Below, piece by piece: positions 1 through 64,000 of a DNA stretch of 64,000 nt. Origin of the DNA: Lepus europaeus. Its lineage: Eukaryota > Chordata > Mammalia > Lagomorpha > Leporidae. Within the stretch, counting starts at the first letter, position 1. The number at the start of each line of letters is the position of its first letter. Below the pieces are notes generated by a model. That model was given only the letters and a program-made list of their open reading frames with translations. It was not told the DNA's origin and searched no databases. The stretch lies in NCBI RefSeq assembly GCF_033115175.1, contig NC_084831.1, positions 14,609,138 through 14,673,137 of the forward strand, given 5' to 3'. Both the position numbers and the translations under genes were made by a program.

Positions 1-579
1 TGTGATGGCAGAGTTCTCAGATTAAAAAAAAAGTGGAATTTAAAAACCACGATCATTCTGATCAGTAAAAAGTAGATGTCATGGTTCTTTGCTAGAAATG
101 AGAAAGCTTCCATTTGAATTACTGAATAGCTGTGAATTAACTGGATTGATTCGTGTCTATGTACATGTAACTCAATGCACTGAAAAAAGATGGCGCCTTG
201 TTGCCAGAGCTGGAACGGGTGAAAGGGCTTTTGCTGCAGCTCAGGGCGCAGGTCTGCCAGTGCTGGTGATGCTGCCTAATACTTCAAACAAAATCACCAA
301 CCCCTGCCTTCTAGTACGAAGGCTGTGGAGCGGCCACAAGCCTAACATGGTTCGCTCATCTCACTCCCTCTTATTCTGCCAGCAGGTGATGCTCACGTGT
401 CCTGTGTACATGGGACAAGACAGCCAATGGTTACTCTGCAGTCTCCTGATCATACTTCAGCATCCAGATGAGGTTTCAAACATCACCTCTGCCATTGCAC
501 TACAGATGTCTAGTTTTTTGTTCAAAGATTTTTCTCTTTCTCCTGCATTCATTTGTCCATATACAAAAACCAGTCATGG
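1..579. other. downstream flank, nothing identified
   Basis: No exon, RNA gene or clear repeat recognised. A long chance ORF crosses it into the neighbouring old SINE. Confidence 0.5.
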
Positions 580-877
580 GGTGGGAATCTGGTGTAGCAG
601 TTACATCACTGTTGGGATGCCTACATCCCATATCAGAGTGCTGGGTTTGAGTCCTGGCTCGACTCCCCAGTCCAGCTTCCGGCTACCGTGCATCCTGTGA
701 GGTAGCAAGTAACACACTGAGTAGTTGGGTCTCACCCACATGGGAGACCTGGAATGAGTTCCTGGCTCTTGGCTTTGGCCTGGCCCAGCCCTGGCTGCTG
801 CATATATTTGGGGAGTGAACCAATGAATGGGAGATCTCTAACTGTCCCTCTTCTAATATTCAAAAAAGTAAAATTAT
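580..877 (+). repeat. old C-type SINE
   Basis: Diverged copy carrying the family phrases for the head (catcccatat..gagtcctggctc) and the body (acatgggagacctgga); the tail is degenerate. Confidence 0.7.
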
Positions 878-1065
878 TTTAACAGTCACATGCCACATAA
901 TGATGTTTCAGTCTGTAATGAACTGCATGTATGATGATAATCTCATATTAAATTGTCTAGTGACATTTTAACTCTCAACATCAGCGTATAATGTATTCTT
1001 CACACATTGGCGATGTTGTAAGCAAACCTACTGTACTCATTGCCAGTCATATAAAAGTACAGTGC

Positions 1066-1351
1066 ACTGAGGTGATGCCTCTGGCTGCAGTGCCCACATC
1101 CCTTATGTTCGCCGGTTCAAGTCCTGGCTGCTCCACTTCTGATGCAACTCCCTGCTAATGCACCTGGGAAGCCAATGGGAGATGGCCCAAGTCCTTAGGC
1201 TCCTGCACCCTTGTGGCAGATCCAGAAGAAGCTCCTGGCTCCTGGCTCCGGTCTGGCCCAGTTGGGGAGTGAACCAACGGTGGAAAGTCTCTCTCTCTCT
1301 CTCCTCCTCTATGTCTGCCTTTCAAATAAATAAAATCAATCTTTTAAAAAC
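1066..1351 (+). repeat. old C-type SINE
   Basis: Head gttcaagtcctggctgctcc, body gatggcccaagtcc, CT tract and tail AAATAAATAAAATC are recognisable. Confidence 0.8.
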
Positions 1352-1730
1352 AGAATTATGCACAATACGTAACACTTGATAATAAATCATGCCACTGGTA
1401 CTCACTGTGATACAGTGAGTACCCGCCTACTTACCAGCATGGACGTTACCAGCAGCCTCACGAGCCTTGTGTTTACCATGTCCCTTGATGTGTCAAGCAG
1501 GGGCACTGGTTGACTGTCCTACACCTTCTCGTTTGTGTAAGTCTAGTCCATCATGTTTGTACAAAGCACTGTCCAATACCGTGTTTCCTGGCAGTTTATC
1601 CCCGATGTGGAGTGATGCGTGACTGTATTGATGGACAGGCTATCTTCACTCCCTGAAAGACCCGCAAACAACACTACCCGGTCTTCCCCAAGCTCCTCAC
1701 CCCCCAGCTCCTGCGAGTACAGCAAAAACC

Positions 1731-2062
1731 TTTTTTTTTTTTTGGGCAGGCAGAGTGGATAGTGAGAGAGAGAGAGACAGAGAGAAAGGTCTTCCTTTTT
1801 GCCGTTGGTTCACCCTCCAATGGCCGCTGTAGCCGGCGCATCTCGCTGATCCGAAGCCAGGAGCCAGGTGCTTCTCCCGGTCTCCCATGCGGGTGCAGAG
1901 CCCAAGGACTTGGGCCATCCTCCACTGCCTTCCCGGGCCATAGCAGAGAGCTGGCCTGGAAGAGGGGCAACCGGGATAGAATCCGGCGCCCCAACCGGGA
2001 CTAGAACCTGGTGTGCCAGCACCGCAAGGCAGAGGATTAGCCTGTTAAGCCACAGCGCCGGC
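1731..2062 (-). mobile_element. young C-type SINE, full length
   Basis: Complete element with T-run (poly-A) at the left and tRNA-like head at the right, flanked by the exact 10-bp TSD agcaaaaacc at 1721-1730 and 2063-2072. Confidence 0.93.
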
Positions 2063-2072
2063 AGCAAAAACC

Positions 2073-2871
2073 TTTTTAAAACCATCCTGTATAACTCAAA
2101 GATTCCCGGCTGAAGCCCCCTACATTTCCGGTGGCTGGTAAAACTCAGTGTATCACAGACCAAGGTGGCTTCTTCCAACTGCAGATTCCCGAAACAGCTG
2201 TGCTGGCCCCATCTGTAATGGCAGATGCTGTCGCACATCTGCCAAGAGCCTTCGAGGCTGGATTCTCTAAGGACGGCTTTCTACACCTATGGATGGGCTC
2301 TGCGGGCTCCCGCAGGGGGATCCGTAGTGTGTTCCACTGCTCGTGAGAAAAACTTCTTCACCAGGGAAAAGTTTGTTCTTGGGTTTGTAAATCTTGCAAG
2401 GGCTCTTAATGTGGGTATTTCTTTAGTGATAGAAGCCAACAGAAATCTTTGGTTATCCAGATACAAAATCCAAAGACTGTTTATTTGGGAGCTGTCTGGC
2501 TTTCTTCATAAATACATTTTGTAGGGTGAAGGCTCACAAACAAAGGACATGGAAACACCACAGCTGTGAGAAGGCGCCGCAGTCCCACATCTGCAGGAGG
2601 CTCACGGCTGGTTTTACGCTCACCACAACGGCTCGGACGGAGCTGGAGATGGGGAGCAGCGTGACCCTCACACTTTGGTTTTACACTTTAGAAAGCATAA
2701 CGTAGTGCTCACCCTCCCCCAATCCGTTGCATTCTTTAGAAGACTTCTTTGTATTTCTTAAGCATTGTAGGGCAACTGATCAAAGATTTTAAAAAATCAG
2801 TGGTAATGTCCTGAGTTCTGTATCTGAATGGAAAAGCCTGCTCTCGGGGAAGGGGTTTAGCCGGGAGTTAA
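2073..2871. other. downstream flank, nothing identified
   Basis: Unique-looking sequence with short chance ORFs and no splice-bounded coding segment. Confidence 0.4.
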
Positions 2872-3125
2872 GGGGCCAGCATCTCGCATCACCATGCCAG
2901 GGTTCAATTTCTGGCACTGGTTCCTGACTCCGGCTTCCTGTCAATGCCGACCCTGAGACAGCGGTGATGGCTCAAGTAACTGGGTCTCAGCCAGTCTCAT
3001 GGGAGACCCTGGAGGGTCTTCCTGACTCCTGATGTCAGCTCACGCCCAACCGCGGCTGTTGTGGGCCTGTGGGCAGTGAACCAGTAGATGAGAGCGCTTT
3101 CCTTCTGTCTCTGCTTCCCAAATAA
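2872..3125 (+). repeat. old C-type SINE relative
   Basis: Ends with gtgaaccagtagatga, a CT tract and aaataaa, as in the older SINE group. Confidence 0.6.
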
Positions 3126-3266
3126 ACCAAAAAAGAAAAAAACTGCCCTTAGGTTTGCTAGCACCCCGACTGCATTTCTAGTTGGTACTGGTACTCCCCG
3201 AGGGGTATTCCCATCCAAGCACAAGTGTCCTCCCCACCCGCAAGGTAGCCTGCCTTGGCCGACTGC

Positions 3267-3298
3267 AGACAGACAGACACACACACTCTCTCTCTCCT
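3267..3298. repeat. simple repeat (GACA/CA/CT)
   Basis: gacagacagacacacacact followed by ctctctctc. Confidence 0.8.
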
Positions 3299-3419
3299 TC
3301 CCCGCCGACGTGGACCAGACAAGGACCAGCCACACTGCACCGCCGAGGGAGGGGCGCACATGCAGCAGCCTTCAAAAGGAGAAGTCGCTTTACTTGCTTT
3401 TAAACTTGCAATGTTTGTC

Positions 3420-3425
3420 TTTATT
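3420..3425 (-). promoter_or_regulatory. EIF4G3: alternative candidate poly(A) signal AATAAA
   Basis: Second canonical hexamer on the minus strand, about 850 nt past the stop and before the first downstream SINE. Use is inferred. Confidence 0.4.
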
Positions 3426-3865
3426 TTGTTCTTTATATTTTGAAAGTGAAAAGAAATAGTATTGAGTCAATTTCTTTTTGTTTTTAAATATTTGTTCTAT
3501 GTATTTACAAGCCTTAAAGTTGCTCTAAAGATTTCAAAAGTATTAAGAGTACTTTTCCCAGGGTAGCACTTTTTCTTTTTGAACAATTCTTGGAGGTCTC
3601 TGGTCCACAGCATTTCCTTCTGTTCCAAGGTTATGTACGCTTTGATTACTATTGTGATTTTTTTTTTTTTTAATTTTCTGAAGCAAGCTGAGAGGCAGGC
3701 AGAAAGATTTGATGCCAAAAAAAAAAAAAATAATAAAATAAAATAAAATAAAACCAACCGAACCCAAAACAATCTTTCTGACCTTGTTCACCCCAAACCT
3801 TTTAAAATCTGTACTAACTACTATGCCTTAAAACAAACGTGAGGTGCATCTGAAGGGGAGGGACT

Positions 3866-3871
3866 TTTATT
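3866..3871 (-). promoter_or_regulatory. EIF4G3: candidate poly(A) signal AATAAA
   Basis: Canonical hexamer on the minus strand about 400 nt past the stop codon, the first such hexamer downstream. Use of this site is inferred. Confidence 0.45.
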
Positions 3872-4079
3872 TCTCTGCGCTTCTATTATACAAGTTGTTT
3901 ACAGAAACTGCAAATTAAAAAATTACACTGGCATTTGCAGTCCTTAAAATAAATTAAAAGTTCTCAACTTTTTTTGTTTGCTAAACGTGTTTTTTTTAAA
4001 GTATGAGTCCTTGTTTAAAAAGAAAAGATTAAAACAGAAAATATTTTCTATAAATAATACATGTATTTGGTTTTCGTGC

Positions 4080-4540
4080 TCCCGCCCTCAGGCTGCAGTC
4101 TGCTTGTCTCCAGGACCTTTCCCTCCACGATCACCTCTCCCCCTCCCACTCGTGCACGCGTGGGCGTCCCCGCGAGAATTGGCCTTGCTGCACTGCGATT
4201 GGCGAAGACGTGAAACTTTTAGAAAAATACTGAAATCGCTGCTTCCGCGTTCTCTGGCCACCGCAGTCTAGCTGTCCTCGGACTCCTCCTCCGCCTCCCG
4301 CAGCCACGTGAAGAAGGCGGTGACCGACTTGAGCGCCACGCCCTTCCCGTTCTGCTCGGCCGGGTCCTTGCTGCTCTCCCACCTGTAGAAGGCGTCCTCC
4401 GAGATCACCTCCTCGTCGTACAGGCAGTCGAAGAACATCCGCAGCAGGTCTGCAGGGAAACAAAGAAGTGGGGGCGGAGCACCCAGACAGGTCACCCCAC
4501 CCGCAGGCTGAGCGCACCCGAGCAGATCCACGCAGTCCAT
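4080..4540. other. GC/CpG-rich pocket over the last EIF4G3 exon
   Basis: Numerous CpGs occur both in the coding part and in its flanks (for example CGTGCACGCGTGGGCG near 4151), while DNA on either side is AT-rich. It is a 3'-end CpG island-like segment. Whether it is unmethylated or has promoter activity is unknown. Confidence 0.6.
4268..4449 (-). CDS. EIF4G3: EIF4G3 last coding exon, C-terminal MNK-docking segment
   Basis: The coding part of the terminal exon is 182 nt, from the acceptor CCCTGCAG to stop TAG (4268-4270). After a split Asn it encodes 59 residues: [20 protein letters not shown], then [18 protein letters not shown] and finally [15 protein letters not shown]. The aromatic/acidic clusters LYDEE and WLREAEEE are the AA-boxes typical of W2 domains that contact MNK1/2 in eIF4G. 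Every one of the 60 complete codons ends in G or C, unlike the other exons. This exon fixes the gene's identity and strand. Confidence 0.95.
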
Positions 4541-4766
4541 GTTTGGTCCTGGCTCTCTGCTCGCTTTGAACTACGTCCAGATAACAGTAACGCTGTTTTA
4601 TAGCACAGGATTCTCAACCCAATGATCCTGAAAATTAAAGGTAAGGGTGACTTTTTATGTTCTTCCTTGTATGGTCCTCCATGGTTTGACAGCTTTACAA
4701 CATCATTTTATAAATTCTGGAGCGAAAATGCAAGATACACTTTTCTCCTCCGAATGCGTGTGTGTG

Positions 4767-5113
4767 TTTAAAGATTTGTTTTTTGGAAAGGCGGAGTGAC
4801 AGAGTCAAAGAGGGATGGATGGAGGGAGAGAGGGAGGGAGGGAGGGAGGGAGGGAGAGAGAATCTTCCCCCTGCTGGTTTACATCCCAAATGACCGCAAT
4901 GGCCAAGGACTGGACAAGGACGAAGCCAGACGCCAGGAACTCCATCCTGCTCTCCCAAGTGAGTGGGGCCCACGTGCGTGGGTCACCTGTTGCTTTCCCA
5001 GGCGTACTGGCGGGAAGCTGGGTTGGAAGCAGGGAGCTGGGACTTGACCAGCAACCGGATATCGATGTCATCAGCAACGCAGCACTGCGAGCAGCTGGGC
5101 ACACACCCACCCC
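4767..5113 (-). repeat. C-type SINE with expanded GGGA tract
   Basis: Left end ttaaagatttg and right-hand tRNA-like head; the CT-rich region has grown into a GGGA repeat at about 4822-4860. Confidence 0.75.
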
Positions 5114-5246
5114 TCTAAAATATGTTTAACTTTAAAGAGTGATGGTTTATATTGGAAAATACAGACACAATCTCTCTCATCTGTATTTTATTCAAACTGT
5201 AGTTGCAACTTGCTTTTTTAAATGTTCAAGGTTTTTGGGTAATTTT

Positions 5247-5703
5247 TTTTTTTTTGTGCTAGTACATTGTGATTTCCTTTATTATTTTGAGTGGTAGTAC
5301 AAAAATATGTTATTTGTGAATTACTGAATCTATTAAGTCTGTCTCCTACTGAAGAACACTTAAGTTTTGTTTTTTTTTTTTTTAAGGATATTTCACTTGA
5401 GAGGTAGAGTTACAGACAGTGAAAGGGAGAGACAGAGAGAAAGGTCATCCTTCCGTTGGTTCGCTTCCCAAATGGCCTCAATGGACGAAGCTATGCTGAT
5501 TCGAAGCCAGGAGCTAGGTGCCTCCTCTGGGTCTCCCATGTGGGTGCAGGGGCCCAAGCACCCGGGCCATCCCCCACTGCTTTCCCAGGCTACAGCAGAG
5601 AGCTGGACTGGAAGAGGAGCAGCTGGGACTAGAACCAGTGCCCATTATGGGATGCCAGCGCCACAGGTGGAGGATTAACCTACTGCGCCACGGTGCTGGC
5701 CCT
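5247..5703 (-). mobile_element. C-type SINE carrying a 3'-transduced segment
   Basis: SINE body at about 5378-5703, then its A-run, about 110 nt of unrelated sequence with AATAAA, then a second A-run, all bounded by the exact 16-bp TSD gtttttgggtaatttt at 5231-5246 and 5704-5719. Confidence 0.85.
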
Positions 5704-5756
5704 GTTTTTGGGTAATTTTAATTGATTCACTGTCATGATGGAAATATGGCTTATAT

Positions 5757-6058
5757 TATTATTAGAGATATTAAACCTTATTAGAGGGTTTGAGAGAGTA
5801 AGAGCGAGAGTGAGTGAGTGAGAGCGCTCCCATTGGTTTAGTTCCTAAATGGCTATAAAGGCAGAAGCCAAACGCTGGGAACTCAGTCCATGACTTCCAT
5901 ATGGGTGGTGATTAGTAGGGACATCGCTGCTGCCTCCCGTGGTTCACATTAGTAGGAAGCCGCACTGAGGAGCTGGAGCTGGGGACTGAACCCAGGCACT
6001 ACAAGATGGGATGCAGGTGTCCCCGATGGGGTCTTAACTCCTTAGGTCAAACACCCAT
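5757..6058 (-). repeat. old C-type SINE relative
   Basis: GA-rich left part, tcccattggtttagttcc and a degenerate head at the right. Confidence 0.6.
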
Positions 6059-6305
6059 TTCTATATTCAGTTTCTTAAAAATTTACTCACTATGGGCTTT
6101 TAAAATTCATCTATAGTCAGCTCTCTAATCATTCATATTAATGGAGGGAGGCAGAGGAATAAACAATAAATACTTAGGGATAATAGGTTTAGACTGAATT
6201 ATATTAATTATTTTTCTTGAGAATTATTTTCATAACTATACTAGTCAAGCTGATCTTGAAGTCACTTGTCATCCTCAGTTGGTCTATCCAGAAATGGAAG
6301 CAAGC

Positions 6306-6629
6306 GGAGCCGGCGCCGTGGCTCACTTGGTTGATCCTCCACCTGCAGTACCGGCATCCCATATGGGCGCTGGGTTCTAGTCCCGGTTGCTCCTCTTCCA
6401 GTCCAGCTCTCTGCTGTGGCCAGGGAAGGCAGTGGAGGATGGCCCAAGTGCTTGGGCCCTGCCGCAACATGGGAGACCAGGAGGAAGCACCTGGCTCCTG
6501 GCTTCAGATCGGCACAGCGCTAGCTGTGGTGGCCATTTGTGGGGGTGAACCAATGGAAGGAAGACCTTTGTCTCTCACTGTCTATAACTCTACCTGTCAA
6601 ATGAATTAGAAAAAAAAAGAAAAAGAAAA
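6306..6629 (+). mobile_element. C-type SINE, full length
   Basis: Head ccggcgccgtggctcac to A-rich tail, flanked by the exact 16-bp TSD agaaatggaagcaagc at 6290-6305 and 6630-6645. Confidence 0.93.
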
Positions 6630-6645
6630 AGAAATGGAAGCAAGC

Positions 6646-7279
6646 AGCCAGGATTCTCTTGGTGGTCAATCTAGAATTAACCAGGGATTTCTCTGAGGGA
6701 TAACTGAAGCTGATAGTTCTTGGAGATACTTTAAATTTATCTGACTCATAGGGCACACAGCATCCATTCACCTGACCACTGAACCATTTCATTTGACAAG
6801 TTAGTGTCTGATATCAAATGACATTTCCAAGATCTCCAGAGAGCCAGGTGTGGTTTCTCGATTCAGACTACTTGGCTCTTCTTTAACCTAAGGACGGTCT
6901 GCTTCAGCCTCCCCTACTTCCCAAAGGGATTCGGCAGCGCTAGCACAGGCAGACTGCACGTGCAGTGGCCTGCGGTCTGCTGCCTCCGAGACAGCCACGC
7001 CCGCCACCGCACATTTTAGCTAAATTTTCATCGATTAACCAGTACCACCGAGACCTGGGTACACCGTATTTGGCTGGCTCGTCAGGAATCAATCACAGCC
7101 CTTAACTAACAACTATCCCACAATGCTCTGGTAAGTGAACCATGGTTACCACACTTCAGGCCTTCAGTGGGTGCCTGAGGACTCCTAGAGTTTCATCCTA
7201 GAGATCAGTAACCATTTTCATGCCCCAGGCCTGTGTTATCCAATATGGCAGTCACTAGACACATGTGACTATTTATTTT
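6646..7279. other. intron, nothing identified
   Basis: Unique-looking EIF4G3 intron sequence without a recognisable element. Confidence 0.4.
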
Positions 7280-7577
7280 TTAAAATTTATTTACTTGTTT
7301 GAAAGGCAGAGTGACAGGGAGACACGCAGAAAGAGATATCCTATCACTGAGCCATTCCCCACATGTCCACGATAGCCAGGACTCGGCCACTCCAAAGCCT
7401 ACAGCCACAAGCTCCCTCTGGGTCTCTCGCTGACGTGGCAGGAGCCCACTTGGGCCATCATCTGCCAGCTCCAAGGATGTCAGCAGGAAGCTGGGTCAGA
7501 AGCTGGAGTTGCTGGTGCTTGGACCAGAGACTCCATGTGGATGCAGTTTAACAAGCTACTCCACAACGTCTGCCCAC
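7280..7577 (-). repeat. old C-type SINE relative
   Basis: aaatttatttacttgtttgaaaggcagag start and SINE body phrases; diverged head. Confidence 0.7.
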
Positions 7578-7778
7578 ATACGGCTATTTACATTAAAAAA
7601 GAAGAAAACTTCAGCTCTTCAGTCACACTGCTATATTTAAGGGTGTTACCTGCCAAAGGTAGTTAGTTCATGGTTACCATACTGGATGGTACAGATACAC
7701 TTCCTTTATTGCAGAAAATTTTATTAGACCTGCCTTAGAATGAGGATTATTAAATCATTAATAAACTAGTTTTCATAC

Positions 7779-7805
7779 ACACACACATACACACACATAT
7801 ATAAA
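7779..7805. repeat. CA/TA microsatellite
   Basis: Alternating cacacacaca/tacaca/tatata run. Confidence 0.85.
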
Positions 7806-7814
7806 TTTTGGTTT

Positions 7815-8510
7815 TCTTTAACTTATTTTGGGGGGCGGTGTGGGAGAGGGAGAAAGAGAGAGAGGACTATGGGTGACAGAGCTCCCACTCACTGGTTCAT
7901 TCTCTAAATGCCTGTATTGGCTGGGGGGCCAAAGCTGGGAGCTGGGAACACAGCCCAGGTTTCTCATGTGGGTGGCAGGGGCAGGGTGGCAGAACCCAAC
8001 TACCTGACTCATTATCACTGCCCCCCACAGTCTGAATTAGAAGGAGGGTGGAGTCGGAAGACGGAGCCAGGAGTCAAATCCAGGCACTCTGAAGTGAAAT
8101 GCAGGCATCCTACCTGGCATCTTTTTTTTTTTTTTTCCTTTTTTTTTGACAGGCAGAGTTAGACAGTGAGAGAGAGAGACAGAGAGAAAGATCTTCCTTC
8201 CGTTGGTTCACCCCCTAAGTGGCAGCTATGGCCAGAGCATTGTGGCCGGTGCGCTGCGCCGCTCTGAAGCCAGGAGCCAGGTGCCTCCTCCTGGTCTCCC
8301 AGGTGGGTGCAGGGCCCAAGGACCTGGGCCATCCTCCACTGCCCTCCCGGGCCACAGCAGAGAGCTGGCCTGGAAGAGGGGCAACCGGGACAGAATCCGG
8401 CGCCCTGACCGGGACTGGAACCCGGTGTGCCGGTGCCGCAGGCGGAGGATTAGCCTAGTGAGCTGCGGTGCCGGCCTACCTGGCATCTTAACCACTGGCC
8501 AAATATCTGC
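7815..8510 (-). repeat. old SINE relative split by a young SINE
   Basis: Left part 7815-8123 and right part 8490-8510 form one old element; the interruption is the young copy at 8124-8474. Confidence 0.7.
8124..8474 (-). mobile_element. young C-type SINE nested in older SINE
   Basis: Full-length element with the exact 15-bp TSD cctacctggcatctt at 8109-8123 and 8475-8489. Confidence 0.93.
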
Positions 8511-8567
8511 TCCTCAATTAGCTTTCTTAACGCCACTTTCTCATACAGGTCAATAATATAAAAAACT

Positions 8568-8825
8568 CAAGGCACAGGCGTTAGTGTGGAGGTGAGGAGC
8601 TGCAGGCGACCTGAATTCCACCCCTGGCTCCCCCTGACTCTGGCTGCCAGCCACTGCAGGCCCCTGGAGCAGTGACGGTGTCTGCAGTCACAACACAGGG
8701 GAACCTGGATCGCACTCCCGGCTTCTGGGTCTGGCCCTGGCCACTGTGGGCATTTGGGAAGTGAAGCAGGAGATAGGAGCTCGCTCTCTCTCTCTCTCTG
8801 TCCTGTCTCTTAAGTAAAAATTTCT
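8568..8825 (+). repeat. old C-type SINE relative
   Basis: ctggctccccctgactctggc, a closing CT tract and ttaagtaaaaat tail. Confidence 0.6.
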
Positions 8826-8981
8826 GAAAAAGTTCCGATTTATTAAATTTGTTGGTTATCGACTTTTTGTTCCTAATGACTCTTTTACTGTCCCCTTTCC
8901 AAAACCAAAACGTCTCTGAAGCCCTGCCCTGAACAAAACTGAACTACTAGTTGGGATAACTGCACCAAGAGGTGAACTTAC

Positions 8982-9128
8982 TGGCAGGTTGATCGAGTTT
9001 TACTATTGATGCTTGTAGCGCATAAAGTGCTTGCAGCTCCTTCTCCGTGTCTGAGTCCAGGTACTTGAGTAGGATCGGCACCCGCTGCTTGATGACAGCA
9101 GTGTCCACCCGGAAGGTGGAGCAGTCAG
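8982..9128 (-). CDS. EIF4G3: EIF4G3 coding exon, W2 domain
   Basis: This 147-nt exon follows TCGCCTCCAG and ends CCA|GTAAGT. After a split Ala it encodes 48 residues starting DCSTFRVDTAVIKQRVPILL and ending IVKLDQPA, then A of a split Asn codon (A+AC). The motif KYLDSDTEKELQALYALQ belongs to the central W2 helices. Confidence 0.94.
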
Positions 9129-9429
9129 CTGGAGGCGACAGAAGGACTGGCGTTACACCCACGGAGTTAACCACAGCGCCCTTTCCAGTTTTCTCAGTGC
9201 AGAGAAACCATCTGTCTCTGTGAGGGCAGAGGAACCAAGGGGTCCGAGGCAAAGCTTCTGAAATAGGTAAGGCTCGCACACCTAACGGATGTTCTCTCAG
9301 AAGGAACAGAAAATACGGAGGTGCAGTCATTCTGAGTGCTGGTTTCCCTCAAGAGCAACGCATCCTATTATTTATCTTTAATTATAATGAAGTGACAGTT
9401 TCTTCATAAACTACAAAAGTAACATTAAT

Positions 9430-9602
9430 CAAATGTCTTACCATAAAAAATGATAGGCAGGTGAGCTGATGAATATGCTAATTAGCTTGAATTAATCATC
9501 CCACATACATAAACATATTAAAACATCATTTTACCTCATAAATGTATGTGATGATTTATCAAAAATAAAAGTAATAAAATAGGAATTTGAATAATTAAAA
9601 AA
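9430..9602 (+). repeat. old L1 3'-end fragment
   Basis: gaatatgctaattagctt and caaaacatca-like text match the 3' ends of mammalian L1M elements; the same text recurs near 41290. Confidence 0.6.
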
Positions 9603-10017
9603 CATTAACAAAGGAAATTAAAGTGAAGTTAATGCAAATCTCTTTCAGAAGAGTAAAAGAACTGGATGATCTTATTATCCCTAGGAAGAAAAGACCATAA
9701 AAGACTAACTGTGCACAGTATCCCCAACGTCTTCTGTGGTAGATATAACAAGGGGCCAAAGAAGGCAGCCTTCAGCTTCAGGCCCAAAAGCAAATGTTTT
9801 ATGTTCTCTGTAAGTTACCACTGGGACAAAGTTCTGTTTATAAAAGCAGTTTTTGTACTTCCAATTTTGATTTTAAAACATCAAAGTCTTATGGTTCCAA
9901 AGATACAGAAAGTGATTTTTTTTTTATTGTTCTAGTACTATTGGTTGAACTCTGTAATTAACACACAATTATTCTTAGGTGTTTACATTTTAACTGAAAA
10001 GTGATCCCTGTTAAATA

Positions 10018-11009
10018 TAAGAGTGGGAATAAGAGAGGGAAGAGATGTACAATTTGGAACATGCTCAATCGGACTTGCCCCAAATGGTGGAGTAGAAACG
10101 TGCCAGGGGATTCCAATACAATCCCATCAAGGTGGCATGTACCAATGCCATCGCACTAGTCCAAGTGATCAATTTCAGTTCACAATTGATCACACTGACA
10201 GGTCTAAGCGTCAAAGGGATCACATAAACAAGACTAGTGTCTGCTAATACTAACTGATAGAATCAAAAAGGGAGAGAATGATCCATCATGGAAAGTGGGA
10301 TACACAGCAGACTCATAGAATGGCAGATGTCCTAAACAGCACTCTGGCCTCAGAATCAGCCCTTAAGGCACCCGGATCTGGCTGAAGAGCCCATGAGAGT
10401 ATTTTAGGCATGGAAAGCCAAGATACTCTGGCAAAAAAAAAGGACCTAAATGAAAGGTCTCTGCGAGTGAGATCCCAGTAGAAAGAACGGGCCATCAAAG
10501 AAGGAGGTACCTTTCTCTGAAGGGAGGAGAGAACTTCCACTTTGTCTATGACCTTATCTAAATAAGATCGAAGTCAGTGAACTCAAGAGGCTTCCATAGC
10601 CTTGGAAACTCATGACTAGAGCCTAGGGTGATTACTGACGCCATAAACAAGAGTGTCAGTTGTTAAGTCAACAACAGGAGTCATTGTGTACTTGCTCCTT
10701 ATGTGGGATCTCTGTCCTTAATGTGTTGTCCAATGTGAATTAATGCTATAACTAGTACTGAAACAGTATTTTATACTTTATGTTCTGTGTGGGTGCAAAC
10801 TGATGAAATCTTTACTTTATATATACTAAATCGATCTTCTGTATATAAAGATAATTGAAAATGAATCTTGATGTGAATGGAATGGGAGAGGGAGCGGGAG
10901 ATGGGAGGGGTGCGGGTGGGAGGGAAGTTTTGGGGGGGAAAAAGCCATTGTAATCCAAAAGCTGTACTTTGGAAAATTATATTTACTAAATAAAAAAAAT
11001 TAATAAATG
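10018..11009 (+). mobile_element. lagomorph L1 3' end, 5'-truncated
   Basis: Contains the rabbit-L1 3'UTR with its G-rich polypurine tract (about 10885-10940) and terminal gctgtactttggaaaatt followed by an A-rich tail. No ORF2 domain is present, so it is inactive. Confidence 0.88.
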
Positions 11010-11766
11010 AAGACTTTCTATTTAGTTTGCTATTTACCTTATTAAAGAACTAACATTTGAAAGAAATAATGTGACAGAGGATCTTAAGCTGAATCTTAAT
11101 AATGAAGCTAAATCAAGTGGCAGGAAGCTATCTTCTAAAATACAAGGACAAATCTGAAATTCTGAGACAACGTCTGGGCTGATGAAACGTTGACAGAAAT
11201 GTGGATTTCTACCGAAAGTGAAGCAGATATCCTCATTAAATATTGCATGATGCTTAGAATATGTAGACATTCTACCAATTCTAATCCTACCTATCTATAC
11301 AATTTATAAACATTCAAGAAAATTATCTTACCATATAAAATAAATATAGAGCAGGAAAAACTATTGGCATTTTCTTCCCTTATGCTTGCATGGTATTTAC
11401 ATAAAACAACTTTTCTAATGAGAATGACGTGAGGTTAAGATACGCAATCAATTTATTGTGACTCCTGAATGGGAGGAGGAGGTGGTCTTGAATGCTGGTG
11501 GTGGAACAGTAAGGGAAATGCCGCACGCACGTCATAGACAACACCCAGGAGCACGCAGCTTGCTGCTGGACTGAAGGACACAAGGCATACAGTAGTGCTC
11601 AGATCTGGCTTCTCTGCAGGAGAGCGCCAGGCGCTGCGAACAGAAATGGCACCTGTTTGCCTAGAACCTGGCCTACATAGGGCGAGTTTTGAAGACAATA
11701 TAAATTCAGAGCATTGAATCAGTAGTTGACATAATATGGATTTCAGATGTTAAGAGCTACACTTAC
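11010..11766. other. intron, nothing identified
   Basis: AT-rich intron upstream of the exon acceptor region; no repeat recognised. Confidence 0.4.
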
Positions 11767-11848
11767 CGATGATAGCTGCTTTACAAACGGCTGTCATTAA
11801 AGCTCTAAGGAATGTGGGTGAACTCATCTGGCTTTCATCTAGGTTAGC
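11767..11848 (-). CDS. EIF4G3: EIF4G3 coding exon, W2 domain
   Basis: This 82-nt exon lies between TTGACTCCAG and ATCG|GTAAGT. It encodes ANLDESQMSSPTFLRALMTA then VCKAAII and one base of a split Ala codon (G+CT). These are helices 2-3 of the W2 HEAT-like repeat at the C-terminus of eIF4G. Confidence 0.94.
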
Positions 11849-12121
11849 CTGGAGTCAAAAACAAATGGAACATTTAAAAGAGCCCCTGCACACCAGAAAA
11901 ACGACTTCCCCAAAATGAGGGCTGCCCTGGTACTAAGGTAGATAGTAACATTTGTTGTATTCTTGCAAAAATTAAACATTTAATTCATTGAAAAACAGTA
12001 CATTACCACCAGTTCTATGAGAATACGTTCTAAAATAGCAGGTAGTTTTCAGAGTGCCTATCCTCTGCTCATTAGTTACACAGTGTGTATGTACCACATA
12101 CATTTGAGAGTACATTCTTTT

Positions 12122-12446
12122 GGGGCCAGCAGTATGGCTTAGCGGGTAAAGGCTCTGCCTGCAATACTGGCATCCCAAATAGGTCCCGGTTCAAGTCATG
12201 GCTGCACCACATCCAACCCACCTCCCTGTTCATGTGCCTGGGAAAGTAGCAGAAGATGGCCCACATGCACCCACGTGGGAGACCTGGAAGAAGCTCCTGC
12301 CTCCTGGTTTCAGATGGGCTCAGCTCCAGCCATTGCAGCCATTTGGGAAGTTAATCAGTAGTGAATGGAAAATTTCCGTCTGTCTCTCCCTTTCTTTCTC
12401 TCATTCTGTAACACTGCTTTCCAAATAACTAAATAATTCTTTAAAA
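12122..12446 (+). repeat. old C-type SINE
   Basis: ggggccagcagtatggctta head and ccaaataactaaat tail. Confidence 0.85.
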
Positions 12447-12480
12447 AAAAATTTTTTTTTTATAAGAGTGCATCCATTTA

Positions 12481-12802
12481 GGCCGGCGCCGTGGCTTAAC
12501 AGGCTAATCCTTCGCCTTGTGGCGCCGGCACACTGGGTTCTAGTCCCGGTTGGGGCACCGGATTCTGTCCCGGTTGCCCCTCTTCCAGGCCAGCTCTCTG
12601 CTGTGGCCAGGGAGTGCAGTGGAGGATGGCCCAAGTCCTTGGGCCCTGCACCCCATGGGAGACCAGGATAAGCACCTGGCTCCTGCCATCGGATCAGCGC
12701 GGTGTGCCGGCCGCATCGCGCCAGCTGCGGCGGCCACCGGAGGGTGAACCAACGGCAAAAGGAAGACCTTTCTCTCTCTCTCTCACTGTCCACTCTGCCT
12801 GT

Positions 12803-12835
<33 letters not shown>
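12481..12835 (+). mobile_element. young C-type SINE, full length
   Basis: Intact head ggccggcgccgtggc, pure A tail of over 30 nt, and TSD agagtgcatccattta on both sides (12465-12480 and about 12836-12851). Confidence 0.95.
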
Positions 12836-12839
<4 letters not shown>

Positions 12840-12861
12840 TGCATCCATTTAAAAACACTGT

Positions 12862-13180
12862 TTCCAGTGCCAGTGCTGTGGCATAGCGGTTTAGGTATAC
12901 GGTTCAGCATATGCAGTGCTGGCATCCTAAATGGGCACCAGGTCAAGTTCTAGCTACTCCACTTCCAGCTCCCTGCTAACATGCCAGGGAAAGAAGCAGA
13001 GAATGGCCTGGGTCCTTAGTCTCTGAACCCACATGGGAGAACTGGCTCCCAGCTTTGGCCTGGCCCAGCCCTGGCTGTTGCAGCTATCTGGGGAGTGGAC
13101 CAGTGGATGAAAGACCTCCCTCTCTCCCTCTCTATAACTCCAACTTTCAAATAAATAAAACCAATTTTTAAAAAAATTCT
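12862..13180 (+). repeat. old C-type SINE
   Basis: gtgccagtgctgtggcata head and caaataaataaaaccaat tail. Confidence 0.85.
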
Positions 13181-13186
13181 TTCCTT

Positions 13187-13505
13187 GGGAGCCGGCACTG
13201 TGACATAGTGAGTAAAGCCGCCACTTGCTGTGCTGGCATCCCATATGGGCACCGGTTCAAGTCCCGGCTGCTCCACTTCTGATCCAGTTCTCTGCTATGG
13301 CCTGGAAAAGCAGTGGAAGATGGCCTAAGTTTTTGGGCCCCTGCACCTGTGTGGGAGACCTGGAAGAAGCTCCTGGCTTCAGATCAGCCCAGCTCTAGCC
13401 ATTGCAGCCATTTGGGGAGTGAACCAGCAGATGGAAGACCCCTCTCTCTCTTTCTGCCTCTGCCTCTCTGTAACTCTGCCTTTCAAATAAATAAATCTTA
13501 AAAAA
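13187..13505 (+). repeat. C-type SINE
   Basis: gggagccggcactgtgac head and caaataaataaatctta tail; aaaattctttcct at both edges is the probable TSD. Confidence 0.88.
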
Positions 13506-13583
13506 AAAAATTCTTTCCTCAATACTCAATCCACATAAAGATGATACAATCCATATTTAATAGAATCACACAACTTCAGTGTA

Positions 13584-13870
13584 TTTAAAAAACTATTTAT
13601 TTGAGACACAGAGAGCTTCCATCTCCTGATTCACTCTCCAGATGCCAAAAATTGCCTGTGGCTAGGGCTGAAGCAGGAACCAGGAACTCAAGCCAGGCCT
13701 CTGAGATGGGTGGCAGAAACCCAATTACTGGAACCATAACCACCTCTTCCCAGGTTCTGAATTAGCAGGAAGCTGGACGGGAGTGGAGCTGGGTGTCGAA
13801 CCCAGGTATTTTGATCAAGGCAAGGACATCCTGACCATCAGGCCAAACCCCTGCTCCTGCAGTACATTTT
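13584..13870 (-). repeat. old SINE relative
   Basis: ctatttatttgagacacag start and degenerate SINE phrases up to the next insertion. Confidence 0.65.
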
Positions 13871-14189
13871 TTTTTTTTTAAAGATTTATTTATTTATTTG
13901 AAAGGCACAGTTACAGAGAGACAGTAGCAGAGACAGAGAGAGAGGTTCTCCATCTGTCGGTTCATTCCCCAAATGGCCACGAAACTGGAGCTGGGCTGAT
14001 CGGAAGCCAGGAGCCTCCTCCAGGCCTCCCACACAGGTGCAGGGGCCCAAGGACTTGGGCCATCTTCTGCTGCTTTGCCAGGCCATAGCAGAGAGCTGGA
14101 TCTGAAGTGGAGCAGCTGGGAATGGAATCAACGGCCATATGGGATGTGGCACTGCAGGGGGTGGCTTTACCCGCTACAGCACAGGCCCT
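13871..14189 (-). repeat. C-type SINE
   Basis: aaagatttatttatttattt start and tRNA-like head at the right; imperfect TSD gcagtacatttt/gcagtgtatttt at 13859 and 14190. Confidence 0.88.
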
Positions 14190-14201
14190 GCAGTGTATTT
14201 T

Positions 14202-14960
14202 ACAGACTACTTTCTCAGTGGTTACAACTACTCTTACATATACCAATATTGCTTTTTCATCTTCATTGTAACATGAATTGAGGGTTAATCTTAAGCACTG
14301 CCTCAAACAAATCTTTCAGGAGGTGAAAAAATTAATACTATTTCCTAAGAATGGCAAGAAAAAAAATCCGTATAGAAATGTTGGGTAAACAGGTACCCAG
14401 ATTTGTTTTTAGTTTATTTCCCTTAAGACCTTATCTTATTGCTAATAGACACTGTACTACGCCAGATGAGTGACAAAAGGAAACCACAGGAATTACTTTT
14501 TTTTCTAGGCAGGTGTTCTAGATACTTCTCAAAGTTTACGTTCCTCCTGCCCGTGGACGGAATGCTTGTTTCAACTCCCTTTAAGAGCACAGCCTGACGT
14601 TTCCCACTGAAAGGATTGGCCTTGAAATGACAGGCTAGGAGAATTAGGTATGTCATTACAGACTTCTGTGTGTGAGCTAACAAGTCCAAAGATATTCAGA
14701 AATACGTTTGAAGCTGATGAATTTTCCACTGTGGTAGAGAATCAGTAGCTTCCTCTCTCTGCTGAGTGTCTAACCTGAAACATCACTTGAGAGGAACTGA
14801 CAGTCTCTGGAGAGTAAGTTAAGACTGGTTGACAAACCAGGTGGCCATCTCTGTGGGCCATCAGCGGCGCTGAGCACGGAGGCTGTGTTTCAGTCAGAGG
14901 TTTCATTACCTATCTTCCCTACAGAACAGCACCATGCAGCACCTCTGCCGACAGCTAAGC
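14202..14960. other. intron, nothing identified
   Basis: Unique-looking sequence; no exon or known repeat seen. Confidence 0.4.
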
Positions 14961-14965
14961 GGGGG

Positions 14966-15028
14966 AGTGGGTGCCAAGAGCCGTATATGGAAGGGGAGGG
15001 AGTGGGTGCCAAGAGCCGTATATGGAAG
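14966..15028. repeat. tandem duplication, period 35
   Basis: A 28-nt unit containing gtgccaagagccgtatatgg occurs at 14966-14993 and again identically at 15001-15028. Confidence 0.9.
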
Positions 15029-15399
15029 ATCCCATGATGGTTTTTGTGTTGCAGACAGATGCTGTCTTTAAGAATACTTGACCTAGAACGAAGCCAGGTG
15101 CGGAAGTTACTTCTACAGTGTCTGAACAATTATTTTTGAAGAATGAATGAGAGAATGACAATACACCATTCTTTTTCTGTCCCACAATAATTAATAAACA
15201 AATTGACAGAGCTTTTTAAAGCACTGAATATCACCTGAAATCTCCAAGGAATTAGAGTTTTTAGCACAGTTTGAGAAAATAAACAAATCAGCTAAATGTA
15301 ACTTGGAAGTAACAGTAATAGTAATTCCAAACCACTTGTTTCTTAAGAAATAAACTGCATATTTCTTTTACCAAACAGAGCTAAATATTCTTACTTCTG

Positions 15400-15685
15400 G
15401 TATCCAAGGGTGCAACAGCAGATGTTTAACCTAGATGACACCCACATCCCACACTGCAAAGCCCTGGCTTTGATTTCTGTTTCCAATTTTCTACTAATGC
15501 AGACCCTGGAAGGCAGGAGTGATGGCTCAAATAACTCAGCTCCTGCAACCCACACAGGAGACCTGGATTTCATCCTGGCTCCTGGTTTCAGCCCTGGCCC
15601 AGTCCTAGTTTTGCAGGCATCTGGGGAGTGAACCCGAGCACTGGACTGTGCATGTATGCATGCTCTCTCTCAAATTAAAAAGTAC
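15400..15685 (+). repeat. old SINE relative
   Basis: cacatcccacactgcaaag and atctggggagtgaacc phrases with tail loss. Confidence 0.6.
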
Positions 15686-16930
15686 AGAAGGCTTGAAGAA
15701 AACGGTAAAGGAGACTAAAGAACAGACAACTGGGATAGATAAGCAAAGTCCTACTTACATAGTTACATAATGCTATCAGACACAGAAGAATGCACGTCTC
15801 TGTACTGTGAACGGTTACTGTTATGTTTTTACCTTTTTGTTTGTTTTTTTAAGTCATCTTTATTAAGTAGAATTTATTTTCAGTAAAATTTATCTTCTGC
15901 CTTTTCTGCCTTATTTAAGAATAATGAACAACAGTAGAATAAATATTGATTATTGTAGAATAAATATTGATTAAAAAATGAAGTCTAACATAGCATTATT
16001 TTGCAATCTATAGGAATATAAAAGACAAAACTACTGAAATGATGGTGATCTATGAAAAATTATGGAGAAAGAGAATAATGTAAAATATGCAAACCTGATT
16101 TCTAAAACAGAAAAGAAGGTATATGGTATCATAAAGATGCTATAAAATCTGATGCTTATTTTTATCCTAAATGCTAGAACAAATTATAATATGAATGACT
16201 TAAAAGTTTTAGGAAAGAGATGGTTACACTAGAAAAATAAGTCATGGCAAACTAATCCTTTCTTTCTGATTAAATTATCACATTGTAGCTGAAACAGATA
16301 GAACTTCTTTGGACTCAAGTAAGGCATTTGACAAATTCGCTAACAACAGATACCCATCAGAAGAAAGATGAAAAGGAGACAGCAGAACAACATCAAATAA
16401 CAAACAAGTTATTAACAAATAACAAACAAGCTGGAGTGTCCACAGAGGTAAGGTTGGTGCTGGCCCCTGAGGTCATGCTGTTTTGTCTTTGGTCCTACCA
16501 GTTCACACATTCACACCTATAACCTGGTTGAGGCCAAGGTTGGTGTATTAATGAAATGTATGGATGATGCGAATGAAAAAGATGTTGAGCTAATTTTATA
16601 ATCCAGTTGGACCCAAAATGTCCTCAGACTAAAGAGGTTCTAAATGAAGACAAATATAAACAGAAATAAATGTTAAAAAAAATTTTTTTGGTTCAACAAA
16701 CAGACAAGTAAGTTCAGGATGACAGAAAAATGACTAAACTACAAGACATAAAAGAAGAGGTACTGCATGACTGAGAAAGCAACTGTGCTGAGTGTGGTCC
16801 GACTTCCAGAAGCACAGACTCTAAAATAACATCTGCAATAAACCACCTGACTCACACTAGTGGACACACCGGTGGTCATGCTGAGTTTGCACATGCCATT
16901 TTGAGATGGATGTTGAAAATCCAGGCTATG
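15686..16930. other. AT-rich intron, nothing identified
   Basis: Includes a short direct repeat (gtagaataaatattgatta, near 15934-15975) but no coding segment or recognised element. Confidence 0.4.
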
Positions 16931-17303
16931 GGCCGGCGCCGCGGATCAATAGGCTAATCCTCCGCCTTGTGGCACCTGCAGACCGGGTTCCAGTCCCGGT
17001 CAGGGCACCGGATTCTGTCCCGGTTGCCCCTCTTCCAGGCCAGCTCTCTGCTGTGGCCTGGGAGTGCAGTGGAGGATGGCCCAAGTGCTTGGGCCCTGTA
17101 CCCGCATAGGAGACCAGGAGAAACACCTGGCTCCTGGCTTTGGATCAGCGCGGTGCACCGGCTGCAGCGTGCCGGTCCGCGGTGGCCATTGGAGGGTGAA
17201 CCAACGGCAAAGGAAGACCTTTCTCTCTGTCTCTCTCTCTCTCACTGTCCACTCTGTCAAAAAAAAAAAAAAAAAGAAAGAAAAAGAAAAAAAAAAGAAA
17301 AAG
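16931..17303 (+). mobile_element. young C-type SINE, full length
   Basis: Head ggccggcgccgcgg to mixed A/G tail; TSD gaaaatccagg(c/t)tatg at 16915 and 17303 with one mismatch. Confidence 0.93.
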
Positions 17304-17455
17304 AAAATCCAGGTTATGTTGTGATAGGAACAATCTGACAAGAGTTTAATACATGAATTTCCAATATGCAGCAAAATGGACGGAACTGATAGCCATTGTC
17401 TAAATTCTCAGTAAATTAGGGTCTTGCTTTTTTACTTGCTGAACTTATTATTATT

Positions 17456-17780
17456 ATTTTTTCTTGACAGGCAGAGTGGACAATGAGAGACAGAGACAGA
17501 GAGGAAGGTCTTCCTTTGCTGCTGGTTCACCCCACAATGGCTGTTGCGGCCGGCACACCATGCTGATCCGAAGCCAGGAGCCAGGTGCCTCTCCTGGTTT
17601 CCCATGTGGGTGCAGGGCCCAAGGACCTGGGCCATCCTCCACTGCACTCCTGGGCCACAGCAGAGAGCTGGCCTGGAAGAGGGGCAACCGGGACAGAATC
17701 CGGCGCCCTGACCGGGACTAGAACCCGGTGTGCAGGCGCCGCAAGGCGGAGGATTAGCCTGTTGAGCCATGGCGCCGGCC
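17456..17780 (-). mobile_element. young C-type SINE
   Basis: tcttgacaggcagagtgg at the left, head gagccatggcgccggcc at the right. TSD unclear. Confidence 0.9.
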
Positions 17781-17920
17781 GCCCGCGAAACTTCTTATTC
17801 GATAAAGTAGTAAGTCTTTTTCACTGTAATATAAATTTAAAATGTTATTTCAAAAGTGAAAAAAGGGAGGAAAAAGGAGGGTGAGAGGGAGGAAAGGGGA
17901 GGGAGGAAGAGAATATCATC

Positions 17921-18229
17921 TTTTTTTTTTTTAAAGATTCATTTATTTAATTGAAAGGCAGAATTAGAGAAGGGGCAGGGAAGAGACAAAGAGAGAGGTT
18001 TCTGGTTAACTCCCCAAAAGGCTGCAACGGCCAGGGCTGGGCCAAGCCAAAGCCAATAGCCAGGAGTTTCATCTGAGTCTCTCATATGGGTGCAGGGGTC
18101 CAAGTACTTGGCCATCTTTCTCTGCTTTCCCAGGCCATTAGCAGGGAGCAAGAAGGGAAGTGGAGCAGCCGGGACTTGGAGCTGGCACCCATGTGGGCCT
18201 CTGGTGTTGCAGGCTATGCCACAGTGCCA
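17921..18229 (-). repeat. old C-type SINE
   Basis: ttaaagattcatttatttaa start and gccacagtgccagc head. Confidence 0.85.
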
Positions 18230-18316
18230 GCTCATCATTATGTTCTTACAATTATATCTACAAACCATATTGATGCTGTTAAAATTAATTTAAAAATTTT
18301 AAAAAAGGAAGGATGA

Positions 18317-18649
18317 GGCCGGCGCCGTGGCTCAACAGGCTAATCCTCTGCCTTGCGGTGCCGGCACACCAGGTCCTAGTCCCGGTTGGGGCGCCGGATT
18401 CTGTCCCAGTTGCCCCTCTTCCAGGCTAGCTCTCTGCAATGGCCCGGGAAGGCAGTGGAGGATGGCCCAAGTCCTTGGGCCCTGCACCCGCATGGGAGAC
18501 CAGGAGAAGCACCTGGCTCCTGGCTTTGGATCAGCGTGATGCGCCGGCCACAGTGGCCACTGGAGGGTGAACCAACGGCAAAAAGGAAAACCTTTCTCTC
18601 TGTCTCTCTCTCACTGTCCACTCTGCCTGTCAAAAAAAAAAAAAAAAAA
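18317..18649 (+). mobile_element. young C-type SINE, full length
   Basis: Intact head and A tail with TSD aaaaaaggaaggatga at 18301-18316 and about 18650-18665. Confidence 0.94.
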
Positions 18650-18665
18650 AAAAAAGGAAGGATGA

Positions 18666-19433
18666 AAAGAACACAGAAAGGCGACAGGGATACAATGACA
18701 GGCTACTACAGTTATTTAAAAGGCTCCCACTAAAGTGGGACAATAGTCTTACTATTCCATGTTGGCATTGGGGAAAAAACACAGGAAGATAAAATCATCA
18801 GATGCTTCACTATTTCTCAACCCATTAAAAGGGCTGCAAAGGAGGATTTACACAGGAGGGAGAGGACCAGGTTAGCTCTTCAGAGCTTCCATTCAAATCT
18901 GATTATTCTATGATCTCATAAAAATGTACAGAAATAAAACACACCTCCATAAACAAGAATTACTATTTAAAGAACTTATAGTAACATTAAAACAGACATG
19001 ACCAACACAGACTATAAGACAAATAAAATTTAAAATTTTCACAAGGGGCCATTGATATAAAAGTGTGAGCCAACATATTTCATAATAATTATTTGTATAT
19101 TCCTTATTAATATTACTTAGGACAGAATTTAAAATATGAGGACATTCAGAAAGAAACATAACTTTCTGAATGGTAAAATATAGAGCATATACTATACTAA
19201 TAAGAAACCAGAGGGATGGCTATGTTTGGATATTTTAACTTTAAACAATCCGGGTGAATCAAAAACAGAGAAATAACCTTAGTGTTTCAGGCACATGGAA
19301 ATATACGGATAAAATCTAACTTCATGAAGGTTAAAAGTGCCCACGGAGAAAAAGGATAGAACAGGTGAACAGAGAAGTTCCCACAGGAATCTTTCTTGCA
19401 CAGCTATCGGGGTGGGTGATGCAGTCTTTATAC
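18666..19433. other. intron, nothing identified
   Basis: AT-rich sequence next to the exon at 19434. Confidence 0.4.
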
Positions 19434-19580
19434 CTCTACCCAGTCAAAGATCTGCTCATCATTCGCTTTATCCTCAATAATGAGTTTCTCGAGTCGCTTA
19501 TATAGCTCTTCAGCAGAGAGTTCTTTCTTTGAAAGTGCTTCAGAGACACAGGAACTATCAGACTCCATGAAGTCCAACCT
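19434..19580 (-). CDS. EIF4G3: EIF4G3 coding exon, start of W2 domain
   Basis: This 147-nt exon has phase 0 at both ends and 49 codons. It encodes RLDFMESDSSCVSEALSKKE, then the first W2 (eIF5C-type) helix ELSAEELYKRLEKLIIEDK, and ends IFDWVE. The acceptor is TTATGTTTCAG. The donor GAG|GTATAAAG departs from consensus at +4 and +5 and is the weakest in this set. Skipping would be in frame but would remove the start of the MNK-docking domain. Confidence 0.94.
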
Positions 19581-20497
19581 CTGAAACATAAAATGTTAAC
19601 ATATTAATAAAACTCAGCATTATCAACATCCTGAGAGAAAACAAAATCACAGGCCATGTCTTCTACTTTACTGGGAATCAAACGATCAGAAAGCTGGTTT
19701 TGAAAAGACTAACTCTATCATGCTTCTCAACACTCCTCCAACTGCACATTCTGTGTATCTCTGACTCTCCTTAGAAAACAGGCAGAAAAGAAGCACTACT
19801 ATAATGATCTCTGTGGCTATGCTTACATCAAAATCATCCTGAGCTGCGGTCTTGCACTGTCACGACATGTCTCTAGGCTGGGTAAGAGCCCTAGGCAAGG
19901 GTACAATTTAAACCCCTTTCTGTAAACTATGGCTTAATGTTGGAGTCACTACAAAACTGTTGTCAACACTCTAAGCTGTTGTTAAGTCTTTTGTTAAGTC
20001 CTTCATATATCACATGACCATTCTGAATCCAAGTATGAGAAATGATGCTATAACTGTTTAATTCTTATATAGTACTTTAGAAGTTTATAATCAAAATGAT
20101 TGATAATTTTCAATGGTATAAAGCTTTGATTTATCAAATTTCACTATGAAAAACTATAAAGAATAAAATGTAACGTGATTATTCATACAGGTTTTCTCCA
20201 ACACCTCTAAAGACTCCGTATACTCCTATATCCTGCCCCCAGTCACCAAAGTAAACCCACTGTAATTCTGAACTTTGTATCTCACTGTTTTGTTTCTGCC
20301 ACTTACATAATATCTTCTAAATGATGTCTCCCCATACAGATTTTTTTTCCAACTGAATGCTTTATTTTTGAGGTAACATTTTAAATTTATATTATAATCA
20401 ATACTTAATGGCTTCATGCAATAAAGAGCACAACAGATAAAGTCAGCAGATCACGGTATAGCAGGAAAACAGGCACAGGTTAAAACCAATGATCAGG
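19581..20497. other. intron, nothing identified
   Basis: Polypyrimidine/branch region of the exon acceptor followed by unassigned AT-rich sequence. Confidence 0.4.
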
Positions 20498-20822
20498 GCC
20501 GGTGCTGTGGCGTAGCAGGCTGAGCCCTGGCCTGCAGCACCAGCATCCCGTACAGGCGCCAGTTCATGTCCTTTCTGCTCCTCTTCTGATCCAGCTCTCT
20601 GCTGTGGCCTGGGAAAGCAGTGGAAGATGGCCCAAGTCCTTGGGCCTCTGCACTTGTGTGGGAGACCCTGAAGACACTCCAGGCTCCTGGCTTTGGACCA
20701 GCTCAGCTCCGGCTATTGTGGCCATCTGGGAAGTGAACCAGTGGATGCAAGACCTCTCTCTTGTCTCTTCCTGTCTGTCTGTAACTCTACCTCTCAAATA
20801 AATTCATAAAAAAACTTTAAAA
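20498..20822 (+). repeat. C-type SINE
   Basis: ggccggtgctgtggcgta head and caaataaattcataaa tail. Confidence 0.88.
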
Positions 20823-20865
20823 AAAATCAAGTAAACAGATGTTTAACCTACTCACATCATGTAAA

Positions 20866-21217
20866 AAAAAAAATTTTTTTTTTTTTTTTTGACAGGCAGA
20901 GTGGACAGTGTGAGAGAGAGACAGAGAGAAAGGTCTTCCTTTTGCCGTTGGTTCACCCTCCAATGGCTGCCACGGCCGGCACGCTGCAGCCGGCGCACCG
21001 CGCTGATCTGATGGCAGGAGCCAGCTGCTTCTCCTGGTCTCCCATGGGGTGCAGGGCCCAAGCACTTGGGCCATCCTCCACTGCACTCCCTGGCCACAGC
21101 AGAGAGCTGGCCTGGAAGAGGGGCAACCGGGACAGGATCGGTGCCCTGACTGGGACTAGAACCCGGTGTGCCGGCGCTGCAAGGGGGAGGATTAGCCTAT
21201 TGAGCCACAGTGCCGGC
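20866..21217 (-). mobile_element. young C-type SINE, full length
   Basis: Exact 13-bp TSD cacatcatgtaaa at 20853-20865 and 21218-21230. Confidence 0.94.
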
Positions 21218-21311
21218 CACATCATGTAAATTTTAAAATAGGCACATTATCATTAGAAGTATAGTAGTATATAATTCCCATCAATTTGTCTGACAGATTT
21301 ATGTATTTATT

Positions 21312-21665
21312 TACTTTTAAAGATTTATTTATTTACTAGATTTATTTATTAGAAAGTCAGAGTTACACAGAGAGAGGAGAGGCAGAGAGAGAAAGAGAGA
21401 GAGAGGGAGGGGGAGGTCTTCCATCTGATGGTTTACTCCCCAGATGGCCACAAAGGCCGGAGCTGCGCAGATCCAAAGCCAGGAGCCAGGAGCCTCCTCT
21501 GGGTCTCCCACATGGATGCAGGGCCCAAGGACTTGGGCCATCTTCTGCTGCTTTCCCAAGCCACAGCAGAGAGCTGGATCGGAAGAGGAGCAGCTGGGTC
21601 TTGAACAGGCACCCATATGGGATGCCAGTGTTTCAGGCCAGGGCGTTAACCCACTGCTGGCCCCT
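21312..21665 (-). repeat. C-type SINE
   Basis: Duplicated agatttattta start, long GA run, head ttaacccactgctggcccc. Confidence 0.85.
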
Positions 21666-21943
21666 TGACAAAGATTTAAAACAAAGCCTACACAGTTTTA
21701 GAAACAGTTCAGTACTGCAATTATTCTGATTCAATGTTGGAAAATTAAACATGCTACCCTTCACATTCCAATATACCCACAAAAGCAAAACACAATGGCT
21801 GTAAACTCTTGTGAATGGGCAGTGGGTTTTTCACAACCTTGAAACATTCTTCAAATGAATTCTAATGTAGCAAAGTGTTAGTGTACATACACAGAATACC
21901 TGTTTAACCAACTACCAAACCTACAAAAATAATCTGTCTGTAA

Positions 21944-22286
21944 GCCGGCGCCGTGGCTTAACAGGCTAATCCTCCACCTTGCGGTGCTGGCACACCGGGT
22001 TCTAGTCCCGGTCGGGGCGCTGGATTCTATCCCAGTTGCCCCTTTTCCAGGCCAGCTCTCTGCTATGGCCTGGGAAGGCAGTGGAGGATGGCCCAAGTCC
22101 TTGGGCCCTGCACCAGCATGGGAGACCAGGAGAAGCACCTGGCTCCTGGCTTCGGATCAGCGCGATGCGCCGGCTGCAGCGGCCATTGGAGGGTGAACCA
22201 ACGGCAAAAAGGAAGACCTTTCTCTCTGTCTCTCTCTCTCTCTCACACTATCCACTCTGCCTGTCAAAAAAAAAAAAAAAAAAAAA
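21944..22286 (+). mobile_element. young C-type SINE sharing its 5' flank with another copy
   Basis: Intact head and A tail; probable TSD ctgtctgt(a/g)ag. The 28 nt before its head (21916-21943) are identical to those before the copy at 49691-50022. Confidence 0.92.
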
Positions 22287-22639
22287 CTGTCTGTGAGCAA
22301 TTAACAACAAAATGAGGTGCACTGTTAATAAAATATGAAAAAAATGGACATAAAAGCCTTTGCCACTATCAAAGGAGTCAGTGGTGAGCTTTTAAGTTTA
22401 TACTGGTTGCTGGAGAGAAATATTTCTCAAAACCCCTGTGTTTCTCCAGAAGTTATCTGAACTTGGTACCAAGAAAGCTCGGCTTTGACTCCACAGACGG
22501 GTTCTCCACGGCTTCTTGCATGAAGCTTCTGGGTTCCCAGAAAAAGAGCATCACAGCTGGACGTTAGGATACAGACGTTCACGTTTTAAAGGGCCACACT
22601 TTAATTGCTTTTTAAAAAGTTTTATTAGAACAATTACAC
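22287..22639. other. intron, nothing identified
   Basis: No exon or known element seen. Confidence 0.4.
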
Positions 22640-23028
22640 CCATAACTTAAGATTTTTGAGAGCCAGAGAAACAGAGATAGAGATGAAGAGATAGAGAAAC
22701 AGCGCCCATCTACTGGTTCACCCTCCGAATGCTCATCACGCTTTAAGCCCAGAGCCGGGGATGCAATCCCTATCTCTCATGAGGGCTAAGACTTAGACAA
22801 GTCAAGTTAATACATGAAGTCACGTATTCAGCGGAAGAAAACTGAAACCTGAATCTAGGCTGATGACATGAAGGCAGGGACCCCTCCCTGAGGCATCACT
22901 GCTGCCTCCCAGGTGTGCACTCTCAGGATCTGGACTCTGGAGCAGGATGTACATGAACCCAGCCGCTGGAAGATGGGATGTGGGCATCCCCTAGGAGCAT
23001 TTTACTTGCTAAGCCAAACACCTACCCC
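22640..23028 (-). repeat. old SINE relative
   Basis: gatttttgagagccagag start and aagccaaacacctacccc end. Confidence 0.6.
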
Positions 23029-23029
23029 C

Positions 23030-23540
23030 ATAATTTATTGAGAACCTCAGTAAGCTTAGTAATCTTTAAATAATTATCTCATTTTAATTTCCACAAAAAT
23101 TCTACAAGATAGGCATTATTAGCATTTTATAGGTGAGGGATCTAAGAATAAAAGTTAATACTTGGGCTGGCACCCTGCAGTAGTGGGTAAAGCCCATAAG
23201 GGTACTGACTCAAGTGCTGGCTGCTCCACTTCCAATCCAGCTCTCTGCTATGGTCTGGGAAAGCAGTAGAAGATGGCCCAAGTCCTTGGGCCCCTGCATC
23301 TGCATGGGAGACCCGGAAGAAGCTCTGGCTCTGGCTTTGGATTGGCACAGCTCTGGCCACTGTGGCCATTTCGGGGAGTGAACCAGTACATGGAAGAACT
23401 CTCTCTCTCTCTCTCTGCCTCTCTGTAACTCTGCCTATCAATTAAATAAATAAATAAAAATCTTTTTAAAAATGTTAATACTTAAACTCACATATTAAGT
23501 GGTAGAAAATGGAAATCTGAATCTAGGTTTATCTGACATT
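23030..23540 (+). repeat. MIR fragment split by a SINE
   Basis: attatctcattttaatttcc and taggcattattagcatttta on the left and cttaaactcacatattaagt on the right are MIR-like and continuous once the SINE at 23163-23470 is removed. Confidence 0.6.
23163..23470 (+). repeat. C-type SINE inside MIR
   Basis: gggctggcaccctgcagtag head, caattaaataaataaat tail; gttaatactt repeated at both edges. Confidence 0.88.
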
Positions 23541-23731
23541 GATACAAGATGTCATATAGTTTCATTTTTCTCCACTATATACCTAGAAGCAGAATTGTAG
23601 AGTCATATGGTAATCATATGTGGAACAATCTTTCTGAGTTTTTTTTTGGGGGGTCATAAATTATATCTTTATATATTGCATATTAACAGAGTTATTATTT
23701 TGTGACTTTATTTTTAAAATCCTATAGGAGG

Positions 23732-24068
23732 GGTTGGCACTGTGGCATATGGTAAAACTGTCGCTTGCAGTGCTGCTATCCAATGTGTGTGCCGGTTCGA
23801 GATCCGGCTGCTCCATTTCCAATCCAGCTCTCTGCTATGGCCTAGGAAAGCAGTAGAAGATGGCCCAAGTCCTTGGGCCCCTGCACCTGCGTGGGAAACC
23901 CAGAAGAAGCTCCTGGCTCCTGGCTTTGGATCGGCACAGCTCCAGCCGTTGTGGCCAATTGGGGAGTGAACCAGCGCATGGAAGACCTCTCTCTCTCTCT
24001 GCCTCTCCTTCTCTCTCTGTGTAACTCTGACTTTCAAATACATAAATAAATCTTAAAAAAAAAAAATA
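23732..24068 (+). repeat. C-type SINE
   Basis: ggttggcactgtggcata head and cataaataaatctt tail. Confidence 0.88.
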
Positions 24069-24465
24069 GGAAACAATGAGTTACAAAAAACATTAATACT
24101 AGCTTTTATGTTTATGTAGTTATTTTAATCGGAGATATTTCCTTCTTTGTCAAGGTTTTGTTACTGTCTAGTGTGCTTTGCTTTCAGTCTGAAGGGCTCT
24201 CTTAAGCATTTATTAAAGGGCAGGTCTTACTGAAACAAGCTCACTTAACTTTCTTAAATCTGAGAATATCTTAATTTCTCCTTCATTTTTGAAGGAATTT
24301 TTGCCAGATTATAGTTTTCAGTTGGCAATTTTATCACACCATTTATTATCATTCCACTGTCTTGTGGCCTCCATGGTTTCTAGTTAGAAACTGGCTGTTA
24401 ATCATTTGGAGGTTCCCTTGTATGTGAGCTGTCACTTTTCTCCTGCTATTTTCAAGGTACTTTTC

Positions 24466-24728
24466 TTGGGGCTGGTGGTTAGCTTAGTAGTTAAGAAGAA
24501 CGGGGCCCACACAGGAGTACCTGGGGTCCACTCCCAGACCTGGTTCCGTCTTCAACTTTCTGCTAATACAGACTTCAGGAGGTCGAAGTGTTGAGTTTCT
24601 GCCACACACGAGACCTGTATTGAATCTCTGGTTCCTCGCTTTGGTCATAAGCTGCTATTGTAATTTAGGAAGTGGACCAGTGAATGGGAGTTCTCTCTCT
24701 GCCTCTCCAATAAATAAATAAAAAAATC
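24466..24728 (+). repeat. old SINE relative
   Basis: ggggctggtggttagctta head and caataaataaataaaa tail. Confidence 0.75.
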
Positions 24729-24732
24729 TGGG

Positions 24733-25060
24733 GGAGCCAGCATTATGGCGTAGTGGGTAAAACCACCGCCCGCAGTGCCAGCAGGCCATATGGGTGCCAG
24801 GTTCTAGTCCCAGCTGCTCCACTTCTGATTCAGCTCTCTGCTATGTTCTGGGAAAGCAGTAGAAGATTGCTCACCTTCACCTGCACCTGCATGGGAGACC
24901 CAGAAGCTCTTGGCTCCCGGCTGCAGATCGGCCCCTAGCTCTGGCTGTTGCGGCCATTTCGGGAGTGAACCAGTGGATGAAGACTTCTGTCTTTCTCTGC
25001 CTCTGCCTCTCTTTAACTCTGCCTTTCAAATCAATAAACAAATCTTTTAAAAATATTTTT
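24733..25060 (+). repeat. C-type SINE
   Basis: gggagccagcattatggc head and caaatcaataaacaaatc tail. Confidence 0.87.
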
Positions 25061-25310
25061 TTCTCTCTCTCCCTATATATATGCCATGGCAGGGATCTCA
25101 GAAAAATTTATCCTTGTTGGAATTTATTGACAATTCCAGGACATATAAATTCATGTCTTTCATTAACTCTTGGGAAGTTTCCAGTCACTATGTTCTTGAA
25201 TATTTTTCTTTCCCTTATCTTTGTCTTCTCTGTCTGAGACTCCACAGTATGTGTAAGTTGTTATCAATGATGGTGTCTCATAGGTTCCTTAGGTTCTGGA
25301 CATTTTTCTT

Positions 25311-25661
25311 TCTTTTTTTTTTTTTTTTTTTTTTTGACAGGCAGAGTGGACAGTGTGAGAGAGAGACAGAGAGAAAGGTCTTCCTTTTGCCGTTGGTTCA
25401 CCCTCCAATGGCCGCCGCGGTAGCGCGCTGCGGCCGGTGCACCGCGCTGATCCGATGGCAGGAGCCAGGTGTTTATCCTGGTCTCCCATGGGGTGCAGGG
25501 CCCAAGCACTTGGGCCATCCTCCACTGCACTCCCTGGCCACAGCAGAGAGCTGGCCTGGAAGAGGGGCAACCGGGACAGGACCGGTGCCCCGACCGGGAC
25601 TAGAACCCGGTGTGCCGGCGCCGCAAGGCGGAGGATTAGCCTATTGAGCCGCGGGGCCGGC
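25311..25661 (-). mobile_element. young C-type SINE, full length
   Basis: Exact 15-bp TSD ctggacatttttctt at 25296-25310 and 25662-25676; intact tRNA-like head. Confidence 0.95.
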
Positions 25662-25802
25662 CTGGACATTTTTCTTGACTCTTTCCTCCATTGTTCAGAT
25701 CTTCTGATGAATCTCCCTGGTTAATTTTTCACTTCAGCTTTCATACATTTTAAACCTGAGAACTGCTATTTAGTTTCTTGTTATAATTCTTATTTTTCTT
25801 TT

Positions 25803-26115
25803 TAAAAATTATTATTTATTTTTATTTTATTCACAAGGCAGAAGAGACAGACAGGGATCTTCCATCTGCTGGTTCATTTCCTAAATGCCACAACAGTCAG
25901 AGATGGGCCAGATTAAAGCCTGGAGCCCAGAAACTTCATCTGGGTCTCCCAAGTGGGTGGCAGGGCCCTAAATTCTTGAGCCATCACCTGCTGCCTGCCA
26001 AAGTGCACATCCAGGAAGCCGGACTGGAAGCAGAGGAGACAGACTCCACCAGGCACTCCTGATACGGGACGCAGGTGTCCCATGTGGCAACCTCACCACT
26101 GTGCCAAACGCCTTT
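25803..26115 (-). repeat. old SINE relative
   Basis: attatttatttttattttat start and body phrases; head aaacgcc degenerate. Confidence 0.65.
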
Positions 26116-26322
26116 ACTGACAGTCCCTATTTGTTCATAATCATTCTCCTGATTTCCTTTAGCTCTCTGTCCATGGTGCCTTCAACAATTTAAGCACATT
26201 TAAGAACATGAACTTAGTCTTTGTCTAATATGTCCAATGTGTGGGCTTGCCCTGTGTTGTTTTCCATCAGTTTTTCTTCCTGTGAATGAACCATTCTGCT
26301 TCAGGTTTTGTTTGAAAGAGAT

Positions 26323-26334
26323 CATGTGTGTGTA

Positions 26335-26365
<31 letters not shown>

Positions 26366-26670
26366 CACAGAGAAATAGAGAGAGAGAGAGAGGGAGAGAG
26401 AGAGAGGGAGCAAGAGATCTTTCATCTGCTGACTCATTCCCAGCAATAGGAAGGGTTGCACTGAGATGAAGCTGGGAGCTAGGAACTCCCTCCAGGTCTC
26501 TCACACGACTGGCAGGAACTAAAGTGCTTGAGCCATCATCTGTTGCCTCCCAGTGCATTGGCAGGAAGCTGGACCAGAAGCAGAGTAACCAGGACTCGAA
26601 TCCACATTGCAATATGGGATATGGGCACCTCAAACAGAGGCATAACCTGCTGTGCCACAACACCCACTCC
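26323..26670 (-). repeat. old SINE relative with GT/GA microsatellite
   Basis: A (GT)n run at about 26325-26355 followed by GA repeats and SINE body to ccacaacacccactcc. Confidence 0.7.
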
Positions 26671-27699
26671 TATGAACTGTACTTCAATGATGCTATGGTT
26701 TGTAGTTTTTTGTTGAGAACTTAAAAAAAAAGCTTTTGACTCTAATGATCTTCCTCTATTGTCTTCCGTTTCACTGATCTTTAATCTGAACTTTATTATA
26801 TCCTTTTTTAATATATTCTTTGACTTTCATTTGCTGTTACTTTTTTCCTAATTTCTTAAGACTGAAGCCAAGATCTCTGATTTGTGACTTTAATTATTTT
26901 CTAAGCACAGATGCTTCAGTGATAACCATTTCCCTGTAAGTCCAGCTCTAATTGCATCTCACAAATTTTGATTTGCTGTGCTTCCATTTTCATGTGATTC
27001 AAATATTTTTCTTGTATCTGTTCTGACTTCTCCCTTGATCCGTAGGTGACTGAGAATCACGTTCCTGAATTCTCAGTGTGCGCTGCCTTCATTCTTACTG
27101 GTTACGGTAGCTGAGGAGACAGTTCCAGACGGACTGGTATTCTCTCAGCACTCTGATTATTCCACCAGCTTCTGGCTTCCGTGTTGCTACTGCAGTCTAT
27201 TTTTTTCAGAGGGTGGAAGACTTCTTATTTCTAGTTTCTTTAAAATCTTATGTCCTTAGTGTGATGCAATTTCACTAAAATATAACCAGCCTGCATGGCA
27301 TATATAGATGGTTCATTATAGATTCATGTACTTTATCAGTTCCAAAAAAATCTTAGCCACTGTCATTTCAAACATTGCTTGTTTTCCATTCATTTTCATT
27401 TTTTTCCTGGGGTTCAATGAGACTCTCATTTGATCCTCCAGGTCTCACATCTCATAAACTTACCTAGTTTTTTTCTCCCCAGGGCTCTCCAGGTGTTTTG
27501 ATTAGACTCTTGTTATTGGCTCATTTTGCTGATTCTCTGTTTTTAGAGTGTTATTTTATATTCTGAGTAAAAATTCTGCCATCTCTGGTCTTTGGACCAT
27601 TTATCTTCTGCTTGTTTCTCATGCACTCGACTTCATAGGCCAGGAATGCATCAGAAACTATGTTTTGTGCAGGTATTTTTAAAAAAAGAAGTATTTAAG

Positions 27700-28028
27700 G
27701 CCGGCGCCGTGGCTTAACAGGCTAATCCTCTGCCTTGCGGTGCCGGTACACTGGGTTCTAGTCCTGGTCGGGGTGCCGGATTCTATCCCGGTTGCCCCTC
27801 TTCCAGGCCAGTTCTCTGCTATGGCCTGGGAAGGCAGTGGAGGATGGCCCAAGTGCTTGGGCCCTGCACCCGCATGGGAGACCAGGAGAAGCACCTGGCT
27901 CCTGGCTTCGGATCGGCGTGATGCGCCGGCCGCAGCGGCCATTGGAGGGTGAACCAACGGCAAAAAGGAAGACCTTTCTCTCTCTCTCTCTCTCTCACTA
28001 TCCACTCTGCCTGTCAAAAAAAAAAAAA
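27700..28028 (+). mobile_element. young C-type SINE, full length
   Basis: Head ggccggcgccgtggctta and A tail, with agtattta repeated at both sides. Confidence 0.92.
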
Positions 28029-28167
28029 GTATTTATTTACTTATTTGAAATGTAGAATTAGAGAGAGAGAGAGAAAGAAATGTTCTTTAGTGTGTCTAGA
28101 ATACAACCAAAATACACGGCAAACTAATGTAAGTATTCAGAATAATATACTTTAAAGCCATTTTCAG

Positions 28168-28490
28168 GGGCTGGTATTGTGGCACAGTGGGTAACCTGTG
28201 GTGTCAACATATCACGTAGAGGCCAGTTCAACTTCCTGCTGCTCTGCTTCTGATTCAGCTCTTTGCTGACGTGCCTGGGAAGGCAGCAGCAGGTGGCCCA
28301 AACACTTAGGTCCCTGCCACCTACACGAGAGACTCAGATGGACTTCAGGTGCCTGCCTGCCTTTTGCCTGGCTCAGTCCCAGTTATTGCAGCTATCTGGG
28401 GAGTGAACCAGCAGATGGACGATCCCTCTTCCTCTCTTTCTCTCTCTGTCACTATGCATTTCAAATAAAAATAAATTTTTTAAAAACAGT
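28168..28490 (+). repeat. C-type SINE
   Basis: ggggctggtattgtggcaca head and caaataaaaataaat tail. Confidence 0.85.
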
Positions 28491-29039
28491 AATTTTTAGA
28501 TTTCATTTTTTCCTTTTACCTAGTTTTTTTTTTTCTCTCCTTACTACTAATTTTGTTAGCAATCTTAGCTTCAGTTCCCCTCCTATGTTTTAGGATTTTG
28601 ATTTAACAGAGTCATTTTCAGAATTTTGATTTATTTCTCTGTCATTTTTCTCAGTTTGATAGTTTTATGCTTTCCTTTGATCTCTCACAATTCCCTGATT
28701 AAGATCAGACTGTATCAATTATGGGGACTCTGCTTTGTGGATCTAATTACTAACTCAACAGGCAGGCTAGTTAAGTTCTGGCTTGCAAAACTGTCTATTC
28801 CTTGCACTTATGTAGCTTCAGAATTTCAAGTGGTGCGCTTGCTGCTAATCCTCTGCCATGGAAGGGTTATCTGAGCTCCTTTAATTACAGAGTAGCTTCT
28901 TGTTGCTTCTGCCTGTTCTCAGAGGTCAGAGGCTTACGACTTTAGTTCCCTTATTCCTGCCTTCATAATTCACTTCACTTCTGATTACTGAGACACATAG
29001 CTGGTTGTCAAAGTGTGACTGCATTTTAAAGTTTCTTTA

Positions 29040-29715
29040 TAAAAGGTTTATTTATTTGAAAGGCAGAGTTACAGAGAGGGAGAGGGAGAAAGAGAGAGGG
29101 AGACAGGGAGAGGGAGAGGGAGACAGGGAGAAAGGGGAGGGAGACAGGGAGAGGGAGAGAGGGAGAGAGGGGAGGGAGGGAGAGAGGGAGAGAGGGGAGG
29201 GAGGGAGAGAGGAGGAGAGGGGGAGAGGGGGAGAGGGAGAGAGGGAGAGGGGGACAGGGAGAGGGAGAGGGAGACAGGGAGAGGGAGGGAGGGAGAGAGG
29301 GGAGGGAGGGAGAGGGAGAGAGGGGAGAGGGAGAGAGGGAGAGAGGGAGAGGGAGTGGGAGACAGGGAGAGTGGGGAGGGAGGGAGAGAGGGAGAGAAGG
29401 AGAGAGGGAGAGGGGGAGAGGGAGAGGGAGACCTTCCATTTGCTGTCAGAGTGAGATCTTCTACCCAGCTGGTTCACTCTCCAAATGGCTGCAACAGCAG
29501 GAGCTGGGCCAATTTGAAGCCAGGAGTCATGAGCTTTATCTGGGTCTCCCGCATGGGTACACGGACCCAAGTACCTGGGCCATCCCCTGCTGCTTTCCCA
29601 AGCACACCAGCAGGGAGCTGGATCAGAAGTGGGGAAGCCAGGATTCAAACTGGTGCCCAAACAGAATGCTGGTGCCTTGGGCTTTGGCTTAACCCACTAT
29701 GCTACAACACCAGCC
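29040..29715 (-). repeat. C-type SINE with a large internal GA-rich expansion
   Basis: Ordinary SINE ends (aaaggtttatttatttgaaa and acaacaccagcccc) enclose about 360 nt of purine repeat. Confidence 0.85.
29075..29432. repeat. (GGGAGA)n-type polypurine minisatellite
   Basis: Almost uninterrupted gagagggagagggagacagg-type units on the plus strand, a polypurine/polypyrimidine tract. Confidence 0.92.
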
Positions 29716-29756
29716 CCTAAAATATTTTTTTAAAAAAATTTTAAATGACATGACTT

Positions 29757-30063
29757 TAAAAAAATAATAAATTTATTTATTTATTTGAAAGGCAGAGTAA
29801 CGGAGAGAGGTACAGATTGCCCAACTGTTGGTTCACTGTCCACGTGGCTGCAACTGCCAGGGCCCAGCCAGGAACTTGAGCCAGGAACTCCACTGGGTCT
29901 CCCACATGGGTGTCAGTACTTGAGCCTTCATCTGCCACTTCCCAGGAATACTGGCAGGAAGCTGGGTCAGAAGCAGAGCAGCTGGGGCTTGAACTGACAC
30001 TCCATTATGGGGAGTGGGTATTCCAAGCAGTGGCTTAACCTGCTGTGATGCAACACTGGCCCC
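29757..30063 (-). repeat. C-type SINE
   Basis: aataaatttatttatttatt start, head atgcaacactggcccc. Confidence 0.83.
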
Positions 30064-30129
30064 TTCTTTTCATTTGAATCCATCTTCTAATGACCATGCA
30101 GTTGGACAGGCCTATAAGCAGGAACACAG

Positions 30130-30388
30130 TGGCAGGTGTGTGGCCCAGTGGTTAAGACACATCTGGAGTCCATACTGGGGTGCTCTGGCTCCTGATAACT
30201 CCACTAATGCAGACCCTGGGAGGCAGCGATGGCTCAGGTAACTGGGTTCCTGCCCTTCAGCGGGAGACCTGTATTGAGTTCCTGGCTCCGGGCCTCAGCC
30301 CTGGTCCAATCTCAGCCATTGCAGGCATCTGGGTAGTAAACAGTGGATGGGAGCTCTCTTTCTCTCTGTCTCTCAAATAAAATCTAAT
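30130..30388 (+). repeat. old SINE relative
   Basis: gtgtggcccagtggttaag head and ctctcaaataaaatc tail. Confidence 0.75.
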
Positions 30389-30562
30389 ATCCAACCCATC
30401 ACCCACCAAAAGAGATCCCAAAACCATGAACATAAAATGACATCTTGACCACGATTCAGATAATGTTAATGACTGGAATACTAATGACACTGCCGTCACT
30501 TCCTCTCGTAAAATAGACCAATTTATATTAAACAGGAGAATGCAAGCCTTGTTCTCACTCAC

Positions 30563-30661
30563 CTGCTCCAAGAGAAAATTATGTACATCTTCCCCTTCTG
30601 GTAAAAAGTCCATCCAGTTGAGGTCAGCCTCCCTCCACAAGGCTCCCACTTTCTTATGGCT
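30563..30661 (-). CDS. EIF4G3: EIF4G3 coding exon, end of MA3 domain
   Basis: This 99-nt exon (33 codons, phase 0 at both ends) runs from TTGTTTTAG to CAG|GTGAGT. It encodes [20 protein letters not shown] and [13 protein letters not shown], the closing helices of MA3. Because it is symmetric, skipping would preserve frame but cut the MA3 fold. Confidence 0.94.
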
Positions 30662-31229
30662 CTAAAACAAAGGTAAGTCCAATCCATTTACTTTCACATT
30701 GGAAGAGGAAGAAGAAAGGGCCTGCCTGAAGTCTTGAGAACGGAACCCTACAAATCAAACTGTTCCCTGTCGATGTGAAGTTGATCTCTCAGGATTCCTG
30801 ACTATCAGACTGAGATGCCTGGCTGCATGTAAGTATAGTGGTGATGACTTAAGTACAGCTGCTTAAGGGTCAATGCCTCATTTGCCAGATGACTGGTAGA
30901 AAGTGCAAGCCAGTTATGAACAGAGTCACCACAACACAGAGTCTATACAAGTGATAGTATCCCTTTTCCTAGACAGCTCCGCACATATCTGCTATCAAAG
31001 TCACTCAGCAGCCTCCCTGGCACCCATGTCCACAGCAGATCATGTTACACTGCCCGGTGGGAGAATGCTTAAGGTCCTTGCTGCTTTTGAACCAGGAATG
31101 AGAAGTGTTTCAAAGGCAAGAAGTGTGAAGTTGACAACTTGAAAAACATGGGAGAAAGTACAAGTCCGCTGTCTGAACAGTCACAGAAGAAAGGGACATG
31201 CAAGGCTTTGGGCTGTGGCTGTCATCTCG
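30662..31229. other. intron, nothing identified
   Basis: Acceptor region for the 30563-30661 exon, then unassigned sequence. Confidence 0.4.
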
Positions 31230-31325
31230 CAGGCATCTTACAGAGGTAAACTGTATTTCACAGAGACTTTTCCCAAGCATAGCAGCTGACACGTGGTGGA
31301 GCCAGAATTTGAACTCAGGTTGTGA
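31230..31325 (+). repeat. MIR fragment
   Basis: ggtggagccagaatttgaac preceded by cagctgacac is a typical MIR 3' portion. Confidence 0.6.
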
Positions 31326-31657
31326 GAAAATGGTATTATTTAGAAATAGAAATTTGCATTCTGTATCTACAAATCAAAAGTTAACAAGCATTTGAGTTGT
31401 AAATAAAGACTAAAGTTAAGTAGATAGGAAAGAAAGGAAATTTGAACATAAAGTTGAGAATTCAGTAAAAATTCTAGTGCCATTAAGCTAATAATATTAT
31501 TAACAAACAGATAATTAATTGGAACAAGGGATGAGGCTATTTAGTGCATCTTTCTATGAAAATGATTTCACATATGGAGTAGGTAAGAATTCTAAGTTCA
31601 GAGGGAGAAATGAAGCAATGAGTTATTTTAATCAATGCCTATAAAAGACTGAAATAC

Positions 31658-31982
31658 GGGCTGGTGCTGTGGCACAGTAGATTAAGCTGCTGCTGTAGTG
31701 CTGGCAATCTTACATGGGTGCTGTTTTGAGTCCTGGCTGCTGCACTTCTGATCCACCTCCCTGCTAGTACACCTGAGAAAGCAGTGGAAGATGGCTCAAG
31801 TCCGTAAGTCCCTGCACCCAAGTGGGGGACCTGGAAGAAGCTCTTGACTCCTGGTGTGGCTTGGCCTGGCCCTGGCCATTGTGGCCATTTGGGGAGTGAA
31901 CCAGTGGATAGAAGACCTCTCTCTCTGTCTCTTCTCTCTCTCGGTAACTCTTTCAAATAAATACATAAATCTTTTGAAAAAA
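31658..31982 (+). repeat. C-type SINE
   Basis: gggctggtgctgtggcacag head and caaataaatacataaatc tail. Confidence 0.88.
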
Positions 31983-32162
31983 TTGAAATAAATCATCCTA
32001 GTACTTTTGATTCAGGTTTGAATTAAGTCAGAAATCACTCTAGAATCTTCACTGTGAATTCTATTTTGTTTTGATTTCTCTCATCTTCTTTGTAATGCCA
32101 CAATTCCCCAAACCTCTTAGACCTCTAGTAGAGCACTCCCACCCTCTTGACATTGTAGGTTT

Positions 32163-32450
32163 AGGGTGAGCATTTAGCCTAGAGGTTGATACAAGTTATG
32201 GTCTATGTCCCACACTGGGGCACGTGGGTTTGATTCCCAATGCTGGCTCCTGACTTCAGCTTTGTGCTAATGTAAACATGTGAAGGCAGCAGCGATGGCT
32301 CAAGTAAATGGGAGATGTGGACTGAAGTCCTGGACTGCAGCTTCGGCTCCAGTCTAGCCCAGCCATAGCTTGTTGCATGCATTTGGGAAGTTAACCAGTG
32401 GATGGGAGATAGCTCTCTCTGTCTCACTGCCTCTCAAATAAAAAAAAAGA
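32163..32450 (+). repeat. old SINE relative
   Basis: gagcatttagcctagagg head and cctctcaaataaaaa tail. Confidence 0.72.
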
Positions 32451-32571
32451 AAGAAAGAAATTACAGCTTAGATACTTTTTTCTATAAATTCTTAAAGCTT
32501 AGCTATTCGTAGATTGACAACCTAGCATACAGTTCTGTATGGTAAATATTTATTAAGCTGAACTAAAGTTG

Positions 32572-32935
32572 GGGCTGGTGCTGTGGCGTAGCAGGTAAAG
32601 CCGTCACCTGCAGTGCTGGCATCCCATATGGGCATCAGTTTGAATCCTAGCTGCTCCACTTCCAGTCCAGCTCTCTGCTATGGCCTGGGAAAGCAGCAGA
32701 AGATGGCCCAAGTCCTGGGGCCCCTGCACCCACGTGGGAGACCTGGAAGAAGCTCCTAGCTCCCGGCTTCGGATTGGCTCAGCTCTGGCCGTTGTGGCCA
32801 TCTGGGGAGTGAATCAGGGGGTGGAAGACTGACCTACCTCCCTCCCTCTCTCTCTGTCTCTGTCTCTCTCTCTCTCTGCCTCTGCCTCTCTGTAACTCTG
32901 CCTTTCAAATAAAAAATAAGTAGATCTTAAAAAAA
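32572..32935 (+). repeat. C-type SINE
   Basis: ggggctggtgctgtggcgta head and caaataaaaaataag tail with long CT run. Confidence 0.9.
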
Positions 32936-33237
32936 TTCAAATAAATTTAACTTTAGAATCTCATCGTGTGGAATCATTGGTGCCACCCGTTTATAATTAG
33001 ATTACCAGCCTATGATGCCAAAATAAGACTATTTAAGATTATCCTTACTCTGAAAAAGCAGATTAGTTTTTACTGAAACTTACTGGAAAGGATAAGTAGT
33101 AGAGCCATTTTGTTTTAAGAGAAGACAAAATTACCAACAGCAAATGAAACACACTTTTGAAATTACTTAGAATTTACCCAATGTAGGTGAGATTAGACAG
33201 TTCTTTCTCAAGATACTAGTCACCAGGACAAACATAC
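32936..33237. other. intron, nothing identified
   Basis: AT-rich DNA downstream (in transcription) of the microexon candidate. Confidence 0.4.
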
Positions 33238-33276
33238 CTCAGAAAGGAACTGGGCTGAAGCGGAGACCTTGCTCTT
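33238..33276 (-). CDS. EIF4G3: candidate in-frame microexon of EIF4G3 (39 or 36 nt)
   Basis: On the minus strand a pyrimidine-rich tract ends TATCCTCTGAAG and is followed by 39 nt encoding KSKVSASAQFLSE, then a good donor GAG|GTATGT. The flanking exons end and begin in phase 0, so inclusion adds exactly 13 residues inside MA3 between LCKQM and SHKKVG. A second AG three bases on (GAAGAAG) would give a 36-nt version, also in frame. Brain-specific, SRRM4-dependent microexons have been reported in EIF4G genes. Whether this is the same one is my inference, and splicing cannot be proven from DNA alone. Confidence 0.55.
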
Positions 33277-33396
33277 CTTCAGAGGATAAAAGGAAAGGGG
33301 ATTACTTGCACAGAGATGTGCTATTCACAGAGTGCAGGATCCCGACCACTGCCCTGGCTAGCATGCTGCTGGCCTGACACGCAGTTTAACACTCAC

Positions 33397-33478
33397 CATT
33401 TGTTTGCATAGAAGGTGCAATATTTCAGAAAGCAAGACCCCAGCTCTTCCAACAGGAAGTAAAGGTTTGCTAAATTCT
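33397..33478 (-). CDS. EIF4G3: EIF4G3 coding exon, MA3 domain
   Basis: This 82-nt exon follows TCTTTTACAG. A single A completes Val, then come 27 codons from EFSKPLLPVGRAGVLLSEIL to LLCKQM, ending exactly on a codon boundary before GTGAGT. Third positions are AT-rich, with only 8 of 27 codons ending in G or C, in sharp contrast with the last exon. The next intron contains the microexon candidate just 120 nt downstream in transcription order. Confidence 0.94.
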
Positions 33479-34372
33479 CTGTAAAAGATAGGGTTAACAG
33501 CGGTTAAGTACTTCTGAAGTTCTCTGTTCTAGAACAGCAGGTAAACAATATGTGCTCCCCACCTACCACCAAAAAATAACGAAAACAAAAAAAACAAAAA
33601 AAGCAAAACACCCCACACATTCCGTGCCACCCAAACAGCAGCAAGTCTCCAGGACATGGCCTACGTTGTTTTTGGAGAAGGAGTTCAGAAACCAGCAGTT
33701 CACCTTATGCTTCACGGAGAAGCCAAAAGGGGACTTTAAATTCCAGGATTTATAGTTGTGCTTCGTTTTACCCTAAGATTCTCATCATCTTTAATGTTCT
33801 GTAGTATGTTTTGTGAATGTCACAGACAAGGAACACAGCAGTGTGGAGAATCTGACTACATATACAGTTGCTGAGAGAAACACTAATGTTCTGAAGAACA
33901 AAGTATGGGAACTGCTGGTCTATACAAGGCAGCATCACTTCTCCACGCATGTCCAAATCCAGGAATGTTTGAGAGCTCAGTTCCTCTGAGTAGAATCATG
34001 AGCATGTGGCATGTGGGTGCCACAACCTGACAGGCTACATTGTGAGGAAGTAACTTCTTATAGTATTGGAGTAATGACAAACAAAAAGTCAGAGTAACAT
34101 TAAGTTTCCAGAGAGACTCATCTTCCAGTTATATGATTCTGGGGACATTGCTACAGTTACTGCTATGGTTGATAGAATACATATTGTCACGTGGTCTCCA
34201 CTAGAGCTTTAGCATAATGTCACATCTTTTCAGCAAAATCAGAGGTCTAAAAGAGTCACTGGCTGCAGACATCAGGCTCCAAGGGCAGTAAGGGGGAAGC
34301 ACTATGCCAGACAGCTGGCTGATGAGTTTTGTGTCAAATGAACTTGATATACATGCAACAAGGATAACTTAC
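33479..34372. other. intron, nothing identified
   Basis: Short EIF4G3 intron without SINE insertions; one of the least repeat-filled introns here. Confidence 0.5.
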
Positions 34373-34498
34373 ACAATAAGTTCTCTCATGGAGATTCCGC
34401 CTTCTTTTAACATGGGGGTAACCAGTTCAGCAAGGTACAACCAAATATGGGGAATATCAATGGCCATGTCATCTGCTAATTCTAAGGTTTCTGAGAAA
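34373..34498 (-). CDS. EIF4G3: EIF4G3 coding exon, MA3 domain
   Basis: This 126-nt exon lies between TTTTTCAG and a GTAAGT donor. After a 1-nt split Gly come 41 codons starting [20 protein letters not shown] and ending GGISMRELI, then GT of a split Val. The segment [15 protein letters not shown] is a hallmark of MA3 domains in eIF4G proteins. No frame disruption was seen. Confidence 0.94.
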
Positions 34499-34967
34499 CT
34501 GAAAAACAGCAGGGAAAACATTAACATGTAAATGTAATTCAAAAGTTAAGATTAAATAAAGATATCAAAAATCAAGCAACCAATGTGTATTAACCCACTC
34601 TGTTAGGCACTGGCCTAGGCATAACACAACCAGTAACCAATCAACTGTTTTCTTACATTTTGTATTAGTCTGGAAAAGAAAAAATGGAACAGACAAAAGC
34701 ATACTTGCAAACATGGCAATATACTCTGAAGAATACAAGCTATGGACCAGAGGGTAGTCAGAAAATACCTCTGTATGGAAGTGACCTTTAAGTTAAATGA
34801 CGAAAACAGACAGACATGTAAGGTTCTGGAGGAATGGCGATCCAATTTTACTCCAAATCTACAAAGAATCCTCAACACAGTAGATATCATAACCTCAGAG
34901 GCAGTCAGAGGCACTGACAAGACACATGGCAGACCAGACACAAGAGAAAAACGCAGCAAGTGTCTGA
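34499..34967. other. intron, nothing identified
   Basis: Contains chance ORFs on both strands; no supporting splice sites or family match. Confidence 0.4.
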
Positions 34968-35270
34968 CCTAGTAGCAGAACACTGGTTAGGATACTCATA
35001 TGCCGTACTTAAGAGTCCGGATTTGAGACCTAACTCTGTTCCTAATTCCAGCTTCCTCCTAATGAAAATCTTGGGAGTTGGCATGTGAGGGTTCAAGTGG
35101 TTAGGGCCCTGCCATTCATGGGGCTGAGAGGGGGCCTGGATTGAGTTCCAAGCTCCAGATGTCAGCCTGGCCCAGCCCCAGGCATTTGGGTAGTGGGTCA
35201 GAGGATGGGAGCACTCTCTGTTTGTTTCTCTTTTTCTGTCTGCCTCTCAAATAAAATAAAACAGAGTAAA
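34968..35270 (+). repeat. old SINE relative
   Basis: cctagtagcagaacactggt head and tgcctctcaaataaaataaa tail. Confidence 0.7.
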
Positions 35271-35550
35271 AAAGACAAAAATCCTCATCATTGAATACCT
35301 TATGATAGAGAAATAAACTAGATGGATATAAAAGAGTTTGACACATTATTAACACTACTACTACTACATGCTATAAACTATTATACCTTTAAAAAGAAAG
35401 TTAATGGTTTTGGGTTTTTGTGCTATGAAGTATAAACATTTCTCAATGTAAAGTTTGGGAATTAAATATAATTTGGAAAGACAAATAACAAAAGCTCCAT
35501 AGTTTTATTAGAGCTGAGAATCACAGCTATTCATTCAAGAGTACAAATTA

Positions 35551-35840
35551 GGGGCTTAAACCATTGCTTGGCAGAGTGGCATCACATATGGGAGTGCTGG
35601 TTCGAGTCCAAGATACTCCCCTTCCAAAGCTTCTTGTTAATGTGCCTGGGAAGGCAGCAGACACTGGGCCCCTGCCCCCATGTGGGAGATCTGGATGGAG
35701 TTTCTTGCCCCTGGCTTCTGCTGGCCCAGCCCTGGCTGTTGCAGCTATTTGGGGAGTGAACTGGAGGATGGAGACCAACCTCTCCCTGACTCTGTTGCTC
35801 TGCTCTTTCAAATGAATAAATCTTTAAAAAAAAAAAAAAG
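35551..35840 (+). repeat. old C-type SINE
   Basis: ggggcttaaaccattgcttg head and caaatgaataaatcttt tail. Confidence 0.8.
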
Positions 35841-35998
35841 TATAAACAAATAGTTTAAGACTTTGTTAGTTATTCCAACACATAGCATATTAAAAAGTAT
35901 AGAAACAAATCCAAATTTAACTATTGGAGACCTAAACATAAATTCAAGTCAAACAACTCAAAAGCAAGAAAAAAATTTGATTAAAAAAGTGGGCAATG

Positions 35999-36616
35999 AG
36001 GCCGGTGCTATGGCATAGCAGGTAAAGCTGCCACCTACAGTGCTGGCGTCCCATATGGGTGCTGGTTCGAGTTCCAGCTGCTCTACTTCCGATTCAGCTC
36101 TCTGATATGGCCTGGGAAAGCAGTGGAAGATGGCCCCAAGTCTTTGGGCTCCTGCACCCATGTGGGAGACCCGGAAGAAGCTCCTGGCTTCTGGCTTCAG
36201 ATCGGCGCAGCTCTGGCCTTTGCGGCCAAATGGGTAGTGAAACAGCAGATGGAAGACCTCTCTCTCTGTCTCTCAAATAAATGAATAAATCTTGAATAGT
36301 TTTCTTTTTTTTTTGACAGGCAGAGTGGACAGTGAGAGAGAGAGACAGAGAGAAAGGTCTTCCTTTTTCCATTGGTTCACTCCCCAGTAGCTGCCATGGC
36401 CGGCGCACCGCACTGATCCGAAGCCAGGAGCCAGGTGCTTCTCCTGGTCTCCCATGCGAGTGCAGGGCCCAAGCACCTGGGACACCCTCCACTGCCTTCC
36501 CGGGCCACAGCAGAGAGCGACTGGGACTAGAACCCGGGGTACCGGTGCCGTAAGGTGGAGGATTAGCCTACTGAGCCACAGCGCTGGCTAAAATAAATAA
36601 ATCTTAAAAAAAAAAA
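35999..36616 (+). repeat. C-type SINE split in its tail by a young SINE
   Basis: Head gaggccggtgctatggc; its AAATAAATGAATAAATCTT tail continues at about 36590 after the nested minus-strand copy. Confidence 0.85.
36304..36589 (-). mobile_element. young C-type SINE with internal deletion
   Basis: Left end ttgacaggcagagtgg and right head agccacagcgctggc are present, but about 50 nt between agagagc and gactgggactagaaccc are missing compared with its sisters. Confidence 0.9.
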
Positions 36617-36760
36617 GTGGGCAAAGGACCTGAACAGACATTTCTTAAAAGAAGAAATACAAATGGTCAATAGGTACATGAAAAAATACTTGGCTTCACT
36701 AACCACTATGGAAACACCAAGGGAGAGATGAATGAAGAAATGAAAACCTGGTGGTATTTG

Positions 36761-37731
36761 TATTCAAATCCTTTTAGATCATTGTATTTGGACAATTTCT
36801 GCTTTTCTACTGTAGGTTCCAGCTAGAGTGTGCCACTCAGCCCAGAGACGCACATTTCATGAAAACTTGAAACTTGAAAAGAGCCACCACCATTGGGGAG
36901 GGCCACCTTTCTAGACCTGCCACTTCAAAGCAGTTTGCAGCTCCATTACATTATCTAACTCTGGCTATCACGAATCCTTAATGATCATTTTTAGAACTCA
37001 CAGCTTGCAGAATTTGACGTCTATTTGCTGTACAACACATATTTGACTCTTCACTCATTATGTGCGCACTTTCAGCTCAGTTAATGTGCCACTGAAGGTA
37101 CGCAATCTGGCTGGACTGCAGGATTTCTGGGTTAATCACTCGGTTCTGTCAATTCATGTTCCATGGGCCGGTGGTGTACATTAAGCTGTTTAATGAGCCA
37201 AGAGGCAATTGTAGCCATTCTGGTCTTTCAGCCGTGTGTCTGTTACTTTCATTTTGTATTACCACAAAAGATACACGTATTTTTGCCTTGTTTTCTACTT
37301 CGTCAGTCAGTTCACACTAGGACATTTGGCAGAACAAACCTGCAAAAGACTTAATTTTTATAAGTGTATAGTTCCTAAATCCTTTTGTAAAATTAAAAAA
37401 AAAAAAAATCCTAGGTGCACAGAAGCTCATAGACATTTGTTTTTATGTCTTTGCACTACTGTGTAGCCTCTGATAATGCTTTGCACAGTATGCATTTTCT
37501 ACAGGCTGAACAAATGAAACAAAGCCACAACACACCCTTGCCTCTTGGTATGCAGCACATCACAGCCAATGGACTACGTGGATAAAATCAGTACCAGTGA
37601 TCATCACACTGATTAGACTGTGCAGAGAAAACAAGAGCATATCTAGATACTAATAACAAATGATTTGAGAAAAAAATTAGGAAAATAATCCCATTTCCAA
37701 AAGCTAAAACAAACCACTTAGCTGTTATTTT
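36761..37731. other. intron, nothing identified
   Basis: Unassigned sequence; no splice-bounded coding segment seen. Confidence 0.4.
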
Positions 37732-38051
37732 TAAAAATTTATTTATTTTCACTTTATTTGAAAGACAGAAAGAGAGAGAGAGAGACAGAGAGTGTTCAGC
37801 TGCTGATTCACTCCCCACATGCTGGCCAACAGCTGGGCTGGGTCAGGCTGATGCCAGGAGCCTGGTACTTCCTTCAGGTCTCCCATATGCATGGCAGGGA
37901 TCCCAGCACTTGAGCTATCACCTTGCTGCCTTCCAGCATGTGCATCAGCAAAAGCTGGAATGGGCAGAGCCGAGACTTTAACCCAGGTACTCTGATGTGG
38001 GATGCAGGCATCTGCGTGGTGTGTTAACCTCTGAAACAAATGCTCTCCTAC
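37732..38051 (-). repeat. old SINE relative
   Basis: aaaaatttatttattttcac start and head gaaacaaatgctctcc. Confidence 0.7.
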
Positions 38052-38064
38052 TAAGTATAAATTT

Positions 38065-38420
38065 ATTTATTTATTTATTTATTTTTTATTTTTGACAGGC
38101 AGAGTGGGCAGTGAGAGAGACAGACAGAGAGAAAGGGCTTCCTTTGCCGTTGGTTCACCCTCCAATGGCCGCCGCGGTTGGCGCGCTGCAGCCGGCGCAC
38201 CGCACTGATCCGATGGCAGGAGCCAGGTGCTTCTCCTGGTCTCCTATGGGGTGCAGGGCCCAAGCACTTGGGCCATCCTCCACTGCACTCCCTGGCCACA
38301 GCAGAGAGCTGGCCTGGAAGAGGGGCAACCGGGACAGGACCGGTGCCCCGACCGGGACTAGAACCCGGTGTGCCAGCGCCGCAAGGCGGAGGATTAGCCT
38401 AGTGAGCTGCGGCGCCGGCT
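38065..38420 (-). mobile_element. young C-type SINE, full length
   Basis: TSD taagtataaattt at 38052-38064 and 38421-38433; ATTT-rich left edge then ttgacaggcagagtgg. Confidence 0.94.
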
Positions 38421-38877
38421 TAAGTATAAATTTTAACCAAAGAGATGAAAGAGCTATCATACACTGGAAACGTTAAAAAAAATTGATGAAAGAAGTTAAA
38501 GAAAACACAATTAAAAGGAAAGATATCCTGTGTTCATGGATTGCAAGAATTAACATTGCTAAAATGTCTATACTACCTACATGATGGCCGTGCCACCTTG
38601 GGACTTTGCCAGCAAGAACAACATCACCAGAGGCTGAATCAATAGGGCCTGCCTAATCATGATCTGTGAATCTACAGCTTCGATGCTATCCCTGTCAAAA
38701 TTCCAATGTATTTTTCAGAGACAAAGAAAAAATTCCTTTAATTTGCATGGAACCATAAAAGATCCTGAATTTTGATTTCAAAATATATTATAAAGTAACT
38801 GTAATCAAAACAGCATGGGATTGAGCTAAGAAAATGACGTATCAAACAAAGGAACAAGATAGAAAGTCCAGAAAAAG

Positions 38878-39190
38878 GAGCCGGTGTCGTGGAGCAGTGG
38901 GTTCAGCTGGCCCTGCAAGGTCAGCATCTCATTTGGGCACCGTTTTGAGTCCTGGCTATTCCAATTCTGATCCAGCTCCCTGCTAATGTGCCTGGGATGG
39001 CAGTAGAGGATGGGCTAAAGTGCTTGGGTACCTAGACCCAGGTAGAGACCCAGATGGAGTTCCAGGCTCCTGGCTTCGTCCTAGCCTAGCCATGGCTATT
39101 GTAGCCATCTGAGGAGTGAACCAGCAGATGGAAGATCTCTTCTTTCCCTCTGCCTTTCAAATAAATAAATAATCTTTATTTTTTTTAAAA
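38878..39190 (+). repeat. C-type SINE in L1
   Basis: ggagccggtgtcgtggagca head and caaataaataaataatc tail. Confidence 0.86.
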
Positions 39191-39317
39191 AAGGAAAGAA
39201 ACTATGAATTTATATTTAATTGATTTCCAGCAAGAATGGTAAGAATAAACAGTGGGGAAAGGAGAGTCTCTGAGTGGGATGAGAGGATCAGTATCACACT
39301 TGGAAGAATTAAATTGT

Positions 39318-39662
39318 GGGGCTGGCTTTGTGCCACAGCAGGTAAAGCTGCCACCTGCAATGCTGGCGTCCCATATGGGCACTGGTTGTGCCTGGGCTGC
39401 TCTGTTTCTGATCCAGTTCCCTGCTGATAGTCTGAGAAAAGCAGCGGAGACGTCCCGGGTACTTGGGCCCCTGCCACCAATGTGGGAGACCTAGAGGAAG
39501 TCCCTGGCTCCTGGCTCCAGCCTGGCCCAGCGCTGGCTGTTGTGGCCACCTGGGGAGTGAACCAGAGGATGGAAGATATCTCTCTTCCTGTGTGACTCTC
39601 TCTCCCTCTGTATAACTCTGACTTTCAAATAAATAAATAAATCTAAAAAAAAAAAAAAAAAA
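39318..39662 (+). repeat. C-type SINE in L1
   Basis: ggggctggctttgtgccaca head and caaataaataaataaatc tail with A run. Confidence 0.88.
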
Positions 39663-40016
39663 AACCAAATTAAATTGGATCCTTATCTTACTCCACATAC
39701 AAAAATCAACTGGTTAAAGACATAAAACAGCTGTAAAACTGTAAGAATAAAATACAGGAGGAAAGCTTCATGACACTGGACCGGATGATACTTTTTTGGA
39801 TATGACCTTGAAAGCACAGGCAACAAAAGCTAAGAGAGACAAATGGGACAATGTGAAAAAAATTCTGCACAGTAAAGGAAATAGTCAACAGGAAGAACAA
39901 TCCACAGAACGGGAGAAAATACTTGTAATCATACACCTCCTAAGGGGTTAATATCCAGAACATTTAAGGAATGCTAAAGCAAGGTAACAAATAACCTCAT
40001 TAAGACAGGCAAGAGT

Positions 40017-40328
40017 GGGGCTGGCATTGTGGTGTAGGGGGTAAAGCTGCCACCTGTGATGCCAGCATCCCATATGGACACTGGTTTGTATCCTGGCTGT
40101 TCTACTTCCTATCCAGGTCCCTGCTATATTGGCCTGGAAAAAACAGTGGAAGATGGCCCAAGTGCTTGGGCCTCTGCCACCCACATGGGAGACAAGGATG
40201 AAGCTCCTGGCTTCGGTCTGGCCCAGCCCGTGAACCAGCAGATGGAAGATCCCTCACCTCTGCCTCTTTCTCTCTCTCTGTAACTCTGACTTTCAAATAA
40301 ATATATACATCTTAAAAGGGAAAAAAAA
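40017..40328 (+). repeat. C-type SINE in L1
   Basis: ggggctggcattgtggtgta head and caaataaatatatacatc tail. Confidence 0.87.
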
Positions 40329-40749
40329 AGATGGGCAAAGGATCTGAATAGACATTTGAAGATAAGAGTTACAGTTGACCTACAGGTACATGAAAAAAAT
40401 GTCTTAGCATCACTAGTCATTATGGAAATGTGAATTAAAAATCCACAAGACTATTATCACCTCATTTGTTAGCATGGCTTTTATAAAAAAGGTAAAAGAT
40501 AAGGAAATTCTATTATTTCTGACAATGTGTGTAAATCTGTAAGATATCAGGCTAAGTGAAATAAGCTAGACACCAAAGGACAATTACTTCATCATTTCAC
40601 TTAAAAAGCTGAACTCAGAGAAGTGGAGAGTAGAACAGTGGTCACCAAAGGCAGGAGCTAGGAGAGGTCATGGATGGCAAAAACAGGGGGGTTGGTCAAC
40701 GGATACACAAAGATACAGAGAGAGGAGGTATCAGTTTTGAGATCTACTG

Positions 40750-41191
40750 TACTGCTATAGTTTGAATAACTGACCCCAAATTAATGCAGGAGTTTCAGCC
40801 CTAAGTCATAAGTTAACAGCACTAAGAGCGTTGAAAATTAATCCAATTTTGGGTGTTTATAGGTGGGGCTTCTTGCAAGTGACTAAGATCAGATGAGGTC
40901 ATTAGGGCAGTGAACCCCCATGATGGGTCCTGGTGGCCCGACAGAGAGACTACAGATCGACAGAGATAAGACAGAGACACTCACACTCCCTGTCTCTGCC
41001 AGGTCATACCCTGTGTACTGCAGGACTGTGCCAGCAAGGAAGTCACCAGCAGAGCCTGGCCCAAAGTAGCACTTGCGCAATGCCGAGTCTGTGAACCTAC
41101 AGAACTGTAAGCCAGAATAAAGCTCCTTTCTTTATCAAGTCAGCCTGTCTCATACATTTGTTATCATTAGGAAAAGCTGAATAATACATGC
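40750..41191 (+). mobile_element. MaLR-type (MST/THE1-like) solo LTR
   Basis: Starts tgctatagtttgaataactg and ends aaaagctgaataatac with an aataaagctcctttctttat segment before the end, as in ERVL-MaLR LTRs. No internal retroviral genes are present. Confidence 0.7.
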
Positions 41192-41332
41192 AGAGCAAAT
41201 TCACTATCATCAATAATAATAATGTGTTATTGCATATTTAAAAATAATGAAGAGTAAATTTCAAATGTCTCACTATAGAAATGGCAAATGAAGTGGTGGA
41301 TATGTTAATTAGCTTAACTTAATCATCTTGCA

Positions 41333-41354
41333 TTATATATATATATATATATAT
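41333..41354. repeat. TA microsatellite
   Basis: Run of tatatatatatatatatata inside the L1 3' end. Confidence 0.9.
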
Positions 41355-41417
41355 CAAAACATCACATTATACCCCATGAATGTATACAATTATGATTTGT
41401 CAATTAAATATAATATT

Positions 41418-41700
41418 AGGGGCGGGCATTTGACCTAGTGGTTAAGACAGCAGTTAATATACCCGCGTCCCACTACTGGAGTCCTTGGGTTTGATACCCA
41501 GCTCTGGCTCTTCACTCCAGCTTCCTGGGAATGCAGACCCTGGGCGGCAGCAGTGTTGGCTGAAGTAATGCGCTCCTGCCACCCATGTCGTGGACTTAGA
41601 CCAAGTTCTCAGCCCAGTCCCAGTTGCTGTGGACATCTAGGAAGTAAACCAGCAGATGGGAGCTCTCTCTCTCTTTGCATCTAATAAATACAAATTTTAA
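41418..41700 (+). repeat. old SINE relative
   Basis: ggggcgggcatttgacctag head and ctaataaatacaaatttt tail. Confidence 0.72.
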
Positions 41701-41894
41701 ATATTTAAAAATATACATTAATAAAATAGAATTACCAGCAGCATCTTCCATAATTTACATTATATCTTAATAAAAATGTAAATCTTGCTCTATGTAGACA
41801 ATGAAGAGATCATGAAAATTGAGTATTAAAATAGCATTATGACTGATACAAGAGAATCTAACCACAGGTAAAATGAGATAAATAGAAAGAGGTA

Positions 41895-42247
41895 GGCGGG
41901 TGCCGTGGCTCAATAGGCTAATCCTCCGCCTGTGGCGCCGGCACACCGGGTTCTAGTCCCAGTCAGGGCACTGGATTCTGTCCCGGTTGCCCCTCTTCCA
42001 GTCCAGCTCTCTGCTATGGCCTGGGAAGGCAGTGGAGGATGGCCCAAGTCCTTGGGCCCTGCACCCGCATGGGAGACCAGGAGAAGCACCTGGCTCCTGG
42101 CTTCGGATTGGCGTGGTGCGCCGGCTGCAGCATGCAGGCCACAGCAGCCATTGGAGGGTGAACCAATGGCAAAAGGAAGACCTTTTCCCTGTCTCTCTCT
42201 CTCACTGCCCACTCTGCCTGTCAAAAAAAATTTAAAAAAATAAAAAA
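41895..42247 (+). mobile_element. young C-type SINE, full length
   Basis: Exact 11-bp TSD agaaagaggta at 41884-41894 and 42248-42258. Confidence 0.93.
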
Positions 42248-45148
42248 AGAAAGAGGTAAACAAGTCTTATACTCCCAGTATCATCTTCCTAGGGCTGTTA
42301 TAAACAAGGCTACTTAAACTAGATCTTACCTATGAGGACAAATAGAGTCTTCCTCTTTAACTAGTTCTGCCTTTGGAACTTGGCATGCATGTATATTGAG
42401 ATCTGTTACCAAGGCAGAACTGCCATCAGCAGTAATGAAAGTTTAAGACAAAGAGTCAAAGGGGAAAAAAGAACTTCCTCTCCAACACATTCCAAACTGA
42501 AATATTAGTATGTCAACTTTCCCACAGGGCACACATTTCATGTCTATTTTCAACTCTGTTTTAGTTCTCAAAGTCATCCCGGCTGTCACTTAAAGTGAAA
42601 TACATCCAATCACCTCTACTAGACAGTTTTTAAAGTTTTCTGCAATCATTATCTAAAATGACCTTATCAACAGTGTTTGAAATGCAACTACCTAAACAAC
42701 CTTGTTCCTACCTACATATTTACCTTCCCACTTAATTCCAAGAGGACTGCTTAATGTTGTCTTTGCACAGGTGTGTGTGTGTGCATGTGCCTGTGTGCCT
42801 ACAGTTGATAGAGCATTTGTAAGGAAAATTCCAAAGGATCTAAACTTTATTTGTAAAGCCCATTTAATGTTTTTATTTTATTACATTGTAGCAGTGTGTG
42901 CCCTGAAGAGAACTGTAGGGAGAAATGGCTGATTCACAGGAAACACCAATCATCACAGACTTGGGGATCAAGGGACAAACTGCGTGCTGCTCCAACTGCT
43001 TAGAAGTTGGCACGTGAGCAACAGCTGATTCCAGATATTCCTCCATGGTAGACAGAGAAGGACAGAAATCTTTGCATACCTGGATTAAAGAGGCAAAAGA
43101 CTAGAGCACTTCTGTGCCTCCAATGAAACAGCCTCTCTGGACATAATTCGGATTTTATTTAGAAAGGACTGAGAAATACTGATCTATTTGCAAGAAGCTT
43201 CTTGGTGGATAACGACATGGACTTTCTCATTTCCACCTGAGAAAAAGGTGGGCACGTAATTATCAGGATTCTCCATTTAGGAAACAACAGTACAATTTTT
43301 ACAGGTTTTAGTCTTAAGATGGCCTGGGCAAGTCTATCAAAAGCTAGGCCTGGGACCTCTGCAATGTCTACAGCTGCAGAAGGAAGCAAGGTTAAAGAAA
43401 GACACAATAATTGCTGAGACACTGAAGTGTTCATCTCATTTCTACCTAAATAAAAGGTTACAACTGTGGTCACTGCCAGCAGCAGCAAACCCCCACCACC
43501 AATGAAAGTACAGCCACCACGTCTGGACAGGACACGTTTTCTTCAGAGAATCACACAAAAGGAAATGTAAATATCTGAGATACCCTAGAAACCCAGCGAG
43601 CACCTTACAAATTCGACTAGTCAACGAAAGCGCCTCATTTTTCTCTGGGTCTTTCTAGACGTGAATCAGCTTCTGAGTACAGTTTGAAGACATAAAATGG
43701 TAAATAGTAATCTAGCATCTTTATTTCCAGAATTTTCTAGGGAATGCATCATAATATGTAGGTACAAAGTAAATATAAGTTGATATAATCGTTATCTCAA
43801 CCATAGTTTCTAGGGACTGCCAAACTATAGCTTTAAGTGAGCTGAGGGCAGAGGTACTTTTTATGTGATGGTCTCTGTAGATAAGTTCATTTGCTTTTAC
43901 TAACATTATACGGGAGTGAACTGCAAATTTCTCTTAAAACTAGGGAACTCTTATGGCCTTAAAGGCCAGCACCAGCTGCCAGTTCTGCTAAGTTTGGAGA
44001 AATCTGGCTTAATGCTGAAAAATACCTTTTTAATGTTCCTAGGAGCAACTACACGTTTTCCAGGACATTTGAAGGTAATGTCATCATTCCCTACAAAACC
44101 AAATGAATGGACTCAGGAGACCCTCAACCATTACTTTATCCTAACAGGTTGCCATAACTGAAATGACTACGGAAAGGTAGATGGGGTATTTCAGACATGT
44201 ATTTAGTTTGTAAGAATATGAGCTTGGCAAAAACATATTTAAAAAGAGGAAAAAACTTAAAATAACAAACAGTTCTTGCATCACTGGACCAGTGAGCACA
44301 TACCCAGGTACACACTGAAATGAGTGTGAGGTGCAGACGTGGACTTGACGTCCAGCCTCAGAGCTTCAGTTCTTAGCACAGAACAGGTACCTGTCTCTGC
44401 ACGGTGTGATGCTGCTCCCTATTGGGGACAATATGGCTCCTAAAGCAAAATTTTCACTGCACGTAATTTTCACCTTAATTTTTTAATTTTAGATTTGATG
44501 GTTTAAGATTTTTTAGAGGTCAGGTAAGAATCTATGGCTGTACCCCAAAGAGCCCAATCCATGCACTTGTGGTGATGGCACCCAAATACATGAGAATCTG
44601 ACAGAAAAGGATGTAACCCCGACGACAGATTTCTCCAACCAGCTGCTATCAAGGATCAACCTTGATCCAAACCAACCTGGAATGGACCCAATCACTAATA
44701 ACATGGAGTCACATTTATTTCTTTGGAGTCTGAGTAGACAGACAAGTGCTTTCTGGCCCAAATATGCATGATTTACTGAAAAGGATAACACTCTAGGTGT
44801 AAGTCAATTTTCCAGAATTTTTCTCACAAAAGAAAAGTATTTTCCTGAAAAATCATGAAGAGGTTTGTGTGTAAATGAGCTGGTGAAGGCCTCAGTTTCC
44901 CCGAGGCCGAGAGTTCTCTATGATCATGCTGACATCACGGTATTGGCCTAATGATAATGCACTGAAGACCAGAAGACAACCTTCATTCCCTAGCACAATC
45001 TATACAACGCTATCACATAGACCAGCAGTATCACTATATGAGAATCATCCCACATGGACATATACAGTGGACACAGTTTTCATCTTAAAACATCAACTAC
45101 GACCCAAGAGCCCAGGAACTGAGCAGCACTCTCGAGGCGGGCACTGAC
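42248..45148. other. SINE-free intron, nothing identified
   Basis: About 2.9 kb without a C-type SINE, the longest such stretch inside the gene. A short GT-rich run lies at about 42770-42800. Several chance ORFs are present, but none has splice support. Confidence 0.5.
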
Positions 45149-45321
45149 CCTTTGAAATAGTCGTGCTTGCTGAGTTTTTCTGACTGCACCAGTTGATACA
45201 GCAGCTGGCCCATATGGTCCCTGGTGATCTGGCTCCTTTCCAGGGTGGACTCCACTCCCACTCTCACGAACACATGGAGTAAGTGCTGGGCATTCAGCTC
45301 CTCCACACACTGCATGGCTTC
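45149..45321 (-). CDS. EIF4G3: EIF4G3 coding exon, MA3 domain
   Basis: This 173-nt exon starts in phase 0 after TTGACTAG and ends with GG before GTCAGT. Its 57 residues begin [20 protein letters not shown], continue through [20 protein letters not shown] and end [11 protein letters not shown]. The split codon GG+T gives Gly. It builds the first helical pairs of the MA3 HEAT-like fold, the second eIF4A-binding surface of eIF4G. Confidence 0.94.
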
Positions 45322-45745
45322 CTAGTCAACAGGAAAGAAAGGCTTACTCCAACATCTGGTGTTGAGAGAAATGTTAAATCTTTTATTTATGACAAACTTA
45401 GTAGAAAGCTCCATGAACAAGACAGTTTTCATTTTCATGTTTTCGTTTAACATAATACAGCTCAATAAAATGTAGGCTAACATAGACAACAATCATATTG
45501 AAAAACTAATGGTGTATCTTAATGGACTAATATGTTTAACAATTTAAAGATCATCTAAAGGAATGGAGTGAAAATGCATTTTTCTATACAATGGTTACCC
45601 ATTTTATGATCACTTAAAAAACTGAAAATGGTATATACTATGAGCTAGAAATTCAATGTCACAATTCAAAGACCTTAATATAGCAGCTGAAGTTATTCTG
45701 TCTGCACAATCTTCAACGACTTACAAGGTCTTCCACTGTAGGAAA
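45322..45745. other. intron, nothing identified
   Basis: AT-rich sequence upstream of the 45149-45321 exon acceptor. Confidence 0.4.
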
Positions 45746-46017
45746 GTTGGATTTATTTATTTATCCGAGAGGCAGAGTTAGAGAGAGAGAGAGATCTTTC
45801 ATCTGCTGGTTCACTCCTCAAATGGCTGCAATGGCTAGGGCTGGGTCTCCCATGTGGGTGCAAGGGTCCAAGCACTTGGGCCATCTTCCACTGCTTTCCC
45901 AGGATATTAGCAGGGAGCTGGATGGGAAATGGAGCAGCTGGGACTAGAACTGGCACTCATATGGGATGCCGGTGCTGCAAGTGGAGGCTTAACCTACTAC
46001 GCCATGGCACCGGGCCC
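45746..46017 (-). repeat. C-type SINE
   Basis: ttggatttatttatttatcc start and head acgccatggcaccgggccc. Confidence 0.85.
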
Positions 46018-46545
46018 AGAAAGTTAACTTAAGTGATACGGCGAAGCACTGTAATGCTGTCGGAAGCCTTTGTGGTACAGGGCTCACTACCTGGTGCTTA
46101 CTGTGGAGGGATCTGGTGCGGTCAGTGTCTTTGGTCTGCAGGATAAAAGCGTGGCAGCCAGGGTCACTGAGTCACCAACATAGAGTGCATCTCCCTGCAT
46201 TCAGCTACTACAATTTGTCTGGTGCCCCGAGGCCAAAATTCTTTGGTTCTATCTTTGAAAAAAGCAACACTGTTGAAGGGAAAAATGCATGTGAGGAGGG
46301 CAGTCACCTGGCTGCAGAAAGGAACAAGGCTAGTTTTAGTCTCACACTGGTGCTGCTTTTTCCCTCTGCTACTTTATTAACATCTCTTCCATGCTAACTT
46401 CTCTAAAAATATTTCAGAACTACAGAGAAAGAGTATTGGAATGTAAAACTGCATCTTCCATTGGTTTGGGCTAGTTCATTTAGAGTTTTGTCTCTAAACA
46501 TCAAAAGAAAATTAATATTGATACAGTAGTCAATACAAATATTAT
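46018..46545. other. intron, nothing identified
   Basis: No exon or clear repeat. Confidence 0.4.
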
Positions 46546-46812
46546 GGGGGGGGGGTGAGTGGTACAGTAGTTGACACCACTAGGGATGCCAGCTTCCCAC
46601 ATCAGAATGCCTGAGTTGGAGCCACAGCTTTGCTCTCCATTCCAGCTTCCTGCTAATGTTCACCCTGGGAGGCAGCAGGTGATGGCTCAAAGTTGTTGGA
46701 TCCTTGCTACCCATCTGGGAGACTCAGACTGAGTTCCTGGCTCCTGGCTCCTGGCTTAGGCCTGGCCCAACCCTGACTGCCGTGGGCACTTGAGGGAGTG
46801 AACAGGTGGAAG
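46546..46812 (+). repeat. old SINE relative
   Basis: G-run, then gagtggtacagtagttgac head and cacttgagggagtgaac; tail lost. Confidence 0.65.
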
Positions 46813-46829
46813 AAAGATTTATTTCTCAG

Positions 46830-47108
46830 CATGGCATCTTGGCATAGTGGGTTAAACCGCTGCCTGCAATGCCAGCATTCTATATGGGCACCAGTTCGTG
46901 TCCCGGCTGCTCCACTTCTGATCCAGCTCCCTGCTAATGCACCTGGGAAAGCAGTGGAAGATGGCCCAAGTGCTTGGGCCCCTGCACCCATGTGGGAGAC
47001 CTGGGAGAAGCTCCTGGCTCAGTCTTCAACCTGACCTTGGCCTGGCCCAGTCCTAGTTATTTTAGCCATCTGGGGAGTGAACCATCAGATGGATGATCTC
47101 TCTCTCTT
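46830..47108 (+). repeat. C-type SINE, tail-truncated
   Basis: gcatggcatcttggcatagt head and body to gatctctctctcttttt, where the next SINE begins. Confidence 0.82.
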
Positions 47109-47109
47109 T

Positions 47110-47404
47110 TTAAGATTTACTTATTTATTTGAGAGATAGAGTTACAGACAGAGAGGTCTTTCATCCACTGGCTTACTCCCCAAATGGCTGCAATGGCCAG
47201 AGCTGAGCTGAAGCCAGGAGCCAGGAGCTTTTCCTGGGTCTCCCATGAGGGTACAGGGGCCCAAGGACCTGGGCCATCTTCCACTGCTTTCTCAGGCCAT
47301 AGGAGAAAGCTGGATTGGAAGTGGAGCAGCCAGGACCTGGTGCCCATATGGGATGCCTGCACTGCAGACGGCAGCCTCACCTGCTACGCCACAGCACCAG
47401 CCCC
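47110..47404 (-). repeat. C-type SINE joined to the previous one
   Basis: ttaagatttacttatttatt start and head acgccacagcaccagcccc; opposite orientation to the copy just before it. Confidence 0.85.
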
Positions 47405-47465
47405 TATAAATCTTCAAAAAAGTTTAGTTCTCTGTACCTTTCAAGTAAAAATTTTTTTGAAAGAT

Positions 47466-47732
47466 GCTGGTTAGGGCTTCCACATCCCATATTGCAGTGC
47501 TTGGGTTTGACTCCTGGCTCCTGTCCCTGATTCCTGCTAACATGAACCTAGGAGGCAGTTGTGATGGCTCAAGTGCTTGGGTTCTTGCCACAAATGATGA
47601 ACACATAGATCAGGTTCCAGCTCTCAACTTTGGCCCTGGCTCAGCCTGGACTGTCATGGGCATTTGGGGAGTGAATCAGTCATTAGAAATTTTCTGTCTT
47701 TCTGATTCTTAAATAAATAAACAAACATATTT
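47466..47732 (+). repeat. old SINE relative
   Basis: catttggggagtgaatcagt and ttaaataaataaacaaac tail. Confidence 0.7.
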
Positions 47733-47739
47733 TAATATG

Positions 47740-48002
47740 TTAGGGCATCTCACATTCCATACTGGAGTGTGGATGCAAGTCCAGGTTGCATCATTTTCCA
47801 TACAGCTTCCTGCTAATGTATCCTGGGAGGCAGTAGATGATGGCTCAGGTGCTTAGGTCCCTGCCACCCATGTGGGAGACCCAGATAGAGTTCTGGGCTT
47901 TTGGTTTTGATCTGGCCTAGCCAGACTGTTGCAGCCATTAGGGGAACAAACTAGAAGATCTTTCTCTCTCTCTCTGCTGCTCTGCCTTTTAAGCTGATGA
48001 AA
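47740..48002 (+). repeat. old SINE relative
   Basis: ttagggcatctcacattcc head, body and CT run. Confidence 0.68.
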
Positions 48003-48030
48003 ACTTAATTTTTTAAAAATTATAAACACA

Positions 48031-48391
48031 GGCCGGCGCCGTGGCTCACTAGGCTAATCCTCCGCCTAGCAGCGCAGGCACACCGGGTTCTAGTCCCGGT
48101 CGGGGCACCGGATTCTGTCCCGGTTGCCCCTCTTCCAGGCCAGCTCTCTGCTGTGGCCTGGGAAGGCAGTGGAGGATGGCCCAAGTGCTTGGGCCCTGCA
48201 CCCCATGGGAGACCAGGAGAAGCACCTGGCTCCTGCCATCGGATCAGCGCGGTGCGCCGGCTGCAGCGCGCCAGCCGCAGCGGCCATTGGAGGGTGAACC
48301 AATGGCAAAGGAAGACCTTTCTCTCTGTCTCTCTCTCACTGTCCACTCTGCCTGTCAAAAAGTAAAAAAAAAATAAAAATAAAAATAAAAA
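48031..48391 (+). mobile_element. young C-type SINE, full length
   Basis: Intact head; TSD aaaattataaacaca before and after; tail of A with scattered T. Confidence 0.94.
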
Positions 48392-48409
48392 AAAATTATA
48401 AACACACAC

Positions 48410-48545
48410 AAAACCCAATTTCCTAATCTGTAAAAATTGGTATTGTAGTAATATCATCTTCAAGCAGATATGATAAGGTCTACTGAGCTAATACGTATAA
48501 CATAGGCAGGACAGCACCAAGCACATAGTGAGCTATCAGAAATGT
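48410..48545 (+). repeat. MIR fragment
   Basis: tttcctaatctgtaaaaatt then accaagcacatagtgagcta match the MIR 3' half. Confidence 0.68.
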
Positions 48546-48959
48546 CCAACATCACTTGGCTTTTACTGGCGCTCTGCAGGTGGCAGCCCTGTGCACTGCA
48601 CCATGAAATCCGCAGGCCTGACTCTCCCTCCGCAAGGCAGGCTTGGCCTCAAGATTCTCTCAAGGGTCTTCCTGGGGCACATCAGGAATCCTGAGCCCTC
48701 TTCCTTCCTATACTCCAATTCATTACAGGGTCATGTTTTTTTCCTTCAAAGGAGACTCTGTGTATCCTTTGAATTATGTCTGAGGTCAATTTCCACTGCT
48801 TTCTTACTCTTTTCATCACTCTCAATTTTTCAATTTTCTCATGAGTTTTTCACATTTCCCTTCAGTCACTCTACCACAACCCAAGCTGTGTTGTCCATTT
48901 ACAAGAATACCCATTTTCCAAGAGTCTTTTTTTTTTTTTTTTTTAACGTGAGTAGAACT

Positions 48960-49300
48960 TGTCTTCTTATAAAAAGTTGTAAAGTTGTGTGGAATTGGTG
49001 GGAGTGTGGACAAATGGAATGACGGAATACAATAGGGAGCCCAGAAACAGATCCACATCAGTACAATCAAGTGATCTTTGACAAAGATCAAAGGCAAAGC
49101 AATGGAGAGAAGACAATCTTCTTAACAAATGATGCTGGAACAACTAGATATGCACATGGAAAAATGCATCTAGATCTGAACTTATACCTGTATGAAGACT
49201 AACTCAGAATGGATCACAGGACAAAATGTAAAATGCAAACCTCTAAAATTCCTAGAAGATAACACAGGTGAGAAATCCAGATGACCTTGAGCTTGGTGAT
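48960..49300 (+). repeat. L1 ORF2-derived fragment
   Basis: cagtacaatcaagtgatctt, aatgatgctggaacaactag and ggatcacaggacaaaatg are L1 ORF2 3' text. Confidence 0.72.
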
Positions 49301-49302
49301 AA

Positions 49303-50245
49303 CTTTTTTTTTCATTATCAATTATCTTTATATACAGATGATCAATTTAGTATATATTAAGTAAAGATTCCAACAGTTTGCACCCACACAGAAACACAAA
49401 GTGTAAAGTACTGTTTGAGTACTAGTTATAGCATTAATTCACATTGGACAACACATTAAGGACAGAGATCCTACATGGGGAGTATGTGCACAGTGACTCC
49501 TGTTGTTGACTTAACAACAGACACTCTTATTTATGGCGTCAGTAATCACCCTAGGCTCTTGTCTCAGGTTGCCAAGGCTATGGAAGCCTTTTGAGTTCAC
49601 CGACTCTGATATTATTTAGACAAGGTCATAGTCAAAGTGGAAGTTCTCTCCTCCCTTCAGAGAAAGGTACCTCCTTATTTGATGACCTGTTCTTTTTTTT
49701 TTTTGACAGGCAGAGTGGATAGTGAGAGAGAGAGAGACAGAGAGAAAGGTCTTCCTTTTTGCCGTTGGTTCACCCTCCAATGGCTGCTGTGGCCGGCGCA
49801 TCATGCTGATCCGAAGCCAGGAGCCAGGCGCTTCTCCTGGTCTCCCATGCAGGTGCAGGGCCCAAGGACTTGGGCCATCCTCCACTGCCTTCCCAGGCCA
49901 TAGCAGAGAGCTGGCCTGGAAGAGGGGCAACCGGGATAGAATCCGGCGCCCCAACCGGGACTAGAACCCGGTGTGCTGGCGCCGCAAGGCGGAGGATTAG
50001 CCTGTTAAGCCACGGCGCCGGCTTACAGACAGATTATTTTTGTAGGTTTGATCAATTGTGAACTGAAATTGATCACTTTGACTAGTGAGATGGCACTGGT
50101 ACATACCACCTTGATGGGATTGAATTGGAATCCCCTAGCATATTTTCCAGGAGTATTCCTAACAAATGGATTCCATTATATCAAGTATATTCTTTGGCTC
50201 TTTCCAAGTTAGTGTTAATTATTTACTTTGCTATATTTCAAAGGT
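49303..50245 (-). mobile_element. lagomorph L1 3'UTR, interrupted
   Basis: Minus-strand counterpart of the element at 10018-11009: 49303-49690 matches its 10500-10860 part and 50051-50245 its 10090-10200 part. About 290 nt in between are replaced by a SINE plus 28 extra nt. Confidence 0.82.
49691..50022 (-). mobile_element. young C-type SINE replacing part of an L1
   Basis: Full-length element without a visible TSD in the L1; the 28 nt at 50023-50050 match the 5' flank of the SINE at 21944. Confidence 0.93.
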
Positions 50246-50261
50246 TTTTTGCAAAGTACTC

Positions 50262-50455
50262 CTCTCTACCTCCTAGGTAGGAGACCTAGATAGACTTACA
50301 GGCTCCTGGCTTCAGTCTGTTCCAGCCCTGACAATTGCAGGCATTTGGGGAATAAATCAGCAGGTGGAAGATTTCTATCTTTTCACCTTTCCATAACTCT
50401 GCCTTTCCAAAAACCAAATGAATAAATAAATAAAACTTAAAAAAAATATATATAT
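50262..50455 (+). repeat. old SINE relative, 5'-truncated
   Basis: Begins inside the body at cctaggtaggagacctaga and ends gaataaataaataaaac. Confidence 0.72.
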
Positions 50456-50739
50456 CAAAGTCAATTTGGTCTTCCCTTAGTGGGGATGGATGAGTATATA
50501 TTCTCTTTTTCCTCTGTTCAATAAAGTGAATTATAGAATTAATTGAAAAGAAAGTACTTGGCAAAAGTATATCCAAATTAAACAAACTGAACTGTGTAGA
50601 CTTGGATTTGTGCAGGACTCAGTCCAAGTCCTATCAGTTCATGATGACACTGATTTAGACTAGAACGAAATTAGCATTTCTCCTTGTTACAGAACTTTCT
50701 GTAGTATTAATTTCTATTTTTAATAAGAATCTCATTTAC

Positions 50740-50858
50740 CTTAAAATCATTAATGTGTAGAAATTCATCAATGATCGACTTAGACTTCCTCTCCACTTCA
50801 TCTTCTGACAATGAAGGCTTGTCAGGGACTGACACTGCCGAAGTTTCTGGTTTCACTA
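50740..50858 (-). CDS. EIF4G3: EIF4G3 coding exon, start of MA3 domain, tandem NAGNAG acceptor
   Basis: The exon encodes a Ser/Pro-rich stretch starting KPETSAVSVPDKPSLSEDEV and then the first MA3 helix (SKSIIDEFLHINDFK). The donor is AAG|GTAAAT. The acceptor reads TCTAGTAG, so either of two AGs three bases apart can be used. The distal choice starts the exon at 50855 (116 nt, one Val at the junction) and the proximal choice at 50858 (119 nt, Val-Val). Both keep frame. As I recall the human protein, it has one residue here, which favours 50855 as the main site. Confidence 0.92.
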
Positions 50859-51665
50859 CTAGAGACGTTAAAAAAAACAGTGGGAGGACAAAAATGACAA
50901 AAATTACCATTAAAATGGTAGGATTATGACTGATGATATTTAGGAGTTTCTTCACTGTTTGTTCATCAAAAGCATTTAGTAAATACAAATTTGAGGAAGC
51001 AAGACACTTAAAAGCAGAACAGAGAAACCTTTTACTGTAGAATTGTACTAAGTAACTTCACAACCTACAGCAACAATCAACAAGACTTGGGAACATGATG
51101 AACTCTCCTCTCTCAGTTCTTTCCATACTTTGATTCCTCCACACTGCTCTGTGGGTGGAGGGCACCTGAGGCCTTCCCGGCCTCCACAGGTCGGAGCTCC
51201 TCCACACCAGGTTTTGATCCCTGTGAACATGCTCCGATGTTACTGTCCCTGCAATGCTGTTCCCTGCAAACCTGTGCAGAATGACCTCCGGTCGTGCTCT
51301 GGAAACTGCCTCCTACTTAATCAGTGTTTCCGTTTTCGCACTTGTTCCACGGGAAGAAGTGTTATCTACCATCTTTGAGGGCTATTATGAATGAGGAATT
51401 AACTACCTGTAATTCTCGGAACATTACTGATAAACACAAAGTTCTCAAAAGGTATCGGATGTCATCATGATGATGAAGATAATGACAGCGACAGTCTCTC
51501 CACATCCCTGTTCCCCAATTCAAGAGAGCTCCTTTGTTAAGTAATCTCTTGGAACTAATTTTTGTTCCTTCTTAGCAGCCTTCTCAGATTGCCTCTTTTG
51601 TGAAATTACTTGGTAAAGGTTTTGCTGACTTAAGGAAAAACAGAGATCAGGCAGCTAATACTCAC
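50859..51665. other. intron, nothing identified
   Basis: Lies between the NAGNAG acceptor exon and the anchor-exon candidate; a Cys-rich chance ORF at 51130-51378 has no support. Confidence 0.4.
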
Positions 51666-51741
51666 CACTGATGAATACACAAATGACCCAGACAATAAGT
51701 ATACATACGGCAGCTGCGTACACTAGACTCCACACAGACAT
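51666..51741 (-). CDS. candidate alternative first exon encoding a membrane-anchor-like peptide
   Basis: On the minus strand an ATG at 51741-51739 (A at -3) opens 25 codons starting MSVWSLVY. An almost wholly hydrophobic stretch (AAAVCILIVWVICVFI) follows, and the exon ends one base into a codon at a strong donor G|GTGAGT. That phase matches EIF4G3 exon 50740-50858, so splicing would give an anchor fused to MA3 plus W2, about 409 residues. Unspliced, the frame stops after three more codons (28 residues). An in-frame TAG lies 36-38 nt upstream of the ATG. There is no transcript evidence, so treat it as a hypothesis. Confidence 0.25.
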
Positions 51742-51974
51742 ATTTTCATATACTATCCTGCTATGTTCCAAAACGACCTAGCACAGGTAAGAAATGCACA
51801 TGTCCATAAAACTATATGATTTGAGCTCTATGTCATTTGGCAAAAGACATTTCAATCTGTCTCTGAAACCCAATTAGTAATGTAGTTACAAGAAATAATT
51901 TAAAGAACAAAACAAATTTGCAAGGTATATAAATATCATAAACAATCTGCATTATTTCATGACTGAGATTTAAA

Positions 51975-52310
51975 GTGGGGTGGGGTTTGGCAGGCTAAGC
52001 CACTGCGTGGGGTACTCAAACACAACTTGAGTGCCTAGTTCAAGTTCAAGGCACTCAGTAACTTAGGATCCAGCTTCCCGCTAACACATCTGGGAAGCAG
52101 AGATGATGTCCCAAATACTGGGTTCCTGCTACCCATGTGGGGGATCCAGATGGAGTTCCTAATTCCTGGCTTCTAGCTGGTCCAGCCCTGGCTGTTAGAA
52201 GCATTTTTGGGGGTTAATCAATAATTGGGAGATTTCACTCTTTCTCTGTCTCTCCCTGTCTGACATAGTACCTTTCAAATAAACAATAGGTAAATCTTAA
52301 AATAAAAGAT
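51975..52310 (+). repeat. old SINE relative
   Basis: ggtttggcaggctaagccac head and caaataaacaataggtaaat tail. Confidence 0.72.
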
Positions 52311-52353
52311 GCTGAAAATTCCTTAAACTGTTTTTTTTGTTTTTGTTTTTTGT

Positions 52354-52678
52354 TTTTTTTTTGACAGGCAGAGTGGATAGTGAGAGAGAGACAGAGAGAA
52401 AGGTCTTCCTTTTTGCCGTTGGTTCACCCTCCAATGGCCACTGTGGCCAGCGCATCTCGCTGATCCGAAGCCAGGAGCCAGGTACTTCTCCTGGTCTCCC
52501 ATGTGGGTGCAGGGCCCAAGGACTTGGGCCATCCTCCACTGCCTTCCCGGGCCATAGCAGAGAGCTGGCCTGGAAGAGGGGCAACCGGGATAGAATCCGG
52601 TGCCCCAACCGGGACTAGAACCCGGTGTGCCGGCGCCGCAAGGCGGAGGATTAGCCTGTTAAGCCACGGCACCAGCCT
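52354..52678 (-). mobile_element. young C-type SINE, full length
   Basis: ttgacaggcagagtggat at the left, head taagccacggcaccagcc at the right; imperfect TSD taaactgtttttt/taacctgtttttt. Confidence 0.92.
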
Positions 52679-52823
52679 AACCTGTTTTTTACCACTTTGA
52701 TTACTGTCCTCCTCCTTCTCATCATTAAAATGACATATAATAACTTTTGAAAATTTTGTCTTTATCAGATAACATTCGGAGTGTTTCCATGTAATTAATT
52801 TCTCATTCATAATGACTGTACGT

Positions 52824-53118
52824 GGTCCTGTGCTGTGGCATAGTGGGTTAGGCTGCAGCCGGCAATACCAGCATACCATACTGGAACACTGTTCTATTTC
52901 CAATCCAGCTCCCTGCTACTATGCCTGGGAAAGTAGCAGAGGACGGCCCGAGTGTGTGGGCCCCTGTCACTCATGTGACCTCAGATGGAGGCTCAGACTC
53001 TGGTTTCCATCTGGCCCAGTCCCAGCCACTGCGGCCATTTCAGAGAGTGAACCAGCAGATGGAAGATCTCTTTCTTATCCTCGCTCTATAAAACTATCTT
53101 TAAAGTTAATAAACACAT
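52824..53118 (+). repeat. C-type SINE
   Basis: gtcctgtgctgtggcatagt head and aaagttaataaacac tail. Confidence 0.82.
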
Positions 53119-53124
53119 TTTTAA

Positions 53125-53462
53125 AAAAAGATTAATTAATTAATTAACTAATTTGAAAGTCAGAGTTAGAGAGAGTGAGGGAGAGAAAGAGAGATCTTTC
53201 ATCACTGGTCACTTCCCAGATGGTCACTACAGTCAGGGCTGGGCCAGGCTGAAGCCAGGAGCCATGACCTTCTTCTAGGTCTCCTACATGGGTAGCAAGG
53301 GTCCAAGCACTTGAACCATCTGCTGCTACTTTTCCCAGGCCATCAGCAGGGAAACTGATTGGAAGTAGAGCAGCTGGGACATGAACTGGTGCCCATACAG
53401 GATGCCGGCATTGTAGGCAGTGGCTTTACCTACTATACCACTGCAACAGCACATAAATAAAT
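53125..53462 (-). repeat. C-type SINE
   Basis: aaagattaattaattaatta start and head ccactgcaacagcac. Confidence 0.82.
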
Positions 53463-53494
53463 CTTTTTAAAAAGCAAATAGTGGCCTAATACAC

Positions 53495-53575
53495 AGATGT
53501 ACTTATCCCCATATAACAAATGAAGAAACTTAAACACAGATAGGCTAGACATATGAGGCAATTTTAGAGTACTAT
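53495..53575 (+). repeat. MIR core fragment
   Basis: acttatccccatataacaaa then tgaagaaacttaaacacaga match the MIR core. Confidence 0.68.
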
Positions 53576-54057
53576 CTGAGAGGCACCTCTAATAATATAC
53601 ACTAGTATGCACAAACCCAGAGAGCACCAGGATGATGAAGGCAATAGAAGACAACCTGAAGCCTTCTTTTGTTTTGCCTTGTAATGACTCAATAATGTGA
53701 AGATTTCTTTCTCTCTTTCAAGTAGATAAAAATTAAAAAACACTTAAAAAATGTGAGAATTTTCAAGTTGTGAAGGGCTCTCCACAGTTTATGCACTCAA
53801 ATGGCAACATAAAGGGCGTCAAACGGGTTTGTAGAAATCCACAGCAGAGGAGCTGTCAGCACACTACCACCTGCTGGGCACAGGCAGCCGAAGCTCTGCA
53901 GCTGCTCCCTAACTTCTAAAGCCCTGTTGCGTAAGCTACTATCAGGTGATGACTCTGACTCCGACATCCACTGCGGCATCAAGTCTCTTTTGTGTTAGTC
54001 CTTCCAGGTTTAAGGCTCCAGCCGCCTGTATCTGCAGGTGCTTGTGCGAAGTCTCAC
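53576..54057. other. intron, nothing identified
   Basis: Frame of the 54058 exon continues open for about 38 codons past its donor, but this is intron read-through. Confidence 0.5.
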
Positions 54058-54278
54058 CTGACTCCCGTGCTTTGCTGCGGCCGGCCTCGGAGCTGCTCCG
54101 CTCCACATCCGCGGCTCCTGTCAGCTGCTTCACGGTCTCCAGCATCTCTCTCCTCTGCTCTTCTTGGGACTGATTGTCCAACAGGTCTTTGCTGCTGCCG
54201 CCCCGCGTGAAGGTGTTTGGACGTGACGAGGCAGACGCCAGAGGTTTGTCATTCTTCTCCCGGCCCACGCTCCCGCGA
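54058..54278 (-). CDS. EIF4G3: EIF4G3 coding exon, basic and Gln/Glu-rich linker before MA3
   Basis: This 221-nt exon is the largest internal one in the window. It begins with T, completing Ser, then encodes 73 residues from RGSVGREKNDKP through TRGGSSKDLLDNQSQEEQRR and KQLTGAADVERS to KARES, and ends with one G before GTGAGA. The acceptor is CTTTTAAG and the donor CAG|GTGAGA. It is clearly more GC- and CpG-rich than the AT-rich MA3 exons. The trailing G pairs with the ambiguous acceptor of the next exon. Confidence 0.93.
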
Positions 54279-54588
54279 CTTAAAAGACAAAACAACACTT
54301 TTCAAAAAGAAAGACTACCCCATCCTCTATATATTCAAATGGTTCAACAACATTAAGACTTCCTAACAGTAGGCAAAGTAATTTTTCACAGGCAGTATTC
54401 AAAATATGAGGTACCAATTATGTTTCAAAGTATAACTATTCGTATCAACAAGTGAAATCAGCTCTTTTAAAGGGAATAATTATATAGATGCTTAAAATTT
54501 ATTTTTCTAATGGTAAAAGGGATATCACATTTTTAAATGTCAGTGGGAATTCTATTTTCCTTTAGAAAGATATTTTAGAAAAGAAAGT

Positions 54589-54945
54589 GGGGGCTGGCAC
54601 TGTGGCACAGTGGGCTAAGCCTCGCCTGTAGTGCTGGTATCCCATATGGGTGCCAGTTCACATTCCTCTGCTCCTCTTCCGATCCAGCTCTCTGCTATGG
54701 CCTGGGAAAGAAGTGTAAGATGGCCCAAGTGCTTGGGCTCCTCATCCATGTGGGAGACCTGGAAGAAGCTCCTGGCTCCTGGCTTCGGATTGGCCCAGCT
54801 CCAGCTGTTGCAGCCATTTGAGGAGTGAACCAGTAGATGGAAGACCTTTCTTTCTATCTCTCCCTCTCTCTGTAACTCTGCCCTCCTAAATAAATAAATA
54901 AAATCTTAAAAAAAAGAAAGAAAGAAAGAACTGGTTAAAAAAAAA
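54589..54945 (+). repeat. C-type SINE
   Basis: gggggctggcactgtggcac head and ctaaataaataaataaaatc tail with AAAG repeats. Confidence 0.88.
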
Positions 54946-55045
54946 AAAAAAAAGAAAAAGTGTGATAAAAGAATGGGCTAAATGAAATGACAGAGAAACA
55001 AATACCAGAATAACATGGTGTTTCTATTATCTCAAAACTTATGCA

Positions 55046-55705
55046 CTAGGTGGGTGTTGTGGCACAGTGGATTAAGTCACCATTTGGGATGCCCACACCC
55101 CATGTCAGAGTGTCGGTCTGAGCCCCAGATCATCTGATTCTTCCTTCCTTCCTTCTTTTTTTTAAAGATTTATTTATTTATCTGAAATGCAGAGTTACAG
55201 AGAGGGAGAGGTCTTCCACCCGATGGTTCACTCCCCAAATGGCCGCAAAGGCCAGAGCTGTGCCGATCCGAAGCCAGGAGCCAGGAGCTTCTTCTGGATC
55301 TCCTACACAGGTGCAGGGCACAAGGACTTGAGCCATCTTCCACTGCTTTCTCAGGCCATAGCAGAGAGCTGGATCAGAAGTGGAGCAGCCAGGACTCGAA
55401 CCGGTGCCCATATGGGATGTTGGCACTGCAGGTGGTGCCTTTACGTGCTATGCCACAGCACCGACCCCTCACCTGCTTCAATCCAGCTTCCTGCTATTGC
55501 AGCTGGAAAGACAGGGGAAGATGGTCCACTTACTTGAGTCCCTGTCACCCTCGTAGGAAACCTGGATGAAGTTCCAGGCTCCTGGCTTCGTCCTGACCCA
55601 GCTGTTGCAGGCATTTGAGGAGTAAATCAGCATATGTAAGAGCTCTCACTCTCTCTTATATACCCCTCTGTGTCTTTCACGTAAATAAGGAAATATTTAA
55701 AAAGA
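55046..55705 (+). repeat. old SINE relative split by an inverted SINE
   Basis: Parts 55046-55165 and 55467-55705 flank the minus-strand SINE at 55166-55466; TTCC repeat at the left junction. Confidence 0.72.
55166..55466 (-). repeat. C-type SINE nested in older SINE
   Basis: aaagatttatttatttatct start and head atgccacagcaccgacccc. Confidence 0.86.
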
Positions 55706-55756
55706 AGAAATTATACAATGGCGCTTTAGGCAGAACCTTACTGCTTGTTTTTTAAA

Positions 55757-56165
55757 AGATTTATTTACTTAATTTGAAAGAGTAGCAGAGACAGAGGGAT
55801 CTTCCAACCATTGGAAGATGGCTGCAATAACCAGCAACGGGCCAGGCTGAAGCCAGGAGCCAGGAGCTTCATGTCGTGCTGATGTCCCATATGGGCACTG
55901 GTTTGTGTCCCGGCTGCTCCTCTTCCAATCAAGCTCTCTGCTATGGCCTGGGAAAGCAGTAGAAGATGGCCCAAGTGCTTGGGCCCCGGCATCTGTGTGG
56001 GTGAACCAGAAGAAGCTCCTGGCTTCAGTTGGCTTAGCTCTGGCCATTGCAGTCATTGCTGTGGAGTGAACCAGCAGATGGAAGACCTTTCTCTCTGTCT
56101 CTCCTTCTCTCTGTCTGTAACTCTACCTCTCATATAAATAAAAAATCTTAAAAAAAAAAAAAAAA
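55757..56165. repeat. head-to-head fused SINE pair
   Basis: A minus-strand fragment (55757-55876, tail and body only) runs directly into a plus-strand copy (about 55877-56165, head remnant to poly-A). Confidence 0.8.
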
Positions 56166-56224
56166 GAACTACTACAAGCCTCCTTCATTCTACATAAACC
56201 ACTCAAAGAGTATCAGTTCTACAC

Positions 56225-56650
56225 AAGCAGAAGATGGCTGTTATCATTTGGAGGCTGAACATCTCCCAATAAAATATTTAAAAAAACAAAAGACAGAAAA
56301 GAAACCCCATATGTTAAAGGCTTGGTGACACTACTGGGAAGGAGAGGAACTTTTAGGAGGTGAGGTCTCGTGGGGGTCCACAGGCTGGGGATGTACCCTG
56401 AGAAGGCAGTTTTTGTGAGAAACTTCTTAGAAAAGCCTGAGTTCGGGCCCAGCTGCTCTCTGCCATCCTGGCTTGTCACGTGATCCTTGCTCTGCATGTA
56501 CTGTCACTGCCGTCGGCCCCTCACCAGAGCCAAAGCCTGCGTCCTGCTGTTTGTACTTTAAACCTAGCAAACTGTGAGCTAAAGAAACCTTTGCCCTTTG
56601 TAAGTTTAGCTGTCCAGGCATTTTGGAACCTAGAACTAGTTCAGCAGTGC
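56225..56650 (+). repeat. probable MaLR-type LTR fragment
   Basis: ttaggaggtgaggtctcgtg and aaactgtgagctaaagaaac recall MaLR LTR text; ends are not clear. Confidence 0.45.
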
Positions 56651-56907
56651 AATACTGTTTAAAGGACACTAAAGGACAGCCTCGGATGTAACTTGTACTG
56701 AGTGAAAGAGGTGACAGAGAAGTGTAGCGGGGGCTGCCATGCCCTTTAGTTCACATACTGGAGAGGACCCTGCGCACGCCCAGATGTGCATCCAGAGCTC
56801 TGGGTGGCCTGACTTCCCTCCCCGGCTCCCCTTCCCTCCCTTCTTTTGGGGTTGGCCTGACTTTCTTTTCCTTCTCCTCTTCTTTTTTTCTTTCTTGCTT
56901 TCTTTTT

Positions 56908-57229
56908 TAATTTTTGTAAAGATTTTTTTCATTAATTTGAAACATAGAGATACAGAAACAGAGAGTGAGAGGTAGAGATCTTTCATCTGCTGATCCATTC
57001 CCCCAAATGCCTGCAACAGCCTGGGCTGGGCCAGGCCAAAGCCAGGAGCCAGGAGCTTCTTCCATGGGTGCAGGGGCTCAAGCACTTGAGTCATCTTCTG
57101 ATGCTTTCCCAGGCACATTAGCAGGGAGTTGCATTGGAAGTAGAGCCCTGGGGACTTGAACTGGTACCCATATAGTATGCACGTATTGCAGGGGGCAACT
57201 TAACCCATTATACCACAACACTGGCCCCT
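56908..57229 (-). repeat. C-type SINE
   Basis: aaagatttttttcattaatt start and head accacaacactggcccc. Confidence 0.83.
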
Positions 57230-57261
57230 TTATTTTTCTTGTCTTTATTTTATTTTATTTT

Positions 57262-57540
57262 ATCACTTATTTATTTGAAAGGCAGAGTTAGAGAGACAGA
57301 GATATCTTCCATCTTCTGGTTCACCCCTGAAACGGCCACAGCAGCCAGGGCTGGGCCAGGTCAAATCCAGGAGCTCCATCTGGGTCTCCCACGTGGGTTC
57401 AGGGGCCCAAGCACACAGGCCAACTTCCACTGCTTTTCCAGGCACAACAGCAAGAGCCGGATGGGAAGCGGAGCAGCAGGGTCTTCAATCAGCATTCTGA
57501 TGTGGGATGCTGGCAGGCAGAGGCTTAAGGAGAAAACTAT
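57262..57540 (-). repeat. C-type SINE, head cut by a newer insertion
   Basis: cacttatttatttgaaaggc start; its head region ends at the TSD of the next element. Confidence 0.82.
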
Positions 57541-57901
57541 TTTTTTTTCTTCCTTTTTTTTTTTTTTTTTAAATTTTTGACAGGCAGAGTGGACAGTGAG
57601 AGAGAGAGAGAGACAGAAAGGTCTTCCTTTGCCGTTGGTTCACCCTCCAATGGCCGCCGCGGTAGGCGTGCTGCGGCCGGCGCACTGCGCTGTTCTGATG
57701 GCAGGAGCCAGGTGCTTCTCCTGGTCTCCCATGGGGTGCAGGGCCCAAGGACTTGGGCCATCCTCCACTGCACTCCCTGGCCACAGCAGAGAGCTGGCCT
57801 GGAAGAGGGGCAACCGGGACAGGATCGGTGCCCCGACTGGGACTAGAACCCGGTGTGCCGGCGCTGCAAGGCGGAGGATTAGCCTGTTGAGCCACGGCGC
57901 C
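57541..57901 (-). mobile_element. young C-type SINE, full length
   Basis: Exact 19-bp TSD ggcttaaggagaaaactat at 57522-57540 and 57902-57920, the longest seen. Confidence 0.95.
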
Positions 57902-58157
57902 GGCTTAAGGAGAAAACTATTAGCCATTTGCCAGATAACCTGCTCTTCACTTAAACACCATTTTATGATGCTCCTATCCCATAAAATATAATGTATAAAG
58001 ATTAAAGAAGGAAATCAACTTTAGGGATGAAATAAATACATCCATAAGAATTACTACCATAATCTCTCTGTGTGCGTCTATGAGAGAGAGACAGAGAAAA
58101 ACAGACATGTCGGTAAGCAGGACAGAGCTGACAGCAAGGATGAAGCTGGTGACTCAC

Positions 58158-58272
58158 CTGGTTAGGGTCCTTCGGGAGTCAAACTCTAAAGGCGTGGATG
58201 ACGTGGACCCTGAGGGTGCTGGTTGCAAAGCAGAGAATCTGTTTAAACTGGAAGCACTTGACCGTAAGGCAT
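58158..58272 (-). CDS. EIF4G3: EIF4G3 coding exon, Ser-rich linker
   Basis: This 115-nt exon lies between ACCTGCAG and AG|GTGAGT. It has 2 nt completing Asp, 37 codons starting ALRSSASSLNRFSALQPAPS and ending SRRTLT, then 2 nt of a split Ser codon (AG+T). Its Ser/Pro/Thr content suggests a phosphorylatable disordered linker upstream of MA3; that role is inferred from composition. Confidence 0.93.
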
Positions 58273-58935
58273 CTGCAGGTATTGAGAATTTAAAAAAAAA
58301 GTAAAAAAGTCACATGACTAAAATACAGCTACTCATGTAGCTGCCTCCTTGGGTGGGACCCTACCCCAGGCATTTCTGATAAGCTTAGGTGCTACCAATC
58401 TCTTGGTCTAGCTCCCACACTATGAGATGCAACACATTAGAGGGAAACTGTATATAAAATAGAGTTTCAACATCTGTTCATTATAACCATTTGTTCCTCT
58501 AAAAATCTAATTAAATTATCCTGGAGAGGGTACAAGGGATGGGAATAGTAAACAAGAAGCAGGCAAGCAAACCCAGGACAAACTGTTAGGTTTTAATGAA
58601 GCTAACCCATATAAATACTATGATCTCATTTATGTAAAATCATGCATGTGGGTTTAAGTGAACAACGAAATTTGTAAAAATTTAAAGGCAAAAAAGCTGA
58701 AATTACTTAGTAGAAGGCAGATATGGGAAAGAGGTTAATATTAAAGTTTTCCTTTATCCTGTTTGGCTTTATCAGTTATTAACAAGGTCCAAACATTTTC
58801 AGTTCTTGGGTCAAATCTCCCCAAATATGATTTTTGATAAAGATACTCAAAACTGTTTAAATCTAATTTTATTCTTTTTATAATTGCTTGACATTAAATG
58901 TTTTTCTCAACTTGAGTTTCCCTTTTAATTTAGTC
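58273..58935. other. intron, nothing identified
   Basis: AT-rich intron between two EIF4G3 exons; no known element. Confidence 0.4.
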
Positions 58936-58948
58936 ACAATAATTTCTT

Positions 58949-59335
58949 TTTTTAAAATTTCTATTTATTTATTTAAAAAAAAATTTTTTTTTTGACAGGC
59001 AGAGTGGACAGTGAGAGAGAGACAGAGATAAAGGTCTTCCTTTTGCCGTTGGTTCACCCTACAATGGCTGCCGCGGCTGGCGTGCTGCAGCTGGCGTGCT
59101 GTGGCCGGCGCACCGCGCTGATCCGATGGCAGGAGCCAGGTGCTTCTCCTGGTCTCCCATGTGGGTGCAGGGCCCAAGCACTTGGGCCATCCTCCACTGC
59201 ACTCCCGGGCCACAGCAGAGAGCTGGACTGGAAGAGGGGCAACCGGGATAGAATCCGGCGCCCCGACCGGGACTAGAACCCAGTGTGCCGGCGCCGCAAG
59301 GCGGAGGATTAGCCTAGTGAGCCGCGGTGCCAGCC
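58949..59335 (-). mobile_element. young C-type SINE, full length
   Basis: Exact 13-bp TSD cacaataatttct at 58936-58948 and 59336-59348; extra copy of a short GC-rich block (near 59080-59110) in the body. Confidence 0.94.
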
Positions 59336-59442
59336 CACAATAATTTCTATAAGTATATTGAATCTAAGATCAATAACAAAGGAATCTAAAAAGATTAAGA
59401 TCTTAAATAACCTAACTGAACTAAAAAAATTTATTTACTTTT

Positions 59443-59798
59443 AAAAAAGATTTATTTACTTTGAAAGGAAGAGTGACAGTGAGAGGAGGAGAAACAGAGA
59501 GAGAGAGGAAGATCCATCTTCCATCCACTGTTCATTCCCCAAATTCCCAGGGCCAGGGCTGGACCAAGCCTAAGCTAAGAAGCCAGGAAGCCCATCTGGG
59601 TCTCGCAAATGGGCGGCCAGGACTCAAGTACTTGGGTCATCATCTGCACTTCCCAAGCGCATTAACAGGGAAGAGCTGGATCAAAGGCGAAGCAGCTAGT
59701 ACTTGAACCAGCATTCCACTACAGATGGGGCATTCCAATATGGGATGTGGACATCCCAAGCAGCAAGTTTAACCAGCTGTGTCACCATGCCTACCCCT
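59443..59798 (-). repeat. old SINE relative
   Basis: aaaaaagatttatttacttt start and head caccatgcctacccc. Confidence 0.75.
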
Positions 59799-60006
59799 AA
59801 TCAGAAAACTGCTAAAAAATATTTTAAATATGTAAGGATCCTTAGGGTAGGAAAACCTTTATATTACTGAGAAAGGGCCATCAACAAAATTTTGGGTATG
59901 GTTAGTCTGTAGATCTTTCCCTAAAATTACATGCAGTGACTGTGCACATGCTAAAAAGGGAACAGTGCGACCAGACCTGTGTCTGAGAGCGACACCCCAT
60001 ACCTAC

Positions 60007-60100
60007 CGGTCTCACTCGCCTTGGCTCCACCACTGCTGCCTTTGCCCCAGCTGCCCAGCTGTGCTTTAGGGACCAGCTGGATTTTCTCGTCAATTGTGGG
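60007..60100 (-). CDS. EIF4G3: EIF4G3 coding exon, Ser/Gly-rich linker
   Basis: This 94-nt exon starts in phase 0 after TTATGTTACAG and ends with a single G before GTAGGT. It encodes 31 residues beginning PTIDEKIQLVPKAQLGSWGK and then a Ser/Gly/Ala stretch. The split codon with the next exon (G+AT) gives Asp. Low-complexity content fits a disordered interdomain linker. No catalytic residue is expected here. Confidence 0.93.
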
Positions 60101-61451
60101 CTGTAACATAAGGGCCCACAGTCAGTTACAGAAATTCTTCTAGAATGACAGGCATTCTTTTCTTTTTTTCTTCTTCAGTACAATAAAACCAATTTTACAA
60201 AAAAAATTTTGTTGGGAACCTCAATTTAAGAAGCATAAATTGTAGCTGTTCTCAGTCAAGTGGGATCCTTGTGGCTTCTGAGGCCCTTCCTGGACTGCAG
60301 TTTCTATAAAACACTGGTCTGCAGAATGCATTCAGGTCCTTCTATTTAAGGTTTATTGATTTGCCAAAGGTAAGAAACTTCTGATGATTCCTCCTGAACA
60401 ATACTGCTCAGTAATTTAAAAAAACAAAAAAAAGCAAATATCTAATTACTACAATATTAATTGGTTAACTTCCTTACATGCTTGTCATAAAAGAAAGTCA
60501 TTCGACAAAAAAGTTTCATGCTGGGCTAGGGATGGGGCTAGAATGTCTTAAATATTGGTATAATATTCATAAATATTGGAGCTGATGTTGGAAAAATTCT
60601 TTAAAGACAGGGTTTTGGTTACAACTGTCTCATGCGGAAAATGGAGATGACAGGAATACAGTAGTATTCATTGGCGCAATTCCTGCTCTAAGACACAAAC
60701 AACTAGAATGTACAAGAACCTTGGAATACAGGATGCTAGGCAATGATATCATAAGAGAGATCCAGAGGGTAGAATGTTCTATCAGGAAGCAAAGCTTAAA
60801 AAAACCAATGAAGATGCAAATGACCTAGCTCATTTTATCTCATTTTTTCCAATGTCTTACTTTTTGTCAATTACCTTCTTTGATTTGGTGTTTGCACACT
60901 AGCTGTAGATTGTCATTACAATTTTGCTGGCAAGTTGCCAATTTTCAGATACATGGAAAGTGTATTACAGTAAGGGTCAGACTAGACTGCCCATGGATTC
61001 TCAAAAGTGGAAGGCAGAGTATATGAAATCTTTATTACAAAATGATTTTTAGTAGGTCCTCTGTGATTTCTTTTAGCTCTTTTTATGGAAAACCATTTAT
61101 TCCTTTCATGGCTAAATTAAACAGGTATTTGCTTTTTCCCCAGAGTTAACAATACAATTTGTGCAAGCCTGCAACTAAGACTTCTTAAGAACTTTTTATC
61201 ATTATCTCTCCTACACTAAGTATCTCATACCTCAAATAATTAGGCACTTCCTACTATAGTAAATCCATGTAGAAATAAAAAGGCTTGGTGCCAAGACAAA
61301 TATGTAGAACATGGTGATCAATGTAGAAATCTGTCTGTAGCAAACAACTTATCCATAAAAATACGTAAAATGGTTTTTTTATGTGAGTAAGAATTACTTT
61401 TGAGAGTTGTGATGGGAATGTGGTATACTGTGTTTAAAATGTCACACTCAC
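60101..61451. other. SINE-free intron, nothing identified
   Basis: AT-rich intron between the two most 5' exons; no SINE and no coding segment. Confidence 0.5.
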
Positions 61452-61546
61452 CTTAGTGATTTTCAGGAATTTTGAGGGGTCCAGGACCCGACTGTTCTTG
61501 GCCCCTTGTACAGTGTTCCACCCACCTTCGTCCACTCTCTGGACTC
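61452..61546 (-). CDS. EIF4G3: EIF4G3 coding exon, linker after MIF4G
   Basis: This 95-nt exon opens with GA completing a codon from an exon outside the window and then encodes 31 residues from VQRVDEGGWNTVQGAKNSR to FLKITK. The acceptor is TTCCTGCAG and the donor AAG|GTGAGT, both strong. It lies in the flexible linker between the MIF4G domain and the MA3 domain. The reading frame upstream of the acceptor continues open for a while, but that is intron and not coding. It is the most 5' exon found in the window. Confidence 0.92.
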
Positions 61547-61770
61547 CTGCAGGAAGAACAGAAAGAGCCATTCTCTCATCTCCTCCAGTCAGCGTGACAG
61601 TGAGGGTGAGAATGTTTGCAGCCCAGTCACTCCACTGAAACCCAAGAAAAGACACAAGACACTGTTCCCGCACTGCTGACGGTCCACATAGCTTGAAAAT
61701 GTAAAGAAGTACTGCGTATGCTGGACCGCCTATGAAACATTCTTACTAACCTACAGGAAACCAACGACAC

Positions 61771-61803
61771 CAAAACAAACAAACAAACAAACAAACAAAC
61801 AAA
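61771..61803. repeat. (CAAA)n microsatellite
   Basis: About eight caaa units. Confidence 0.95.
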
Positions 61804-61899
61804 CCAGCACTGGACAAGGCAGGCCAAGTCTAGTTTGGACGTTCAGGACTGGAACGCTTTCAAACAAGTCAGAGGGAAATGACTTCACCCGGTGCTGTC

Positions 61900-62645
61900 A
61901 GGTGATGCAGCAAGTCTGCTGCGATCCTCTCCAGAATTCCAGCTGCTCATCCCTCTCTCTTGGCCAATTTGTCAGCAAATCTTGTCAGTGCAACCTTTAC
62001 GACATAGCCCAACATATTCAGAACCTAACCCTTGTAACTACTACCAGCACTAGCAATGTTTCCCAGATTACTAAAAAGACCTCTTCATTGGCCTCCCTGC
62101 TTCCATCCTCGCCTAGGTTTGCCATGGCTGCCAATACGATCCCAGTCAAGTATATGCCAAAACTTGTCGTTGTTTTGTTCAAAATCCTTGTCTTATCTTT
62201 CCATCTCAGAGAAAAAGACAAGACTCCTACACGGCCTCCTGAGCTCTCAGTGATATGATCCCAGATCCCCTTTCAGTCCCCAGCTTTTCCCACTTCCTTC
62301 CTCAGGCCCCTTAGCTCCAGACACACTGTCTCCTTGCTGTTTCTTGCAAATGCTATTCAGATCTTTCCTACTTACTATTCCCATTGCCTAAAACCCTCGT
62401 CCTCAGATACCCACATGAGCTGAAGCTGCTGTAGGTCTCTGCTCAAACAGTATCAACTTCCAGAGGTTCTCTAACCTCCCTGTTTACCACGCCTTACATT
62501 CCCCATTCCCTCACTTTATCTTTCCATACAACAAACTTGACAGTTTATATATTTTGTTTAAATATATAGTAAGAGTACATAAGATGTGACTTTGCCCTTA
62601 TTAATTGACTGGCACTAAGTAAATATTCATTGAATAAACAAATCA
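61900..62645 (+). repeat. LINE-2 3' portion
   Basis: Pieces in L2 order: ggtctctgctcaaacagtat, then ccaacaaacttgacagttt-like text and the end ggcactaagtaaatattcat/tgaataaac. Confidence 0.68.
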
Positions 62646-63069
62646 AATTGTCTATCCAAAAGCTTTTCTGATTCTTATTTATGAACGTGTCTTGATTTTC
62701 TCTGTGTTATCTGGTATTATTGGTTATGAACAGACTTGCTGCCTCCTTGTTTCTAAGAAACTTGTCTCAGAGTATTTTTCCTTTCTACTTGCTCTTTATC
62801 TGTCACTCCCCAAGAGTTCTTTTCCTTTAGTCACCTGTGAACATCCTTCATGGATTAAGCTTTGATATCTTCTCTCTCAACCTAGTTCAATAATAAATAG
62901 CCATCATCTAAAAAGCACTATGTAAGTACTATGGTGAAGTGTGGCACCCATGACGGCTAAGAGAAAACTGTCTTCCATGGGAGATTTATGTCTCCTAACA
63001 ATCTCACTATGAACCCTACTGTGTCTTGAATAAGTAACAGTTAAGGGTAACTGAGTGAGCTAGATGTGA
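62646..63069. other. intron, nothing identified
   Basis: Unassigned sequence between the L2 and MIR copies. Confidence 0.4.
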
Positions 63070-63245
63070 ATCTAAAAACATCACACATTTTACCCTCATT
63101 TCATCCTCACAAACATTCTAGGTGCTACTGTTAGTTTCTTGTTTTGTTTTCTCTTATCCAAGGCTACACATCTACGAAGGAGGAGAGCTGAAATTCAAGG
63201 CCAGACAGGCTCCAGTCTATGCTCTCAGCCACTCTACCAAGTGAC
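63070..63245 (+). repeat. MIR
   Basis: cctcatttcatcctcacaaa, then aggtgctactgttag and gagagctgaaattcaaggcc, ending ctctcagccactctaccaag. Confidence 0.75.
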
Positions 63246-63348
63246 CCAGTCACTCCCCTGACTACTGCACAGAGGAGCATACCCGTTTGGATGTTCTACT
63301 GTCTTCTGAAAATGAACAGAACAAAAAATTTACCATTTCTCTCTCTCT

Positions 63349-63631
63349 TTCAGATTTATTTATTTGAAAGGTAGAGTTACAGACAGAGGGAGATCTTCCA
63401 TCCACTGGTTCACTCCCTAAATGGCTGCAGTGACCAAAGATGGGCCAGGCTGGGGCCAGGAGCCTGGAACTCCATCCAGCTTTCCCAAGCCCTTGGGCCA
63501 TCCTCCACTGCCTTCCCAGATGCATCAGCAGGAAGCTGGATCAGAAGCAGAACAACTGGGACTTGAACTGGCACTCTGCTGAGGCCAGTATCACAAGCAG
63601 CTTACTCTGCTGTACCACAATGCCAGCCCCT
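63349..63631 (-). repeat. C-type SINE
   Basis: cagatttatttatttgaaag start and head taccacaatgccagcccc. Confidence 0.84.
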
Positions 63632-63649
63632 ATCATTTGTCTTTTTTTT

Positions 63650-63988
63650 TTTAAGATTTATTTATTTTTATTTATTTGAAAGGCAGAGTTCCAGAGAGGA
63701 AGAGGAAGAGAGAGAGAGAGAGAGAGAGGTCTTCCACCCACTGGTTCACTCCCAGATGGCTGCAGTGCCTGGAGCTGCGCCAATCCAAAGCCAGGAGGCA
63801 GGAGCTTCTTCTGGGTCTCCCACATGGGTGCAGGGGCCCAAGGACTTCGGTCATTTTGTACTGCTTTTCCAGGCCACGGCAGAGAGCTGGATCAGAAGTG
63901 GAGCAGCTGGGACTTGAACCGGCGCCCATATGGGATGCTGGCACTACAGGCAGCAGCTTTACGCACTGTGCCACAGTGCCGCCCCCTC
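63650..63988 (-). repeat. C-type SINE
   Basis: ttaagatttatttatttttat start and head tgccacagtgccgcccc. Confidence 0.87.
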
Positions 63989-64000
63989 TATAATTTGTCT

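Follow-up and report, generated by a model that had tools for sequence, protein, structure and literature searches.

A candidate in-frame 39-nt cassette exon beyond the MA3 core of EIF4G3 in Lepus europaeus

Introduction

Does EIF4G3 of Lepus europaeus carry a short alternative exon between two of its constitutive C-terminal exons, or have an acceptor, a donor and 13 open codons come together there by chance? The question is raised by a 39-nt unit in a window of 64,000 nucleotides (the whole stretch of DNA analysed here), which a preliminary description read as a 39- or 36-nt microexon inside the MA3 domain and likened to the neural microexons under SRRM4 control. Short exons of this kind do exist in the gene family. 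EIF4G3 possesses a 21-nt neural microexon known as exon 6a (PMC7697094), the microexons of EIF4G1 and EIF4G3 are described in a review as overlapping prion-like domains (PMC10551640), and Eif4g3/EIF4G3 microexons have been reported in both circular and linear RNA, the accessible text giving no position for them (PMC8355340). EIF4G genes do have neural microexons, as the preliminary description said, but the unit studied here lies at a different site from those whose position is given in the accessible parts of these sources.

Results

The C-terminal third of EIF4G3 lies on the minus strand

We found by tblastn with an eIF4G1 query that the minus strand of the window encodes the C-terminal third of EIF4G3. 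The exon map below was drawn with the C-terminal sequence of human eIF4G1 as query and refined by nearby splice sites, and its coordinates are approximate.

~61546-61452, minus strand: constitutive EIF4G3 exon coding GVQRVDEGGWNTVQGAKNSRVLDPSKFLKITK (tblastn and splice sites)
~58272-58158, minus strand: EIF4G3 exon coding ADALRSSASSLNRFSALQPAPSGSTSSTPLEFDSRRTLTR, a tblastn segment with a weak acceptor (score 0.51)
~50858-50740, minus strand: EIF4G3 exon (tblastn and splice sites)
~45321-45149, minus strand: EIF4G3 exon (tblastn and splice sites)
~34498-34373, minus strand: EIF4G3 exon (tblastn and splice sites)
33397..33478, minus strand: constitutive EIF4G3 exon upstream of the candidate, 82 nt, ending ...EFSKPLLPVGRAGVLLSEILHLLCKQM (homology and frame)
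30563..30661, minus strand: constitutive EIF4G3 exon downstream of the candidate, 99 nt (homology and frame)
~19580-19434, minus strand: EIF4G3 exon ending ...QIFDWVE (tblastn and splice sites)
~11848-11767, minus strand: EIF4G3 exon (tblastn and splice sites)
~9128-8982, minus strand: EIF4G3 exon (tblastn and splice sites)
~4449-(stop), minus strand: last EIF4G3 exon, closing with the stop codon (tblastn and splice sites)

Spliced together, the five exons lying between 50858 and 30563 form a single open frame of 199 residues, which confirms their joins. The upstream exon (33478-33397) closes in phase 0 with ...CTA TGC AAA CAA ATG (...LLCKQM), and the downstream exon (30661-30563) opens in phase 0 with AGC CAT AAG. 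The direct join of these two flanking exons gives a gapless alignment with human eIF4G1 (1ug3_A residues 129-188, E 5.3e-19; likewise 6zmw_g and 8oz0_2), whereas adding the 13 candidate residues produces a single 13-residue gap at the junction against 1ug3_A and 6zmw_g. The normal protein is thus the one without the insert, whose addition would leave the reading frame intact. Downstream of exon 30661-30563, the intron also contains an imperfect GAGAGG-type tandem array of about 360 bp (29073-29432) with a 151-bp higher-order unit.

An in-frame exon-like unit between two phase-0 junctions

Between these two exons, positions 33276-33238 of the minus strand hold the 39 nt AAGAGCAAGGTCTCCGCTTCAGCCCAGTTCCTTTCTGAG, 13 open codons in phase 0 that code KSKVSASAQFLSE. 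The stretch is preceded by CCCCTTTCCTTTTATCCTCTGAAG and followed on its 3' side by GTATGT, so that its acceptor reads ...CCTTTTATCCTCTGAAG and its donor GAG/GTATGT, and it stands 120 nt from the upstream exon and 2,576 nt (33237-30662) from the downstream one. Acceptor AG, donor GT, a length divisible by three and an open frame in the phase of the host junctions are all present. The preliminary description is confirmed in its sequence, coordinates, frame and splice dinucleotides, and the claim of an in-frame 39-nt exon-like unit of EIF4G3 on the minus strand between two phase-0 junctions is borne out. Its parts are as follows.

33238..33276, minus strand: candidate 39-nt cassette exon coding KSKVSASAQFLSE, phase 0-0 (sequence, frame, site scores, chance test)
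33277..33278, minus strand: AG acceptor (AAG; tandem AAGAAG), score 5.91
33274-33275, minus strand: second tandem AG, which would give 36 nt, score 0.26
33281..33300, minus strand: pyrimidine tract CCCCTTTCCTTTTATCCTCT (sequence)
33232..33237, minus strand: donor GTATGT after GAG, score 4.70
33302, minus strand: A of AAGTAAT as a possible branch point, 26 nt before the candidate exon, one of several weak candidates
33308..33310, minus strand: UGC at -34, the SRRM4 motif of the preliminary description, not diagnostic (motif scan)

The A at 33302 was picked by the general branch-point consensus, and the zone from the AG at -30 to the AG at -2 is free of AG. The base at -3 of an AAG acceptor is unfavourable. 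A 36-nt form is indeed allowed by the tandem AAGAAG, as had been proposed, but because its acceptor scores only 0.26 the 39-nt form is the stronger of the two.

Site strength and chance expectation

Splice sites were scored with weight matrices of approximate, unfitted human frequencies. On this scale the candidate acceptor was equalled or beaten by 1.5% of the 4,869 AGs on the minus strand, and the donor by 0.8% of the 3,321 GTs. The acceptor also exceeded 6/11 and the donor 5/10 of the sites next to the constitutive exons of the window, these being the best-scoring site near each homology end rather than annotated sites, and the candidate's splice sites are accordingly mid-range among the real exons of EIF4G3. 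On the same matrix the donor at 19434 (GAG/GTATAA) scores -1.05, weaker than that of the candidate.

When the unmasked window was searched for open stretches of 9-60 nt in phase 0 whose acceptor and donor each at least equal the candidate's in strength, two were found on the minus strand and none on the plus strand. The other of the two, 61546-61526, was rejected, its acceptor being that of the constitutive exon at 61546. With exons masked (12 pieces, 62.4 kb; the masks are homology-based and approximate, may miss poorly conserved exons, and leave a last piece that takes in the 3' UTR and beyond), the candidate is the sole such stretch on the sense strand, and the antisense strand has none. 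On the sense strand, phase 2 yields the candidate once more and phase 1 a 30-nt stretch at 55502-55473; the antisense strand yields none in either phase. The 30-nt stretch, though its sites are stronger than the candidate's, was set aside because it overlaps C-SINE matches. Relaxing both thresholds by 1, 2 and 3 units in phase 0 gives 2, 3 and 4 stretches on the sense and 0, 2 and 2 on the antisense strand. Simulated DNA of Markov order 3 (120 runs) leads us to expect 0.27 such stretches per 60 kb, and orders 2 and 5 (200 runs each) 0.21 and 0.23. The expectation drops to 0.12 per 60 kb when the AG-free zone is also required, and is about 0.01 for the candidate's own intron with both sites, where the next-best stretch lies more than 4 units lower in summed score.

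Ranking by the summed score only is more permissive. On the unmasked strands 9 minus- and 6 plus-strand stretches reach the candidate's sum, and after exon masking, in phase 0 and with neither site allowed a negative score, the same holds for 7 stretches on the sense strand, among them the candidate, and for 4 on the antisense strand; 100 simulations predict 0.77 per 60 kb and 0.035 for an intron as long as this one. Of the other sense stretches, 5/6 sit in listed C-SINE matches (48351-48340, 28010-27999, 24886-24875, 18626-18615 and 12798-12787) and were set aside, and the sixth, 26023-25988 (36 nt), by eye resembles an old C-SINE, so that the candidate is the lone high-sum stretch outside SINE-like sequence on the sense strand. 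Since the thresholds are the candidate's own, the chance test is suggestive only: within its intron the candidate stands out, but one such find in a 64-kb read scanned for exon-like stretches is no great surprise.

No overlap of the candidate with C-SINE matches or the best MIR matches

A blastn search with an approximate rabbit C-SINE consensus (E <= 1e-10) found 51 matches in the window (1-64000), a number that fits lagomorph DNA and makes a human origin improbable; none of them overlaps 32872-35577, the region of the candidate and two constitutive exons. The 20 best matches to an approximate MIR consensus likewise lie elsewhere, and in a self-blastn of the window (124 rows, E <= 10) nothing but the self-match and one row of 17 bases (E 5.5) falls on the candidate. 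Exonisation of a C-SINE or MIR transposon was therefore rejected, there being no overlap with these matches and no dispersed self-match beyond the 17-base row. As a separate observation, in each of five C-SINE matches a site resembling an acceptor and one resembling a donor enclose 12 open nt and together score at least as high as the candidate's pair, and the C-SINE family may bring ready-made splice-like sites.

The insertion site lies past the MA3 core

In the 199-residue spliced protein the Pfam MA3 match (PF02847) covers residues 22-132, and the candidate junction falls after residue 166, that is 34 residues beyond the match; the same distance was obtained with an inexact version of the protein. 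Solved PDCD4 chains, isolated MA3 domains included, align no further than residue 134, and eIF4G1 (1ug3) aligns along residues 13-199. Considering that the junction is past both the MA3 match and the PDCD4 alignment, the insert would fall outside the MA3 core, and its earlier placement inside the MA3 domain does not hold. We take the site to be the C-terminal part of the wider HEAT-2 region, the second eIF4A-binding region. HEAT-2 is described as poorly conserved and not essential, with a stimulatory role having been proposed for it, and the 48S complex is reported to keep its second eIF4A when HEAT-2 is missing (PMC10948362). Given this poor conservation and dispensability, we infer that an insert would more likely tune the factor than break it.

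Regulatory motifs around the candidate

The SRRM4 motif is a UGC a short way from the acceptor, in the pyrimidine tract or beside it. Upstream of the candidate acceptor UGC occurs at -34, -60, -87 and -107, and none was found in -25..-1; the nearest one sits 5' of the pyrimidine tract. A UGC is present within 50 nt of 161/246 acceptor-like minus-strand AGs (35/246 in -40..-26 and 126/246 in -25..-1), so that the UGC some 30 nt upstream, although present as described, carries little weight and is uninformative for SRRM4. With the motif lying upstream of the tract, lacking from -25..-1 and common at other AGs, the proposed SRRM4 control does not find support here. GCATG occurs once upstream (-90), and neither GCATG nor TGCATG is present in the 250 nt downstream. 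CTAAY, a short motif frequent by chance, appears in the downstream intron at +42, +172 and +238.

Discussion

Taken together, the frame-preserving open stretch at a phase-0/phase-0 junction, the splice sites typical of the gene and its uniqueness in the masked sense DNA suggest that the candidate is an alternative cassette exon of EIF4G3, a reading to which we give a probability of roughly 0.46. Most EIF4G3 transcripts would skip such an exon, and some tissue would include it to some extent. The longer protein would gain KSKVSASAQFLSE, or SKVSASAQFLSE if the second tandem AG were used, between the segment ending LLCKQM and that of the downstream exon. This point lies past the Pfam MA3 core, within the C-terminal portion of the second HEAT region that binds eIF4A, where the added segment would be expected to tune eIF4A binding or the HEAT-2/HEAT-3 geometry and not to abolish the fold.

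The main competitor, which we hold to be very nearly as probable, is a decoy pseudo-exon in which acceptor, donor and 13 open codons arose by chance and are ignored by the spliceosome. The AAG acceptor, the want of a diagnostic regulator motif (no UGC in -25..-1, no GCATG in the 250 nt downstream), a window-wide expectation of 0.21-0.27 with both sites, and the 7 sense and 4 antisense stretches found by sum against 0.77 expected all speak against a cassette exon and fit a decoy, as does the fact that we found the exon mentioned nowhere in the accessible EIF4G3 splicing literature. By our estimate, such per-60-kb expectations imply genome-wide chance examples at least as numerous as real exons of this size, 1,480 alternatively spliced brain-expressed micro-exons being reported in the accessible part of one survey (PMC4317164). 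A decoy sits less easily with the 0.01 (both sites) to 0.035 (sum) expected for this intron, with sites that are mid-range among those of the gene's real exons, and with the C-SINE origin of 5/6 of the other high-sum sense stretches. Per intron, real alternative exons this short are rare and look-alikes arising by chance roughly as rare, which keeps the two readings close; the summed-score control lowered our figure for the cassette exon from 0.48 to 0.46 and raised that for a decoy by as little. We favour the cassette exon, narrowly and by judgement rather than computation, because its sites match the real ones of the gene and because EIF4G3 carries other short alternative exons.

How a cassette exon here might be regulated is more doubtful. 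A neural microexon under SRRM4/SRRM3 control, one form that the cassette exon could take, would agree with the neural microexons of EIF4G1 and EIF4G3 (PMC7697094, PMC10551640) and with the UGC at -34, but we consider it very improbable: that UGC lies 5' of the tract and has counterparts at most acceptor-like AGs, the site differs from that of the 21-nt EIF4G3 microexon, and at 39 or 36 nt the candidate is over the limits of 3-30 nt (PMC7697094) and 30 nt (PMC7821500), though within the 51-nt limit of another survey (PMC4317164), as these appear in the accessible texts. Somewhat less improbable, while still unlikely, is an exon included in muscle or heart, possibly the 'novel, muscle-specific exon' reported for mouse Eif4g3 (PMC4801060). 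Microexon inclusion linked to muscle does exist (PMC7821500), and the downstream CTAAY motifs would fit, chance occurrences of so short a motif being often expected; however, the accessible text on the mouse exon gives no position and names it in one sentence with a cerebellar microexon, possibly at an N-terminal site (PMC4801060). The broader proposal of a regulated 39/36-nt exon, possibly muscle- or neuron-included, distinct from the N-terminal EIF4G microexons and adding 12-13 residues near the end of HEAT-2, we also regard as unlikely, if less so than either of these specific forms.

Comparison with known short exons places the candidate apart from each of them. EIF4G3 exon 6a belongs to the same gene and is likewise a short frame-preserving cassette exon, but it is 21 nt long and has been assigned, with the EIF4G1 microexon, to prion-like domains (PMC10551640), whereas the 39-nt candidate belongs to the C-terminal third of the gene, beyond the MA3 core; on the accessible description (PMC7697094) an identity of the two was rejected. 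The neural microexon of EIF4G1 (Gonatopoulos-Pournatzis et al. 2020) is a short exon of a paralogous eIF4G scaffold, at a position that, as cited in other papers, differs from the candidate's. Human eIF4G1 chains (1ug3, 6zmw and 8oz0) have no insertion at the homologous position, with which skipped isoforms remain compatible. Micro-exons of up to 51 nt resemble the candidate in a length divisible by three and a pyrimidine-rich tract, but in the alternative ones TGCATG, the RBFOX motif, is over-represented in the 3' intronic flanks, unlike in the candidate's 250 nt downstream (Li et al. 2015, PMC4317164, accessible part). In the accessible main-text literature on EIF4G3 splicing we found no description of a 39-nt exon at this junction, nor was it mentioned in the available portions of PMC12064062, PMC11283458, PMC12626424, PMC8911335, PMC3850090 and PMC7821500, or in the titles and abstract openings on eIF4GII splice variants; literature searches with the peptide KSKVSASAQFLSE and for alternatively spliced MA3 isoforms of EIF4G3 gave no match. 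Annotation of human 22-51-nt exons being said to appear nearly complete in the part of the survey available (PMC4317164), a conserved version of the exon is probably already annotated somewhere.

If the candidate is not spliced, it shows clearly how persuasive a decoy exon may appear when a single genome is consulted. If it is spliced, an eIF4G scaffold from a family already linked to synaptic translation would have a second short cassette exon, and a tissue-specific isoform could change helicase recruitment. A regulated exon at this site could then mean a second, independent splicing control over eIF4G3, one that acts on the C-terminal eIF4A-binding half of the factor and not on its prion-like segment.
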